Of a stretch of DNA of 64,000 nucleotides, positions 1-64,000 are shown piece by piece; the stretch's first letter is position 1; each line of letters starts with the position of its first letter. The translations under genes were made by a program, and so were the position numbers. The DNA is from Halorubrum trapanicum (lineage in GTDB: Archaea; Halobacteriota; Halobacteria; Halobacteriales; Haloferacaceae): positions 1-64,000 of the forward strand of contig NZ_AP017569.1 in the NCBI RefSeq assembly GCF_002355655.1, read 5' to 3'. The notes under the pieces were generated by a model. It was not told the origin of the DNA, made no database searches, and saw only the letters and a program-made list of their open reading frames with translations.

Positions 1-2252
<2,252 letters not shown>

Positions 2253-2318
2253 TTCGTCGGCCGCAGCCCGGCGCTCGTCACACCAATTTTACTTGTTTCC
2301 AACTACGACAGTATTGAC

Positions 2319-3134
2319 ATGGGACCGAGCGAGGATCCGGACGAAGCGACCGGGCCGCGAGTGCTCGACAACAGGCGCGACGCGACTCGCTACCGGGTCC
2401 TCGTCGAGATCGCCGCGCGACAGCCGGCGGTGAGCCAAGAGGAGATCGCCGACGTCATCGGCGTGACATCGCAGGCCGTGAGCGACTACGTCCGGGATCT
2501 GGTCGACGGCGGGTTCGTGGAGAAACGCGGTCGCGGTCGGTACGAGGTGACGAAGGAGGGAGTCGACTGGATCATCACGCGAACCGACGCCCTCTCGGAG
2601 TTCGTCTCTCGGGTGTCCGACGACGTCCTGGGAAGCGTCGACGTTGACGCCGCGGTGGCGACCGACGCGCTCGAAGAGGGGGACGACGTCGGACTGGAGA
2701 TGCGCGACGGGGTGTTACACGCCGTCCCCGAGGGCGGTGCGGCGGCGACGGCGGTCGTCGTCACCGGCGGCGAGGCGGGAGAGGCCGTCGGCGTCACCGA
2801 CTTCGAAGGCGTCGTCGAGTACGACCCGGGCGTGGTGACGGTCGTCCCCGTTCCGGCCGTGACGGAGGGGGAGCCCCCTTCTCCGGACGTGATCAGGGAT
2901 CGAGCCACCGAGGCGGACCTCGTCGCGGTCGGTGGGACCGAGGCCTACGCGCTCGTGACCCGTACCGGACTGCGGCCCGACGTCCGGTTCGGATCGGCGA
3001 CGGGCGTCTCACAGGCCGCCCTTCGCGGCTTGGACGTGCTCTTGCTCGTGTCGACCGACGAACTCTCTCGGCACACGACGCGGCTGCGCGAAGACGGCGT
3101 TCGGTACGAGGTTCGCGACTCCCTCGACCGCTGA
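2319..3134 (+). CDS. Winged-helix transcriptional regulator, haloarchaeal DUF7839-type
   Basis: A 271-residue protein with an N-terminal MarR/Lrp-like winged helix (about residues 20-90). VSQEEIADVIGVTSQAVSDY is the helix-turn-helix, and a wing follows (EKRGRGRYEVTKEG). The C-terminal 170 residues are a poorly characterised haloarchaeal domain with many Val/Gly strands and no recognisable metal or ligand motif. It lies 66 bp after the malic enzyme gene, preceded by an AT-rich stretch (about 2284-2312) that can serve as its own promoter. The next features downstream are the origin boxes. The DUF assignment is from memory of similar haloarchaeal proteins; the target genes are unknown. Confidence 0.75.
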   Translation: MGPSEDPDEATGPRVLDNRRDATRYRVLVEIAARQPAVSQEEIADVIGVTSQAVSDYVRDLVDGGFVEKRGRGRYEVTKEGVDWIITRTDALSEFVSRVSDDVLGSVDVDAAVATDALEEGDDVGLEMRDGVLHAVPEGGAAATAVVVTGGEAGEAVGVTDFEGVVEYDPGVVTVVPVPAVTEGEPPSPDVIRDRATEADLVAVGGTEAYALVTRTGLRPDVRFGSATGVSQAALRGLDVLLLVSTDELSRHTTRLREDGVRYEVRDSLDR

Positions 3135-3250
3135 GTCGGTCACAAAGCCAGAGCGCGATGCCGTGAAGACCGGGTGCGGGGAGAATCACGTGTGGGGATG
3201 GGTTCGATTCGGGGGCGAAACGAGTAGTGAACGATACGAGCGGAGAGACA

Positions 3251-3266
3251 CACCGTGTTTCCGGTG
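3251..3266 (-). promoter_or_regulatory. Origin recognition box 1 (ORB)
   Basis: On the minus strand this reads CACCGGAAACACGGTG, preceded by ATTT and followed by TGT. The ends CACCG and CGGTG are complementary, so the box is itself a dyad. It faces box 2 across the AT-rich stretch. Confidence 0.8.
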
Positions 3267-3427
3267 AAATCGGGGTCTGGCTGGGTGCGGTTGTTGGGTG
3301 GGCTGGGTATCTTGTCCGAGAAACCGAACATCCTGTCCGATTCAAAACAACAGGTTTTATTACCTAATCCAGAGTAAAGCTCGCCAAGCCACATTGGCGA
3401 AGGCTCGCCGAGCCATACAGCCCGTTT

Positions 3428-3443
3428 CATCGGAAACGTGGTC
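3428..3443 (+). promoter_or_regulatory. Origin recognition box 2 (diverged ORB)
   Basis: Reads CATCGGAAACGTGGTC. The GGAAAC core is kept but the outer dyad is lost, making it the weakest of the five boxes. It is oriented opposite to boxes 1 and 3. Confidence 0.65.
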
Positions 3444-3451
3444 TCCCTCGT

Positions 3452-3475
3452 GATGGAGTCGTCTAACACTCCATC
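3452..3475. repeat. Perfect inverted repeat between ORB 2 and ORB 3
   Basis: GATGGAGT and ACTCCATC are perfect 8-bp arms around an 8-nt loop. The hairpin lies centrally in the 35-bp interval between the two oppositely oriented boxes, so it may be a structural part of the origin. Confidence 0.6.
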
Positions 3476-3478
3476 GAA

Positions 3479-3494
3479 CACCGGGTTTCCGGTG
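3479..3494 (-). promoter_or_regulatory. Origin recognition box 3 (ORB)
   Basis: On the minus strand it reads CACCGGAAACCCGGTG, a perfect 6-bp dyad around AAAC, preceded by ATTT. It is identical in core to box 5. Confidence 0.8.
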
Positions 3495-3640
3495 AAATAG
3501 GCTGGCAATCGCCTCCCCGTTGTTGGTCTTGTGGCACACTCGTCTCACTCCTGTCGCACTCTCGCTGATCGGTGCCTATTCTCGTCGTCCGTTCTCTCTG
3601 TCGTTCTTATCGCGTCGACCTCGCTCCTCCGAGGGTCTCG

Positions 3641-3722
3641 CCCCGACCTACCCCAAATCACCTCAACCCGTTCCTCCCCGACCTACCCCAAACCACCTCA
3701 ACCCGTTCCTCCCCGACCTACC
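3641..3722. repeat. 35-bp direct repeats in the origin region
   Basis: A 35-bp pyrimidine-rich unit starting CCCCGACCTACCCCAAA occurs at 3641-3675 and 3676-3710 with one mismatch; a truncated third copy (CCCCGACCTACC) follows at 3711-3722. The repeats lie between ORB 3 and ORB 4. Their role is unknown. Confidence 0.75.
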
Positions 3723-3741
3723 TCTCCCCAATCCCCGCTTT

Positions 3742-3757
3742 CACCGGAAACACGGTG
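3742..3757 (+). promoter_or_regulatory. Origin recognition box 4 (ORB)
   Basis: Reads CACCGGAAACACGGTG followed by TGTGTCTC, matching box 1 in core and in part of its right flank. Confidence 0.8.
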
Positions 3758-3836
3758 TGTGTCTCGACCGACCAACCCGTCCCCCGACCTCCCCCACGAC
3801 CGCGCCCCACACCCGGCCACGAAACAGAACGCATTT

Positions 3837-3852
3837 CACCGGAAACCCGGTG
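3837..3852 (+). promoter_or_regulatory. Origin recognition box 5, abutting the orc1 start codon
   Basis: Reads CACCGGAAACCCGGTG and ends only 8 bp before the orc1 ATG. No convincing TATA box is seen apart from this segment, so the box occupies the position of the core promoter if the message is leaderless. This would let Orc1 repress its own gene (inference). Confidence 0.78.
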
Positions 3853-3860
3853 TCTCTCTC

Positions 3861-5066
3861 ATGGACGCAGCGGACGACCTCTTCACGAGGGAGGATCCCA
3901 TCTTCGCAAACAAGGAACTCCTCGAGATCAGTCACCTGCCGGGCGAGGGGCGAATCGTCGGCCGAGACGACGAGATCGCCGACTTGGCGACGGCGGTCAA
4001 TCCGGCCATCTTCGGACAGAGCCCGAGCAACGTACTCATCTACGGGAAGACGGGTACGGGGAAGTCGCTGTGTGCGAAGTACGTCTCCAAGCGACTCGTC
4101 TCGACCGCGAGCGAGGAGGGCGTCACGGCGACGTTCGCCTACGTCGACTGCGCGCAGGACACCACGGAGACGCAGGCGGTCCAGACGATCGCCGAGGGCG
4201 TCAACGACCCCGAAGAGACCGGGATCAACGTCCCCGACAAGGGACTCTCCACCTCCACGTACTACAAGCGGCTCTGGCGGATCCTCGACCAGCGGTACGA
4301 CGTCGTCCTAATCTTGCTCGACGAGATCGACAAGCTCGACGACGACGCAATCCTGATGCAGCTGTCCCGCGCGGGCGAGGCCGGGAAGATCACCGACTGT
4401 AAGCTGGGCGTCGTCGGGATCAGCAACAAGATCCAGTACAAAGACCGGATGGACGAGCGCGTCAAGTCGAGCCTCTGCGAGCGCGAGTTCGTCTTCCCGC
4501 CGTACGACGCGAATCAGCTACGAGAGATCATGCAGGCGCGTGCGGACGCGTTCCACGACGACGTTCTCGACCCGTCAACTATCCCGCGCGCTGCGGCGCT
4601 CGCGGCACGTGAGCACGGTGATGCGCGGAAGGCCATCGACATCCTCAGATACGCGGGCGAGATCGCACAGGGGAACGACGAGCCCACCGTCCGCGAGGAG
4701 TTCGTCACGCAGGCGCGCGAGCGGGCCGAGACCGACCGGTTCCGAGAGCTCATCCGCGGGTCCACACCCCACTCGCGGTACGTGCTCCAGGCGCTCGCGC
4801 TGCTATCGCTCTCGAACGGTCGACAGGACGGGTTCCGGACGAGCCGCGTGTACGAGATCTACGAGAACATCTGTCGACAGGAGGGCTCCGACAGCCTCTC
4901 GCTGCGACGCGTCCGCGACCTGCTGAAGGAACACGCGTTCCTCGACATCATCGAACAGTCGAAACACAGCGGCGGCAGCGCCGAGGGAAGCTACACCAAA
5001 CACCAGCTCCTCGAGGATCCGAGCGTCGTCAAAGAGGTCCTCACCGAAGACGACGCCGAAACGTAG
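3861..5066 (+). CDS. orc1: Orc1/Cdc6 replication initiator
   Basis: A 401-residue AAA+ initiator that recognises ORB sites and loads the MCM helicase. Walker A GKTGTGKS is at residues 62-69 and Walker B VLILLDEID at about 149-157. Sensor I lies in GVVGISNKIQYKDRMDERVK and sensor II in HGDARKAIDILR. The C-terminal 110 residues form the winged-helix DNA-binding domain. The frame stays open upstream to base 3531, but that stretch is proline-rich, contains the ORBs and has no family similarity. MDAADDLFTREDPIFANKELLE is the usual N-terminus, so 3861 is chosen. The gene reads away from the origin and toward the rRNA operon. Confidence 0.95.
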   Translation: MDAADDLFTREDPIFANKELLEISHLPGEGRIVGRDDEIADLATAVNPAIFGQSPSNVLIYGKTGTGKSLCAKYVSKRLVSTASEEGVTATFAYVDCAQDTTETQAVQTIAEGVNDPEETGINVPDKGLSTSTYYKRLWRILDQRYDVVLILLDEIDKLDDDAILMQLSRAGEAGKITDCKLGVVGISNKIQYKDRMDERVKSSLCEREFVFPPYDANQLREIMQARADAFHDDVLDPSTIPRAAALAAREHGDARKAIDILRYAGEIAQGNDEPTVREEFVTQARERAETDRFRELIRGSTPHSRYVLQALALLSLSNGRQDGFRTSRVYEIYENICRQEGSDSLSLRRVRDLLKEHAFLDIIEQSKHSGGSAEGSYTKHQLLEDPSVVKEVLTEDDAET

Positions 5067-5118
5067 CCGAACCGTACTCGCCCGCTCGACACTGACTGAC
5101 GGCCGCTCGACACCGATT

Positions 5119-5139
5119 ACCGCCTCATACCGAGGCGGT
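5119..5139. terminator. Hairpin between convergent orc1 and tbp
   Basis: ACCGCCTC and GAGGCGGT form a perfect 8-bp stem around ATACC in the 102-bp gap between the convergent stop codons. There is no strong T-run. It could act as a bidirectional terminator or 3'-end stabiliser; the function is inferred. Confidence 0.45.
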
Positions 5140-5168
5140 GGTAACCGAACAGACCGATCGATTCACCC

Positions 5169-5729
5169 TCAGCCGAGCAGGCCGAGCCCTTCGATGCGCT
5201 CGACGATCTCCTCGACCGCTTCCTCGGCGTCGTCGGTCCGCTTGCCGCCGGTGATAACGATCTTTCCGCTCCCGAAGAGCAGGATGACGACTTCGGGTTC
5301 GTCCATCCGGTAGACGAGCCCGGGGAACTGCTCCGGCTCGTACTCCACGTCCTCGAGGCCGAGCCCGATCGCGAGGGCGTTGAGGTTGAGGTTGTGCCCG
5401 AGGTCCGCGCTCGACACGATGTTCTGAACGGTGATCTCCGGGTCGTCTTCGACGGGGATCTGGAGGCCGCGAAGCTTCTCGAAGATGATACCGAGCGCGT
5501 CGTGGACGTCGTCGATGCTCTTCGCGCCCGTACAGACGATCTTCCCCGAGCGGAAGATGAGCGCGGCCGCTTTCGGCTCCTGGGTCCGGTACACGAGGCC
5601 GGGGAAGTTGTCCGGGTTGAAATCCGCGCCCGGGAGGTCTTCCGCGAGCGCCTCCAAATCGAGCTCCTGGCCGATACCCGTCGATGCAACAACGTTCTGA
5701 ATCTCGATCGAGTCTGCAGGGTTCGTCAT
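5169..5729 (-). CDS. tbp: TATA-box binding protein
   Basis: A 186-residue general transcription factor with the expected two-fold repeat. IEIQNVVASTGIG through FPGLVYRTQEPKAA and SGKIVCTGAKS is mirrored by ITVQNIVSSADLG, FPGLVYRMDEPEVV and SGKIVITGGKR. The protein forms the DNA-binding saddle and recruits TFB; two tfb genes lie elsewhere in this window. The promoter on this strand has a TATA box at 5758-5765, about 30 bp before the ATG, predicting an almost leaderless message. A second TATA-like sequence at 5737-5744 is too close to the start to drive the full gene. Confidence 0.97.
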   Translation of the reverse strand: MTNPADSIEIQNVVASTGIGQELDLEALAEDLPGADFNPDNFPGLVYRTQEPKAAALIFRSGKIVCTGAKSIDDVHDALGIIFEKLRGLQIPVEDDPEITVQNIVSSADLGHNLNLNALAIGLGLEDVEYEPEQFPGLVYRMDEPEVVILLFGSGKIVITGGKRTDDAEEAVEEIVERIEGLGLLG

Positions 5730-5997
5730 CGTTCGCTTTTATATGTGTCCCCCTCCCTTATAAACGCCCGTGGTATAAACGACCGGCTCGTCCCGAAACG
5801 AAATATTACCTGTCCCCGCGTACGCGCGAGCTCCCGACGTAGTGCGAGAACACTATGAAATTATTCTGATAGATTGTCCGATCGCGAGTTTCACTCCAAC
5901 CGCTCGATGACGCCGTCTCTCTCCGAGTACGGCCAGTCGTTGACGGATCAACTCGTTGTAAACTGCTCCGTGAAACCGCATGACGTGGCGTAGTTAG
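5730..5997. other. Gene-free stretch between tbp and the rRNA promoters
   Basis: Apart from the tbp promoter at its left end, this stretch shows an AT-rich patch at about 5855-5878 and no credible coding frame. It may include upstream activating sequence for the rRNA promoters, but no motif that I recognise is present. Confidence 0.5.
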
Positions 5998-6020
5998 TTC
6001 GACGGGGTTAAGTACAACCC
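5998..6020 (+). promoter_or_regulatory. rRNA operon promoter P1
   Basis: TTCGACGGGGTTAAGTACAA resembles the haloarchaeal rRNA promoter, with a TTCGACGG-type upstream box followed by a TTAAGTA TATA element at about 6008-6014. Transcription would start about 25 bp further, near GGCATTCGATGA (6021-6032). Confidence 0.7.
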
Positions 6021-6092
6021 GGGCATTCGATGAGATGCGAGGCGCCCCCGCCGAGGGGGCACCGACCGGCCGTTGACGCGGCCGGTCGAAGC

Positions 6093-6114
6093 GTTCCGAC
6101 GTGCTTAAGTGTAC
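6093..6114 (+). promoter_or_regulatory. rRNA operon promoter P2
   Basis: GTTCCGACGTGCTTAAGTGTAC repeats the pattern of P1 (TTC-GACG box, then CTTAAGT) about 95 bp downstream. Tandem promoters of this type are usual for haloarchaeal rRNA operons. The start would fall near 6125-6135. Confidence 0.7.
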
Positions 6115-6252
6115 AAGCCCGTTCGGTCAATACGCGAAGAACGCACCGCGGACTCGGGCCGTTCAACTCGGCCCGGTTTCGCAGAGTCGGCTCGTCCGAC
6201 TCATCCGATGAGGATCACGCCCCCTGCGCTCCGGCGTAAGCGGTGATCTGAT

Positions 6253-6316
6253 GTGAGCCGTGGTCGTTCGGTGTCATCCAAGCCGTTGGGTGGCCCGGAC
6301 ACCACACAGACCAATG
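6253..6316 (+). other. 16S rRNA processing stem, 5' arm
   Basis: GTGAGCCGTGGTCGTT (6254-6269), TCCAAGCCG (6278-6286) and the following GGGTGG...GGACACCACACAGACC stretch are complementary to 7946-8003 downstream of 16S. The paired arms enclose the whole 16S gene, the substrate for the archaeal bulge-helix-bulge splicing endonuclease. The exact bulge was not resolved. Confidence 0.75.
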
Positions 6317-6401
6317 CAATGGTGTGTCAACCCTCGTCTTCGACGAGATTGACACCCGCCAACACCCCCTTCAGGCCGGGAATCAGGCCTGAAGGAATTA
6401 C

Positions 6402-7870
<1,469 letters not shown>

Positions 7871-7945
7871 ACCGACCCGAGACTCGCCCCCTGGGCGAGC
7901 TCACCTTACGACCGTCACACCGACGGTCACTGCTCATTCGCACTG

Positions 7946-8003
7946 GTCTGTGTCCCGTCCGCCCACCCACCGGCTTGGACACTTTAGAACGACCACGGCT
8001 CAC
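7946..8003 (+). other. 16S rRNA processing stem, 3' arm
   Basis: CACTGGTCTGTGTCC, then GCCCACCCACCGGCTTGGA and AACGACCACGGCTCAC (7988-8003), pair in antiparallel order with 6253-6316. Release of pre-16S at this helix would precede tRNA-Ala excision. Confidence 0.75.
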
Positions 8004-8035
8004 ACAACACACCAGACCTTCCCGAGAGGGAAGGT

Positions 8036-8107
8036 GGGCTCATAGCTCAGCGGTAGAGTGCCTCCCTTGCAAGGAGGATGCCCTGGGTTCGAATCCCAGT
8101 GAGTCCA
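8036..8107 (+). tRNA. tRNA-Ala (anticodon TGC)
   Basis: A 72-nt cloverleaf in the 16S-23S spacer. Acceptor arms GGGCTCA and TGAGTCC pair with one G-U, and the discriminator is A. The anticodon stem CCTCC/GGAGG encloses CTTGCAA, giving anticodon TGC. The T-arm is CTGGG-TTCGAAT-CCCAG. CCA is not encoded. The position is the standard one for euryarchaeal rRNA operons. Confidence 0.97.
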
Positions 8108-8246
8108 TGTCCGTTCGGTCCGAATCCGTCCCCTTATATGGGAGACGCGACTCGGATTGAACACGACGACCGATGCACCATCCCGGGAAACCGCGGATGG
8201 GAAGGGTTCGACGAACGCCCCGTCACACCCGGGGCGATTCAATGAC

Positions 8247-8286
8247 AACCGTGTATACGTGCGATCCAGACGTCCACTGAACTCAT
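8247..8286 (+). other. 23S rRNA processing stem, 5' arm
   Basis: AACCGTGTA and CGTGCGATCCAGA followed by CTGAACTCAT pair with 11323-11363 on the far side of 23S. This is the helix used for pre-23S excision in archaea. The rest of 8108-8384 shows no gene. Confidence 0.75.
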
Positions 8287-8384
8287 CCGAGTTCGTGGAA
8301 CGTCAGTGAACCATATACAGTCGGGTGACACTATGTCACTTGACACCGTCAGCACTCTCTTCTGGAGAGTTGGCTGACACACTA

Positions 8385-11300
<2,916 letters not shown>

Positions 11301-11322
11301 GCGCTGACGCGCCACGACTCGC

Positions 11323-11363
11323 ATGAGTTCAGGCGGTATCTGGATCGCACGATTTACACGGTT
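11323..11363 (+). other. 23S rRNA processing stem, 3' arm
   Basis: ATGAGTTCAG, TCTGGATCGCACG and TACACGGTT pair with 8247-8286. It lies just before the tRNA-like structure, so 23S and 5S are separated by two distinct processing signals. Confidence 0.75.
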
Positions 11364-11376
11364 GGTATCGAACCAG

Positions 11377-11439
11377 ACCGACACAGGGGTCTTGCTGTAG
11401 CGGATACAGCGAGTCTCGGTTCGACTCCGAGAGTCGGCA
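11377..11439 (+). ncRNA. tRNA-like structure preceding 5S rRNA (tRNase Z signal)
   Basis: A perfect T-arm CTCGG-TTCGACT-CCGAG (11415-11431) is followed by an acceptor-like strand GTCGG (11433-11437) that pairs with CCGAC at 11378-11382. An anticodon-like stem GCTGT/ACAGC (11394-11398, 11406-11410) lies between, but there is no D-arm and no T at position 33, so it is not a working tRNA. In Haloferax volcanii, tRNase Z has been reported to mature the 5S 5' end at such a tRNA-like structure. The same role is inferred here. Confidence 0.72.
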
Positions 11440-11561
11440 TGAAGGCGGCCAGAGCGGTGGAGACACACCCGTACCCATTCCGAACACGGAAGTTAAGCCC
11501 ACCAGCGTACCGTGAAGTACTGGAGTGAGCGATCCTCTGGGAACCACGGGTCGCCGCCTAC
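11440..11561 (+). rRNA. rrf: 5S ribosomal RNA
   Basis: GAAGGCGGCC at the 5' end pairs with GGTCGCCGCC at the 3' end, and the conserved CCCATTCCGAACACGGAAGT and TAAGCCCACCAGCGT segments are present. The length of 122 nt is typical. The 5' end is placed directly after the tRNA-like structure; both ends may be off by 1-3 nt. Unlike some haloarchaeal operons, no tRNA-Cys follows. Confidence 0.93.
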
Positions 11562-11587
11562 CCACTCATACGGGATACTTCCCACCA

Positions 11588-11620
11588 AGCCCACGGACAA
11601 CGCGTCCGTGGGCTTTTTTT
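11588..11620 (+). terminator. rRNA operon terminator
   Basis: AGCCCACGGAC and GTCCGTGGGCT form a perfect 11-bp stem with loop AACGC, followed by a run of T's to 11620. It is the strongest hairpin-plus-T terminator in the window and lies 27 bp after 5S. Confidence 0.9.
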
Positions 11621-11853
11621 CATACACGGAGAGCCGCCGCGCTCGCATTTCACCCGCTTTTCGCGACTATTGGTCGCCGATCTCGGTTGCGTGGTCCGAA
11701 GTCGTTGTAACCGAATTTGCTGAGTCGTGGACTCGGTACGCGTTGTTTCGCGGACGACTCACCGTGCTCGGCTGATCGTCTCGCGAGAAGGCGTATCAGT
11801 ACTAATAGTCTCATCCGTAAGTTTATCACTTTTGTCGATGAACCCAACGTATC

Positions 11854-12699
11854 GTGGATGGATCGAACGGCGCGGCACGACTGTTCTGCGGCGGCCAGCC
11901 GTCGGTTCGTGACGGAGTGGCCTCGGAGCGTGTCGTGTCCGTGTTGTTCGGGACCGATGTCGAGGCGTGGCGGAGCGGATGGGAGCGAAGGCCGGCGGGC
12001 CCGCCGGCCCGCGAGGCGGTGGTGGACGTGAGCGACGTCGCTCGGAGCGGGGCCGCCGCTTCAACGCAGGTGGTGCCAAATAACGGGCTCGCGTACACCG
12101 TTCTCGGCCGCGACGCCGAGAGCGAGCGAGTTCTCGACGCCGTCGACGATCACCTCGACGGAGTCCCCTCGGGAATGGTCGACGTGGTAATCGACGACGT
12201 AGCGCCCGTCGCCGCTCGGGGCGGCGTCGACGCCGCCGTCGCGTTCGTGGACCGGGTCCTCGAACGGTTCGTGGACCGAGCGAACCGGGTGGCGATCGGG
12301 TGTTCCTTCGAGGGGTCCGCGGAGTTGCTGTCGCGCGTCGGCGGTCGCGTCGACGCCGTCCTCGGTGCCGACGCGGACGCGACGGCGGCGGTCGAACGGC
12401 TCTCCCGCGACGACCCCACGACCTTCGGATACGTCCGCCGTCACTGGGTCGAGGCCAAGCGCGGCATCGAGACGTGCGACCGGAACTACCCGCAGTCGAA
12501 ACAGGTCCACGCCGCGCTGACCGACCCGGAGACGACGCCGCGGACGCTGGGGGCGACCCTGTCGGGACTGGTCACGCTCGGCGCGCTGGAGACGTGGGGA
12601 GACACCGTGGGGCCGACCCGATACGATCTCACCGCGTACCGGCCGGAGCGGGCGTGGGCGGTCGGCGCCGCGCTCGAAGCGGGCGCCTCCGAGGAGTGA
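11854..12699 (+). CDS. Haloarchaeal protein of unknown function, DUF7504-like
   Basis: A 281-residue acidic protein. The N-terminal part has alternating hydrophobic strands like a degenerate RecA-type fold, but no P-loop lysine motif is visible. Residues about 195-280 (HWVEAKRGIETCDRNYPQSKQ and then GATLSGLVTLGALETWGDT) look like a winged-helix tail. A TATA-like TTTATCA at 11820-11826 lies about 30 bp before the ATG, which supports this start. The preceding 233 bp after the rRNA terminator hold no other gene. The family assignment is from memory of similar haloarchaeal proteins and is tentative. Confidence 0.6.
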   Translation: MDGSNGAARLFCGGQPSVRDGVASERVVSVLFGTDVEAWRSGWERRPAGPPAREAVVDVSDVARSGAAASTQVVPNNGLAYTVLGRDAESERVLDAVDDHLDGVPSGMVDVVIDDVAPVAARGGVDAAVAFVDRVLERFVDRANRVAIGCSFEGSAELLSRVGGRVDAVLGADADATAAVERLSRDDPTTFGYVRRHWVEAKRGIETCDRNYPQSKQVHAALTDPETTPRTLGATLSGLVTLGALETWGDTVGPTRYDLTAYRPERAWAVGAALEAGASEE

Positions 12700-12725
12700 A
12701 ACGGCTGCGGCGCTGACTCAGGTCG

Positions 12726-13028
12726 TCAGTCGCTCGCATCGTTTCGTCCGTCGGGCGGCGCGACGCGGTTGAGGTCGGTCTCTACCACGGTGCCGTCGGG
12801 CTCGAGCGTCACGCTCCCGAGAGCGGCGGTCTCACCGGTGTCGTACCGCGCGGCGACGGCCTCCAGGGTCGGGCGGCGGTCGAGTCGCTCCCACACGGCC
12901 TCCGCGACCAGCGACTGGAACGCCTCGGGGTCGGTCCACCCGGCGTCGATGTCGGAGGGGACGCCGACGACGACTCGGAGCTCCGTCTCGGCGACGCGGA
13001 TGCCGACGCCGAACGTGTCCGCACACAT
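12726..13028 (-). CDS. Small conserved-looking protein of unknown function
   Basis: A 100-residue acidic protein beginning MCADTFGVGIRVAETELRVVVGVPSD. The frame continues 39 codons upstream, but that part is basic and compositionally unlike the rest, so the ATG at 13028 is preferred. Helical segments (DPEAFQSLVAEAVWERLD and TLEAVAARYDT) and flanking strands suggest a small alpha/beta fold. No motif is recognised. It is convergent with the preceding gene (26-bp gap) and divergent from the DMT transporter gene. Confidence 0.55.
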   Translation of the reverse strand: MCADTFGVGIRVAETELRVVVGVPSDIDAGWTDPEAFQSLVAEAVWERLDRRPTLEAVAARYDTGETAALGSVTLEPDGTVVETDLNRVAPPDGRNDASD

Positions 13029-13153
13029 GAGCGGTGGTTCGCGCCGGGGTGTGAAATCACCGTCGGCGGAGACCGAGCGGGGAACCTCGCCGTACACACG
13101 GGTCGGTTCTCGAAACCCGTAAGCGCCCGTCGCTCGAACGACCACGAGAACCG

Positions 13154-14041
13154 ATGAGTCCGAAGCCAGCGGTGTCGCCGAAGGCGGGGCTGGCGGCCGC
13201 GGTCGTCGCGGTGAGCGCGGGCGCGATCCTCGTCCGCCTGAGCGACGCGCCGAGCTCGGTCGCCGCGTTCTACCGGGTGCTGTTCACGACCCTGCCGCTG
13301 GCCGCGATAGCGGCGTGGCGGTACCGCGGAGAGTTCGCGCGGATCCGGTCTCGCGACCTCGCGTTCGCGGTGCTGTCCGGGGTCGCGCTCGCGGTCCACT
13401 TCGCGGCCTGGTTCGAGAGCCTCCGGTGGACGAGCGTCGCCGCGAGCGTGACCCTCGTTCAGGCGCAGCCGGTGTTCGTCTCGATCGGCGCGTGGCTGCT
13501 GTTGCGCGAGCGCGTCACGCGTCGGATGGCCGCGGGCATCGCGGTCGCCGTCGGCGGGATGGCATCGATGTCGCTCGGCGACTTCCTCGGCGGCGTGGCG
13601 GTCGGTCCCCGTCCGCTGTACGGCAACGCGCTGGCGCTCGCGGGCGCCGTCGCCGCCGCGGGCTACGTGCTGGCCGGTCGCTCGCTGCGGCAGCGCATCT
13701 CGCTGATACCCTACGTCACCGTCGTGTACGGCGTCTGCGTGGTCGTTCTGCTCGCGTTCGTCCTCGTCGCGGGACACCCACTCACGGGATATCCCGCCCG
13801 GGAGTGGCTCCTCTTCGCCGGGCTCGCGGTCGGGCCGGGGCTGCTCGGTCACACCGTCCTCAACTGGGCGCTCGCGCATCTCGAATCGAGCGTCGTCTCC
13901 GTCTCGCTGCTCGGCGAGCCGGTCGGTGCGACGCTGCTCGCGTTCGCCTTACTGTCGGAGACGCCGACGCCGGTGACGATCGCGGGCGGATGCGTCGTCC
14001 TCGCCGGTATCTACGTCACCGCGACGGCGGCTCGGACGTAG
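13154..14041 (+). CDS. DMT-family (EamA) transporter
   Basis: A 295-residue integral membrane protein with about ten hydrophobic segments arranged as two EamA repeats. The first carries AAVVAVSAGAILVRLSDAPSS and FYRVLFTTLPLAA; the second repeats the pattern after about residue 150 and includes LLGHTVLNWALAHLESSVVS and SLLGEPVGATLLA, typical of the family. It is a drug/metabolite exporter of unknown substrate in the cytoplasmic membrane. It stands alone, with its own start 126 bp from the divergent small gene. Confidence 0.85.
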   Translation: MSPKPAVSPKAGLAAAVVAVSAGAILVRLSDAPSSVAAFYRVLFTTLPLAAIAAWRYRGEFARIRSRDLAFAVLSGVALAVHFAAWFESLRWTSVAASVTLVQAQPVFVSIGAWLLLRERVTRRMAAGIAVAVGGMASMSLGDFLGGVAVGPRPLYGNALALAGAVAAAGYVLAGRSLRQRISLIPYVTVVYGVCVVVLLAFVLVAGHPLTGYPAREWLLFAGLAVGPGLLGHTVLNWALAHLESSVVSVSLLGEPVGATLLAFALLSETPTPVTIAGGCVVLAGIYVTATAART

Positions 14042-14101
14042 CGTTTTCAGCACCGATATTTTGGGGTGAACGTTGAAGCCACCCGAACGAGTGGACCGGG
14101 T

Positions 14102-15679
14102 ATGGACCGGCGAACGGTCGTCGCGTTCGTGGGCGAGGACCCGAGCGCGAGCGAACGCGTGTCCCGCGCGGTCGACGCCGTCTGGGGCGGCCCGAGCGGA
14201 CCGGAACTCCGCGCGTTCGTCCCGACGGATCTCGACGACGACCGCGGCGGCGAGGATCCGCTGAACGAGACGTGCGGCGTCGTCGTCACCGCCGCGGCCG
14301 CGACCGAGGATCGGGTGACGGAGCGGCTCGCGGCGCTCCCGTCGAACGTGCCGGTGATCGCGCTCGTCGAGGACGCGACGCCGACGGCGGTCAGAGCCCT
14401 GCTCGCGGCCGACGCAGACGACATAGTCGATGCCGGCGACTGGGGGTCCGATCCAGACGAGATCGACGCGACCCACCCGCTCGCCGAACGGCTCGCGAGC
14501 CGACTGGATCCCGACCGCGTCCGACTCGGCAGCGACGACGTCGCCCGTCTCTCCGAGGTGTTGCTCGACGCCGGAACGACGCTGATGAGTACCCGCACCG
14601 ACGAGGTCGGGACGAAGATCGAGTGGACGATGGAGAACGTCGGCGAACACGCCGGGCTCGATCGGATCGTCTGTTACCGGGAGGACGGCGGGCAGTTCGT
14701 CCCCGCGTACGGCTGGTGTCCCGACGGGTCCGAGCCGGAACCGCGACCGTTCGAGGAGTTCCCGGACCCCGAACAGCTGTCGACGTTCGGCAACGTCGCG
14801 CGCGGATCCGTCCCTGCCGGGAACGCGGACGGCGAGGGCGGCGAGGTCCGGGTCGCGGAATCGCCGGCGACGGTTCACGTCCCGCTCGTCGTCGACTGGG
14901 AACTGAGCGGGATCGTCGCGTTCGAGTCCGACGACCCCCGCGCCTGGACGGACGACGAGGTCGACCTGTACCGCACCCTCGGCGACCTGATCGCGCACAC
15001 GATCGCGCGCAACGACCGCCGAACGGCGCTCCGACGGCAGGCGGAACAGCTGGAACAGTTCAGCGCGGTCGTCTCACACGACCTGCGGAACCCCCTGAAC
15101 GTGATTTCGGGCTACCTGTCGCTCTCCGAGGACGAACTCTCCCCGTCGCGGTACGACGCCATGAGCGGCGCGGTCGACCGCATGGAGACGCTGATCGACG
15201 ACCTGCTCATGCTCGCGCGGCGAGGCGAGGCGATCGGCGAGACAGAGCCGGTCCCGATCGCGGCCGTCGCGGAGGAGGCGTGGGGGTCGGTCCGCGCGCC
15301 CGACGCGACGCTCACGATCGCCGACGAGGTCGGTCGCGTCGAGGCCGACCCGGGTCGGCTCCGGCAGGCGCTGGAGAACCTCTTCCGGAACGCGATCGAC
15401 CACGGCGGCCCGGAGGTCTCGATAGAGGTCGGCCCGCTCACCGCGGACGGCGGCGTCGGCGGGATGTACGTCGCGGACGACGGGCCCGGGATCCCGGTCG
15501 AACTCGCTGACACGGTGTTCGACTCGGGCGTCTCGTCGGCCGACAGTTCGGGGATCGGACTGGCGATCGTCGACCGGATCGTCGACGCGCACGAGTGGGA
15601 CATCGAGGCCCGAAACGACGACGGCGCCGTCTTCGAACTCACGTTCGGTGCGGACGCGACGCGGCTCGCGTCGCCGTAG
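14102..15679 (+). CDS. GAF-domain sensor histidine kinase
   Basis: A 525-residue cytoplasmic two-component kinase with no transmembrane segment. Residues 1-125 look like a degenerate receiver domain. A GAF-like sensor region spans about 145-300 and a HisKA domain follows with SHDLRNPLNV, phospho-acceptor His326. The HATPase domain has the N-box NLFRNAIDHG, G1 VADDGPGIP and G2 SGIGLAIV. The upstream ATG at 14066 is possible, but MDRRTVVAFVGEDPSASE fits the domain start better. There is no response regulator next door, as is common in haloarchaea; the signal and partner are unknown. Confidence 0.86.
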   Translation: MDRRTVVAFVGEDPSASERVSRAVDAVWGGPSGPELRAFVPTDLDDDRGGEDPLNETCGVVVTAAAATEDRVTERLAALPSNVPVIALVEDATPTAVRALLAADADDIVDAGDWGSDPDEIDATHPLAERLASRLDPDRVRLGSDDVARLSEVLLDAGTTLMSTRTDEVGTKIEWTMENVGEHAGLDRIVCYREDGGQFVPAYGWCPDGSEPEPRPFEEFPDPEQLSTFGNVARGSVPAGNADGEGGEVRVAESPATVHVPLVVDWELSGIVAFESDDPRAWTDDEVDLYRTLGDLIAHTIARNDRRTALRRQAEQLEQFSAVVSHDLRNPLNVISGYLSLSEDELSPSRYDAMSGAVDRMETLIDDLLMLARRGEAIGETEPVPIAAVAEEAWGSVRAPDATLTIADEVGRVEADPGRLRQALENLFRNAIDHGGPEVSIEVGPLTADGGVGGMYVADDGPGIPVELADTVFDSGVSSADSSGIGLAIVDRIVDAHEWDIEARNDDGAVFELTFGADATRLASP

Positions 15680-15712
15680 CGGTCCGGCACCGCGCACGTC
15701 CCCGCCGAGCCG

Positions 15713-16213
15713 TCAGTTTTCGGCGAACCGCTCGACCGTCCGTCGGTGCCGGTCGCGGAACATCCCCTCGAACCCGACCTTCGCCATTGGCCCGACCGCG
15801 TCGCCGAGAGGACCGAGCGGCAGCCGATAGGCGACCGTGTCGACGAGGAGGGTCTCGTCGCCGTCGGCGTAGAACGCGTGGGTGTGCTCCCACCGTCGGA
15901 ACGGACCGCCCTCCATCTCGTCGACGAACCGAGCGGAGCGCTCGGGCGGCGTCGCCCCGTCGGGGTCGCGCTCGACGATTCGCGAGGTCCACCGCTGACG
16001 CGGACCGGCCCCGAACGGCCGTATCGACATCGCGATCTCCGAACCGGCGACGAGGACCTCCGGGTCGGGCGACCCGTCCGGCCCTTCGACGCCATCCACG
16101 CGGAGCCGCATCCAGTCCGGAGTGAGCTCTCGCAGTCCGTCGACCGTGGAGTGAAACTCCCACACGTCTTCGATCGGGGCCGGCACCCGAGTCGTCCGCC
16201 TGTACGTCGGCAT
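15713..16213 (-). CDS. SRPBCC (START-like) family protein
   Basis: A 166-residue protein of the polyketide-cyclase/CoxG-like SRPBCC superfamily. The opening TYRRTTRVPAPIEDVWEFHSTVDGL and ELTPDWMRLRV, then RWTSRIVERDPD and FVDEMEGGPFRRWEHTHAF, match a hydrophobic-pocket helix-grip fold. These proteins bind lipids or small hydrophobic ligands, and no specific ligand is evident. It is convergent with the histidine kinase gene (33-bp gap) and divergent from the glycosylase gene. Confidence 0.78.
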   Translation of the reverse strand: MPTYRRTTRVPAPIEDVWEFHSTVDGLRELTPDWMRLRVDGVEGPDGSPDPEVLVAGSEIAMSIRPFGAGPRQRWTSRIVERDPDGATPPERSARFVDEMEGGPFRRWEHTHAFYADGDETLLVDTVAYRLPLGPLGDAVGPMAKVGFEGMFRDRHRRTVERFAEN

Positions 16214-16306
16214 ACATCGGATACGGGTCGCGCGGACAAAAACCCGTCCTCGGCGGCGGTTCGGGGACCGAAACCCGCATGCCTGCGCGCGCCCTGTCCG
16301 GAGACG

Positions 16307-17233
16307 ATGGAACGCGGGGCGATCGACGTCGGCGACCTGGCTGGACCGTTCGACCTACAGGCGACCCTCGAGAGCGGACAGAGCTACCTCTGGAACCGCG
16401 CGGACGGCGAGACGTACGCCAAGCTCCACGCGCACGGCGACGACGCGTGGTACGAGACGGTCGTCGACCCGATCCCCGGCGTGACCGAGGAGCGCGTCGC
16501 GGTCCGGGTCCGACAGGAGGGCGGCGTCCGCGACGGGACGCTCCGGTGGGAGGCGTCGACGGACGCCGAGCCGCTGTTGACGCACCTGCTCCGGCTCGAC
16601 GACGACCTCGACGCCATCCTGGCCGCAACCCCGGACCTCCCGCTCCTGGAACGCGCGTACGACGCCTACGAGGGGATGCGCCTGACCCGCGATCCCGTGT
16701 TCCCCTGCCTGATCTCGTTCATCTGCTCGGCGCAGATGCGCGTCGCGCGGATCCACGGAATGCAGCGGCGACTCCGGGAGACGTACGGCGACGCGGTCTC
16801 GCTCGGCGACGAGACGTATCGGGCCTTCCCGACGCCCGAGCAGTTGGCCGCGCGCACCGAGGACGAACTCCGCGACCTCTCCTTGGGCTACCGCGCGCCG
16901 TACGTCCGGCGGACCGCGGAGATGGTCGCGAGCGGCGAGGCGGACCCGCTGGAGGCGGCCGACCTCCCCTACGAGGAGGCCCGCGAGTCGCTCACGCGGT
17001 TCGTCGGCGTCGGGGACAAGGTCGCGGACTGCGTGCTGCTGTTCTCGCTGGGGTTCCTCGAAGCGGTGCCGCTCGACACTTGGATCCGCACCACCGTCGA
17101 GGAGTACTACCCCGACTGCGACCGCGGGAGCTACGCCGAGACCTCCCGGGCGATCCGCGAGCGGTTCGGCGGCGAGTTCGCCGGCTACGCGCAGACGTAC
17201 GTGTTCTACTACCTCCGCGCCGGCGGCGAGTGA
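16307..17233 (+). CDS. ogg: 8-oxoguanine DNA glycosylase / lyase (OGG1-type, HhH-GPD)
   Basis: A 308-residue base-excision repair enzyme. The N-terminal domain (DLQATLESGQSYLWNR) resembles the OGG N-terminal fold. The helix-hairpin-helix GVGDKVADCVLLFSLG carries the catalytic lysine Lys238, and PLDTWI carries the activating Asp257, matching the OGG1 pattern K...D. FICSAQMRVARIHGMQ matches the substrate-pocket helix. The frame extends far upstream, but only from METMERG-type residues at 16307 does it resemble the family. OGG1-like rather than AlkA-like is chosen because of the Lys. Confidence 0.85.
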   Translation: MERGAIDVGDLAGPFDLQATLESGQSYLWNRADGETYAKLHAHGDDAWYETVVDPIPGVTEERVAVRVRQEGGVRDGTLRWEASTDAEPLLTHLLRLDDDLDAILAATPDLPLLERAYDAYEGMRLTRDPVFPCLISFICSAQMRVARIHGMQRRLRETYGDAVSLGDETYRAFPTPEQLAARTEDELRDLSLGYRAPYVRRTAEMVASGEADPLEAADLPYEEARESLTRFVGVGDKVADCVLLFSLGFLEAVPLDTWIRTTVEEYYPDCDRGSYAETSRAIRERFGGEFAGYAQTYVFYYLRAGGE

Positions 17234-17324
17234 TCGGGGTCGAGACGGCCGGCTCTCGGCCCGCCGAGGCCGATCCGGTCGCGGCCGAAGTTTGATACTC
17301 GTTCGCGTGGTATCCGCACGCGTG

Positions 17325-17756
17325 ATGGACTGTCGAGTCGTCGTCGAGGCCGCGGTTCCGGTGTACGACGTGGAAACCGCCGACGAGGCGGTTCGGATCG
17401 CCATCTCGAAGACCGGGGAGATGCTCAATCCGGACCTCAACTACGTCGAGATCGACACCGGAACGCGGACGTCGCCGAGCGGCGAGCGGCTCGACCCGGC
17501 GTTCGTCGCGGCCGACGAGGCGCTCGTCGCCCTGGAGCTTCAGATGGACGTGTTCAACGTCGACCGCGACGAACACGCCAGCCGCGTCGCGCGCAAGGAG
17601 ATCGGCAAGCGCCTCCGAAACATCCCGCTGAAGGTGCTTTCTGTCACCGAGATCGACTCCGCGGAGAGCGACCGCACGGAGGGATCCGCGCCCCCGGAGG
17701 AGACGTCCGAGTCGGACGGCCTCGGGGACGACGCCGGAGACGGCACCGAGTACTGA
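17325..17756 (+). CDS. UPF0212 / DUF555 family protein
   Basis: A 143-residue conserved archaeal protein. MDCRVVVEAAVPVYDVETADEA, then AISKTGEMLNPDLNYVEI and ALVALELQMDVFNVDRDEHA, match the family core. The last 35 residues are an acidic, Ser/Glu-rich tail. Function is unknown in any organism as far as I know. An ATG 11 codons upstream is less likely because the family begins with MDC. It ends 63 bp before the convergent UPF0058 gene. Confidence 0.8.
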   Translation: MDCRVVVEAAVPVYDVETADEAVRIAISKTGEMLNPDLNYVEIDTGTRTSPSGERLDPAFVAADEALVALELQMDVFNVDRDEHASRVARKEIGKRLRNIPLKVLSVTEIDSAESDRTEGSAPPEETSESDGLGDDAGDGTEY

Positions 17757-17819
17757 GCGACGGTCGCGACGCTGGTCGACGATTGTGCGGTCGGCGAGGA
17801 GCAGCGCGCAGTAGACGTC

Positions 17820-18053
17820 TCAGTCGGCCGTCGGGGCCAGCGGCTCCGATTCGGACGACTCCATCGGCTCGGTGATTCCCTCAGTCAGCTTGAAAACGGC
17901 GGCTTTGTGGTCGGTCTTCGATTTGTGAATCGATGTCGGCTTCACGCCCAGTTCCTCGTAGGCTTCGAGGTCGACGTCGTCGTCCCAGAACTCGCACTGT
18001 TTTCGTACCTCCGCGAGGAGACCGTGAAGATGGATGAGCTCCTGCTTCTTCAT
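17820..18053 (-). CDS. UPF0058 family protein (copy 1)
   Basis: A 77-residue protein with the family core MKKQELIHLHGLLAEVRKQCEF and SIHKSKTDHKAAVFKLTEGI. It is mostly helical. A second member lies at 44159-44437, and the two share the HKSK.-HK motif but differ in the tail. A TATA box TAATATAA (minus strand, 18081-18088) lies about 30 bp upstream of the ATG. Function is unknown; the small size and charge suggest a nucleic-acid or protein-binding adaptor, which is speculation. Confidence 0.82.
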   Translation of the reverse strand: MKKQELIHLHGLLAEVRKQCEFWDDDVDLEAYEELGVKPTSIHKSKTDHKAAVFKLTEGITEPMESSESEPLAPTAD

Positions 18054-18294
18054 GAGTACCAGTCCTTTGCTACCGGAGGTTTATATTATTATCTTGAGTC
18101 GCGTTACCACACCGTTCGCGTATTTCGTGAGTAGCGGGGCGGAGAAGTGGGTTCTCGATAGATCGATCAGGATCGTTTTCTACCGTTCGCGGCGACATGC
18201 GAAGCGAACGAACGGCGTCACTACGCGGGTAGTGAGCGCTCGACCGAGAGGGAGATCCGACGGTCGGTTCGGCGGCGGCTGGCCCCGCCGCGCG

Positions 18295-18474
18295 TCACTG
18301 GAACTGCTTGACGGCCTCGAGGTCGCGTTCCGTTCGCATGAACTCGGTCAGGCGTCGCGTCGCGTGACACGCCGAACAGCTGAAGTTAGACCGAAGATCC
18401 TGAAGCTCGGCGGGATTGTCCTGCCACTCCTTGCCGCACTCCGGACAGACGAGTCTGACGAACGCGTCAACCAT
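18295..18474 (-). CDS. 59-residue zinc-ribbon protein
   Basis: A short gene easily missed because of its length. The translation begins MVDAFVRLVCPECGKEW and has two CxxC knuckles (Cys10/Cys13 and Cys33/Cys36, CSAC), giving a four-cysteine zinc ribbon, then a charged helix (MRTERDLEAVKQF). The knuckle spacing and the clean ATG and TGA make coding likely. It could be a nucleic-acid-binding or adaptor protein. It lies between the UPF0058 gene and a TFB gene on the same strand. Confidence 0.78.
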   Translation of the reverse strand: MVDAFVRLVCPECGKEWQDNPAELQDLRSNFSCSACHATRRLTEFMRTERDLEAVKQFQ

Positions 18475-18586
18475 GTCACCGTGTACAGCCGGCCGCGTTA
18501 AAAACGTAGGTGCCGACGGGGAGCGCCCGCCGAGGCGGGGACCGCGGTCGTCCAGTGTCCGGGTCGAATCGGTACGTGGTGGCGCC

Positions 18587-19645
18587 TCAGGCGCTCACGG
18601 TGCCGCTCGCCTCGAGCAGCTCCTTGTATCGGTTCCGGATGGTGACCTCCGAGACGTCGGCGACGTCGGACACCTGGCTCTGGGTCACCTTCTCGTTCGA
18701 CAGCAGCGCCGCGGCGTAGACGGCAGCGGCGGCGAGTCCGACGGGCGACTTCCCGCTGGTGATCCCCGCGCTCGCGGCGTCATCGAGCAGCTCGCGGGCG
18801 CGCCGCTCGGTCTCCTCCGAGAGGTCGAGCCGCGAGACGAACCGCGGGACGTAGCTCGTCGGGTCCGCCGGCTGGACGCGCAGTCCGAGCTCGCGGACGA
18901 CGTAGCGGTACGTCCGGGTGAGTTCCATCTTCTCCACCCGTGAGACCGCCGTGAACTCGTCGAGGCTCCGGGGGTTCCCCACCTGCCGGGCGGCGGCGTA
19001 CAGCGCCGCGGTCGCGACGCCCTCGATGGAGCGCCCGGGCAGGAGGTTCTCGCTCAGCGCGCGGCGGTAGATGACGGAGGCGGTCTCGCGGACGTTGTCG
19101 GGGAGGCCGAGCGCGCTGGCCATGCGGTCGATCTCGCCGAGCGCCTGCTTGAGGTTGCGCTCCTTGGAGTCTCGGGTGCGGAACCGCTCGTTCCACGTCC
19201 GCAGCCGCTGCATCCGGCGCCGCTGTCGCCCCGAGAGGGACTTGCCGTAGGCGTCTTTATCCTGCCAGCCGATGTTCGTCGAGAGCCCCTTGTCGTGCAT
19301 CATGTTCGTCGTCGGGGCGCCCACCCGAGATTTGCTGTCCCGCTCGTTCGAATTGAACGCCCGCCACTCCGGGCCGCGGTCGACCGAGTCCTCCTCGACG
19401 ACCAGCCCGCAGTCGCTACAGACCGTCTCGCCGTGTTCCGTGTCGGTCGCGAGTCGGCCGCCGCACTCGGGGCAGGTCGTGGTCCGCTCGCGCTCGCCCT
19501 CTGTGCGCTCCTCGACGCCCGCCGACTTCTCGTCGGTCCCGTCCGTCCTCGTTCGCGTCCGCTCGCCGTTCGCGGACGCGTCGTCCGGGTCCGCGAGTCG
19601 CTCTCGTTCCGTTCCGCCGTCGCTGTAGGTGTCTGTCTCTGTCAT
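18587..19645 (-). CDS. tfb: Transcription initiation factor IIB (TFB), long N-terminal form
   Basis: A 352-residue general factor bridging TBP and RNA polymerase. A 57-residue acidic, Arg/Thr-rich lead precedes the zinc ribbon (Cys58, 61, 76, 79). The B-finger follows with RGPEWRAFN. Two cyclin-like repeats contain [26 protein letters not shown] and SPVGLAAAAVYAAAL, and the end ([21 protein letters not shown]) is the BRE-reading helix-turn-helix. An in-frame start 27 codons upstream is unlikely. A TATA box CTTATATA (minus strand, 19729-19736) would give a leader of about 60 nt. A second TFB lies at 39793-40746. Confidence 0.95.
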   Translation of the reverse strand: MTETDTYSDGGTERERLADPDDASANGERTRTRTDGTDEKSAGVEERTEGERERTTTCPECGGRLATDTEHGETVCSDCGLVVEEDSVDRGPEWRAFNSNERDSKSRVGAPTTNMMHDKGLSTNIGWQDKDAYGKSLSGRQRRRMQRLRTWNERFRTRDSKERNLKQALGEIDRMASALGLPDNVRETASVIYRRALSENLLPGRSIEGVATAALYAAARQVGNPRSLDEFTAVSRVEKMELTRTYRYVVRELGLRVQPADPTSYVPRFVSRLDLSEETERRARELLDDAASAGITSGKSPVGLAAAAVYAAALLSNEKVTQSQVSDVADVSEVTIRNRYKELLEASGTVSA

Positions 19646-19929
19646 GGGCGTGGCTCCGACGATCCCCCGACGAAAATACAGCGAGGTCCACAATCGCCAG
19701 TCTGTTAACGTATTGTTAGTCGCCAAAGTATATAAGTCTGCCTATTTATTTGACCCCCGACAATAGCCAAAAACGCCTCGAAAGGCGTCAAAACGCCCGA
19801 TTCGACGAGAATATGGACTGCCCACGACAACGCGACCTCCGGCACACGAGACGGGCGGCCGTATAAATACTTCACTCTCGGATCGCCCCGACGGTGGGAC
19901 CGCTCGGAGAGCGGCGGGCTTCCTCCGAG

Positions 19930-20886
19930 CTATCGGCTCCGGCTCACCGGGAACGCGACGCGGTCCGGGTTGTCGTTGAACCGTTCGAGGATCCGCTCGT
20001 ACAGCCGGTTCTTCACGCGCTGGCCGCGGCGGGGGTGGGTGAGGTACCGGACGCGGAGTTCCACCCACGACTCCTCCTGTCGGACGTTGACGCTGGGCCC
20101 GTCGCGGACCTCCAGTTCGACCGGCGTCTCCGCGAGCGCCTCGCGGTAGGCGGCGATCCCCTCGGCCATCTCCCGGCCGACCAGGTCGGTCGCCTCCTCG
20201 ATCATCACCGAGCGCGCGAACTCCAGGTCGGTCTCGTAGGCGACTTGGACGGAGACCTCGTTCCAGACGTACGGCGACCCGCCGCCGCCGAAGTTGACGA
20301 CGTTCGACGAGAGGACGACGCTGTTCGGAACGGTGACCACCCGCCCGGAGGGTTGGTTCGTCGTCACCAGTTCGCCGTTGATCTCCCACAGCGTCGTCAC
20401 GAGGAAGTCGACCCCGATCACGTCGCCTTTCGCGTCGTCGATCTTGATCCGGTCGCCGACGCCGAACGGCTGTTTGACCGCGATGTACACCCACGCGATC
20501 AGCGATAAGAGCGGCTGCTGGAGCGCGAAGGTGATCGCGAACCCGATGACGCCGAGCGAGAAGAGGAGGCCGAGCCAGTTCTCCGTCGCCACGGCGAGCG
20601 TCGCCACGGTTCCGACGACGCCGAACGCCAGCCGGAGCAGGTTCCGGACGTTGTGCGCGCGGCGCTTGTTGGCCGACCGCGTCAACACCCGGACCGCGAG
20701 GAGATAGGACCCGTAGGTCAGCCCCGCGACGGCGACGACGAGCAGCGTCCGGCCGACGACGGTCGGCGCGGGGTACCCGCCGATCGACGGCCAGTTCGCG
20801 AGCGCGTCGGTCGTGCCGGCGACCGTTCCGGCGACCCCCGCCAGCAGTCCGACCGCGAGCGACGCGAGTCCGAGTGGGCGGCTCAC
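19930..20886 (-). CDS. mscS: Small-conductance mechanosensitive channel (MscS family)
   Basis: A 318-residue membrane protein that opens under membrane tension to release solutes on hypo-osmotic shock. Three to four transmembrane segments occupy residues 1-150. The pore-lining region FSLGVIGFAITFALQQPLLSLIAWVYI is followed by the beta domain KQPFGVGDRIKIDDAKGDVIGVDFLVTTL, characteristic of MscS. The start codon is GTG. The gene lies 94 bp after the co-directional amidase gene. Confidence 0.9.
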   Translation of the reverse strand: MSRPLGLASLAVGLLAGVAGTVAGTTDALANWPSIGGYPAPTVVGRTLLVVAVAGLTYGSYLLAVRVLTRSANKRRAHNVRNLLRLAFGVVGTVATLAVATENWLGLLFSLGVIGFAITFALQQPLLSLIAWVYIAVKQPFGVGDRIKIDDAKGDVIGVDFLVTTLWEINGELVTTNQPSGRVVTVPNSVVLSSNVVNFGGGGSPYVWNEVSVQVAYETDLEFARSVMIEEATDLVGREMAEGIAAYREALAETPVELEVRDGPSVNVRQEESWVELRVRYLTHPRRGQRVKNRLYERILERFNDNPDRVAFPVSRSR

Positions 20887-20980
20887 GCTCGTCGCTCGCG
20901 GCCGACCGGCAAAACGGTTGTGCCGTCGCCAACGCGGGCGCCTTCCTCACCGGTGGCCGCCACGCGCGTCCGGTAGACCG

Positions 20981-22291
20981 TCACTCGTCGTCCGCGACGC
21001 GCGCGAGCGCTCCGGCCAGGACCTCCGTCGCGGCGGCGCAGTCGCCCCAATCCGTCCACTCTCGGGGGTTGTGCGAGATCCCGTCGCGCGAGGGGGCGAA
21101 CAGCAGCGACGCGTCCGTGACGCGCGCGACCCGCATCGCGTCGTGGGCGGCGCCGGAGTGGAGGTCGATCGCCTCGCGCCCGGCGGCGTCGGCGGCGTCG
21201 TGCGCGGCCTCGCGCAGCCGGTCGCTCATCGGCGTCGGCGCCACGTCGAACGGCCGCTCGAACTCCGTCTCCACCCCACGCTCGCGCTCCAGCCGCTCCA
21301 GCGAGCCGCGCGCGGCGTCGACGATCGCCTCCATCGACGCGGCCTCGACGTCGCGAACGTCCACGCCGGCCTCGACGCGCCCGGGCACGACGTTCGTCGC
21401 GTTCGGTGCGACCGACAGCGACCCGACGGTGCCGACCGCCGAGGGCGACGAGGACTCGACGACCTCGTTCGCGGCGGCCTCGACGTCCAACACGAACTCG
21501 CTCGCGGCCGCGAGCGCGTCCGTCCGCTCGTCCATCGCGGTCGCGCCCGCGTGGTTCGCCTCGCCCTCGATCGCCGCCTCGCAGTGGGTGATCCCCGTGA
21601 TCGTCGTCACGACGCCGGCCGCCGCGCCCGCCGACTCCAGTTTCGTGTCCTGTTCGACGTGGAGCTCGTAGAACGCCGCCCACGACGCGGGATCCAGCGT
21701 CGTCGGGTCGCCGTCGGCGTCGGTCGGCGCGGTGGCGTCGACCGCGCTCCCGCCGCGGTAGCCGATCCGGTCGAGCGCCTCGCCGAGGGTCTCCCCCTCG
21801 CCGTTCGACAGCGCGAGCGCCTCGCCGAGCGCCAGCTCGCCGGTCGCGACGGTCGACCCCAGTAGCCCGTTGCCGAACGTGCCGCCCTCCTCCTCGGTGA
21901 AGCTGACGATGCCGACCGGGCGGTCCGGCTCCACGCCCTCGTCGCGCATCGCGCGGACCGCCTCCAGCGCCGCGTACACCCCGAGCGGACCGTCGAAGAT
22001 CCCGCCCTCGGGAACGCTGTCGAGGTGGCTCCCCGAGACGACCGGCGCGGCCTCCGGGTCGGCGCTCGCCGGCGTCCACGTCCCGAGGACGTTCCCGACG
22101 GCGTCGACCGTCACGTCGAGGCCGGCGTCGCGGAGTCGTTCGACCAGTCGGTCCCTCGCCCGTCGATTGGCCTCTGTCCCCGTCCGATTCGTTCGCGCGC
22201 GGGCCTCCGGATCGTCCGTCTCGACCCGACCGAACGCCGCGTTCGCCTCGATGTCCGCGCGGAGCCGGTCCGCGTCGACTGGGAGGTTCAT
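20981..22291 (-). CDS. M20-family amidase (Zn-dependent hydantoinase/N-carbamoylase type)
   Basis: A 436-residue metallohydrolase of the M20 AmaB/HyuC/allantoate-amidohydrolase subfamily. Metal ligands lie in GSHLDSVPEGGIFDGPLG (His, Asp), TEEEGGTFGNGLLGS (Glu) and ELHVEQ (His, Glu). The dimerisation insert contains EGEANHAGATAMDERTDAL, and the C-terminal metal site is in DLHSGAAHDAM. The enzyme removes a carbamoyl or ureido group from an amino acid or ureide; the natural substrate is unclear. No hydantoinase or allantoin genes lie nearby. Confidence 0.87.
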   Translation of the reverse strand: MNLPVDADRLRADIEANAAFGRVETDDPEARARTNRTGTEANRRARDRLVERLRDAGLDVTVDAVGNVLGTWTPASADPEAAPVVSGSHLDSVPEGGIFDGPLGVYAALEAVRAMRDEGVEPDRPVGIVSFTEEEGGTFGNGLLGSTVATGELALGEALALSNGEGETLGEALDRIGYRGGSAVDATAPTDADGDPTTLDPASWAAFYELHVEQDTKLESAGAAAGVVTTITGITHCEAAIEGEANHAGATAMDERTDALAAASEFVLDVEAAANEVVESSSPSAVGTVGSLSVAPNATNVVPGRVEAGVDVRDVEAASMEAIVDAARGSLERLERERGVETEFERPFDVAPTPMSDRLREAAHDAADAAGREAIDLHSGAAHDAMRVARVTDASLLFAPSRDGISHNPREWTDWGDCAAATEVLAGALARVADDE

Positions 22292-22378
22292 ACCGACTCC
22301 GGGTAGCGCGGGATCAAAACGGTTCGGTCTCCGGCGTGGATTCCCCGGGTCGCCCGGGGCAGTGCCCGCTCGGGTTCG

Positions 22379-22711
22379 CTACTCACCGCGCCGCGCGAGC
22401 CAGTAGCCGGCCGACCCCAGTCCGAGCCCCGCGGCGAACGCGCGTCTCGCCGCGGGACCGTCGACGGACCGGTCGACGGCGACTCCCAGCCCCGCCCACG
22501 CCAGCGCGACGCCGACGCTCCGGCCGGGGGCGCCGCGGAACCGCCGACAGCCCGCGACCGCCCGCGCGTGCCGGTAGCAGTAGCCGACCGCGAAGCCGAC
22601 CGCGAACGGAGCGGGCCGTACCTCGCCGTCGGCGACCCCCCACCACGCGAGCAGGACGCTGACGCCGACGCTCTCGATCGCGGCACCGACCGCGCGCACC
22701 GCGTTCACCAT
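22379..22711 (-). CDS. Small hydrophobic membrane protein of unknown function
   Basis: A 110-residue Ala/Gly/Val-rich protein with about three hydrophobic segments (GVSVLLAWWGVADG, PFAVGFAVGYCY and RAFAAGLGLGSAGYWL). It has an Arg-rich C-terminal end. The ATG at 22711 is preferred over a GTG five codons upstream. No family is recognised. The strand and codon use match the neighbourhood. Confidence 0.5.
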   Translation of the reverse strand: MVNAVRAVGAAIESVGVSVLLAWWGVADGEVRPAPFAVGFAVGYCYRHARAVAGCRRFRGAPGRSVGVALAWAGLGVAVDRSVDGPAARRAFAAGLGLGSAGYWLARRGE

Positions 22712-22806
22712 GCGACACGTTCGCATCCGGCGGGAAAATCTGTTTCGCTGAGTGCCCGGCGAGGACCCGAAAACACTTGTCGGGGGGAGTTCTGCTTTCG
22801 GGCGGC

Positions 22807-23019
22807 ATGTCCCCGTTGCTCCTCCAAGGCGCGGCCGTCGGGATCGCCCTGCTGATCAGCCTCGTCTTCCTCGTCGTCCACCTCGCGATGATCGTGTGGA
22901 CCTACTCGGACGCGCAGCAACGCAGCGACCATCCGCCGGTCCTCTGGGCGCTCGTGGTGTTCTTCGCGCCGATTCTCGGTCTGTTGCTGTACCTCATCAT
23001 CGGCCGGAACTCCTACTGA
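22807..23019 (+). CDS. Two-TM protein with PLD nuclease N-terminal-like domain
   Basis: A 70-residue membrane protein with two hydrophobic segments separated by TYSDAQQRSDHPP. The arrangement TM - YSDAQ - W.LVVFFAPILGLLLYLIIGR matches the short PLDc_N domain found alone in many archaea. There is no catalytic phospholipase part. The ATG at 22807 is chosen because the ten upstream codons are Gly/Ser filler. Confidence 0.7.
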   Translation: MSPLLLQGAAVGIALLISLVFLVVHLAMIVWTYSDAQQRSDHPPVLWALVVFFAPILGLLLYLIIGRNSY

Positions 23020-23100
23020 TCCCCCGTCGTCCAGCCGACAGACGGTGTCGCGGCCGTCCGGCGGCCGGTGCCCGCGGCCGACCGACGACCGCGACGGGCC

Positions 23101-24129
23101 TCACACGCCCCTGAGCACGCTCGTCGCTCCGACGCTCTCGGCGACGACCCACGCGACGAACAGCCCGTAGGCCGCGAGCAGCGCGTACGACTCGCGCTCG
23201 CCGAGCGTGAGGCCAGTCCGAAGCGTCACGAACAGGAGGACGGTCGCGGCCGTCAGGACGCCGAACATCGGCACCGCCGTCGAGAAGTTCACCTCGACCG
23301 CGCCGACGATCAGCACGCCGAGCGGGATCGCGACGAGCAGGTCGAAGGTGTTCGACCCGAGGACGTTGCCGAGGCTCGTCGCGCCGCGGTCCTCGCGCGC
23401 CGTCCGGACGCTCACGAGCGCGTCCGGCAGGCTCGTCGCGGCCGCGACGACCGTGACGCCGGCGAGGAACTCGGGGACCCCGAACGTGGCGCCGAGCGAC
23501 TCGACCGACGCCACGAGTCGCTCGACCGTGACGACGATGACCGCGAGCCCGGCCAGCAGCTTCGCCCACTCCCGCCCGACGTCGACCCCGTCGCGAACGC
23601 GATCCATCTCGGCGTCGTCGACGTCCTGATACTGGATGAACAGGTAGAGGCCGTACAGCGCGAGCGGGACGACCGCGAGCGAGCGCGGCAGCTCCCCGAC
23701 GATCGGGTCCGTCGATACCGGGAAGTAGATGACCGCGAGCGCGAAGGTCACGACCAGCGCCGAGACGGCGAGCATGTAGAACTGCGCCTCCTTGTACACG
23801 ATCGCCCTGTTGGCTTCCAGATCGTCCTCGGTCCCGAGCCCGGCGGCGGCGGGGATCACGAGCACGTTGAAGATGGCCGACCCGACGAGCGCTCCGACGC
23901 CCATGTCGAAGACGCCGGTGAGGGCGGTGACGAGCACGCTCACCAGCTCCGGGAAGCTCGACCCGACCGCGACGACGACCGACCCCTGGACTACGGCCGG
24001 CAGTCCGTAGTAGCCCGCGAGGCTCTCGGCGGCCTCCTCTAACCAGCCGCTCCCGATCCAGATCAGCGCGGTCGCCGCAGCGATGACGAAGACGTGGACG
24101 ACCGGCGCGTCGGGAAGGACTCCCGTCAC
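23101..24129 (-). CDS. Sodium/calcium exchanger-type cation antiporter (CaCA family)
   Basis: A 342-residue membrane protein with about ten segments and two inverted alpha-repeats. Alpha-1 carries GSSFPELVSV and GSAIFNVLVI; alpha-2 carries AATSLPDALVSV and GSNTFDLLVAI. These hold the ion-coordinating acidic and polar residues of CaCA exchangers. The start codon is GTG, 3 bp after the stop of the upstream malQ gene, so the two are likely cotranscribed. The substrate ion is inferred from the family only. Confidence 0.9.
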   Translation of the reverse strand: MTGVLPDAPVVHVFVIAAATALIWIGSGWLEEAAESLAGYYGLPAVVQGSVVVAVGSSFPELVSVLVTALTGVFDMGVGALVGSAIFNVLVIPAAAGLGTEDDLEANRAIVYKEAQFYMLAVSALVVTFALAVIYFPVSTDPIVGELPRSLAVVPLALYGLYLFIQYQDVDDAEMDRVRDGVDVGREWAKLLAGLAVIVVTVERLVASVESLGATFGVPEFLAGVTVVAAATSLPDALVSVRTAREDRGATSLGNVLGSNTFDLLVAIPLGVLIVGAVEVNFSTAVPMFGVLTAATVLLFVTLRTGLTLGERESYALLAAYGLFVAWVVAESVGATSVLRGV

Positions 24130-24132
24130 GGG

Positions 24133-25623
24133 TTATCGGACGTGTTTGCCGCCCAGCTCCCACAGCCGGTCCGCGATTTCGTCGTCGAGCGCGTCGCGGG
24201 TGACGCGCCACTCCCAGTTGCCGTCGAGGGTGCCGGGCTCGTTGAACCGCGACTCGCTGCCGAGTCCGAGGAGGTCCTGGAGCGTCGTCACCGCGAGGAT
24301 CGCGTCCGAGGCCCACACGGCGTCGATGATCGCCCACTCGCTCGGCTCGTCGGGGTCGGAGCCGACGTTGTACCGGAAGCAGTCGCGCTGTTCGGCCGGG
24401 AGGTCCTCGAAGTAGCCGACCCAGGTGTCCGTGTCGTGCGTCGAGGTGTAGCCGACGACGCCCTCGCCGTAGTGCATCGGCTGGTACTCGTTCCCCTCGG
24501 CGCACCAGTCCGCGTACTGCGGGACGCGCATGCCGGGGAAGCCGAACTCGGCCATCAGCTCGTCCATCGCCGGCTCCTCGAACCCGAGGTCCTCGGCGAT
24601 GAACGGGGCCTCGCCCAGTTCGCGCTCGACCGTCTCGAAGAGGTCGCGGCCCGGGCCGTCGCGCCACTCGCCGTCCGCGGGGTCGTCGCTGTCGGCCGGG
24701 ATCGCCCAGTACTTCACGAACCCGAGGAAGTGGTCGAGCCGCGCCACGTCGGCGAGCTCGAACAGCCGGCGGAACCGGTCGAGCCACCAGTCGTACCCGG
24801 TCTCGGCGAGCCGCTCCCAGTCGTACAGCGGGTTCCCCCAGCGCTGGCCGGTGTCGCCCGCGTTCGGCGGGACGCCCGCGACCGCCGTCGGGCGGTTCCC
24901 CTCGTCGAGCCGGAACGCCTCCGGGCTCGCCCACACGTCGGCGGAGTCGAGCGCGACGTAGATGGGCACGTCGCCGACGATCGACACCCCCTCCTCGGCC
25001 GCGACCGCGCGCAGGTCGCGCCACTGGCGGTCGAACGTCCACTGGACGAACTCGCGGAACCGGATTTCCCGGGCGTGCTCCTCGCGCGCGTCGGCCAGCG
25101 CCTCGGGGTCGCGCGTCCGGAGCGGCGCCGGCCACTCGGTCCAGACGTCCTCCGGCCGCGCGTCGGAGAGCGCCCGGAACAGCGCGTAGTCGGCGAGCCA
25201 CGGCTCCCCCTCGCGGAACGCGTCGAGCGCCGCCCGGTCCTCGTCGCTCGCCCGCTCCTCGAACCGGTCGAACGCGGTCCGCAACAGCGGGAGCTTGTAC
25301 TCCCGGACCGCGTCGTAGTCGACGCGGTCGGTCGGGAACTCGGGGACCGGCTCCAGGTCGCCCCGATCGAGCCAGCCGTCCTCGACGAGCCCTTCGGGGT
25401 CGACGAACAGCGGGTTGCCGGCGAACGCCGACGGCGACTGGTACGGCGACTCCCCGGCGGCGGAGATGGTCGGGCCGATCGGACAGATCTGCCAGTGGTC
25501 GACGCCGGCGTCGCCGAGGAACGAGAGGAACGCCCGGGCGCCATCGCCGAGGTCGCCGATCCCGTACGCCCCCGGCAGCGAGGTGATGTGACAGAAGACG
25601 GCGTCGGAGCGGTCGAATCGCAT
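24133..25623 (-). CDS. malQ: 4-alpha-glucanotransferase (GH77, amylomaltase)
   Basis: A 496-residue enzyme transferring alpha-1,4-glucan segments between malto-oligosaccharides. The N-terminal HITSLPGAYGIGDLGDGAR is the family opening. The catalytic residues lie in RLDHFLGF (nucleophile Asp), AEDLGF (acid/base Glu) and TSTHDTDTW (transition-state Asp). The ATG at 25623 is preferred; seven upstream codons are non-homologous. It follows the GH13 gene by 101 bp and is tightly followed by the CaCA exchanger gene, so it belongs to a minus-strand alpha-glucan unit. Confidence 0.94.
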   Translation of the reverse strand: MRFDRSDAVFCHITSLPGAYGIGDLGDGARAFLSFLGDAGVDHWQICPIGPTISAAGESPYQSPSAFAGNPLFVDPEGLVEDGWLDRGDLEPVPEFPTDRVDYDAVREYKLPLLRTAFDRFEERASDEDRAALDAFREGEPWLADYALFRALSDARPEDVWTEWPAPLRTRDPEALADAREEHAREIRFREFVQWTFDRQWRDLRAVAAEEGVSIVGDVPIYVALDSADVWASPEAFRLDEGNRPTAVAGVPPNAGDTGQRWGNPLYDWERLAETGYDWWLDRFRRLFELADVARLDHFLGFVKYWAIPADSDDPADGEWRDGPGRDLFETVERELGEAPFIAEDLGFEEPAMDELMAEFGFPGMRVPQYADWCAEGNEYQPMHYGEGVVGYTSTHDTDTWVGYFEDLPAEQRDCFRYNVGSDPDEPSEWAIIDAVWASDAILAVTTLQDLLGLGSESRFNEPGTLDGNWEWRVTRDALDDEIADRLWELGGKHVR

Positions 25624-25724
25624 ACGCCACCCTGCGATCCCCACCGACTCAAGCGTTGCGTCCGGGGACGTCGCGGCCGCGGTCGCCCCCTGTCAGCGGA
25701 CCGCCGGAGAGGGCGACCGACCGC

Positions 25725-27830
25725 TCACTCCTCCCTGATCGGCACCACCGCGACCTCGTCGACCCGGATCCGCTCCGTGCCCTCGCCGTCCTCGACGAGG
25801 CACTCCTCGCCCGTGACCAAGTCGCGCTCGCCGTGGTCGAGGTCGACCGCGACGCTCGCGTCGGCGGGCGCGAAGTTGAGGACGACGACGAGGTCCTCCT
25901 CGCCGTCGTGCCGGCGGAACGCGACCACGTCGTCCGGGTGGACGTCGCCGCTGGCGACGATCGGTTGCTCGGTCAGGTCGCCGCTGGCGACGTGGTAGCC
26001 GACGCGGGAGAGTTCGGCGTCCGGGCCGAGCGCGGGATGTTCCCTTCGCGTTTCGAGCAGGCGCTCGTAGCGGTCGCGGACCTCCTCGCGCGCGTGGTCC
26101 CACGCGATCGCGTCGCGGCGGCCGCGCTGACCGATCTCCTGACCGGCGTACACCATCGGGACGCCCGGCAGCGTCATGATCGCCGCGCCGGCGGCGGCCG
26201 CGGCGGCGTCGCCGCACTCGACGCGGTAGCGCGTCTCGTCGTGATTCTCGATGTACTGGAGGAACTCCGCGTGGTCGGGGAACCCGATCTCGGCGCGTTG
26301 ATCGACCGCGTCGAGCACGCTCGCGGCCGGCTCCGCCCCCCGGCCCACCTGCCGGAGCTGGAAGTACAGCGTCGCGTCGAAGTGGACGTCGAACATCCCC
26401 TCGTGGAAGCCGGGGATGTACGGGATCGTCTCGTCCATCAGGAGGAACTCCCGGTCGATGTCCTTCACGCGGTCGCGCAGTTCGCGCCAGAACGAGTCGG
26501 GCACGGCCCACGCCATGTCGCAGCGGAACCCGTCGACGAGCGGCGCCCACTCGTCTATCACGTCGAGCAGGAACCGCCGCACGTCGAGGTTCGAGTGGTC
26601 GAGGTTCGCGATCAGCTCCCAGTCGAAGTAGGTGCCGGGCTCGCCCGACTCCTGCCACTCGTAGCGGTCGCGGAACGGCGAGTCCGGGTTCCGATACGCG
26701 TCTTGGAACCACTCGTGGTCGCGCGCGGTGTGGTTGGCGACGAAGTCGAACAGCACGCGCATCCCGTGGTCGTGGGCGGTCTCGACGAGCGCCTCGAAAT
26801 CCTCGCGGTCGCCGAGGTCGTCGGCGGTGTCGAAGAAGTCGACGATGTTGTAGCCGTGCGGCTTCCCGTCGTGGCCGAGGACCGGCGTGAGCCACAGCGT
26901 GTCGACGCCGAGCGCCGCGATCCGGGGAATCCGCTCGGCGATGGCGTCGAACGCCTCGCCCTCGTCGGCGTCCGCGAAGGTGCGGACGAACACCTCGTAG
27001 ACGGAGGCGTCGCGGGTCCACGCCGGGGGCTCGTTGAGCCGCACCGTCTCGAATTCCGGGGTGTCCGGGACCCGAACGGCCTCCTGCCCCGCGGCCTCCT
27101 CGATCGCGGACCGGCCGCCGGCGCGTTCGACGGCCGCCGCGTCGGCGACGCTCACGCGCGGATCCTCGCCCGGATCGCGCGCGACGGCGACGGCGTGGAC
27201 CCGGAGCCGGTCGGGCACCGCGTCGAGCGGGACGCGCAGCTCGCGGCCGTCTTCGCTCACGCGGAGCGCGTCCCGGGGGTTCGTCCGGCCGGCCGCGACG
27301 GCGTCGGCGACGTCCCGGTCGTCGACGACGAACGTCACGGCCAGGTCGTCGGCGTCGAGCGACGACTCCGGGTTCGGCGAGGGGGCCGCAGCGAACACTG
27401 CTTCGCCGGCGCGTTCGCTCCTCTCGTCGGCGTCGTCGAACACGACGCTCGCGTCCACCCGCACGCGCGGTCGGCCGACCCCCTCGTGTTGCCCCTGCGC
27501 GGCGTAGTCGGCCGTGGCGTCGACGTCGCCCGCGTCGCGGTCGCGTATCGCGGTGCCGCTCCCGCCCGCGACGTCGACGCCCTCGTAGCTCGCGGGGAAC
27601 GCGCGGACCGTGAGCAGGTGGTCGCCGTCCGGCGCGTCGAGGCCGATCAGGTAGCGTCCGGGGACGTCGGGCGTGAACGCTGTCACGGGGTCGTCGCCGA
27701 CGGTCGCCTCGCTGTCGGGCGGCGCGTCCGCGACGCGCCACGCGTACGCGGCGTCGGGGTCGGGGTCTCTCGGAGCGAGCTCCGTCCGCTCGCCCGTCGC
27801 GAGGAATCTGGGGGGTCCGGGGTGGTGCAT
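25725..27830 (-). CDS. GH13 alpha-amylase family enzyme (neopullulanase/maltogenic type)
   Basis: A 701-residue cytoplasmic enzyme with no signal peptide. About 270 residues of beta-sandwich precede the catalytic barrel, resembling the N-terminal domains of cyclomaltodextrinase/neopullulanase-type enzymes. The four GH13 regions are DFVANH, GFRCDMAWA (nucleophile Asp438), LLMDETI (acid/base Glu467) and IENHDETR (Asp531). A C-terminal beta domain follows. It hydrolyses alpha-1,4 and possibly alpha-1,6 bonds; the exact specificity cannot be read. It is divergent from the GH15 gene across 131 bp. Confidence 0.9.
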   Translation of the reverse strand: MHHPGPPRFLATGERTELAPRDPDPDAAYAWRVADAPPDSEATVGDDPVTAFTPDVPGRYLIGLDAPDGDHLLTVRAFPASYEGVDVAGGSGTAIRDRDAGDVDATADYAAQGQHEGVGRPRVRVDASVVFDDADERSERAGEAVFAAAPSPNPESSLDADDLAVTFVVDDRDVADAVAAGRTNPRDALRVSEDGRELRVPLDAVPDRLRVHAVAVARDPGEDPRVSVADAAAVERAGGRSAIEEAAGQEAVRVPDTPEFETVRLNEPPAWTRDASVYEVFVRTFADADEGEAFDAIAERIPRIAALGVDTLWLTPVLGHDGKPHGYNIVDFFDTADDLGDREDFEALVETAHDHGMRVLFDFVANHTARDHEWFQDAYRNPDSPFRDRYEWQESGEPGTYFDWELIANLDHSNLDVRRFLLDVIDEWAPLVDGFRCDMAWAVPDSFWRELRDRVKDIDREFLLMDETIPYIPGFHEGMFDVHFDATLYFQLRQVGRGAEPAASVLDAVDQRAEIGFPDHAEFLQYIENHDETRYRVECGDAAAAAAGAAIMTLPGVPMVYAGQEIGQRGRRDAIAWDHAREEVRDRYERLLETRREHPALGPDAELSRVGYHVASGDLTEQPIVASGDVHPDDVVAFRRHDGEEDLVVVLNFAPADASVAVDLDHGERDLVTGEECLVEDGEGTERIRVDEVAVVPIREE

Positions 27831-27961
27831 GTGACGCCCATCGGCACCCGGGGCCTTCGGTGTTGCTCTTGTTTCGGTGTCGCCTCGGGCGGCGGCGCTC
27901 GGCGTCGCGCGGTCTCCGCCGCGGTCGTCAAGGCTTTTACTCCGGCCGGCGCAGGGCGGGT

Positions 27962-30900
27962 ATGCGACTGCGTACCGCCCTTACGGAGCACGAACGTCGG
28001 CGCGGGGAGCGCTACCCGGCGGAGCACTCGATGACCGCCGGCGCGTTCACCGGCGACGACGGCCGACTGGTCCACGTGGGACCGGACGGGACCGTCCACG
28101 ACTGTTCGTACTCCCTCTCCGAGGTCGGCGGCGCCGACCGCCTCCGCATGGGGATAACAGCCGGGCGCGGCGTCCGCTGGTTCGACGATCTCGAGACGAC
28201 CCGCCAGCACTACGACGGCGACACGCCGCTCGTCGAGACGGAGTACGACGCCGGCCGCTACACCATCCACCAGTTCGACCTCGTCGTGAGCGACACGCAC
28301 CTCACCCACGTCGAGCTCCGCGGCTCGCCGCCGGCCGACGCCGAGCTCGTCGCCGCCTACGCGTTCTCGCCGGACATGGTCGAGGGGCGCGTCGGCAACA
28401 TGGTCCACGACGGGGCCGGCCCCGCGGACGGCGGCGTCGTCGAGGTGTACCACCGCACCGAACACGACTTCCTCACCGCCTCGACCGGCCTCTCGAACGC
28501 CCACGGCCAGCGCCTGCGGACGATCCCGGAACTGCTCGGCGAGGCCCACGACGGCTTCCCGCACCGCGGCGAGATCGACCGGCGCGAGGACTCGCGGCTC
28601 ACCCCGGATGTCGTCGTCCGCGCGCCCTTCGAGCGCGACGGGCGCACGGAGCGGGTCACGCTCGCCGGCCGCGCCGTCGTCGACCGCCGGGCGGCGCGGG
28701 ACACCGGCGACGACGCGAAGGACGCGCTCACCGACGGGATCGACCGCCAGCGCCGCATCGAGGCGGTGTCGAACATCGCGACCGCCTACCCCGACGCCGA
28801 CGACCTCCGCGAGGCCGCGGACGGCCGCGGCCCGAACGTGCCCGAGGACGCCCCCCGCCGATCGGTGATCGCGAGCGACCTCCGCGCGCTCGACCTGCTC
28901 ACCGCGGAGTCCGGCGGCCGGATCGCCGCCCCGGAGTTCGACCCCTTCTACTCCACCTCCGGCGGCTACGGCTACACCTGGTTCCGCGACGAGGCGACGG
29001 TGTCGACCGCGCTGCTCGACGCGAGCGAGGAGCTCGGCCTCGACGCCGACGAGGAGCTGCTCGCGGCCGCGAGCTTCTTCTGTCGGACTCAGGACGCCGA
29101 CGGCTCGTGGCCCCACCGCGTGTGGGCCGACTCCGGGAAGGTCGCGCCCGGCTGGGCGAACGCCCGGATCGAGGGCGCGAACGCGACGCCCGGCCCGAAC
29201 GACCAGCTCGACCAGCCCGCGACGGTCGTCGCCTTCCTCGCGACGCTGCGCCGCGAGGCCGACCTCCCGGCCGAGTGGCGCGACCGGATCGACGAGACGA
29301 TCGCGGACGCCGTCGCCTTCCTCTTCGAAACGACCGAGGACGACGGGCTTCCGCGCCGCTGTCAGAACTGCTGGGAGAACGCCTTGGGCCGGTTCACCCA
29401 CACCGGCGCCGAGTACCTCCGGGCGTTCGCCTCGGTGGCGCGAGCGCCGGTCGACGAGGGGCTTCGGGCCGACGCCGCCGACGCCGCCGACGCGGCGCTG
29501 TCGGGGCTCGACGCCCGCTGGAACCCCGACACGGAGCGGTTCCTCCAGCGCGCAAGCGACGAGGGGCAGGACGCCCGCGCCGACGCCAGCACCTTCGCGC
29601 TCGCGACCGCGGCCGCCGAGTACGCCGCCCTGCTCGACGACGAGGCCGAAGCGGGAGACGACGCGACCGCTGACGGCTCCGCGGCAGACGACGACGCGGC
29701 CGCCACCGACGGCTCCGGGACGGCCGAACCGATCGACACCGTCGCGACGAGCGAGTTCGACCGATTCCTCGACCGCGTCAACACCCACGTCCGGCAGTCC
29801 ATCGACGCGCTCCGGCGCGAAACCGCCTCGGTAGAGGGGCTCGTCAGGTTCACGGGCGACGACTGGCGCACGGCCGAGCAGGGCGCCCCGAAGGTGTGGT
29901 CCATCGCGACGCTGTGGGGCGCGACCGCGGCGGCGACGCTCGCGGGCGTCGTCGAGGAGCGTGGCGGGGCCGCCGGGCCGCTGTTCGCCGACGCCCGCGA
30001 CCTGTACGCGCTCTGCGAGCCGGACGGGCCCTTCGTCAACGAGGCGGGGCTGTTCGCGGAGCAGGCGTTCGACGACGGCGACCTGGACAGCGCGACCCCC
30101 ATCGCGTGGTCGCACGCGCTCCGGATCGACGCGACGGTGACGCTCGCGAAACACGGCGAGCTCCCGGTCCCGCACGACCGCGAGACCGGCCCCGAGGCGG
30201 CGCCCCACTGGACGACCGGCCGGAAGTTCGGCGTCGGGACGCCGGCCGACTACGAGGCCGACGAGCCGGTACCGGTGTGGTTCACGCTCACCGAGGGGGC
30301 GCTCACCGAGGCGCGGTTCCCCCGTATCGACGTGATGAACGTCCGGACGTTCGACTTCCTCGTCGCCGACCCCGACTCGGAGTACGCGATCCGGACGTTC
30401 GACGAGACGGGCCACGTCACGGCGACGGAGACGATCGAGCGGACGACGGAGCCGGCGGCCGACGACGCGCTCGCGTACGTCCAGCGGATCCGCGAGACCG
30501 GCGACGGCCACGGCCACAGCTGGACGCTCCGCGTCGAATACGCTGTCGACACCGACGGGACGGCGATCCTCGCGGACGTCCGGTTCGAGGGGAGCCGCGA
30601 GTACGACGTGTACGCGCTCGCGGACGCGACGATCGCCAACGTCGGCACGAACGACCGCGCCGAGCGCGTCGACGGCGACGCGGGGGTCCACCTGCTCGCG
30701 CAGAAGGACGACCCCGACCGCGACCCGGGCAAGCTGGTCGACGACGAGGGCGAGCCGTTCGCCCCCGCGCTCGCGCTTGCGAGCGGCGAGGGGTTCGACT
30801 GGGCGAGCGCGCTCGCGGCCGGCGGCGACGCGGCGGACGCGCTGTTCGGCGACGGCGAGCGCGTCGAAGAATCTGCCGAGGCGGTCGGCAACGTCGTGCT

Positions 30901-32710
30901 CGCCGGCCTCGTCGGCACCGGCGAGACCGTCGCGGACACGGTCGCGCTCGGGTTCGCCGAGGACTCGGACACCGCCGGCGCCCTCGGCGAGGCCGAGGGG
31001 GCGCTCGGCCGCGGCTTCGACGAGGCCGCGGACGCGTACGCCGAGACGTGGCGCTCGTGGCTCGCGGACCGCGACCTCCCCGACTCGGTCGCTGACGACC
31101 CCGACCTCGCGGCGCAGTACCGGTTCGCGCTGATGACGCTGGCGGCCGTCGAGGACAAGGCCCACGACGGTGCGGGGATCGCCAGCCCCTCCGTGCCGTG
31201 GGGCGAGACGGAGTACGCCGCGGAGGACCGCGGCTACGGCTACAACTTCGTCTGGTCGCGGGACCTCTACCAGGTGTTCACGGCGCTGATCGAGATGGAC
31301 GAGCTCGAACGCGGCGCCGACGCCTTGGCGTACCTCTACAACACCCAGCAGGACGACGACGGGTTCCTCCCGCAGAACACCTACATCGACGGCCGCACCC
31401 GGTGGGGCGGCGAGCAGATGGACAACATCGGGTTCCCCTCGGTGATGGCCTGGCAGCTGTACGAGCGCGGCGTGACGCTCGACGACGCCGGCTACACCTA
31501 CGACCAGGTCGCCCGCTCGCTCGACTACATCGCCGACAACGGTCCCGAGACCGCCCAGGAGCGCTGGGAGGAGGAGTCCGGCTACTCGCCGTCGAGCATC
31601 GCGGCCGAGATCGCCGGCCTGGTCTGCGGCGCGGCGCTCGCGCTCGCGGAGGCCGACCGACGTGACGGCGCCGAGTCCGGAAGCGAGGCCGCGGCGTCGC
31701 CGGAGTCGCTCCGGGCCGACGCGCTCGCGTGGCTGGCGCTCGCCGACGACTGGACGGCGCGCGTCGAGGAGTGGTGCGCGACAGCGACCGGCACCGACCG
31801 CCACGATCGGACGCCGTACTACCTCCGAGTCACGGCCGACGGGAACCCCGACTCCGGCCGTCCCCGCACCATCGCCAACGACGGCCCCACCTACGACGAG
31901 CGGGAGATCGTCGACGGCGGGTTCCTCGAACTGGTCCGCCTCGGGATCAAGCCCGCCGACGACCCGGTCGTCCGCAACTCCGTCTCCGTCGTCGACGACT
32001 CCATCCGCGTCGACACGCCCCACGGCGCGGCGTGGTACCGGTACGTCGGCGACGCGTACGGCGAGATAGCCGTCGGCGACCCCGGCGCGCCGTGGGCCGG
32101 CACCGGCGACGGCCGCGGGCGCCTCTGGCCGATCTTCACCGGCGAGCGCGGCGAGTACGAGCTGCGCGCCCGCGCCGACGGCCCGGACGCCTTCGGCGGG
32201 ACCGACGACGAGAAGCTCGAACCCGAGACGCTTTTGGAGACGATGGCCGGGTTCGGTAACTCCGGACTAATGTTACCCGAGCAGGTGTGGGACCGCGAAC
32301 ACCCGACGAAGTACGGCTGGGAGTTCGGCGAGGGAACCGGGGGGGCGACTCCGCTCGCGTGGTCGATGGCCGGCTTCGTCCGGCTGGCGCACGGCGTCGA
32401 CGCGGGCGAACCCGTCGAGACGCCGACCGCCGTCCGCGACCGCTACGTCGAGTCTGACCGGCCGGCCGGCCCCGACCTGACCGCCACCGCCGAGTTCGTC
32501 CAGGACTCGGTCGTCGTCGCGGGTGAGACGGACGCCGAGACCGTCGCGGTCCACACTCGAACGACTTCGCGGCTCGTGACGCCCGACGACGACGGCGCCT
32601 TCGAGGTCGACCTCGACGCCGACACCGACGCCGACACCGTCGTGGTCGCGGCCGCGACCGACGACGACTTCGAGACGGCGGGCACCGCCGTCGAGCGGTT
32701 GCGGCTGTAG
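27962..32710 (+). CDS. Giant double GH15 glucoamylase/glucodextranase-type enzyme
   Basis: A 1582-residue protein containing two GH15 modules. The first (about residues 1-730) has YTWFRDEATVSTALLD, DADGSWPHRVWADSG and NDQLDQPATVVAFL. A linker rich in Asp/Ala follows. The second begins with a glucodextranase-like N domain (FGVGTPADYEADEPVPVWFTL) and continues with GYNFVWSRDLYQVF, DDDGFLPQNTYIDGR and ESGYSPSSIAAEIAGL. The end is a small beta domain. It removes glucose from alpha-glucan ends. There is no signal peptide, so it acts inside the cell. TATA box GCTTTTAC (27933-27940) lies 26 bp before the ATG. Confidence 0.88.
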   Translation: MRLRTALTEHERRRGERYPAEHSMTAGAFTGDDGRLVHVGPDGTVHDCSYSLSEVGGADRLRMGITAGRGVRWFDDLETTRQHYDGDTPLVETEYDAGRYTIHQFDLVVSDTHLTHVELRGSPPADAELVAAYAFSPDMVEGRVGNMVHDGAGPADGGVVEVYHRTEHDFLTASTGLSNAHGQRLRTIPELLGEAHDGFPHRGEIDRREDSRLTPDVVVRAPFERDGRTERVTLAGRAVVDRRAARDTGDDAKDALTDGIDRQRRIEAVSNIATAYPDADDLREAADGRGPNVPEDAPRRSVIASDLRALDLLTAESGGRIAAPEFDPFYSTSGGYGYTWFRDEATVSTALLDASEELGLDADEELLAAASFFCRTQDADGSWPHRVWADSGKVAPGWANARIEGANATPGPNDQLDQPATVVAFLATLRREADLPAEWRDRIDETIADAVAFLFETTEDDGLPRRCQNCWENALGRFTHTGAEYLRAFASVARAPVDEGLRADAADAADAALSGLDARWNPDTERFLQRASDEGQDARADASTFALATAAAEYAALLDDEAEAGDDATADGSAADDDAAATDGSGTAEPIDTVATSEFDRFLDRVNTHVRQSIDALRRETASVEGLVRFTGDDWRTAEQGAPKVWSIATLWGATAAATLAGVVEERGGAAGPLFADARDLYALCEPDGPFVNEAGLFAEQAFDDGDLDSATPIAWSHALRIDATVTLAKHGELPVPHDRETGPEAAPHWTTGRKFGVGTPADYEADEPVPVWFTLTEGALTEARFPRIDVMNVRTFDFLVADPDSEYAIRTFDETGHVTATETIERTTEPAADDALAYVQRIRETGDGHGHSWTLRVEYAVDTDGTAILADVRFEGSREYDVYALADATIANVGTNDRAERVDGDAGVHLLAQKDDPDRDPGKLVDDEGEPFAPALALASGEGFDWASALAAGGDAADALFGDGERVEESAEAVGNVVLAGLVGTGETVADTVALGFAEDSDTAGALGEAEGALGRGFDEAADAYAETWRSWLADRDLPDSVADDPDLAAQYRFALMTLAAVEDKAHDGAGIASPSVPWGETEYAAEDRGYGYNFVWSRDLYQVFTALIEMDELERGADALAYLYNTQQDDDGFLPQNTYIDGRTRWGGEQMDNIGFPSVMAWQLYERGVTLDDAGYTYDQVARSLDYIADNGPETAQERWEEESGYSPSSIAAEIAGLVCGAALALAEADRRDGAESGSEAAASPESLRADALAWLALADDWTARVEEWCATATGTDRHDRTPYYLRVTADGNPDSGRPRTIANDGPTYDEREIVDGGFLELVRLGIKPADDPVVRNSVSVVDDSIRVDTPHGAAWYRYVGDAYGEIAVGDPGAPWAGTGDGRGRLWPIFTGERGEYELRARADGPDAFGGTDDEKLEPETLLETMAGFGNSGLMLPEQVWDREHPTKYGWEFGEGTGGATPLAWSMAGFVRLAHGVDAGEPVETPTAVRDRYVESDRPAGPDLTATAEFVQDSVVVAGETDAETVAVHTRTTSRLVTPDDDGAFEVDLDADTDADTVVVAAATDDDFETAGTAVERLRL

Positions 32711-32751
32711 CGCGTCGCCGCTACGCCAGGTCGGCGGCCCGCGAACTGCTT

Positions 32752-33213
32752 TTATCCCAGCACGGTCACGTCGACGGTGCGCGTCTCGCCGTCGACCTCG
32801 ATCTCGACCGTCTCGGCGACGCGCTCTCGCACGGCCTCACGCCACGCCTCGACGTTCTCCGCGTGTCGCTCGCGCCGCGTCTCCAGGTCGGCGTCGGGGA
32901 GTTCCGCGGCCGTGTCGTCGACCTCGGGGTACGGCGGCGCGTCCTTCACGAGCGCCCGTGGATCGATGTGAAGCGGCGCGGGCGCGTCGGAGTCGCCGGC
33001 GCTCCCCGTATCCTCGGCGTCATCCCCGCTACCCGCGTCGAGCGCGTGGAGGCGGGCGCGCATCCGACCCGAGAAGGGCGGCGTCGCGCGGAGCACGACT
33101 TGGCGTTCGCTCCGGAGGCTGGCTTCGAGCGCGTTCGCCACGTCCTCGCGGTGAACCGCGATCGACCGGATTCTGTCTGGGCCGGCGTCGCCGCCGCGCT
33201 CCTCCTCAGTCAT
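32752..33213 (-). CDS. Conserved-looking acidic protein of unknown function
   Basis: A 153-residue very acidic protein. Its N-terminal half (IAVHREDVANALEASLRSERQVVLRATPPFSGRMRARLH) looks like a small alpha/beta domain. The C-terminal half (ETRRERHAENVEAWREAVRERVAETVEIEVDG) is helical with a possible coiled coil. Its ATG lies inside the last codons of the MutS-like gene (8-bp overlap), so the two are translationally coupled and probably functionally linked. No family function is known to me. Confidence 0.65.
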   Translation of the reverse strand: MTEEERGGDAGPDRIRSIAVHREDVANALEASLRSERQVVLRATPPFSGRMRARLHALDAGSGDDAEDTGSAGDSDAPAPLHIDPRALVKDAPPYPEVDDTAAELPDADLETRRERHAENVEAWREAVRERVAETVEIEVDGETRTVDVTVLG

Positions 33214-35059
33214 CGTTCGCCGCCCACTCGGCGTCGGAGAGCGTTCGCTGGACCGCCTCCTCGCCGACGGCGCCCGCGAGGTGTTCGAAGCCGGCGCGGA
33301 CGCCGCGGTCGCCCGCGTTCGCGACCAGCCGCGAGACGATGAACTCCGGCGTGGACTTGCCGATGGTGCCGAAACGCGGCTGGTAGTCGACCCGGAGCTC
33401 CAGGTCGTTCGTTAACCCCTCCGCGAAGATGCCGTCGATCCGGGCGGCGTCGGGCAGCGGGCTCAGGTCCTCCGCGAGGTGGGTGACGTAGACGCCGAGC
33501 GCGCCGCGGTCGACGGTGAGGGTGACAAGCCCGTTCAGCAGGTCGGCCGCGCGACCCGGCTCCGTGATCGCCTCGAACTCGTCGACGAGCATCAGCGTGC
33601 GGCCGTCCGCGACCAGCGGCGGGACGACGGACTTCAGCGTCGACTCCAGCACGCCGGCGTTGAACGAGGCGTGCCGGCGGTGGAAGACGATCCGGTCGAA
33701 CGTCCCGACCTCGGCCGCGTCGGCGGGCACGGGGAGGCCCATCGACGCGAGCAGCGCCACCGCGCACAGGGTCTCTAACAGGGTCGTCTTCCCGCCGGAG
33801 TTCGCCCCGGTGAGGACGCTCACGCGGTCGCCGGTCGGCGGCGCGTCCGCGCTCGCGACGCCCGGATCGTCCGCCAGGGAGTGCGAGCCGACCCCGTACG
33901 AGACGGGCTGGACGTCGCCGTCGAGGAAGGGGTTCCGCGCCCCGCGCACGGCGACGCCGTCGTCGACGAGCGTCGGTCGGACGTGGCCGTTCTCGGCCGC
34001 GAACCGTCCGAGCGACAGGAGGAACGCGGCGTCCGACACCGCCGTCGCGGCGCGGGCGACGGTGGTGTCGCCGTCGTCCGCTTCCCCCTCAGCATCGTCC
34101 TCGTCGCCCGCGTCCGCCGCGGGCTCGTCGCCCAGCCGCTCGCGGACGTCGGCCGCCACGGCGGCCTCGCGCTCGTCGACGGCCGCCTCGAGCTCGACGA
34201 CGAGCTCCCGCAGGGTCCCGGAGACGAAGTCGGCCGCGTCGAGCGCCTCGTCGGGCGACGCCGACCGGACCGTCGCGGGCTCGACGCCCGTCTCGCGGGC
34301 GACGTGTTCTATCGTCGCCGCCTCCAGCGCCTCGAAGTCGCGGAGGCTTCCGTCGCGGACCGATTCGAGCACGTCGAACGCGGAGTCCGCGAGGTCGCGC
34401 GCGGCCGACAGCCGCTCGCGCAGCCGGTCGAGCTCCTCGTCGGCGCCCGACGCGATCTCGATGTCGTCGCCGTCGAGGCCGCCGGCGGGGTCGATTGACC
34501 CCCGCACGTCGGCGAGCGCGTCGGCCGCGTCGCGCAGGCGATCGCCGTCGAGCGCGCCCACGTCGGCGAACGGGCCGTCGGTCAGCCCCGCATCGCGGAG
34601 CTCGACGGCGGTCTCGACCGCTGCGAGGTCGGAGCCGTCGGCGTCGTCGTACGCGGCGAACGCGTCCGCGACGGCCTCGCGGTCCGCGTCGTCGAGGTCG
34701 GCCCACGCGTCGCGGGCGGCGACGACCCGGTCCAGTCGCTCCTCGACGGCCTCGCGGTCGAGCAGCGGGGTCAGCACCCGGATCCGGTCGGCGGCGTGCG
34801 CGGTCAGCGCCGCGTCGGCCGCGAGCGCGAGGAGGTCGTCGTACACCGAGCGCGCGTCGCCCGTCGCGAGGACGTCCATCCCGGCCTCGCCGTTCGCCCG
34901 GCGGAGGATGCGCGTCGCGCGGCCGCGGTGGAGCCCGGCGTCGACGAGCGCGCGGACGTCGGCCGACTCGATCGCCTCGACGGCCCGTTCGGTCCCGAGC
35001 GCCTCGGTGAGCCGCTCGCTCGTCTTGGGGCCGATCCCCCAGTAGTCCTCCAGTCGCAT
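33206..35059 (-). CDS. MutS-family ATPase with N-terminal helix-hairpin-helix (MutS2/MutS5-like)
   Basis: A 617-residue protein. It starts with an HhH-like segment (MRLEDYWGIGPKTSERL), followed by a long helical acidic core, then the MutS ATPase domain. Walker A is GANSGGKTTLLETL, and Walker B/signature is LMLVDEFEAITEPGRAADLL. FHRRHASFNAGVLESTL resembles the conserved MutS motif region. There is no mismatch-recognition domain and no Smr nuclease, which points to the MutS2/MutS5-like archaeal group rather than classical MutS. Its role may be branched-DNA handling or recombination control, inferred only. The frame continues upstream but loses similarity before 35059. Confidence 0.83.
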   Translation of the reverse strand: MRLEDYWGIGPKTSERLTEALGTERAVEAIESADVRALVDAGLHRGRATRILRRANGEAGMDVLATGDARSVYDDLLALAADAALTAHAADRIRVLTPLLDREAVEERLDRVVAARDAWADLDDADREAVADAFAAYDDADGSDLAAVETAVELRDAGLTDGPFADVGALDGDRLRDAADALADVRGSIDPAGGLDGDDIEIASGADEELDRLRERLSAARDLADSAFDVLESVRDGSLRDFEALEAATIEHVARETGVEPATVRSASPDEALDAADFVSGTLRELVVELEAAVDEREAAVAADVRERLGDEPAADAGDEDDAEGEADDGDTTVARAATAVSDAAFLLSLGRFAAENGHVRPTLVDDGVAVRGARNPFLDGDVQPVSYGVGSHSLADDPGVASADAPPTGDRVSVLTGANSGGKTTLLETLCAVALLASMGLPVPADAAEVGTFDRIVFHRRHASFNAGVLESTLKSVVPPLVADGRTLMLVDEFEAITEPGRAADLLNGLVTLTVDRGALGVYVTHLAEDLSPLPDAARIDGIFAEGLTNDLELRVDYQPRFGTIGKSTPEFIVSRLVANAGDRGVRAGFEHLAGAVGEEAVQRTLSDAEWAANDD

Positions 35060-35195
35060 ACCCCGTGGTGTCGCCCCGGCGTCTTGGCGTTTTCGTCGGG
35101 CGCACCGTCGACGGCGTCGACTCGGTCCCGGGAGGTCGCGCTCCCTGCGTTCCGCCACGACAGCGTTCATTCCGCTCCGGACCGTACGCACCGAC

Positions 35196-35870
35196 ATGGC
35201 GACGGAACTCGCGGAGGGCGTCTGGCGGTTCGACTGTCGCGGGGTCAACGCGTACCTCGTCCTCGACGACGTGCCGACCCTCGTCGACGCCGGCACGCCG
35301 TGGGACGAGGAGACGATCCGACGCGGCCTCGACGAGGCCGGCGTCGCGGTCTCGGCGATCGGTCGCGTCCTGCTCACGCACTACGACCTCGACCACGTCG
35401 GGACGCTGGCGGCGTTGGCGCCCGACCTCGACGCGTCGGTTCACGCGTACGGCTTCGACGCGGAGCTGCTCCGCGGGACGCGATCGCCGCCGCTCCGGAA
35501 CCACAAGGGACTGATCCAGCGGCTCGGCGGACTCCTCACGGATCACCCCGACCTCGACGTGGTCGGCGTCCGCGACGGCGAAGAGGTCGGCTCGTTCACC
35601 GCCTACCACACGCCCGGGCACACGCCGGGCCACGTCGCGTACGTCAGCGAAGAACTCGGGGTCGGGCTGCTCGGGGACCTCGTCTCCGAGTCGGACGGCG
35701 ACCTGAAGCCCTCCGGCTGGGTGATCAGCTACGACACCGACGCGGTCGCGGCGAGCGTGCGCGACCTGGCCGAGCGCGCCCCGGGGTTCGAGGTCGCCTG
35801 CGTCGGCCACGGCGAGCCGCTGGCGACCGGCGGCAGTGAGGCGCTGCGGCGGTTGGCGGCGACGCTGTGA
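35196..35870 (+). CDS. MBL-fold metallo-hydrolase
   Basis: A 224-residue metallo-beta-lactamase fold protein. The metal motif reads HYDLDH (His62, Asp64, Asp66, His67), in which the second His of the usual HxHxDH is replaced by Asp. Later ligands are present in HTPGHTPGH, GLLGDLVSE and CVGHGEPL. Hydrolysis of a thioester or ester, as in glyoxalase II-like members, is likely, but the substrate is unknown. Its promoter lies in the short divergent gap next to the MutS-like gene. Confidence 0.85.
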   Translation: MATELAEGVWRFDCRGVNAYLVLDDVPTLVDAGTPWDEETIRRGLDEAGVAVSAIGRVLLTHYDLDHVGTLAALAPDLDASVHAYGFDAELLRGTRSPPLRNHKGLIQRLGGLLTDHPDLDVVGVRDGEEVGSFTAYHTPGHTPGHVAYVSEELGVGLLGDLVSESDGDLKPSGWVISYDTDAVAASVRDLAERAPGFEVACVGHGEPLATGGSEALRRLAATL

Positions 35871-35888
35871 GCCGCCCCGGAGTCGCCC

Positions 35889-37037
35889 TCAGCGCGACTG
35901 CCGGTAGATCAGGTTGCGCTGGATGTCGTTGGCGCCCTCGTAGATCACCGGGATGCGCACGTCGCGGTAGACGCGCGCGATGCGGCGGTCGGTGAGGATC
36001 GAGCGGCCGCCGTGGAGCTTCATGCCCTGCTCGGCGCAGTCGGTCGCGACCTCCGTCGACTTCGTCTTCGCCAGCGCGGCCCAGTAGCCGGCGTCCTCGT
36101 TGTTCGCGACCTTCTCGCAGGCGCGCCAGTTGAGCGCGCGGGCCGACTCGAACCCGATCCGCATGTCGGAGATCGTGTGCTGGACGGCCTGGAACTCGTC
36201 GATGGTGCGGCCGAACGCCTCCCGCTCGTCGATGAACGCCTCCGCCTCCTCGATGGCGGCGGCCGCGAGCCCGAGCCCGTGGCCCCCGACGATGACGCGG
36301 CCGTGGTTGAAGAAGTCCGCGAGCACGTAGAACCCGCCGCCCTCGCTGCCGACGACGTTCTCCTCGGGGACGAAGCAGTCTTCGAAGACGATGTGTCCCT
36401 GCTTGGAGGCGCGCATCCCCATCTTCTCGGGGATGTGCTCGGCCTCGTAGCCGTCCGAGTCGGTCTCGACGATGAACAGCGTGTAGTTGGAGTAGCGGTC
36501 GTCGCTCTCTCCGGTCTTGGCGTAGACGGTGAGCCAGTCGGCCTCGACCGCGTTGCCGACCCAGTACTTCTCGCCGGTGAGCTCGTAGCCGCCCTCCACC
36601 TTCTCGGCCTCGGTCGTCATTCCCGCGAGGTCCGAGCCGGTCTGCGGCTCGGAGACGGCGAGCCCGGATATCTGGTCGTTCTCGGCGACCGGACGGAGGT
36701 ACTCCTCCTTCTGTTCTTCGGTGCCGTACTGCTCGACCATCTCCGCGCCGAAGCTGGCGAGCTGGAGGGTGAGCGCGATGCCCGCGTCGGCGCGGTAGAA
36801 CTCCTCCGCGATAGCCAGCACCTGCGCGAGGTCGAACCCCTTGCCGCCGTACTCCTCGCCGATGTCCTGGGCGACGAGCCCGGCGTCCATCCCCGCTTCG
36901 AGCACCTCCCACGGGTACTCGCCCGACTCGTAGTACGCCTCTGCGTTCGGGGCGATGTACTCGTCGGCGAACTCACGGGCCTCCTGTTTGACGTCTCGCG
37001 CGCGTTCCGGCACGACGCTGTCGTCGAGCAGCTCCAT
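35889..37037 (-). CDS. Acyl-CoA dehydrogenase
   Basis: A 382-residue flavoprotein of the short/medium-chain ACAD family. It oxidises an acyl-CoA at alpha-beta and passes electrons to ETF. FAD-binding signatures are LAVSEPQTGSDLAGM and YWVGNAVEADW. The adenine-binding region is REAFGRTIDEFQAVQH, and the catalytic base Glu lies in PVIYEGANDIQRNL. The ATG at 37037 matches the family N-terminus; further upstream the frame is low-complexity antisense sequence. It precedes no other beta-oxidation gene here. It is adjacent to a CoA ligase gene on the same strand, which suggests a shared acyl-CoA pathway. Confidence 0.93.
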   Translation of the reverse strand: MELLDDSVVPERARDVKQEAREFADEYIAPNAEAYYESGEYPWEVLEAGMDAGLVAQDIGEEYGGKGFDLAQVLAIAEEFYRADAGIALTLQLASFGAEMVEQYGTEEQKEEYLRPVAENDQISGLAVSEPQTGSDLAGMTTEAEKVEGGYELTGEKYWVGNAVEADWLTVYAKTGESDDRYSNYTLFIVETDSDGYEAEHIPEKMGMRASKQGHIVFEDCFVPEENVVGSEGGGFYVLADFFNHGRVIVGGHGLGLAAAAIEEAEAFIDEREAFGRTIDEFQAVQHTISDMRIGFESARALNWRACEKVANNEDAGYWAALAKTKSTEVATDCAEQGMKLHGGRSILTDRRIARVYRDVRIPVIYEGANDIQRNLIYRQSR

Positions 37038-37098
37038 ACGACACGTGACGGCCCCGCGGACAAAACGTTCGTGGAACAACGAAGAACGACAGGTCAGT

Positions 37099-39228
37099 TT
37101 ATCCGTCGTCGACGGCCGTCTCGCCGTCCTCGCCGTCGCGTTGCGTCTCCTCGCCGTCCTCGCCGTCGCGCTCCGCTTCCTCGACTGCGTCAACGTCGAC
37201 GGGGTCCGTCTCCTCGACGCCGTCGGACTCGTCGCTCTTCGCCCTCGCGACTGTGTCGTCGGCCGACTCGGAAGCGCTCTCCTCGGCATCGGCGATGTCG
37301 ACATCGCCCGTCTCGCCCGCGTCTCCGCTCGCCTCGACCGCGCGCTCGTCCTCGCTTCCCTCCGCCTCGTCTCCCCCGGCGTCGGCCTCTCGGTCGTCCG
37401 GGGTCGCCTCGTCGGGCGGCTCGGCGGGGTCGGCCGGCCTGAACCCCGCCGTCTCGAGGTCCGCGTCGGCGTCTTCGCGGGGATCCGAGCCACGATCGCG
37501 GAGGACGGTGCGCGCCGCCTCTCGGTCGACGGTCCCCGAGACGGTCCGCGGCAGCTCGTCGACGTACGCGACCGTTTTCGGGATCTTGAACCGCGCGAGT
37601 CGCTCCCGAGCGAAGTCGACGAACGCCGCCTCGTCGATCGGCGCGGGTCCGATGCCGCCGGCTTCGACCGCCGGCGTCGCGGTTCCCGCGCTCTGCTCCC
37701 CGGTCTCGTCGTCAGCAGGACTCTCGTCCGAAGCGTCCTGTTCCGAGGCGTCCCCTTCCAAGTCGCCCCGTTCCGAGGCGTCGCCCTCGACGGAGGCCGT
37801 CGCCCTCGACGGGAACCGGTCGCCGAGGGCGACGAGCGCCGCGACGCGCTCGCCCCACACCTCGTCGTCGAGCCCGACCACCGCCACGTCGTCGACCCCG
37901 TCGTACTCCCGGAGGACGTCCGCGACCTCTCCTGGCTCGACGTTCTCGCCCCCGCTGATGATCCGGTCGTCGACGCGGTTGAGCACGTGGAGATATCCCT
38001 CCTCGTCGAACCGGCCGACGTCGCCCGTGTGGAGTCCGTACGGGCCGAACTCGGACCGGTCGAGCTCCGCGGGGTCGATCCCGTTCAGGTCGATCGCGTC
38101 GGAACCGAGTGCGTCGCCCCCGTCGACCGTACCCGGGGCGTCCCCATCGTCCTCCGAGAGATACCCCGGCGTGATCGTCGGTCCGCTGACGACGATTTCA
38201 CCGGTCTCACCGGGATCGACGGGGTCGCCGTCGTCGACGACCGTCACGTCGGTGCCGAAGAGGGGGCGGCCCACCGTCCCGATCCGGCCTCTGGTCTGTC
38301 GCGGCGTCGCGGTCGTGATCTGCGAGGCGGCCTCCGTCATCCCGTACGTCGGGTAGACGGGGACCGAGTAGTCGCGACACCGCTCCAACAGCTCCGCCGG
38401 GGCGGGCGCGCCGCCGAGCAGGACCACGCGGAGCGAGTCAGACAGCGTCCCCCGTCGGTCGAGCATCCGCTTGAGCATCGTCGGAACGAGCGAGACTCCG
38501 GTCACGTCGTACGCGTCGATGTCGTCCGCGGTGCCACCGGCGTCGAACCCCTCGCGCAATACGAGGGTCGTCCCGTACAGCACCGACCGGTACACCGGTG
38601 CGAGCCCGCCCATGTGATGGAGCGACAGCGACACCAGCCACCGGTCATCGGCCTCGACGCCGAGGCGGAACGCGGAGGCGACCGCCGAGCTGTACACGTT
38701 GCCCACGGTCAGCGGCACTGGCTTGGGATCGCCGGTGGTCCCGGACGTGAACAGCACGCAGAGCGGGTCCCGGAACGACCACCCGGGCGGATCGAGCGAC
38801 GCCGGGTCGACGTCGTGGATCCCCGTGACCTCGGCGCTCGTCGGGTCGTCGACGGAGTAGACCGGGACGCCCTCGATCTCCGCCGCGTCGGTCGCCGTCG
38901 GCTCGGTCGGCTCCGCGCAGACGACGGCGTCGAGGTCGGTCCGGTCGATCCGCGCGGCGATCTCGCGGGGCGTCAGCTCCTGCCCGAGCGGGACGAACGT
39001 CGCCCCGATCCGCATCGTCGCGTGGACGAGCCCGACGGTGCCGACGTACGGGGGCGTGAGCACGCCGATCCGGTCGCCCTCGTCCAGTCCGTGCGCGACG
39101 AGCCGGCCGGCCGTCTCGGCGACGAGCCGGTCGAGGTCGGTGTAGCTCCACGCCTCGCCGTCCTCCGCGCGGACGAGGGCGGTATCGTCGGGCGACGAGA
39201 CCACGCGGTGTGAGAGCCAGTCGCGCAT
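37099..39228 (-). CDS. menE: MenE-like acyl-CoA synthetase with long acidic C-terminal tail
   Basis: A 709-residue adenylate-forming CoA ligase, best matched to o-succinylbenzoate-CoA ligase of menaquinone synthesis. The AMP-binding P-loop is LFTSGTTGDPKPVP, the core motif YGMTEAASQI, and the hinge region GLHTGDVGRFDEEGYLHVLNRVDD. RFKIPKTVAYVDELPRTVSGTVDR supplies the catalytic lysine region. An acidic insert (about residues 480-515) and a tail of about 130 Asp/Glu/Ser/Ala-rich residues are unusual. menF lies at 45710-47095, so quinone synthesis fits. A general acyl-CoA ligase remains possible. Confidence 0.78.
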   Translation of the reverse strand: MRDWLSHRVVSSPDDTALVRAEDGEAWSYTDLDRLVAETAGRLVAHGLDEGDRIGVLTPPYVGTVGLVHATMRIGATFVPLGQELTPREIAARIDRTDLDAVVCAEPTEPTATDAAEIEGVPVYSVDDPTSAEVTGIHDVDPASLDPPGWSFRDPLCVLFTSGTTGDPKPVPLTVGNVYSSAVASAFRLGVEADDRWLVSLSLHHMGGLAPVYRSVLYGTTLVLREGFDAGGTADDIDAYDVTGVSLVPTMLKRMLDRRGTLSDSLRVVLLGGAPAPAELLERCRDYSVPVYPTYGMTEAASQITTATPRQTRGRIGTVGRPLFGTDVTVVDDGDPVDPGETGEIVVSGPTITPGYLSEDDGDAPGTVDGGDALGSDAIDLNGIDPAELDRSEFGPYGLHTGDVGRFDEEGYLHVLNRVDDRIISGGENVEPGEVADVLREYDGVDDVAVVGLDDEVWGERVAALVALGDRFPSRATASVEGDASERGDLEGDASEQDASDESPADDETGEQSAGTATPAVEAGGIGPAPIDEAAFVDFARERLARFKIPKTVAYVDELPRTVSGTVDREAARTVLRDRGSDPREDADADLETAGFRPADPAEPPDEATPDDREADAGGDEAEGSEDERAVEASGDAGETGDVDIADAEESASESADDTVARAKSDESDGVEETDPVDVDAVEEAERDGEDGEETQRDGEDGETAVDDG

Positions 39229-39261
39229 CGGTCTCACCCGCGTTCGCCGGGTGCGTCGGGG

Positions 39262-39696
39262 CTACTCATCCGTCGGCTGTCGCACGGTCAACACCGGCAC
39301 GTCGGACGTGCGGACGACCCGCTCCGTGACGCTCCCGAGCAGGTAGCGGTCGATCCCCTTCCGCCCGTGCGTCCCCATCACGACCACGTCGATGCCGTGT
39401 TCGTCGACGTAGTCGTGGATCGACTGATAGGCCGTTCCCGACGTCACGCTGGTGACGCAGTCGACGCCGGCGTCCGCGGCGGCGTCGGCCACGCGCCTCG
39501 TCGCCTCCTCGCCCTCCGATTCGAGCGCCTCGACGACGATCTCCGCGCCCGCCTCGAGGCTGGAGTACGCCGTGCCGTCGACGACGTACAGCGCGTGGAG
39601 GCGCGCGCCGTACTGGTCCGCGAGGTCGATCGCGTGTTCGATCGCGGCGTCCGACGCCGGACTGCCGTCGGTCGGAACGAGGATCTCTGAATACAT
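39262..39696 (-). CDS. Universal stress protein (UspA family)
   Basis: A 144-residue single-domain protein. It starts MYSEILVPTDGSPASDAAIEHA and carries the ATP-binding motif GTHGRKGIDRYLLGSVTERV (G-2x-G-9x-G-S), so it is of the nucleotide-binding type. It is predicted to be a cytoplasmic dimer. A TATA-like GTTTTTAA (minus strand, about 39722-39729) lies about 30 bp before the ATG. It is the co-directional gene just upstream of menE-like, 33 bp apart. Confidence 0.93.
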   Translation of the reverse strand: MYSEILVPTDGSPASDAAIEHAIDLADQYGARLHALYVVDGTAYSSLEAGAEIVVEALESEGEEATRRVADAAADAGVDCVTSVTSGTAYQSIHDYVDEHGIDVVVMGTHGRKGIDRYLLGSVTERVVRTSDVPVLTVRQPTDE

Positions 39697-39792
39697 CTCA
39701 CTCCGTAGTACAGCGGGTATCGATTAAAAACCCGATCAACTTTCTCGGTCCCGGGTACGGGGCACCTGCTGCCGTCTCGGACGGGAACCGCC

Positions 39793-40746
39793 CTATCGGA
39801 ACCCCATCGCTTCGATCTGTTCCTGATACCGGTTGCGGATGGTGACCTCGGTGACCTGCGCGACGTCGGCGACCTCGCGTTGGGTCTTCTTCTCGTTGCA
39901 GAGCAGCGAGGCCGCGTAGATGGCGGCCGCCGCGAAGCCCGTCGGCGACTTCCCGGAGAGCAGTCCCTGCTCGGCGGAGACGTCGATTATCTCGGTCGCC
40001 TTCGACTGGACCTCCTCGGAGAGCTGGAGCGAGGACGCGAACCGCGGGACGAACTGCTTGGGGTCGACCGGCTTCAGCTCTAACCCCAACTCCTGTGAGA
40101 TGTACCGGTAGGTCCGACCGATCTCCTTCTGCGGGACCCGCGAGACGTCCGCGACCTCGTCGAGGCTGCGGGGGATCCCCTCCTGTCGGCAGGCGGCGTA
40201 CAGCGCGGCCGTGGAGACGCCCTCGATGGACCGGCCGCGGATCAGGTCCTCGTTGAGCGCGCGTCGGTAGATGACGGAGGCGACCTCACGCACCGACCGC
40301 GGGACGCCGAGCGCGCTCGCCATCCGGTCGATCTCCGAGAGCGCGAACTGGAGGTTGCGCTCGCCCGCGTCTTTGGTCCGAATCCGCTCCTGCCACTTTC
40401 GGAGGCGGTGCATCTGCGACCGTTTCTCCGAGGAGAGCGACCGCCCGTAGGCGTCCTTGTCCTTCCAGTCGATCGTCGTCGTGAGCCCCTTGTCGTGCAT
40501 CGTCTCCGTGATCGGGGCGCCGACGCGCGACTTCGACTGCCGCTCGTTGTGGTTGAACGCGCGCCACTCCGGGCCGCGGTCGATGTTCCGCTCGTCCAGC
40601 ACGAGCCCGCAGTCCTCGCAGACGAGCTCTTGGTCGGCGTCGGTGACGATGTTCTCCGAGTCACACTCCGGACAGGAGACCGTCGATTCGTCCGTTTCCT
40701 GCTCCGTGTCCCGCTCCTGTTGCCGCTGGCGACTCGGGCGTTCCAT
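39793..40746 (-). CDS. tfb: Transcription initiation factor IIB (TFB), short form
   Basis: A 317-residue TFB. The zinc ribbon has Cys25, 28, 43 and 46, and the B-finger is [20 protein letters not shown]. The two cyclin repeats contain [26 protein letters not shown] and [15 protein letters not shown], and the C-terminal HTH is [21 protein letters not shown]. It is closely related to the TFB at 18587-19645 but lacks its long lead. TATA box CTTAAATA (minus strand, 40770-40777) is 27 bp from the ATG, so the mRNA is leaderless. The frame continues upstream through this promoter, which rules out the longer start. Confidence 0.96.
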
Positions 40747-41142
40747 TAAAAGGTTTGTGGTCGTTTGCGTATTTAAGCCTTGTCCACGTCCATCATCGAT
40801 CCTGAGGGTCCTCTGTTCGACCTTATTTCCGTTTTTCCACGCCGAAAGCGTCTGCAACGCCTGAATAGGAGATACAGATTCGAGTCGTCGAGGGCCTCGA
40901 CGCGGTCCGCCGCGGTCCAACACGACGCACGAAACGTGACCGTAATTTGAGGTCGGAATACGGCACTTGGGGCGGTCGACCAGACCCGAGAACGCCATGT
41001 CAGCGACGGAGAGGATCCGATCCCGGAACGTCGACGCCGGGGAGGGTCAGATCCCGGAGCGTGCCGTGGGCGAGCGCAGGTTCGGTATATTACTATAGAA
41101 CATCTATAAAGACTTTTGTATAACCTCTGCCAATGGGTTCGT
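40747..41142. other. Gene-free divergent promoter region
   Basis: Besides the TFB promoter at the left, the right end carries AT-rich promoter sequence (TATATTACTATAG near 41086 and TTTGTATAACC at 41115-41125) for the plus-strand gene at 41143. Two short direct copies of GATCCCGGAACGT/GATCCCGGAGCGT occur near 41022 and 41049. A 33-codon open frame at 40997 is not convincing. Nothing else is seen. Confidence 0.55.
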
Positions 41143-41538
41143 ATGAGTACCACTTCGTCTCCCGGCATCGAACGCACGCTGCGCGGTTGTCGCCCCGCCG
41201 ACGTCGACCCCGTCGTCATCGACGCGGCGGACCTCGACAGCACCGCGCCCGAACACCTCCGCGACCTCAAGCGGGGGCTCGCGGCCCGCGGCTACCAGCC
41301 CGCCGCGGTCGCGACCGAGGCGGAGTTCGACGCCGAGAGCACGCTCGAACGCCAGCGCGAGGCCGACCGGCTCCGCGGCCTCGTCCGCGCCGCGTCGTTC
41401 CTCGGCGCCGGCCGGATCGAGGTCAGCGTCGACGACGAGCCGTGCGAGGAGACCCGCACGGCGCTCGCGGCGCTCGCCGAGCGCGCCGACCGCGAGGGCG
41501 TCGAGTTCGTTCGCGTCGGGGGCGACGGCGCAGCCTGA
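41143..41538 (+). CDS. Protein of unknown function coupled to METTL5-type methyltransferase
   Basis: A 131-residue protein. The sequence is largely helical and charged (APEHLRDLKRGLAARGYQPAAV and STLERQREADRLRGLVRAASF), with a possible C-terminal strand-helix-strand. One cysteine is present (DEPCEET). It ends 2 bp before the methyltransferase ATG, so the two should be coupled. The ATG at 41143 lies about 25 bp after a TATA-like TTTGTATAA. I do not recognise the family; an accessory or stabilising partner of the methyltransferase is a reasonable inference. Confidence 0.7.
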   Translation: MSTTSSPGIERTLRGCRPADVDPVVIDAADLDSTAPEHLRDLKRGLAARGYQPAAVATEAEFDAESTLERQREADRLRGLVRAASFLGAGRIEVSVDDEPCEETRTALAALAERADREGVEFVRVGGDGAA

Positions 41539-41540
41539 CG

Positions 41541-42164
41541 ATGGCGACGAAGCGGTCGCTCGCGACTAAGCTCGGCGTCGTCGCCGGCTTCGAGCGTCCC
41601 GACGCGGCCCTCGAACAGTACCCGACGCCCCCCGAGCTGGCCGCCCACGTCGTCCACCTCGCGGACCTCCACGGCGACGTCGACGGTCGGACCGTGCTCG
41701 ATCTCGGCGCCGGCACCGGGATGCTCGCGCTCGCCGCGGCGCTGCGCGGCCCCGCCCGCGTCGTCGGCCTCGAGCTCGACGGCGGCGCGCTCGCGACCGC
41801 CCGGGCCAACGAGCGCCGCGTCGCCGCCAGCGCGCCGGTCCACTGGGTCCGCGGCGACGCCACCCGCCCGCCGCTCGCCGTCGCGGAGCCCGCGACCGTC
41901 GTGATGAATCCCCCGTTCGGCGCGCAGGACGGGAACCGCAACGCGGACCGCGAGTTCCTCGCGGTCGCAAGCGACCTCGCGGACGTCTCCTACTCGGTCC
42001 ACAACGCCGGCAGTCAGGAGTTCGTCGAGGCGTTCGCCGCCGACGAGGGCGGCGAGGTGACCCACGCCTTCGCGGCCGAGTTCCGGATCGACGCGCAGTT
42101 CGACCACCACACCGACGCGGCGCGCGACATCGACACCGAAGTGTACCGTATCGAGTGGTCGTAG
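41541..42164 (+). CDS. METTL5-family RNA N6-adenine methyltransferase
   Basis: A 207-residue class I SAM-dependent methyltransferase. EQYPTPPELAAHVVH is the characteristic opening, DLGAGTGMLALA binds SAM, and NPPFGAQDGNRNADREFL holds the NPPF catalytic motif for exocyclic amine methylation. The YPTP and NPPF combination is that of METTL5, which modifies an adenine of small-subunit rRNA in eukaryotes. The same target in archaea is an inference. It follows an unknown coupled gene and is convergent with the rhomboid-like gene. Confidence 0.85.
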   Translation: MATKRSLATKLGVVAGFERPDAALEQYPTPPELAAHVVHLADLHGDVDGRTVLDLGAGTGMLALAAALRGPARVVGLELDGGALATARANERRVAASAPVHWVRGDATRPPLAVAEPATVVMNPPFGAQDGNRNADREFLAVASDLADVSYSVHNAGSQEFVEAFAADEGGEVTHAFAAEFRIDAQFDHHTDAARDIDTEVYRIEWS

Positions 42165-42203
42165 GGCGCTCCGCCTCCTCCGCAGCGGGACCGTCGGCCC
42201 CGG

Positions 42204-44075
42204 TCACTGCCGCCCCTCGTAGCGCTCCCGCTGCGCGATCCGGACCCGCGTCTCGCCGCGCTCCGCGAACAGGACGTCGCCCTCGCGCACGAGGGTGATC
42301 CCTCGGACCGTCACCGACTCGTTCGCGGCCGGAAGCGGCGCCGTAACGTTGTTCCCGCTCCCGCCGATCACCGACAGCTCGAACCCGCCCCGCGTGGCCG
42401 CGACGACGACGTTGCGGCCGTCGATTCGGGGCTCCGCCCGCGCGGGGTCGCTCGTGAACAGCGTCCGCCTGGTCCCGTTCCGGATCGCGTCGACCCGGTA
42501 GGTCGGGCCGCCGTTCGCGGCGACCCAACCGATGCGCTGGACCCAGACGGTCTCGCGCCAGCCGGTGCCGCCCACGTCGATCGCGCGGTACCCCCAGAAC
42601 GCCAGGTTCCCCTTCGAGACGGCCGTGGTCCATATCTCGCGGTCCGGGTCGCTGACGATCACTCCCGACGTGTTGACAGACGTCGACCGCCCGAACGCCT
42701 CCACGTCGACGACGCCCACGAGCTGGTTCTCCACGTCCTCCGCGTACGTCACCTGGTACCCCTCCACCTCGATCGGGTCTCCCGGGAGGTCGCCGTCGTC
42801 GACCGCGACGAGGTTCGGCACGACGCCCGGGCCGGCGACGACGGCCAGCGCCGCGACGAGCAGGAGGAGCCCGACAGTCGCCGGCGTCGCCGAGCGGATC
42901 CCGCCGCGGACCGTCTCCGGCTCCGGGACCGCCCGAGTCGGCCACAGCGGCTCGTCGCGAGAGACGGCCGCGACGGCGACGATCGCGGCCAGCAGGGCGA
43001 GCAGCCCGACGCCGACGGCGCGGTACAGCTCGTACCGCTCGTTGCCGAGGTACCAGTACACCGCCCACAGCCGACGGGAGGCACCGAACAGCAGCAGCGC
43101 GCCGAAGACGAGGAGCGCGGACCGCTCGGTCGCGTCCGCGCGGGACCCGTCGTCGCCGACTGCCGTCGAGAGGGGATGGTAGCGCCACCGCCCCGCGGCC
43201 GCGTCCGGGCCCGCGTCGCGGTCCCTGTCGGGCTGTTCTCGGGGGCGACGCCGCAGGAGGACGACCGCGACCAGCGCGCCGCCGATCAGGCCGAGCGCGT
43301 GCCCCTGGATCGCGACGTTCGCCCACCCCGGAACGCCGTAGGAGGGGGACGCCTCCGCGAATGCCACCGGGACGCGGAGGGCGTCGTAGAGGACGCCGAC
43401 GAGCGTCGTCCCGGCCATCGCGACGACCGCGGCGACGGGCCGCGAGACGAGCGCGAACCCCCAGTACGCGAAGACGACGACGGAGAAGCCGATCACCGGA
43501 CCGAGCGCGAACAGCGCGGAGAGGAGCCCGAACGCGACCGCGGCGCCGGGGACGATCAGGAACGCCCGCACGTAGGGGTTCTCGCTCGGCGACTCGACGG
43601 CGGCGATTCGGCTCGGGAGTTCTCGGAGGCGACTCGGCAGGCGTCGGAGCCGGACCGGGCGTCCGTCCCCGTCGTCGACCTCGCGCCCGTGGGGGAAGTG
43701 GCCGTACGCGTACTCGGCGAGCCCCCCGGCGACGAGCGCGGAGAGGAGGTTCCCGGTGATATGCCCGCGGCTCGCGTGCGCGAAACTGGACCAGAGGAGC
43801 CCCTCCGGGTAGAAGTACGACCACGACCGGAACGGGATCACGACCGGTCGGTTCGGATTGTCGATACCCGACTGGACGAACAGGTACACCCCGATCACGC
43901 CGGCGATCACGACGAGCGTTCCCCACGGGACGCCGAGGAGGAGCCGCGAGCGGAGCGCTCGCGTCCAATCGCCGCTCGGACGGTCGACGAGGTACACCGC
44001 GGCGAGCGCGACGACGACGCCGACGCCCCCGGCGGCGAGGTGAACGGCCTCCGACGGCAGCGCCTCCGCGATCAT
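42204..44075 (-). CDS. Rhomboid-like intramembrane protease with large C-terminal extension
   Basis: A 623-residue membrane protein. The N-terminal 290 residues hold about six hydrophobic segments with rhomboid landmarks. SSFAHASRGHITGNLLSAL resembles the H-x-x-x-N region, IGFSVVVFAYWGF stands where GxSG occurs, and NVAIQGHALGLIGGALV supplies the catalytic-type His. The Ser motif GFSV is atypical, so activity is uncertain. Further hydrophobic segments at about 330-420 and an extracytoplasmic-looking beta-rich domain of about 190 residues follow, without a recognised family. The start at 44075 avoids eight poorly conserved upstream codons. Confidence 0.7.
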   Translation of the reverse strand: MIAEALPSEAVHLAAGGVGVVVALAAVYLVDRPSGDWTRALRSRLLLGVPWGTLVVIAGVIGVYLFVQSGIDNPNRPVVIPFRSWSYFYPEGLLWSSFAHASRGHITGNLLSALVAGGLAEYAYGHFPHGREVDDGDGRPVRLRRLPSRLRELPSRIAAVESPSENPYVRAFLIVPGAAVAFGLLSALFALGPVIGFSVVVFAYWGFALVSRPVAAVVAMAGTTLVGVLYDALRVPVAFAEASPSYGVPGWANVAIQGHALGLIGGALVAVVLLRRRPREQPDRDRDAGPDAAAGRWRYHPLSTAVGDDGSRADATERSALLVFGALLLFGASRRLWAVYWYLGNERYELYRAVGVGLLALLAAIVAVAAVSRDEPLWPTRAVPEPETVRGGIRSATPATVGLLLLVAALAVVAGPGVVPNLVAVDDGDLPGDPIEVEGYQVTYAEDVENQLVGVVDVEAFGRSTSVNTSGVIVSDPDREIWTTAVSKGNLAFWGYRAIDVGGTGWRETVWVQRIGWVAANGGPTYRVDAIRNGTRRTLFTSDPARAEPRIDGRNVVVAATRGGFELSVIGGSGNNVTAPLPAANESVTVRGITLVREGDVLFAERGETRVRIAQRERYEGRQ

Positions 44076-44158
44076 GTCAGGTTCGAGGGGGCCGCGCACA
44101 CATCAATACGGGGGTCGCGTTCCCGACGATATCAGGAGGACGGCCGGAGCGTCCGGTC

Positions 44159-44437
44159 TCAGATCTTGTTCTCGGCGTCGTCGGCGAGCTCCTCCATCCG
44201 CTTGCCGACGCGGCCGGCGGGCGAGAACTCGTCTTCGCTCATCGCGTTCGCTAGGGCGTTGCCGAGGACGAACACGGCGTGTTTGTGCTCGCTCTTCGAC
44301 TTGTGGACGTGCGAGGGGTCGACGTCGAGCTCGTCGTAGGGGTCGAACAGCGAGCCGTCGACGGTCTCCTGCGCGCGGAAGTGCTCCATGATCGTCACCA
44401 TCTGTTCGTGGAGTTCGAGCAGCTCGTCCTTGTGCAT
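44159..44437 (-). CDS. UPF0058 family protein (copy 2)
   Basis: A 92-residue paralogue of the protein at 17820-18053. The shared core is MHKDELLELHEQMVTIMEHF and VHKSKSEHKHAVFVLGNAL. The C-terminal part (SPAGRVGKRMEELADDAE) is helical and differs from copy 1. ATG at 44437 is chosen over a GTG two codons upstream because the family begins MxKxEL. A TATA-like CCTTATAGG (minus strand, near 44461-44470) lies about 28 bp upstream. Confidence 0.85.
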   Translation of the reverse strand: MHKDELLELHEQMVTIMEHFRAQETVDGSLFDPYDELDVDPSHVHKSKSEHKHAVFVLGNALANAMSEDEFSPAGRVGKRMEELADDAENKI

Positions 44438-44529
44438 ATCCACGGATACGGGTTGTATGCCCTATAAGGGTTGTTGAGGGCGGTACGCACGGATCCGTGC
44501 CGCGCGCGGCTCGACGCGGGGTCGTTCGC

Positions 44530-44748
44530 TCAGAAGACGTACTCGTCTTCGTGGCCCATCATCCCCTCCTCCTCGAACCCGCTGTTGGAGTCGTCGTCGT
44601 CCCGGGGGCCGCTCGTCTTGTACGCCTTGATGCCAGTCGACAGCAGCTCCTCGACCGCCTCCTCCCGGTTGAGGAACTCTCCCTCCTCGACCATCTGGGC
44701 TATCTGCATCTCCAGATGCTCCGGCACGGTTATCTTCACTCGTGGCAT
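44530..44748 (-). CDS. Ribbon-helix-helix (CopG-like) DNA-binding protein
   Basis: A 72-residue protein. MPRVKITVPEHLEMQIAQMVEEGEFLNREEAVEELL fits the strand-helix-helix RHH fold, which dimerises and inserts a beta strand in the DNA major groove. The tail is acidic and disordered (DDDDSNSGFEEEG). It is possibly the DUF7120 family. TATA box TTTTATATA (minus strand, 44776-44784) lies about 32 bp before the ATG. No toxin gene is adjacent, so it is more likely a regulator than an antitoxin. Confidence 0.78.
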   Translation of the reverse strand: MPRVKITVPEHLEMQIAQMVEEGEFLNREEAVEELLSTGIKAYKTSGPRDDDDSNSGFEEEGMMGHEDEYVF

Positions 44749-44991
44749 TTGCTGTCCGGGTCTTGTGGCATGGCGTATATAAAAGTGGCGTCGGAGATCC
44801 GCTGATACGAAAACTCAAAACGACGACGCAAAAGTTCATTTTTGATCTGTTAAATACAGGTTAAAGATGTACGAAGCGGCGCGGCGATCCCTCTCGCCGC
44901 CGACTCCGTTCCCGCCGCGCGCGGTGCTCGCGGGTGCCCGACCGTCTCCGAGAGCGACATTCATACGTCGGTCCGGGCCGAACCGCATCCC

Positions 44992-45606
44992 ATGACCGAA
45001 TCCGGCGTCGAGGGCGCCGAGGACCTCACCGACCTCTACCGCGAGTACGGCGACGATCGGCTCCCGCCGGGACAGCGCGAGACCGACGGGTTCCCCGTCC
45101 TCTCGAAGAGCGGAACGCCCTCGTGGGACCCGGAGACGTTCGAGCTCGAGGTGTGGGGCGCCGTCGAGGAGCCGCAGTCCCTCTCGCTCGACGAGTTCCG
45201 CGACCTGCCGGCCGTCACCCAGCGGCAGGACTTCCACTGCGTGACGGGGTGGAGCAAGTTCGACTGCGAGTTCACCGGGGTCGCGTTCGCGGACCTGGCC
45301 GACCTCGCCGGCGTCCGCGACGAGGCGGAACACGTGATGTTCCACTCGCTGGACGGCTACACGACCGACCTCCCGCTCGACGAGTGCACGAAGCCGGGCG
45401 TCCAGCTCGCGTACGGCTTCGACGGCGACGACCTCCCGGCCGACCACGGCGGCCCGATCCGCGTCGTCACGCCCCACAAGTACGCGTACAAGGGCGCGAA
45501 GTGGGTCTCGGGCGTGGAGCTCCTCACCGAACCCGAGCTCGGCTACTGGGAGAAACGCGGGTACAGCGACACGGCGAACCCCTGGAACGAGGAGCGCTAC
45601 AGCTGA
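44992..45606 (+). CDS. Molybdopterin-dependent oxidoreductase (sulfite oxidase / MsrP-like fold)
   Basis: A 204-residue protein of the oxidoreductase molybdopterin-binding domain family. The Mo-ligating cysteine is Cys83 in DFHCVTGWSKFDCEFTGV. The cofactor-contact segments include MFHSLDGYTTDLPLDE and DHGGPIRVVTPHKYAYKGAKWV. No Tat signal is visible, so the protein appears cytoplasmic, unlike bacterial MsrP. The electron donor and substrate are unknown. It lies on the same strand as menF but with its own upstream region. Confidence 0.87.
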   Translation: MTESGVEGAEDLTDLYREYGDDRLPPGQRETDGFPVLSKSGTPSWDPETFELEVWGAVEEPQSLSLDEFRDLPAVTQRQDFHCVTGWSKFDCEFTGVAFADLADLAGVRDEAEHVMFHSLDGYTTDLPLDECTKPGVQLAYGFDGDDLPADHGGPIRVVTPHKYAYKGAKWVSGVELLTEPELGYWEKRGYSDTANPWNEERYS

Positions 45607-45709
45607 CCGTCCGCCGTCCGTCGCCCTGCTCGTTTTGCCGCTCGGGGTTCCCCCGTCCGCTCCGCCCCGATAGTCAGGATAAAGGGTCCCCGGTCCCGAC
45701 TCGATACGC

Positions 45710-47095
45710 ATGGAACGGGCGCGCTCTCGGTCGTCGCCGCCGCTGGTCAGCCGGACCACGGCGGTCGACGAGCCGGCGTTCGCGGCGGCGTTCGACGCCC
45801 TCCCGTCGCCGCGCACGACCTGGAGCGCGCCCGACGACGCGCTGGTGCTCGGCGGCGGCGCGGCGGCGACGCTGACCGCCGCCGGCGGCGACCGGTTCGC
45901 GGCGATCCGCGACGCGTCGACGGAGCTGTTCGAGTCCGGCGATGTCCACGCCGGCACCGAGGCGGCCCGCCCCCGCGTGTTCGGGGGGTTCGCCTTCCAC
46001 GAGGGCGCCTGCGACGGCGACCCGTGGGGGCCGTTTCCGGAGGCCCGGTTCGTGTTGCCGCGGGTCCAGCTGACGGTCGCGGACAACGGCGCGTGGCTCA
46101 CCGTCAACGCGGTCGGCGACGACGCCGACGTCGCCGCCGTCGAGGACCGCTTGGCGCGCGAGGTCGATCGGTTCGCCGCGCTCGACCGGCGCGACTCCGG
46201 GGAGACGGGCGAGAGCGCGGCCGCCTCTCGGCCGCCTCGCCCGGGCATCCGCGCGAGCCGCCGGACGACGAGCCGCGAGGCGTGGCGCGAGAGCGTCGGC
46301 GCCGCGGTCGACCGGATCCGCGACGGCGACCTCCGGAAGGTGGTGTTGGCGCAGGCGCTGGAGGCCGACCTCGCGGCCGACTTCCCCCGCGCGGCGACGC
46401 TCGAACGCCTCGCGGAGAAGTACCCCGACTGCCACCGCTACTGGTTCGAGCCGGACGGCGGGGACAGCGCGTTCTTCGGCGCCACGCCCGAGCGGCTGGT
46501 CTCGCTTCGCGGCCGGACGGTCGAGACCGACGCGCTCGCCGGGACGACCGGCCGCGGCGAGACGCCGAGCGAGGACGAGTGGCTCGCGCGGGAGCTCCTC
46601 GACGACGAGAAGAACGTCCACGAGCACGAGCTCGTCGCGGAGACGGTCCGCGACCAGCTGGAGCCGTTCGCGGCGTCGGTCTCCGCGGGCGAGCGCCGCG
46701 TCCGCCGGCTCGCGACGGTCCAGCACCTCCACACGCCGATCACCGCCGAGCTCGGCGCGGACCGCCACGTGCTCGACCTCGTCGATGCGCTCCACCCGAC
46801 GCCCGCGGTCGGCGGGCTACCGCCGGACCGCGCGCTGGCGACGATCCGCGAGACGGAGCCGTTCGACCGCGGCTGGTACGCCGCGCCGGTCGGCTGGATC
46901 GACGCCGCGGGCAACGGCGCGTTCGCGGTCGCGATCCGCTCGGCCGTCGCGAGCCGGCGACGCGCGACGCTGTTCGCGGGCGTCGGGGTCGTCTCCGACT
47001 CGGACCCCGACCGCGAGTGGGACGAGGTCCAGCTGAAGTACCGGCCGATCCTCGACGAGCTGGAGGGCGACGGCGCGGGCGACTCCGCGGACTGA
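45710..47095 (+). CDS. menF: Isochorismate synthase
   Basis: A 461-residue chorismate-utilising enzyme, the first step of menaquinone synthesis. Signatures are RDGDLRKVVLAQALE (substrate lysine region), FFGATPERLVSL, TDALAGTTGRG and LHPTPAVGG. The C-terminal GWYAAPVGWIDAAGNGAFAVAIRSA and GVGVVSDSDPDREWDE complete the active site. The absence of an anthranilate-type N-terminal feedback motif supports MenF rather than TrpE. A MenE-like ligase lies at 37099-39228; menD, menB and menA are not seen here. The stop codon is 8 bp from the convergent PAC2 gene. Confidence 0.93.
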   Translation: MERARSRSSPPLVSRTTAVDEPAFAAAFDALPSPRTTWSAPDDALVLGGGAAATLTAAGGDRFAAIRDASTELFESGDVHAGTEAARPRVFGGFAFHEGACDGDPWGPFPEARFVLPRVQLTVADNGAWLTVNAVGDDADVAAVEDRLAREVDRFAALDRRDSGETGESAAASRPPRPGIRASRRTTSREAWRESVGAAVDRIRDGDLRKVVLAQALEADLAADFPRAATLERLAEKYPDCHRYWFEPDGGDSAFFGATPERLVSLRGRTVETDALAGTTGRGETPSEDEWLARELLDDEKNVHEHELVAETVRDQLEPFAASVSAGERRVRRLATVQHLHTPITAELGADRHVLDLVDALHPTPAVGGLPPDRALATIRETEPFDRGWYAAPVGWIDAAGNGAFAVAIRSAVASRRRATLFAGVGVVSDSDPDREWDEVQLKYRPILDELEGDGAGDSAD

Positions 47096-47103
47096 CCTCC
47101 CGC

Positions 47104-47844
47104 CTATTGAAACATCTTGAGCGGCTCTGCCTGCGAGCTCTCCTCGTTCGCCTGTCGCATCCGCTCGGCGAACTGCTGTTTCGCCTCGCGGATCTCCGTC
47201 GCCTGCTCGACGAGCCCGTCGGTCGGCGTCTCGATCCCGGCGATCGGGTCGATGCCGTCGGCGATGAGCACCCGCGCCGCCTCGGGGTCGGGGAACTGCG
47301 GGTCGGACTCGACGACGAGGCCGACCGCGTCGCGATCGTTTTCGAGCGCCGCCGCGAGCATCGCGCCCGTTGGCCCGGAGACGAGCCCGGACTCGGACGG
47401 CTCGGACACCTCGGCCCGGGCCAGCGCCTCGGCGCCGTCGCCGGTCGCGATCCCGTACAGGCTCGGGGGCGCCTCGTCCTTCTCGCGGCCGAGCCCCGAC
47501 AGGAACACCGGGAACAGGTCGACCTCGTCGAACCACGAGCCGAGACACGCCGCGACCTCGGTCGCCGCGGCCGGGTTCACGGGCACGTCGCTGCGGAGCG
47601 CGACGAGGTCGTTCTCGGGGTCAGCGTACAGCCGCACCGGGGTCGTCGCGGCCGTCTCGGACTCGTGGTAGACGGCCACCGGCGGGAGCCCGTCGCAGTG
47701 GACGTTCGCGTAGTGGGTCATCTCGTGGACGTCGATCAGGTGGTCGGTCGCGATCTTCCCGACGAGGCCGACGCCGGGGAACCCCTCGATCAGGGTGGGA
47801 TCGTCCAGCGAGACGTCGTCGTCGAGGACGGAGATGCGTGCCAT
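47104..47844 (-). CDS. PAC2-family proteasome assembly chaperone homologue
   Basis: A 246-residue protein. TLIEGFPGVGLVGKIATDHLID is the family signature, followed by LSGLGREKDE and SGLVSGPTGAMLAAAL. The end is a charged helix (EQATEIREAKQQFAERMRQA). The usual ATP-grasp-like PAC2 fold assists 20S proteasome assembly in other organisms; in haloarchaea the function is inferred. The ATG at 47844 is chosen; 21 upstream in-frame residues are Arg-rich and not conserved in style. Confidence 0.87.
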   Translation of the reverse strand: MARISVLDDDVSLDDPTLIEGFPGVGLVGKIATDHLIDVHEMTHYANVHCDGLPPVAVYHESETAATTPVRLYADPENDLVALRSDVPVNPAAATEVAACLGSWFDEVDLFPVFLSGLGREKDEAPPSLYGIATGDGAEALARAEVSEPSESGLVSGPTGAMLAAALENDRDAVGLVVESDPQFPDPEAARVLIADGIDPIAGIETPTDGLVEQATEIREAKQQFAERMRQANEESSQAEPLKMFQ

Positions 47845-47991
47845 GCGCGCCCGTACGCCCGGGCCGGACCTAAAGGTGCGGCGCAGGCAGCTCCGGGGGC
47901 GGGACACGCGGCGGGTCCGGGGGTGAGACGCGCGGCGGATCCCTCGTTCGAGTCCCGAAACCGTCTAACGGCCCGCCGCGAAAGGAGGACC

Positions 47992-48924
47992 ATGAATCCG
48001 CTCGACCGATACGAGCCGCTCGTCGACGACGTCGACGCGTTCCGGGCGGCGTGCGACCGGCCCCTCCCCTCGGTCGTGCGCACGAACGGCATCGCGGCGA
48101 CCCCGGCCCGCGTCCGCGAGGCGTTCGACGACGAGGGCGTCGCCTACGAGCCGGTCGACTGGCGCGACGGCCTCTTCCGGCTCCCCGACGGGAACCCCGG
48201 CGGAAACTGGCCGTACGTCCACGGCTGGACCCACGGGCAGGAGGAGGTGTCCGTCCTACCGACGCTCGCGCTCGACCCGCGGCCGGGCGAGCGCGTCTGG
48301 GACGCCTGCGCGGCCCCCGGCAGCAAGACGACCCAGATCGCGGACGCGATGGACGACGAGGGCACCGTCGTCGCCAATGACAACAACCTCGGGCGGCTCT
48401 CCGCGCTCCGGCACAACGCCGAGCGGCTGGGGATCACGAACGCGATCGTCACGAATCAGGACGCGCGCAACTTCTCGACGAAGTCGCTCGCGTTCGACGA
48501 GTTCGACCGCGCGCTCGTGGACGCGCCCTGCTCCTGCGAGGGCACCTGTCGCAAGAACCCGGACGTCTTGGACGAGTGGACGCTCGACCACGTCCGCGCC
48601 GTCGCGGGGATCCAGAAGGGGGTGCTGGCCCGCGCCGTCCAGGCGACCCGTCCGGGCGGGGTCGTCGTCTACTCGACGTGTACGTTCGCGCCCGAGGAGA
48701 ACGAGGCGGTCCTCGACCACGTCCTCGCGAACGAGGACTGCGAACTGGTCGAGTTCGACCTCCCGCTCGACACCGACCCCGGCGTGACCGAGTGGGACGG
48801 CGAGGCGTACGACGAGTCGGTGACGCGCGCGAAGCGGATCTACCCGCACCGCAACGACACGGGCGGCTTCTTCTGCGCGAAGCTGCGCGTGGGCGGGAAC
48901 AAAAACACGGGGGTCGGAGCGTGA
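47992..48924 (+). CDS. NSUN/RsmB-type RNA cytosine-C5 methyltransferase
   Basis: A 310-residue SAM-dependent enzyme modifying tRNA or rRNA cytosine. The SAM motif is WDACAAPGSKTTQIA. The two catalytic cysteines are Cys180 in DAPCSCEGTC (motif IV) and Cys230 in YSTCTFAPEENEAVL (motif VI). A strong Shine-Dalgarno GGAGG at 47984-47988 lies 4-8 bp before the ATG, matching the 16S tail and fixing the start, although the frame is open far upstream. Its TGA overlaps the GTG start of the next gene, so the two are coupled. Confidence 0.93.
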   Translation: MNPLDRYEPLVDDVDAFRAACDRPLPSVVRTNGIAATPARVREAFDDEGVAYEPVDWRDGLFRLPDGNPGGNWPYVHGWTHGQEEVSVLPTLALDPRPGERVWDACAAPGSKTTQIADAMDDEGTVVANDNNLGRLSALRHNAERLGITNAIVTNQDARNFSTKSLAFDEFDRALVDAPCSCEGTCRKNPDVLDEWTLDHVRAVAGIQKGVLARAVQATRPGGVVVYSTCTFAPEENEAVLDHVLANEDCELVEFDLPLDTDPGVTEWDGEAYDESVTRAKRIYPHRNDTGGFFCAKLRVGGNKNTGVGA

Positions 48925-49451
48925 CCGACGGCGCCCCCACCAACGACGGCCAGCAGTTCGATCGCCTCCCCGAGACGCCCGCAGACCGAGAGGTCGAGGG
49001 GCGCGCGAGTCGCGAAGAGGTCCTCGACTGGTGGGACGAGCGGTTCGGGATCGAGCGGGTGGTGTTCGAGGAATACAGCTTCTGGGAGAAGGGCGCCGGA
49101 AAGATCTGGATCTTCAACGGCGAGGCGACGGACCCGAGCGAGGTCGAGGCCGTCGGGATGACGTTTCTCCGGACGCGACAGGAGCACTGGAAGCCGACCG
49201 GGCGGGCGGTCTCGCGGTTCGGATCGCGCGCGACGAAGAACGTGATCGAGCTGGACCCCGAGCAGGCGTCTCGGTTCGCTGCCGGGGAGGATCAGGAGTT
49301 GCCGGAGTGGGACGGCGACTGGGGCTACCTGATCGCGACTCACGAGGTTGCCGGCGAGTCGGTGCCGATCGGCGTGGGGCTGTATTTATACGACGAACTG
49401 CGCTCCGTGGTGCCGAAAGGGAGTCGAGCGGACCTGCCGGTCGTCGAGTGA
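48921..49451 (+). CDS. Partner protein of the RNA methylase, PUA-like (DUF7122-type)
   Basis: A 176-residue protein starting at a GTG that overlaps the upstream TGA by 4 bp (GTGA), the usual coupling arrangement. The N-terminal part (RASREEVLDWWDERFGI and FWEKGAGKIWIFNG) resembles the helical/ferredoxin-like part preceding PUA domains. The C-terminal RATKNVIELDPEQASRFAAGED, then WDGDWGYLIATHEVAGE, resembles a PUA RNA-binding fold. In several archaeal and eukaryotic enzymes this PUA domain is fused to the methylase, so this may be the split form. The family name is from memory. Confidence 0.72.
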   Translation: MTDGAPTNDGQQFDRLPETPADREVEGRASREEVLDWWDERFGIERVVFEEYSFWEKGAGKIWIFNGEATDPSEVEAVGMTFLRTRQEHWKPTGRAVSRFGSRATKNVIELDPEQASRFAAGEDQELPEWDGDWGYLIATHEVAGESVPIGVGLYLYDELRSVVPKGSRADLPVVE

Positions 49452-49479
49452 CGGATCGCGTTCGCACGTCGATTTACCC

Positions 49480-49878
49480 CTTATAAATGGCTGATTTTGG
49501 ATCGGCTATGAACACTTCTCAAACCACAATCGCTCGTTTATAAACAGTTGCTCACGGACCGTCGGTGAACACCTCCAAAGCTCCAGCCGCTTATTTATAA
49601 ATAGCCAACTGTAGATCGACGGCGAACACCTTCAAATCCCCAGCCGCTCGCTTATAAATGACTGATCGCGGATCGACGGCGAACACCTTCAAAGCCCCAG
49701 CCGCTCGCTTATAAATGACTGATCGCGGATCGACGGCGAACATCTTCAAAGCCCCAGCCGCTCGCTTATAAATGACTGATCGCGGATCGACGGCGAATAC
49801 CGCCAAAGCCCCAGCCGCTCGCTTATAAATGACTGATCGCGGATCGACGGCAAATACCGCCAAAGCCCCAGCCGCGAG
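49480..49878. repeat. 57-bp tandem repeat array with TATA-like boxes
   Basis: Seven units of exactly 57 bp start at 49480, 49537, 49594, 49651, 49708, 49765 and 49822. Each has a TTATAAA box, a GATCGACGGCGAACACC-like middle and CAAAGCCCCAGCCGCTCG at its end. Units 4-7 are nearly identical; units 1-3 are progressively diverged. The CAAAGCCCCAGCCG end is the same sequence that forms the left edge of the structured element at 49862, so the array looks like reiteration of that edge. The period is a multiple of three, which leaves a minus-strand frame open, but it starts only at TTG and is not credible as a protein. Confidence 0.9.
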
Positions 49879-50105
49879 GCCGCCGTACGCTCGTTGCGCT
49901 CCTCAGTCGCTCGCTTCGCTCGCTCCCTCCGGTGCTTACGTCGCCTACGGCGGCCTCGCGGCTGCCCCTTTGAGTCCCACCGGACCGCAACCGCACGGCA
50001 CCTCACCCCTCCCCAGCCTCGTCGCGGCCGCTTAAAAAGCGGCCGCGACTCCCTCGCGCGGGCGACTCGCGCCCTGCGGGCGCTCGTCGGCACGCGCCAC
50101 CGCAC
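49862..50105 (+). repeat. Structured dispersed element, copy A
   Basis: A GC-rich 244-bp segment found in three copies. Stem 1 pairs 49869-49887 with 49946-49964 (19 bp, perfect). Stem 2 pairs 50021-50033 with 50037-50049 (13 bp, loop AAA). Stem 3 pairs 50069-50074 with 50078-50083. Unpaired segments shared with the other copies include CCCCTTTGAGTCCCACC (49965-49981) and CTCCCCAGCCTCGTC before stem 2. It lies between the coupled methylase-partner gene and the 3' end of bax1, directly joined to the 57-bp array. Strand is given by convention only; the transcribed strand is unknown. Confidence 0.85.
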
Positions 50106-50118
50106 CGATTTAAATATC

Positions 50119-51636
50119 CTACTCGGACTTCTCCCGAACCGTTCCCCCGCCGAGCCCCTCCCACTCGACGCGGTACCCGAGCCGCGAGAGCGCGGCGCTC
50201 GCGTCGTCGAGCCCGTACTCGTCGAGGACCGCCTCGGCCTCCGAGAGCGCCATCCCGGGCTCGATTTCCTCGGCGAGCGCCTCCAACACCGCGGGTCGCA
50301 CGAGCGTCCGCCCGATGCGCTCGTGGTCGGGGAACGACACCCCCTCGATCGCCTCGACGCCGACTCCTCGCTCGGCGGCGAGGTCGTCGAGTCCGATCGC
50401 GTCGGCGTCGGGCGAGAGGGAGTCGGGGAGGTCGGCGGCCGCCTCGGCGACGAACTCGGCCTCGTACTCGCGGAGCACGTCGACCACGTCCTTCACCCGG
50501 ACCGTTCCGGAGTAGGTGACGACGCGGTGGTCGCGGGCCGCGATCTCCTCGCCGACGCCGAGGCTCTCGTCGACGGCCACGAGGAGGTCCACGTCCTCCA
50601 CGTCCGCGAGCTGTCCGAGCTTCTTTTCGACGTACTCGGGGGTCCAGAAGCCCATCACCTCGAAGAAGAGCCTGAAGTCCGCGTGGTCGTAGTCGAACGC
50701 GAAGTCCGGGATCATCACGCTCGCCCCGGTTTCGAGCGGCTCGGGTTCGCGCACCAGAGTCCAGTCGAGGTCGAGCCCGCGGACGCGCCCGGCGAAGTCG
50801 GCCTCGACCCCGCTGTCGAAGTCGGGCTCCGCGACGGGCTCGACGTCCGGCACGGTCACGTCGCCGTCCGAGAGGCGCATCGTGCGCTCGCGGCCGCGGT
50901 CGTCGATCGCCGCCTCCAGCGACCACTCCGCCGACTCCGCGACCGTCCGGAGCAGCCGCGCGAAGGCGGTCCCGTAGCGTCGCGTGCGCGAGAACAGCCG
51001 GTCCGGGCCGGTGACGACGAGTTCGCGGCCCTCCGGAGTCTTCTCGACCTCGTACATCAAGCGCAGGCGCTTGACGGCCGAGACGAGCCGCTTCGGGTCG
51101 TTCGACCGCACCCGGACCTCGGTGGCGTCGAAGAGCGCGGTCTGGGCCAGGGAGAGGTCGTACTGCTCCAGCAGGGCGTCGGGGTCCCAGCGCACGTCGG
51201 CGTCGACGAGGACCCGCTCGACGTCGCGGTCGGCGTACAGCGAGGCGTCCACCGCATCGGACTCGATCCCGAGCGCGTCGGCCGCGCGCTCCACCGCGGT
51301 CTCCCGCTCCGCCTCGCTGGCGACGCCGACCGCCTCCGCGGCCTCGAACGCGGCCCGCCGGACGCGACGCGGCGGGACCGGGGCCCGCGTCTCGAACTCG
51401 CACTCGCGCTCGACGAGCGCCGCGAGCCCCCGGACGAGTTTGAAGTCGCCGTTCCGGGTGGCGGCGTCGGCCTCCAAGTCCGCCAGCGCGTCGTCGAGGT
51501 CGCCGCGCCGCTCGCCGACGTGCGACTCGAACGTCCCGAGGACGCGGGCCGCGAGCGGGCGGTGTTCCCGGCCGGTGAACTGCGGGCGGTAGCCGCCGCC
51601 CGCCCGGGAGACGCGCAGGAGGTCCTTGCGTAGCAC
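50119..51636 (-). CDS. bax1: Bax1-type nuclease (DUF790), XPB-associated
   Basis: A 505-residue protein of the DUF790 family, which includes archaeal Bax1, the nuclease partner of the XPB/Rad25 helicase in repair. YDLSLAQTALFDATEVRV and LFSRTRRYGTAFARLL are family-like. The nuclease core is MIPDFAFDYDHADFRLFFEVMGFWTPEYVEKK, with a PD-(D/E)XK-type Asp, Glu and Lys. The C-terminal region is helical. The start codon is GTG. No helicase gene is adjacent on either side: copies A and B of the structured element, in inverted orientation, occupy the flanks. Confidence 0.85.
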   Translation of the reverse strand: MLRKDLLRVSRAGGGYRPQFTGREHRPLAARVLGTFESHVGERRGDLDDALADLEADAATRNGDFKLVRGLAALVERECEFETRAPVPPRRVRRAAFEAAEAVGVASEAERETAVERAADALGIESDAVDASLYADRDVERVLVDADVRWDPDALLEQYDLSLAQTALFDATEVRVRSNDPKRLVSAVKRLRLMYEVEKTPEGRELVVTGPDRLFSRTRRYGTAFARLLRTVAESAEWSLEAAIDDRGRERTMRLSDGDVTVPDVEPVAEPDFDSGVEADFAGRVRGLDLDWTLVREPEPLETGASVMIPDFAFDYDHADFRLFFEVMGFWTPEYVEKKLGQLADVEDVDLLVAVDESLGVGEEIAARDHRVVTYSGTVRVKDVVDVLREYEAEFVAEAAADLPDSLSPDADAIGLDDLAAERGVGVEAIEGVSFPDHERIGRTLVRPAVLEALAEEIEPGMALSEAEAVLDEYGLDDASAALSRLGYRVEWEGLGGGTVREKSE

Positions 51637-51673
51637 GGGGCGGGGTACGCCGCGCCCGGCCTAAAACGAGCGG

Positions 51674-51692
51674 GTTCGGTTCCCCCCCGAAC
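51674..51692. repeat. Small hairpin upstream of bax1
   Basis: GTTCGG and CCGAAC are perfect 6-bp arms around TTCCCCC in the leader region between the bax1 start and element copy B. Too short to assign a role. Confidence 0.35.
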
Positions 51693-51700
51693 GTGCGGTC

Positions 51701-51962
51701 GCGGTGGCGCGTGCCTGCGAGCGGCCGCCATCGGCGGCCGCGAGACAGCACCGCGCGAGGGAGTCAGTCGCCGGAGCAAAGCGACGGCGACTGACGAGGC
51801 TGGGGAGGGGAGAGGTGTTGTGCGGTCGTGGTCGGGTGGGACTCGAAGGGGCAGCCGGGAGGCGGGCGCAGGCGAAGTAAGGACCGCAGGGCGGGAGCGA
51901 GCGAAGCGAGCGACCAACCGAGGACCGCAGCGAGCGTGCGCCCGCCTCCCGGCTGGGGCTTC
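51701..51962 (-). repeat. Structured dispersed element, copy B (inverted)
   Basis: The same element as copy A on the opposite strand. Stem 1 pairs 51852-51870 with 51937-51955 (19 bp, perfect). Stem 2 pairs 51763-51773 with 51785-51795 (11 bp). Stem 3 pairs 51721-51729 with 51733-51741 (9 bp, 3-nt loop). Relative to copies A and C the stem bases differ but pairing is retained. Only a single edge motif is present and there is no 57-bp reiteration. It lies upstream of bax1 and upstream of elp3, in a divergent gap. Confidence 0.85.
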
Positions 51963-52165
51963 GGTGGTGTCGCTCGCCGATTTGTCAGATCTGAAGCCCT
52001 CGTATAGCCGAGCGGTCGAGAACTCGAATTTCGTTTCGCCGAGGCGGGAAACGCGGCGTTGAGCGGTCGGAGCCGTGGCGCCGACTCCCGCTCTGCTGCC
52101 GACGCGCACCCCTCTCACGTATCGGTGCGACACGCTTAACTCCGAAACCCGTCGATCGGAGCGTA
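51963..52165. other. elp3 upstream region
   Basis: About 200 bp without a gene. A TATA-like GCTTAACTC near 52133-52141 lies about 30 bp before the elp3 ATG. No other motif stands out. Confidence 0.45.
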
Positions 52166-53917
52166 ATGAGCACCGACGCGGCGAGTGACGGGGACGCCGG
52201 TAGCGAGTCCGACGATGCCGCCGGAGATGGCACCGCCGACCCCGCCGACTCCGAGGCGTTCGTCCGCACCTGCGAGCACCTCGTCGAGCGCATCCTCGAC
52301 GGCGAGATCGAGCGCGACGACCTCGAACGCGCCAAGCTCGACGCCTGCTCGGAGTTCGGCTCCCCGAAGGTGCCGAAGAACACCGAGATCCTGGATCACG
52401 CCCCGTCCGAGGCGCGCGACGACGTGATCGAGGTGGTCCAGCGCAAGCCGGTCCGGACCGCCTCCGGCGTCTCCCCCGTCGCGATCATGACCTCGCCGGA
52501 GCTGTGCCCGCACGGAAAGTGCCTCTACTGTCCCGGCGGGCCGGCCTCGGAGTTCTCCTCGGCGCAGTCGTACACGGGCCACGAGCCCGCCGCCGCGCGC
52601 GGCGAGCAGAACGACTACGACCCGTACGGGCAGGTCACGCTCCGGCTCGAACAGCTCCGGAAGATCGGCCACCCGGTCGACAAGGTGGAGCTGATCCTGA
52701 TGGGCGGGACGATGACCGCGCGCTCGCACGACTACCAGGAGTGGTTCGTCAAGCGCGCGCTCCAGGCGATGAACGACTACGACCTCGACAAGGAGCCCGA
52801 GCCGGCCGAGGGCGAGTCGTTCGCGCCGGACCCCGAGGCGACCGAGTTCGAGTACCTCGAAGACGTGATCGCCGAGAACGAGACGAACGAGATCCGCAAC
52901 ATCGGCACCACCTTCGAGACGAAGCCGGACTGGTGCGACCCCGAGCAGATCGACCGCATGCTCGACCTCGGCGGCACGAAGGTCGAGGTCGGCGTCCAGA
53001 CCACCTACGAGCGGATCAACCGCGAGATGCACCGCGGCCACGGCAACGAGGCCTCCCGGAACGCCAACCGCCGCCTGCGCGACGCCGCGTTCAAGGTCGG
53101 CTTCCACATGATGCCCGGGCAGCCGGGCATGACCCGGGAGATGTGCTTAGAGGACTTCCGGCAGCTGTTCGACAACCCCGACTGGCGGCCCGACTACCTG
53201 AAGATCTACCCGACTCTCGTCGTCGAGGGGACTCGCGTGTACGACCGCTGGCGCCGCGACGACTTCGACCCGCTCACGAGCGAGGAGGCGGCCGACCTCG
53301 TCGCCGACGTGATGGACCTGATCCCGAAGTACACGCGGCTCCAGCGCGTCCAGCGCGACATCCCTGCGGACTTCATCGACGCGGGCGTCCAGAAGTCGAA
53401 CCTCCGACAGCTCGCCGCCCAGCGCGCCGAGGAGAAGGGGATCGTCCAGCGGGACGTCCGCGCCCGCGAGGTCGGCCACAACGACGCCGACCCGGACCCC
53501 GACGACGTCGAACTCGACGTGCTCACCTACGAGGCCGGCGGCGGCACGGAGCACTTCATCTCCTTCGAGGACCCAGTCCGGGACCTGCTCGTCGGGTTCT
53601 GTCGCCTGCGGTTCCCCTCGTTTGCCCCCGACCAGCCCGGCGCGCCGGGCACCGAGGGCGACCCGATCCGCCCGGAACTCGAAGACGCCGCGCTGGTCCG
53701 CGAGCTCCACGTCTACGGCAACGAGGTCGGCATCGGCGGCGACGGCGACTGGCAGCACCAGGGGTACGGCACGAAGCTCCTCGAACGCGCCGAGGAGCTC
53801 TCCCGCGAGGCGGGCTACGACAAAGTCGCGGTCATCTCGGGCATCGGCGCCCGCGAGTACTACCGCAACAAGCTCGGCTACCGGCAGGACGGGCCGTACG
53901 TGTCGAAGCGGCTGTGA
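52166..53917 (+). CDS. elp3: Elp3-type tRNA U34 carboxymethyl-synthesising enzyme
   Basis: A 583-residue radical-SAM plus GNAT acetyltransferase that modifies wobble uridine. An acidic N-terminal lead (residues 1-30) is followed by the tRNA-binding helical part. The 4Fe-4S cluster motif is CPHGKCLYC (Cys114, 119, 122) with PGGP after it. Core segments include LILMGGTMTARSHDYQEWFV, GVQTTYERINREMHRGH and FHMMPGQPGMTREM. The C-terminal GNAT domain has WQHQGYGTKLLERAEEL and ISGIGAREYYRNKLGY. In archaea a single protein performs the whole reaction. It is followed by rqcH after 70 bp. Confidence 0.96.
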   Translation: MSTDAASDGDAGSESDDAAGDGTADPADSEAFVRTCEHLVERILDGEIERDDLERAKLDACSEFGSPKVPKNTEILDHAPSEARDDVIEVVQRKPVRTASGVSPVAIMTSPELCPHGKCLYCPGGPASEFSSAQSYTGHEPAAARGEQNDYDPYGQVTLRLEQLRKIGHPVDKVELILMGGTMTARSHDYQEWFVKRALQAMNDYDLDKEPEPAEGESFAPDPEATEFEYLEDVIAENETNEIRNIGTTFETKPDWCDPEQIDRMLDLGGTKVEVGVQTTYERINREMHRGHGNEASRNANRRLRDAAFKVGFHMMPGQPGMTREMCLEDFRQLFDNPDWRPDYLKIYPTLVVEGTRVYDRWRRDDFDPLTSEEAADLVADVMDLIPKYTRLQRVQRDIPADFIDAGVQKSNLRQLAAQRAEEKGIVQRDVRAREVGHNDADPDPDDVELDVLTYEAGGGTEHFISFEDPVRDLLVGFCRLRFPSFAPDQPGAPGTEGDPIRPELEDAALVRELHVYGNEVGIGGDGDWQHQGYGTKLLERAEELSREAGYDKVAVISGIGAREYYRNKLGYRQDGPYVSKRL

Positions 53918-53987
53918 GCGTCACCCGTTCGCCGGACCCGCACCCACAACGACACGCCTTTTTCCGGCCCGCCGGTTGCTATGGTGT

Positions 53988-56186
53988 ATGGACCAGAAGC
54001 GGGAGCTGTCGAGCATCGACCTCGCCGCGCTCGTCACCGAACTCAATCGGTACGAGGGCGCGAAGGTCGACAAGGCGTACCTCTACGACGACGACCTGCT
54101 CCGGCTGAAGCTTCGCGACTTCGACCGCGGCCGCGTCGAGCTCATGATCGAGGTCGGGGACATCAAACGGGCCCACGCCGCCGACCCGGACCACGTCGCG
54201 GACGCGCCGGGACGCCCGCCGAACTTCGCGAAGATGCTGCGGAACCGCATGTCGGGCGCGGACTTCGCGGGCGTCGAGCAGTACGAGTTCGACCGCATCC
54301 TCACCTTCGAGTTCGAGCGCGAGGACCAGAACACCACGCTCGTCGCCGAGCTGTTCGGCCAGGGGAACGTCGCCGCGCTCGACGAGACGGGCGAGGTGAT
54401 CGGGGCGCTGTCGACGGTGCGGCTCAAGTCCCGCACGGTCGCCCCCGGCTCGCAGTACGAGTACCCGGCCTCGCGGCTGAACCCGCTCGACGTGAGCCGC
54501 GGCGCGTTCGACCGCCACATGCGCGAGTCGGACAGCGACGTCGTCCGGACGCTCGCCACCCAGCTCAACCTCGGCGGCCTGTACGCCGAGGAGGTGTGTA
54601 CCCGGGCCGGCGTGCCGAAGGAGACGCCGATCGAGGAGGCGACCGACGACCAGCTCGGCGCGCTCCACGACGCGCTCGCCCGGATCGACGAGCGGCTCCG
54701 CTCGGGCGACGTCGACCCCCGCGTGTACGAGGAGTCCGTCGACGGCGAGGAGGACGGAGAGTCGAGCGACGAGGAGCCCCGCGTCGTCGACGTGACGCCC
54801 TTCCCGCTCGCGGAGCACGAGGGCCTGCCGAGCGTCGGCTTCGACTCCTTCAACGCCGCCGTCGACGAGTACTTCTACCGGCTCGGCAGCGAGGAGACCG
54901 ACGAGGGCGAGGCCCCGGCGGACGCGGGCGCGTCCCGCCCGGACTTCGAAGAGGAGATCGCCAAACAGGAGCGGATCATCGAACAGCAGAAGGGAGCGAT
55001 CGAGGGGTTCGAGGAGCAGGCGCAGGCGGAACGGGAGCGCGCCGAGCTGCTGTACGCGCACTACGACCTCGTCGACGAGGTGCTTTCGACGGTGCGGGAG
55101 GCCCGCGCAAACGAGGTGCCGTGGGACGAGATCGCGGAGACGCTCGACGCCGGCGCCGAGCGCGGCATCCCGGCCGCGGAGGCCGTCGTCGACGTCGACG
55201 GCGGAGAGGGAACGGTGACGGTCGAACTCGAAGAGGAAGGGGACGACGGGGGGACGGTGACGGTCGAACTCAACGCGAGCGAGGGCGTGGAGGTCAACGC
55301 CGACCGCCTCTACCGGGAGGCGAAGCGCGTCGAGGAGAAGAAGGCGGGCGCGCAGGAGGCGATCGAGTCGACCCGCGAGGAGCTGGAGGCCGTCAAGGAG
55401 CGGAAGGCGGAGTGGGAGGAGCAGCAGGCGGCCGACGACGGTGGCGAGGGCGACGCCGACGGTGCGGACGGCGAGGGCGACGACGAGGAGTACGAGACCG
55501 ACTGGCTCTCGCGCTCCTCGATCCCGATCCGGAGCCCGGACGACTGGTTCGAGCGGTTCCGCTGGTTCCACACGTCGACGGGCTACCTCGTCATCGGCGG
55601 GCGCAACGCCGACCAGAACGAGGAGCTGGTGAAAAAATACATGAGCAAACACGACCGGTTCTTCCACACGCAGGCCCACGGCGGGCCGGTGACCCTGCTG
55701 AAGGCCGCCGGGCCCTCCGAGTCGGCGGACCCCGTCGACTTCTCCGAGGAGACGCTGCGGGAGGCCGCGCAGTTCGCCGTTTCCTACTCCTCGGACTGGA
55801 AGGACGGCCGCGGCGCGGGCGACGCGTACATGGTCGAACCCGATCAGGTGTCGAAGACGCCCGAGAGCGGCGAGTACATCGAGAAGGGGAGTTTCGTGAT
55901 CCGCGGCGACCGGACGTACTTCGAGGACGTGCCCTGCCGGATCGCCGTCGGCGTCCAGTGCGAGCCGGTCACGCGAGCCATCGGCGGGCCGCCGTCGGCC
56001 ATCGTCGACCGCGCGGCCGCGCACGTCACCTTCGAACCGGGGATGTACGCGCAGAACGACGCCGCGATGATGGCCTACCGGAACCTCAAAGAGCGGTTCA
56101 CCGACCAGTCGTTCGTCCGCAAGGTCGCCAGCGCGGACCTGCTCCAGGAGTTCCTCCCGCCGGGCGGGTCGGACATCGTGGATTGA
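53988..56186 (+). CDS. rqcH: Ribosome rescue factor RqcH (NFACT protein)
   Basis: A 732-residue NFACT-family protein related to eukaryotic Rqc2/NEMF and bacterial RqcH. It acts on obstructed 60S/50S subunits and recruits tRNA to extend stalled chains. NFACT-N covers about residues 1-220 (SSIDLAALVTELNRYEGAKVDKAYLY, then FGQGNVAALD). A coiled-coil region (EEEIAKQERIIEQQKGAIEGFEEQAQ and later) follows. The NFACT-R domain is WFHTSTGYLVIGGRNADQNEELVKKYM with FFHTQAHGGPV. The frame is open upstream, but MDQKRELSSIDLAAL is the natural start. An Ala/Asp/Glu-rich low-complexity stretch precedes NFACT-R. Confidence 0.94.
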   Translation: MDQKRELSSIDLAALVTELNRYEGAKVDKAYLYDDDLLRLKLRDFDRGRVELMIEVGDIKRAHAADPDHVADAPGRPPNFAKMLRNRMSGADFAGVEQYEFDRILTFEFEREDQNTTLVAELFGQGNVAALDETGEVIGALSTVRLKSRTVAPGSQYEYPASRLNPLDVSRGAFDRHMRESDSDVVRTLATQLNLGGLYAEEVCTRAGVPKETPIEEATDDQLGALHDALARIDERLRSGDVDPRVYEESVDGEEDGESSDEEPRVVDVTPFPLAEHEGLPSVGFDSFNAAVDEYFYRLGSEETDEGEAPADAGASRPDFEEEIAKQERIIEQQKGAIEGFEEQAQAERERAELLYAHYDLVDEVLSTVREARANEVPWDEIAETLDAGAERGIPAAEAVVDVDGGEGTVTVELEEEGDDGGTVTVELNASEGVEVNADRLYREAKRVEEKKAGAQEAIESTREELEAVKERKAEWEEQQAADDGGEGDADGADGEGDDEEYETDWLSRSSIPIRSPDDWFERFRWFHTSTGYLVIGGRNADQNEELVKKYMSKHDRFFHTQAHGGPVTLLKAAGPSESADPVDFSEETLREAAQFAVSYSSDWKDGRGAGDAYMVEPDQVSKTPESGEYIEKGSFVIRGDRTYFEDVPCRIAVGVQCEPVTRAIGGPPSAIVDRAAAHVTFEPGMYAQNDAAMMAYRNLKERFTDQSFVRKVASADLLQEFLPPGGSDIVD

Positions 56187-56262
56187 ACGGGTCGAGCTGA
56201 CTGACGGCAAAGCCGATCGCCCGAGCGCGACGTTTTCAAGCCTCCGCGACGGAGGAGGGCGC

Positions 56263-56655
56263 ATGGCCTTCGAATCGCTGCCGGAGGGGTGGCGGCTGTG
56301 GAACGAGGAGCCCAGCGGGCGGGCGATCCTCGTCTACCGCCCCGACGTCTTCGGGGGCGGCGACCTCCCCGACGAGTGTCTCCCGACCATCTACCTGACG
56401 AACGGCGCCCGGAACGCGCGCCCCGGCTCGGGCCAGTACGCGACCGACGAGTGGCACGTCGTCTGCTTCTTGGAGCCCGAGATCGAGGCGGTCTCGGAGA
56501 CGTACGAGAGCCGCGAGGCGGGCGCGGCCGGCGCGGTCGACGTCGCGGAGCGGTTCGTCGCCGGCGAGATCGATTATCGGGCGGCGTATCAGGTGCCCCG
56601 AGAGGAGTACTTCGCGCGCCTCGACGAGTTCGTCGGCGGCGAGGAGTCCGCGTGA
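56263..56655 (+). CDS. DUF5820-type small protein
   Basis: A 130-residue acidic protein, beginning MAFESLPEGWRLWNEEPSGRAILVYRPDVFGG and continuing CLPTIYLTNGARNARPGSGQYATDEWHVVCFLE. The mixed beta fold is followed by a helical end (VAERFVAGEIDYRAAYQVPREEYFARLDEFV). A strong Shine-Dalgarno GGAGGAGGG (56251-56259) lies 4 bp before the ATG, and a TATA-like TTTTCAAG lies near 56233-56240. The DUF name is recalled, not verified; function unknown. Confidence 0.72.
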   Translation: MAFESLPEGWRLWNEEPSGRAILVYRPDVFGGGDLPDECLPTIYLTNGARNARPGSGQYATDEWHVVCFLEPEIEAVSETYESREAGAAGAVDVAERFVAGEIDYRAAYQVPREEYFARLDEFVGGEESA

Positions 56656-56720
56656 GCGGCGGTGTCCGAACCGCGTGACTGCGCGGCGACGCGAGGGCGT
56701 TTGTATCCACGATTACGCAT

Positions 56721-56737
56721 AACTCGGACCGAGTTAC
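56721..56737. promoter_or_regulatory. Perfect dyad upstream of purF (candidate operator)
   Basis: TAACTCGG-A-CCGAGTTA is a perfect 8-bp inverted repeat about 27 bp before the purF TATA element (TTTTTAT, 56764-56770). It sits in the upstream activation/repression zone of the purF promoter, so a regulator of purine synthesis could bind here (inference). Confidence 0.55.
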
Positions 56738-56795
56738 GAGTAGATACGCCACGAACACGAGGATTTTTATCGCCGCCCGCCCCACCGTCGCGTAC

Positions 56796-58295
56796 ATGAA
56801 CGCCGGTGGGGACTACGGCGGCGACGAACCGCGGGAGAAGTGCGGCGTCGTCGGCGTCTCGCTCGCGGATCGGGAGGCCGCGCGACCGCTGTACTACGCG
56901 CTGTACGCGCTCCAACACCGCGGCCAGGAGTCGGCCGGGATCGTCACGCACGACGGATTCCAACAGCACAGCCACGTCGAGCGCGGCCTCGTCGGCGACG
57001 CGTTCGAAGAGGGGGACCTCGCGTCGCTGTCGGGCGGCACCGGCATCGGTCACGTGCGCTACCCGACCGCCGGCAGCCTCGACAAGAGCTGCGCGCAGCC
57101 GTTCTCCGTCTCTTTCAAATCCGGCTCGCTCGGGCTGTCGCACAACGGCAACCTCGTCAACGCCGACGAGGTGCGCGAGGAGCTGGCCGCGGCGGGCCAC
57201 GCCTTCACCTCCGACGGCGACACCGAGGTGATCGCCCACGACCTCGCGCGCAACCTCCTCGAAGAGGACCTCGTGCGGGCGGTCAAACACACGATGAACC
57301 GCATCCACGGCTCCTACTCGCTGGCGATCACCCACGACGACACCGTCCTCGGCGTCCGCGACCCGCTCGGCAACCGCCCGCTGTGTCTCGGGAAGATCGA
57401 CGGCGGCTACGTCCTCGCCAGCGAGTCCGCCGCCATCGACACGCTCGACGGCGAGCTGATCCGCGACGTGCGACCCGGCGAACTCGTCGTCTTGGATCCC
57501 GACGGCACCGGCTACGACACGTATCAGCTGGTCGAGCGCGACGCGACCGCCCACTGCTTCTTCGAGCACGTCTACTTCGCCCGCCCCGACTCCGTCATCG
57601 ACGAGAGCCTCGTGTACGAGGTGCGCCGGAAGCTGGGTCGGAAGCTCTGGGAGGAGTCCGGCGTCGAGTCCGACGTGGTGATGCCGGTGCCGGACTCCGG
57701 CCGCGCGTTCGCCTCCGGCTACGCGGACGCCGCGGGCGAGACCACTCCCGATGGCGAGCCGCGGGCCGCCGACGACGGCGGGGTGGAGTTCGCCGAGGGG
57801 CTGATGAAGAACCGCTACGTGGGCCGGACGTTCATCATGCCCACGCAGGACGAGCGGGAGCGCGCGGTCCGGCTGAAGCTGAACCCGATCCGCTCGACGG
57901 TGGAGGGGAAGTCGGTCACGATCATCGACGACTCCATCGTCCGCGGAACGACCTCGACGCAGCTCGTCGAGCTCGTCCGCGAGGCGGGCGCCGAGGAGGT
58001 CCACCTCCGGATCGGCGCGCCGCCGATCCTCGCGCCCTGCTACTTCGGCATCGACATGGCGACGCGCGAGGAGCTGATCGCCGCCGACGCCTCGACCGAG
58101 GAGATCCGGCAGGAGGTGGGCTCGGACACGCTTTCGTACCTCTCCATCGACGCGGTCGCGGAGGCGCTCGGCGAGAGCCGCGCGGACCTCTGTCTCGGCT
58201 GCGTCACCGGCGAGTACCCCTTCGACGTGGAGGGCGAGGCGACCGACCGCGACGTCGACGCGCCGGTCTCGGATCCGACGCCGGCGGACGACTGA
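56796..58295 (+). CDS. purF: Amidophosphoribosyltransferase
   Basis: A 499-residue enzyme converting PRPP and glutamine to phosphoribosylamine, the first committed step of purine synthesis. Cys16 in EKCGVVGVSLADRE is the glutaminase nucleophile, implying removal of a 15-residue propeptide. The PRPP loop is TIIDDSIVRGTTSTQL. Cysteines in HCFFEHVYF, APCYFGIDM and DLCLGCVTGEYP match the 4Fe-4S type of the enzyme. A short acidic insert occurs near residues 310-330 and an acidic tail ends the protein. TATA box TTTTTAT lies 29 bp before the ATG (leaderless), with a perfect dyad upstream. Confidence 0.97.
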   Translation: MNAGGDYGGDEPREKCGVVGVSLADREAARPLYYALYALQHRGQESAGIVTHDGFQQHSHVERGLVGDAFEEGDLASLSGGTGIGHVRYPTAGSLDKSCAQPFSVSFKSGSLGLSHNGNLVNADEVREELAAAGHAFTSDGDTEVIAHDLARNLLEEDLVRAVKHTMNRIHGSYSLAITHDDTVLGVRDPLGNRPLCLGKIDGGYVLASESAAIDTLDGELIRDVRPGELVVLDPDGTGYDTYQLVERDATAHCFFEHVYFARPDSVIDESLVYEVRRKLGRKLWEESGVESDVVMPVPDSGRAFASGYADAAGETTPDGEPRAADDGGVEFAEGLMKNRYVGRTFIMPTQDERERAVRLKLNPIRSTVEGKSVTIIDDSIVRGTTSTQLVELVREAGAEEVHLRIGAPPILAPCYFGIDMATREELIAADASTEEIRQEVGSDTLSYLSIDAVAEALGESRADLCLGCVTGEYPFDVEGEATDRDVDAPVSDPTPADD

Positions 58296-58429
58296 GCGCT
58301 TCGTTCGAACCCGGCGCTCGCGGACCATGAACCCCGTTTTTCCGACTCGACCCCGCACACGTTCGGCGCCGCTCCGACCGCTCGGGACGTATCGGGGGCT
58401 TAAATACGCTCACGGTCAGACGTGCGAAC

Positions 58430-59512
58430 ATGACACGGAACGCCGACGCCGCCGAAGACGACGCCGCGTCGATGAGCCGCCGCGGGTTCTTCCGCGCCGG
58501 GGCCGCCGGGGCGGCGGTCGCCGCGGGCGTCGCGGCCGGAAGCGGGACCGCCGCCGCGCAGTACGACGGCTGGCTGGACGACGTGAGCAACTACGACGGC
58601 ACCCACGACTACCGCGGACAGGACGAGGTCACCGTTCAGGTCGGCGCGGGCGAGAACGGGCTCCGGTTCGGCCCGGCCGCGATCCTCATCGACCCGGGCG
58701 CGACGGTCGTCTGGGAGTGGACCGGCCAGGGCGGCGGCCACAACGTCGTCGCGCAAGACGGCACCTTCGACAGCGGGTCAGCGGTCGCGGAGGCGGGGAC
58801 CACCTTCGAGTACACCTTCGAGGACGCGAGCGAGGGCGACGTGTTCCGGTACGCCTGCGAACCCCACCGGTCGATCGGCATGAAGGGCGCCGTCGCGGTC
58901 GGCGCCGTCGACGACGACCTCGTCGACCCGCAGGCGGAGGGCGGCGACGGGGGCGACGGCGGCTCCGGCGACGCGGCCGGATACGGCGACTGGTTCGAGA
59001 ACGTCGGCAACTACGAGGGGACGCGAGACCTTCGCGGGCAAGACGAGGTCACCGTCTCCGTCGGCGCGGGCGAGAACGGGCTTCGGTTCGACCCGCCCGC
59101 GATCCTGGTCGATCAGGGGACGACGGTCGTCTGGGAGTGGACCGGCGAGGGTGGCGGCCACAACGTCGTCGCGGAGGACGGCACCTTCGACAGCGGGTCC
59201 GCGGTCGCGGAGGCGGGGACCACCTTCGAGTACACCTTCGAGGACGCGAGCGAGGGCGACGTGTTCCGGTACGCCTGCGAACCCCACCGGTCGATCGGCA
59301 TGAAGGGCGCCGTCGCGGTCGGCGCCGTCGACGACGACCTCATCGGCGGCGAGGGAGGGTCCGGGGGCTCCGGCGGCGACGGGGGCTCCGGCGGCGGCAG
59401 CGGGCTCTCCGCGAGCGACATCGGGACGCTGGCGCTCGGCTTCGGCTTCGCCGGCGCGCTGCTCGTCCCGCTGTTCTACGCGGCACACCGGAAGGCCGAG
59501 CGGAACGCGTAG
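58430..59512 (+). CDS. Two-domain halocyanin (blue copper protein) with Tat signal and C-terminal anchor
   Basis: A 360-residue exported electron carrier. The Tat signal is SRRGFFRAGAAGAAVAAGVAAG, cleaved near AAAQ. Two plastocyanin-like domains follow (about 45-160 and 185-300). Each has GGGHNVV (His ligand) and YACEPHRSIGMKG (Cys, His and Met ligands), the type I copper set. A Gly/Ser linker leads to one transmembrane segment (about 333-353). The two domains share a 141-bp identical stretch (see findings). TATA box CTTAAATA (58399-58406) is 27 bp from the ATG. The DUF420 gene beside it suggests a respiratory context. Confidence 0.93.
   Translation: MTRNADAAEDDAASMSRRGFFRAGAAGAAVAAGVAAGSGTAAAQYDGWLDDVSNYDGTHDYRGQDEVTVQVGAGENGLRFGPAAILIDPGATVVWEWTGQGGGHNVVAQDGTFDSGSAVAEAGTTFEYTFEDASEGDVFRYACEPHRSIGMKGAVAVGAVDDDLVDPQAEGGDGGDGGSGDAAGYGDWFENVGNYEGTRDLRGQDEVTVSVGAGENGLRFDPPAILVDQGTTVVWEWTGEGGGHNVVAEDGTFDSGSAVAEAGTTFEYTFEDASEGDVFRYACEPHRSIGMKGAVAVGAVDDDLIGGEGGSGGSGGDGGSGGGSGLSASDIGTLALGFGFAGALLVPLFYAAHRKAERNA
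58781..58921 (+). repeat. Internal identical repeat, copy 1
   Basis: This 141-bp segment of halocyanin domain 1 is identical, base for base, to 59201-59341 in domain 2, exactly 420 bp (140 codons) downstream. Sequence on either side has diverged. Confidence 0.93.
59201..59341 (+). repeat. Internal identical repeat, copy 2
   Basis: Second copy of the 141-bp identical stretch in the halocyanin gene. It covers the Cys-His-Met copper loop and the strand before it. Confidence 0.93.
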
Positions 59513-59539
59513 TCGACTCTCTCTTTCTGCCGCGTTCGG

Positions 59540-60100
59540 TCAGTAGACGTGGTACAGCAGCAGGTACACGCCGATTCCCATCGTGAAGGAGATCAGCCAG
59601 AGGACGGCGCCGACCATGCCGACCTGCGCGTGTCGCGTCCGATAGAGGTCCTCGTACGGCCGGGTCGCGGCCAGGAAGAGCGCGTGGAAGACGAAGGGGA
59701 CGCAGACGATCGCGAGCAGGATGTGGATCGCTAAGAAGGGGAGGTAGACGTACGAGTAGACGGCCTCGGGGCCGGGGAACTCGGTGGTCCCGACGTGGAT
59801 CAGCCGGTAGAGGTACGCGCCGAGGAACGCGGCGAACAGCGCGAAGGAGGTCACCATGAAGTTGCGGTGGCGCTTCACGTTCCCGCGAGAGATCTCACGC
59901 CAGCCGAGGGTGATCGTCGCGATGGCGGTGAGGGAGACGGCGGCGTTGAAGTGCGGGATCGCGGCGAGGACGGCGTCGCTCGCGCGGGGCAGCAGCGAAC
60001 TCGGGATCGCGCCGCCCACCGCGCTGAAGACGAGCGCGAGCGCGACGACGGAGGCGACGGCGGTCAGGACGGAGACGTTCTCGCGGGCCCAATCGGACAT
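59540..60100 (-). CDS. DUF420 membrane protein
   Basis: A 186-residue protein with about five transmembrane segments, starting MSDWARENVSVLTAVASVVALAL. LTAIATITLGWREISRGNVKRHRNFMVTSF and FLAIHILLAIVCVPFVFHALFLA match the DUF420 family (bacterial relatives often lie with cytochrome oxidase or heme-handling genes). Conserved His residues in KRHRNF, AIHI, FHAL and TRHAQ could bind heme or metal (inference). The ATG at 60100 is chosen; the upstream frame is Arg/Thr-rich noise. It is convergent with the halocyanin gene. Confidence 0.88.
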   Translation of the reverse strand: MSDWARENVSVLTAVASVVALALVFSAVGGAIPSSLLPRASDAVLAAIPHFNAAVSLTAIATITLGWREISRGNVKRHRNFMVTSFALFAAFLGAYLYRLIHVGTTEFPGPEAVYSYVYLPFLAIHILLAIVCVPFVFHALFLAATRPYEDLYRTRHAQVGMVGAVLWLISFTMGIGVYLLLYHVY

Positions 60101-60278
60101 ACTCGTGCGGTGGGACGCGACCCCCAAACGCGTGCCGGTTGCGGTCGAGGCGGTTCGGGTGTGGTCGAGGCGTTCGGGTAGTGGTCGACAAGTTCCCGTT
60201 GCGGTCGCCGAGTCGCGGTGGCGTTCCGCCGCCCGGTGGTCTGCGAAACCCCGCCACGCTCCCGCCAAATGGAAGGGC

Positions 60279-60290
60279 TTTTAATTAGGG
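60279..60290 (+). promoter_or_regulatory. tRNA-Leu promoter (TATA)
   Basis: CTTTTAATTAGG is the most AT-rich segment of this gap and lies 35 bp before the tRNA, giving a short 5' leader. Confidence 0.65.
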
Positions 60291-60324
60291 GAAGGGTACG
60301 TGGAGACGCGACAGAACACCGCGA

Positions 60325-60409
60325 GCGTGGGTAGCCAAGCCAGGCCAACGGCGCAGCGTTGAGGGCGCTGTCCTGTAGAGGTCCGCCGGTTCAAATCCGG
60401 TCCCACGCA
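60325..60409 (+). tRNA. tRNA-Leu (anticodon GAG)
   Basis: An 85-nt class II tRNA. Acceptor arms GCGTGGG and CCCACGC pair fully, with discriminator A. The anticodon stem CAGCG/CGCTG encloses TTGAGGG, giving GAG, which reads CUC/CUU leucine codons. A long variable arm (TCCTGTAGAGGT) and the T-arm GCCGG-TTCAAAT-CCGGT confirm the type. CCA is not encoded and no intron is present. Confidence 0.95.
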
Positions 60410-60533
60410 TCGCACGGGGTACACCCCCACGATGCACGGTGTTGTCTACACGACAGCACCCACGCACAATTCCTTTCGATGCTACGTGAGAAGTGACGAG
60501 TACGATCGGAACGCTGTGATCGTGAACACCGCC

Positions 60534-60590
60534 AAAGCCCCAGCCGTTCGCTTATAAATGATTACTTGCGAACCGGCGGTGAACACCCCC
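60534..60590. repeat. Single 57-bp unit flanking element copy C
   Basis: AAAGCCCCAGCCG at 60534 recurs at 60591, again exactly 57 bp apart. Between them lie TTATAAATGA and GGCGGTGAACACC as in the array at 49480-49878. This is the same unit, present once. Confidence 0.85.
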
Positions 60591-60831
60591 AAAGCCCCAG
60601 CCGCGAGGGCGGCGCACACTCGTTGCGCTCCTCGCTCGCGTTGCTCGCTGCGGTGCTTACGTCGTCTGCGCCGCCCTCGCGGCTGCCCCTTTGAGTCCCA
60701 CCCCGCACAGCACCGCACCTCACACCTCCCCAGCCTCGTCGGTCGCCGTCGCTTCGCTTGGCGACCGACTCCCTCGCGCGTGCTGTCTCGCGGCCGCCGG
60801 GGGCGGCCGCTCGCAGGCACGCGCCACCGCA
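60591..60831 (+). repeat. Structured dispersed element, copy C
   Basis: Third copy of the element. Stem 1 pairs 60598-60616 with 60667-60685 (19 bp, perfect). Stem 2 pairs 60738-60747 with 60760-60769 (10 bp). Stem 3 pairs 60790-60798 with 60802-60810 (9 bp, loop GGG). It lies between tRNA-Leu and gatE, on the plus strand. A second TATA-like TTTATAAATGAC follows directly at 60838-60849. The rest of 60410-60923 holds no gene apart from the gatE promoter (CTTTTAG, 60892-60898). Confidence 0.85.
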
Positions 60832-60923
60832 CAGCCATTTATAAATGACATCAGTGCTCACGATGTCTCGTCGCTCGCGCGAACTGCCACCCTTTTAGTC
60901 GCGCGCCGTCGGAGTGAGGCGTA

Positions 60924-62807
60924 ATGAGTACGGACGCGACCCCCGAGTACGACTACGAGGAGCTGGGGCTCGTCGCCGGGCTGGAGATCCACCAGCAGCT
61001 CGACACCGAGACCAAGCTGTTCTGCGACTCCCCCACCGTCGAGCGCGACCCCGAGGAGTCCGACCGGTCGATCACCCGCAAGCTCCACCCGACGAAGAGC
61101 GAGCTGGGCGAGCTCGACGACGCCGCGATGGAGGAGAGCCGCATCGACCGCGAGTTCACCTACCTCGCGTACGACACCACCTGCCTCGTCGAGGAGGACG
61201 ACGAGCCGCCCCGGCGCGTCGACGGCGAGGCGCTCTCGGTCGCGCTCCAGATCGCCGACCTGCTCGACCTCTCCGTCGTCGATCAGGCCCACGTCATGCG
61301 GAAGCTCGTCATCGACGGCTCGAACACCTCCGGCTTCCAGCGCTCGATCCTCCTCGGACAGGACGGCGAGATCGAGACGGAGTCGGGGTCGGTGTCGGTC
61401 GTCGACCTCATGCTCGAAGAGGAGTCCGCCAAGCGGGTCGAGGAGACCGACGACGGCGTCGTCTACTCGCTCGACCGACTCGGCGTCCCCCTCGTCGAAA
61501 TCGGGACTGGCCCGGACATCCGGAGCCCCGAGGGCGCGCGGCAGGCGGCCGAGCGGATCGGGATGCTGCTGCGCTCGACGGGCGCGGTCAAGCGCGGGCT
61601 CGGCACGATCCGTCAGGACGTGAACGTCTCCATCGCCGACGGCGCCCGCGTCGAGGTGAAGGGCGTTCAGGACCTCCAGGGGATCGAGGACATCGTCCGC
61701 GGCGAGGTCGGACGGCAGGCGGAGCTGCTCGAAATCCGCGACGAGCTCCGCGAGCGCGACGCGAGCGTCGGCGACGTCGCCGACGTGACCGACGTCTTCG
61801 CCGACACGGAGTCGGGGGTCATCCGCGGCGCGCTCGACTCGGGCGGGAAGGTGACCGCCGTCCCGCTGTTCGGCTTCGACGGGCTCGTCGGCCGCGAGAT
61901 CCAGCCCGACCGCCGGCTCGGCACCGAGTTCTCGGACCACGCGAAGCGCCACGGCGCGGGCGGCATCTTCCACACCGACGAACTGCCGGCGTACGGCGTC
62001 ACCGAGGCGGAGGTCGACGCGCTCCGCGACGCGGTCGGCGCGGGCGAGGGCGACGCGGTCGCCATCGTCGCGGCCGATCCCGAGACCGCCGACCTCGCGG
62101 TCGAGGCGGCCGCCGAGCGCGCGGAGACCGCGATCGAGGGCGTCCCCGAGGAGACCCGCGGCGCGAACGACGACGGGACCACGCGCTACCTCCGGCCGCT
62201 GCCGGGCGCCGCGCGGATGTACCCCGAGACGGACGTGCCGCCGGTCGAGCCGGACCCCTCCGACGTGGAGACGCCCGAACTCCTCGACGAGAAGGCCGAG
62301 CGGTACGAGGCGGAGTTCGGGCTCGACGCCGGCCTCGCCGAGCAGGTCGCGTTCGGCCAGCGGTTCCCCCTCTTCGAGGCCGCGGTCGAGCGCGGCGTCG
62401 ACCCCACCTTCGCAGCGACGACGCTGGAGTCGACGACGACCGAGATCCGGCGCGACGGCGCGCCGGTCGAGAACCTCACCGACGACCACTTCCTCGCCCT
62501 CTTCGACCTCGTCGAGGACGGCGACCTCGCGAAGGAGGGCGTCCCCGAGGTGCTGACGACGCTCGCGGAGAACCCCGATCTGTCGGCGAGCGAGGCGGTC
62601 GAGGAGGCCGGACTCTCGGGCGTGAGCGAGGACGAGGTGCGCGAGGCGGTCGTCGAGGTCGTCGAGCGCAACGCCGACCAGATCGAGGCCGAGGGGATGG
62701 GCGCGTTCTCCGGGCTGATGGGCGAGGCGATGGGCGCCCTCCGCGGGAAGGCCGACGGCGAGGTCGTCTCCGACGTGTTACGCGAGGAGATCGGCAAGCG
62801 GTCGTAG
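60924..62807 (+). CDS. gatE: Glu-tRNA(Gln) amidotransferase subunit E
   Basis: A 627-residue archaeal subunit that binds misacylated Glu-tRNA(Gln) and, with GatD, converts it to Gln-tRNA(Gln). LVAGLEIHQQLDTETKLFCDSPT is the GatB/E signature, followed by RKLVIDGSNTSGFQRS and RLGVPLVEIGTGPDI. A central insert (about residues 290-410, FDGLVGREIQPDRRLGTEFSDHAK) is the AspRS-type GAD domain specific to GatE. The C-terminal helical YqeY-like tail binds tRNA. TATA box CTTTTAG lies 29 bp before the ATG. gatD is not in the window. Confidence 0.97.
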   Translation: MSTDATPEYDYEELGLVAGLEIHQQLDTETKLFCDSPTVERDPEESDRSITRKLHPTKSELGELDDAAMEESRIDREFTYLAYDTTCLVEEDDEPPRRVDGEALSVALQIADLLDLSVVDQAHVMRKLVIDGSNTSGFQRSILLGQDGEIETESGSVSVVDLMLEEESAKRVEETDDGVVYSLDRLGVPLVEIGTGPDIRSPEGARQAAERIGMLLRSTGAVKRGLGTIRQDVNVSIADGARVEVKGVQDLQGIEDIVRGEVGRQAELLEIRDELRERDASVGDVADVTDVFADTESGVIRGALDSGGKVTAVPLFGFDGLVGREIQPDRRLGTEFSDHAKRHGAGGIFHTDELPAYGVTEAEVDALRDAVGAGEGDAVAIVAADPETADLAVEAAAERAETAIEGVPEETRGANDDGTTRYLRPLPGAARMYPETDVPPVEPDPSDVETPELLDEKAERYEAEFGLDAGLAEQVAFGQRFPLFEAAVERGVDPTFAATTLESTTTEIRRDGAPVENLTDDHFLALFDLVEDGDLAKEGVPEVLTTLAENPDLSASEAVEEAGLSGVSEDEVREAVVEVVERNADQIEAEGMGAFSGLMGEAMGALRGKADGEVVSDVLREEIGKRS

Positions 62808-62874
62808 CGCGCTTCCCGTCCGTTAGGCCCGTTTTTTACGTGTCGCGAGGTCCTGCTTCGTCCCGAGAACGACG

Positions 62875-63405
62875 ATGGCAGACTCACCCCCGGCCGACCC
62901 GTCGGACGACTCGTCCTCGCCGGACCGGACGCCGAACCCGTCAGTCGCGAAGACGCGCGGCGACCGCGTCTCCGACGCGACGAACCGCTTCATCCACGGC
63001 GTCGAGCTGGCCGCGGCGGCGCTGTTCGCGCTCCTCTTCGGCATCGGCGTCGTCGACCTCGCGATCCAGATCGCCGAGTCGGTCCCGACCGGCGCGATCA
63101 CCGATCCGAACACGGTCATCGGCTTCATCGAGACCGGGCTGCTGTTGCTCATCATCGTCGAGGTGTACGAGACGGTCGTCGCCTACATCGAGCAGAGCGA
63201 CACCCGTCGGATCGTCAGGCTGGTGATCTACACCGGCGTCATCGCGATGGTCCGGAAGGTGATCATCTTCCGTACCACGGAGTACCCCTCCACGCAGGAC
63301 GCCCTGTTCGCCGCGGTGTCGTACACGATCATCATCGCCGGGCTCGTGGCGCTGTTGTACGTTGAGCGCTCGGTCGGGTCGTCGCTGGTTCCGGACCCGG
63401 AGTGA
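62875..63405 (+). CDS. PsiE-like membrane protein
   Basis: A 176-residue protein with a hydrophilic, Pro/Ser/Asp-rich N-terminal 45 residues and then four hydrophobic segments (ELAAAALFALLFGIGVVDLAIQI, FIETGLLLLIIVEVYETVVAYI, IVRLVIYTGVIAMVRKVIIF and AAVSYTIIIAGLVALLYV). The pattern fits the phosphate-starvation-inducible PsiE family. The function is not established, and no Pho box is recognised upstream. It follows gatE by 67 bp on the same strand. Confidence 0.75.
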   Translation: MADSPPADPSDDSSSPDRTPNPSVAKTRGDRVSDATNRFIHGVELAAAALFALLFGIGVVDLAIQIAESVPTGAITDPNTVIGFIETGLLLLIIVEVYETVVAYIEQSDTRRIVRLVIYTGVIAMVRKVIIFRTTEYPSTQDALFAAVSYTIIIAGLVALLYVERSVGSSLVPDPE

Positions 63406-63434
63406 GTTCCGGGACCCGTTCGTGAGTCCCGACG

Positions 63435-63917
63435 TCAGTCCGTCAACTCTTCGATCAGCGTGTCGAGGTCGTACGTCGCCGGCGCGCGCGGCTCGTCGCG
63501 CAGCGTCGCGATCGTGAACGTCGAGTTCGTCCGCTCGACCTCCGGTATCGCCTCGAAGTCGCTGATGAGCCGCTCGACGGTGTCCGACGAGGAGAGCCGC
63601 GCGAGGACGACGAAGTCCGTCTCGCCCATCGTGAAGAACGCCTCCGTGACACCCTCGACCGCGAGCAGTTCCTCCGCGAACTCCTCGTAGGGCCCCTCGT
63701 AGCTCGCGAGCACCTCGACGATGACTGTGACGCCGAGCCCGAGCGCCTCGTGGTCGAGGTCGTACAGGTCGTTCTCGATGACGCCGTCCTCGCGGAGGTT
63801 GTTCAGCCGGTAGTGGATCGTCGACACCGGAATCCCGGTCTCCTCGTGGAGCCGCTCCGGGCTCCCGGTGCCGAGATCGGAGATGGCCTTCACCAGCCGC
63901 ACGTCGCGCTCGTCCAT
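63435..63917 (-). CDS. Lrp/AsnC-family transcriptional regulator
   Basis: A 160-residue regulator. The N-terminal winged helix (VRLVKAISDLGTGSPERLHEETGIPVSTIHYRLNNLREDGVI) is followed by an RAM/Lrp ligand-binding ferredoxin fold (VTVIVEVLASYEGPYEEFAEELLAVEGVTEAFFTMGETDFVVLARL). It likely forms dimers or octamers responding to an amino acid. TATA box ATATATAA (minus strand, 63942-63949) lies 28 bp before the ATG, so the message is leaderless. Its targets are unknown; the remaining 83 bp at the window edge hold only this promoter. Confidence 0.93.
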   Translation of the reverse strand: MDERDVRLVKAISDLGTGSPERLHEETGIPVSTIHYRLNNLREDGVIENDLYDLDHEALGLGVTVIVEVLASYEGPYEEFAEELLAVEGVTEAFFTMGETDFVVLARLSSSDTVERLISDFEAIPEVERTNSTFTIATLRDEPRAPATYDLDTLIEELTD

Positions 63918-64000
63918 ACGCCCCCTTCCCGTGATGGTCTGTTATATATTACGACCGATACGGTTGTAGTCGAGTTCAAGATTCGCTCTCATTTCGGAAC

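Follow-up and report, generated by a model that had tools for sequence, protein, structure and literature searches.

A 57-bp tandem array in Halorubrum trapanicum as the likely iterated left border of a dispersed hairpin-forming haloarchaeal repeat

Bacterial REP/BIME sequences are repetitive extragenic palindromes that carry a GTAG or CGTC tag (PMC3733652, PMC2817692). In haloarchaea, the PATEs of Haloquadratum walsbyi have near-terminal palindromes and relate to IS605 ends, and the Haloquadratum SMR-A elements of about 110 bp have inverted ends and no target duplication (PMC3119063). The class I intergenic repeats of halovirus HF2 are 56–58 bp long, are proven promoters and have a TATA-to-start spacing of 26, which matches that of haloarchaea (PMC8707807). 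Here, we describe a tandem array in the window, a stretch of 64,000 nt of Halorubrum trapanicum DNA (NZ_AP017569.1, positions 1 to 64,000), together with the repeat family to which it is joined. We consider it likely, with a probability of roughly 0.6, that this array arose by iteration of the left border of a REP/BIME- or PATE-like haloarchaeal repeat, which is dispersed, intergenic and able to form hairpins. The literature on haloarchaeal repeats, REPs and MITEs contained related work only and no description of the element, and neither form of the core sequence was found in the openly available main texts searched. The element family appears to be undescribed and unannotated.

The array beside the first element copy of the window (copy A, Table 1) was recovered by TRF with a period of 57 bp and 6.9 copies at 49480–49875 (83% matches, 0% indels, score 468), and inspection of the units agreed: the seven units reported in an earlier note on this DNA are real, with TTATAAA close to the start of all seven. 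The 21-mer CTTATAAATGACTGATCGCGG occurs four times with up to three mismatches, compared with 0.00 expected in shuffles, and a chance origin of the array is excluded. A CRISPR-like array and a coding array were also ruled out, as the units are near-identical to each other and contain many stops. The same note had stated that an edge motif, CAAAGCCCCAGCCG, closes each unit. This was slightly overstated: only the four units nearest the element carry the motif unchanged, units 2 and 3 each differ from it at one position (CAAAGCTCCAGCCG and CAAATCCCCAGCCG), and the outermost unit retains a badly decayed version (CAAACCACAATCGC). Its proposed origin from the left edge of the element does hold, since CAAAGCCCCAGCCG represents the first 14 nt of the 30-bp arm of hairpin 1 (49861–49890, pairing with 49943–49972). 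Identity is 91–98% among the four proximal units and 68–79% among the older ones. As noted earlier, a single unit accompanies copy C; copy B, with one arm and no TATA unit, has none.

Table 1. Features of the array and of the three element copies in the window
Feature	Position	Strand	Details
Tandem array, seven 57-bp units	49480–49878	+	Hairpin 5' arm copy (CAAAGCCCCAGCCG) near each unit end
Unit starts in the array	49480, 49537, 49594, 49651, 49708, 49765, 49822	+	
Hairpin 1, copy A	49861–49972	+	CAAAG / CCC / CAGCCG...stem...CGGCTG / CCC / CTTTG; DNA fold z = -5.45
Conserved core CCCCTTTGAGTCCCACC	49965–49981	+	3' arm end plus unpaired foot GAGTCCCACC
Hairpin 2, copy A	50021–50049	+	13-bp perfect stem, 3-nt loop
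Hairpin 3 and right end (GCACGCGCCACCGC), copy A	50055–50103	+	
AT-rich box TTTAAAT	50109–50115	not assigned	Directly past the right end of copy A
Copy B of the element	51700–51963 (start approximate)	-	Single 5' arm, no 57-bp unit; core 51835–51851
Single 57-bp unit of copy C	60533–60589	+	TTATAAA inside; arms 57 bp apart
Copy C of the element	60590–60829	+	Hairpin 1 60590–60693, core 60686–60702, right hairpins to about 60829

Hairpin 1 of copy A has a long GC stem interrupted by a 3 × 3 internal loop of C residues, and the window copy is predicted to fold much more stably than shuffled sequences (z = -5.8 as RNA and about -5.5 as DNA). When Rfam covariance models were run on 47500–61500, tRNA alone reached the cut-off and no model matched the element; a tRNA-Leu(GAG) gene lies at 60325–60409, with copy C about 120 bp downstream. 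The 57-bp unit has dozens of further matches elsewhere in the same genome. The core GGCTGCCCCTTTGAGTCCCACC, allowing up to three mismatches, was found at 171 places genome-wide (92 on the plus and 79 on the minus strand), and its reversed pattern gave no match in this genome. All 171 copies reside on the main chromosome (contig 1, 2.84 Mb; P ~7e-7 if evenly spread) and none on the two smaller contigs, C2 and C3, of 245 kb together; TnpB transposon genes are present on C2, though it is free of element copies. The core also occurs in all 35 other Halorubrum genomes searched (10–178 copies each), and among the matches listed for it, nearly all named records are Halorubrum. Halorubrum copies follow a common order in which a TATA-like box, about 30 bp, GAACACCTC, hairpin 1 (mostly 104–120 nt) and GAGTCCCRCC are followed by CCTCCCCAGCCTC and two more hairpins, hairpin 2 leading over CCCTCGC to hairpin 3 and GCACGCGCCACCGC. 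Some hairpin 1 loops or stems (L087, L089, L107, L108, L059, L078, L091 and L277) contain nested palindromic modules, among them GTGGCGCTACGCGCCACGGGCAACCGGCGGCTCCGCCGCCGGT and CGAAAGGCGC...GCGCCTTTCGTGATGACGAGA, that look like small mobile repeats which have entered a palindrome. On the opposite strand, the invariant C tracts GCCCC, CCCC, GTCCC and CTCCCC read as runs of G, which may make them, together with the hairpin, G-quadruplex candidates.

The hairpin extends well beyond Halorubrum. Of 244 Halobacteria genomes, 147 contain CCCCTTTSAGTCCCRCC as an exact match, representing 47 of 75 genera, and its reversed control had no match in any of the 244. Across the class, the 5' arm starts with (C/G)AAAG-CCC, the stem is variable, the 3' arm ends with CCC-CTTT(G/C) and the foot (S)AGTCCCRCC comes next. 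The same hairpin is found in other genera, where its stems are unrelated in sequence and its outer base pair is reversed: all 219 of the 219 Halorubrum-type copies have C-G at this position, and 73 of the 74 others have G-C. Across 233 copies the CCC/CCC internal loop hardly changes, and the stem varies with compensation. Within the first ten stem pairs in other genera, 9.2 of 10 are Watson–Crick with their own partner, compared with 5.6 of 10 with swapped partners. These patterns are clear signs that pairing in the hairpin is under selection. Which strand would be the functional one could not be called by folding energy, as the G-rich strand is always more stable and shuffles explain most of the difference (24.3 versus 21.5 kcal/mol). 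Mismatches in Halorubrum, read on the C-rich strand, comprise 90 A-C and 23 G-U and lean to G-U on the G-rich strand, with 47 of the 90 A-C from one pair and copies that are not independent. As a strand call this was likewise rejected, since the lean hangs on few pairs and hairpin 2 is poorly alignable; if the element is a structured RNA, these counts may point to the G-rich strand. Inverted, BIME-like hairpin pairs occur in several genera (L328, L329, L330 and L354, and pairs in genomes G272 and G293), and none was found in this window.

Arm number differs from locus to locus, about one to seven per Halorubrum copy. Among 163 distinct copies extracted from this genome for the arm and TATA counts, 62 are single-armed and the other 101 carry two to six arms, which bears out the suggestion that unit number varies between loci. 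The commonest arm spacing is 57 bp, with minor classes of 63, 66 and 69 bp; the longer periods were observed in a CGAAGCCCC subfamily (L111 and others), L111 having five arms of 69 bp. The comparison of orthologous loci that had been proposed was made across 30 genomes for the gap that separates two genes assigned by Pfam to DUF7122 and DUF790. In five Halorubrum species this gap is 15–36 bp without a core; in most other species that keep the gene order it is 315–622 bp and holds the element in the same orientation with about one to four arms by this count, compared with six recognisable arms plus one decayed unit in this genome. Units are locally homogenised, with three identical units in each of L274, L247 and L091. 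Since direct repeats are present as well, we infer that recombination takes place between arm copies: the 14-bp arm repeats would recombine unequally, or replication would slip between them, and arm number would change as a result; a stable hairpin close by would favour such events. In this array, and in most of the long ones, the pattern agrees with the idea that units were added next to the element. As a general trend it is weak: in 15 arrays of at least four units, with the outermost unit dropped as partly flank, identity was 0.918 for the proximal and 0.86 for the distal pair (p = 0.10), and L091, in which an interior unit was amplified, runs against it. Arm arrays in further genera have periods of 54, 57, 72 and 75 bp and no TATA boxes, and another haloarchaeal family (L339) has seven arm units of 56–57 bp, again without TATA. 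This indicates that what these arrays share is the repeated arm, to which a TATA box was added in Halorubrum; contrary to what the description of TATA-like units had implied, the box does not define such arrays. In genome G120 (L337, L339 and L342), tandem repeats of about 30 bp (GGTGGTCTGCGTCACCGAGCG...) were observed on the 3' side of the hairpin too.

In the Halorubrum copies, the TATA box is a regular component. It occurs at -42 to -26 of the arm in 127 of 163 copies, compared with 0.6 expected from shuffles, lies at exactly -37 in 94 of 163 and is retained in 165 of 190 inner units. The inter-arm segment carries it, so that each duplication of a unit would multiply the box. In the main subfamily, the box TTATAAAT occupies -38 to -31 with its centre about 26 nt before a conserved GA (-9/-8); this equals the spacing of mapped haloarchaeal promoters and of the HF2 repeats (PMC8707807), and haloarchaeal promoter motifs are described in PMC4983044. 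In most copies, the spacing is like that of a core promoter directed towards the hairpin, and the units are possible candidates for promoters of the element's own transcript. That they act as weak tandem core promoters transcribing the hairpin is a tentative proposal and the least certain step of our reading. A stronger version holds that TATA drives rightward transcription of a non-coding RNA from near GAACACC and that the array was selected for its expression. This is consistent with the retention and spacing of the boxes, with the proven promoter activity of HF2 repeats of 56–58 bp and with the structure predicted for the downstream RNA. However, the BRE motif CGAAA is absent from both strands of all 163 copies, the box of the CGAAGCCCC subfamily lies 8 bp closer to the arm (-29, 13 copies), the arrays of other families have no TATA, and the pair statistics, if an RNA exists, lean to the opposite strand. 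We regard this version as unlikely. With respect to the neighbouring genes, the earlier view of each unit as a possible promoter on either strand is hard to uphold. Gene calls behind the orientation counts are heuristic; by these, 61 element sites lie between convergent, 20 between divergent and 80 between tandem genes (44 and 36), and convergent sites outnumber divergent ones significantly (p = 6e-6). Because neighbours mostly point at the element, the units are unlikely to be their promoters, and the element does not resemble a promoter island serving adjacent genes. In the manner of a REP-like hairpin, it probably has a role, or simply survives, where transcripts end between convergent genes.

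The boxes allow another explanation, namely that the element is a non-autonomous, MITE- or PATE-like unit moved in trans, with the arm array and the inverted end boxes as putative transposase binding sites. In 127 of 210 copies an inverted TATA-like box follows the right end within 30 bp, giving boxes of opposite orientation at both ends; presence and absence are clean at DUF7122–DUF790; copy number between Halorubrum genomes spans the range given above; and the nested palindromic insertions recall Haloquadratum SMRs. On the other hand, copies are highly divergent and absent from the smaller contigs, no target-site duplication was found for the element even though empty sites are known, the core is present in only five IMG/VR viral contigs, and no transposase was found paired with element copies among the Y1 and TnpB genes examined. 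None of the Y1 genes (one here and 21 loci in relatives) has an intact core nearby or paired cores on its two sides, and L371 alone holds a core, a degenerate one. TnpB genes in this genome lie 0.6–23 kb from the nearest copy, and of 30 TnpB loci three have a core (L420, L427 and L434), though not as evident paired transposon ends. Mobilisation by RAYT or IS605 was ruled out by this absence of a linked transposase, and we consider movement in trans doubtful. A phage or plasmid origin was likewise rejected, as a search of phage DNA gave no related sequence, plasmid copies are few and viral contigs number five. The units might instead be iterons for chromosome organisation or replication, with a nucleoid or partition protein on one arm and AT box per 57 bp. 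The chromosome-only distribution in this genome would agree with this, as would the regular 56–57 bp period shared by two haloarchaeal families whose spacers are unrelated, but other loci and genera use 54, 63, 66, 69, 72 or 75 bp, 62 of 163 copies are single-armed, and no strand bias was seen round the chromosome, making such a role improbable. Finally, the element could be a class-wide functional RNA or single-strand DNA signal. Its ancestral hairpin, with the invariant CCC/CCC (GGG/GGG) loop and the AGTCCCRCC foot, would then offer spare 5' arms in periodic arrays as alternative partners for the single 3' arm, and Halorubrum would have gained a promoter per arm; we hold this to be rather unlikely.

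With the array read as an iterated left border, what appeared to be a local tandem promoter array becomes part of a widespread haloarchaeal hairpin repeat family, with as many as about 178 copies in a single genome of those searched. Its natural variation, in presence or absence and in arm number at orthologous loci, is ready material for studying how hairpin repeats spread in archaea, and bears on transcript starts and ends at such repeats as well as on the growth of short-period arrays beside hairpins.

Compared with the described systems, the units are similar to HF2 class I repeats in length, AT-rich box, spacing of 26 and a host range including Halorubrum. In contrast, the viral repeats are dispersed singly upstream of viral genes, carry motifs such as CTTTAAGT and CGTCTNNTAGAG, and have no hairpin arm or tandem array; their alpha, beta and gamma motifs are absent from the 57-bp units. 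With PATEs and SMRs, compared by description, the element has in common that it is haloarchaeal, high in copy number and non-coding with small palindromic repeats nested in it, whereas no link to IS605 ends was found for it. The element is not in the tagged REP families: it is confined here to Halobacteria, has the foot AGTCCCRCC in place of a GTAG or CGTC tag, a hairpin of about 110 bp as opposed to 20–40 and copies of about 250 bp that are far longer than REPs, and has tandem 5' arm arrays but no adjoining RAYT-type transposase and no flanked Y1 (RAYT) gene. It nevertheless resembles REP/BIME in being intergenic, in exceeding 100 copies per genome, in having a palindrome with some internal positions unpaired and, to one side, a conserved foot that does not pair, in its greater frequency between convergent genes and, in some other genera, in forming inverted dimers; it shares with these repeats a high-copy palindrome whose covarying stem is under selection.
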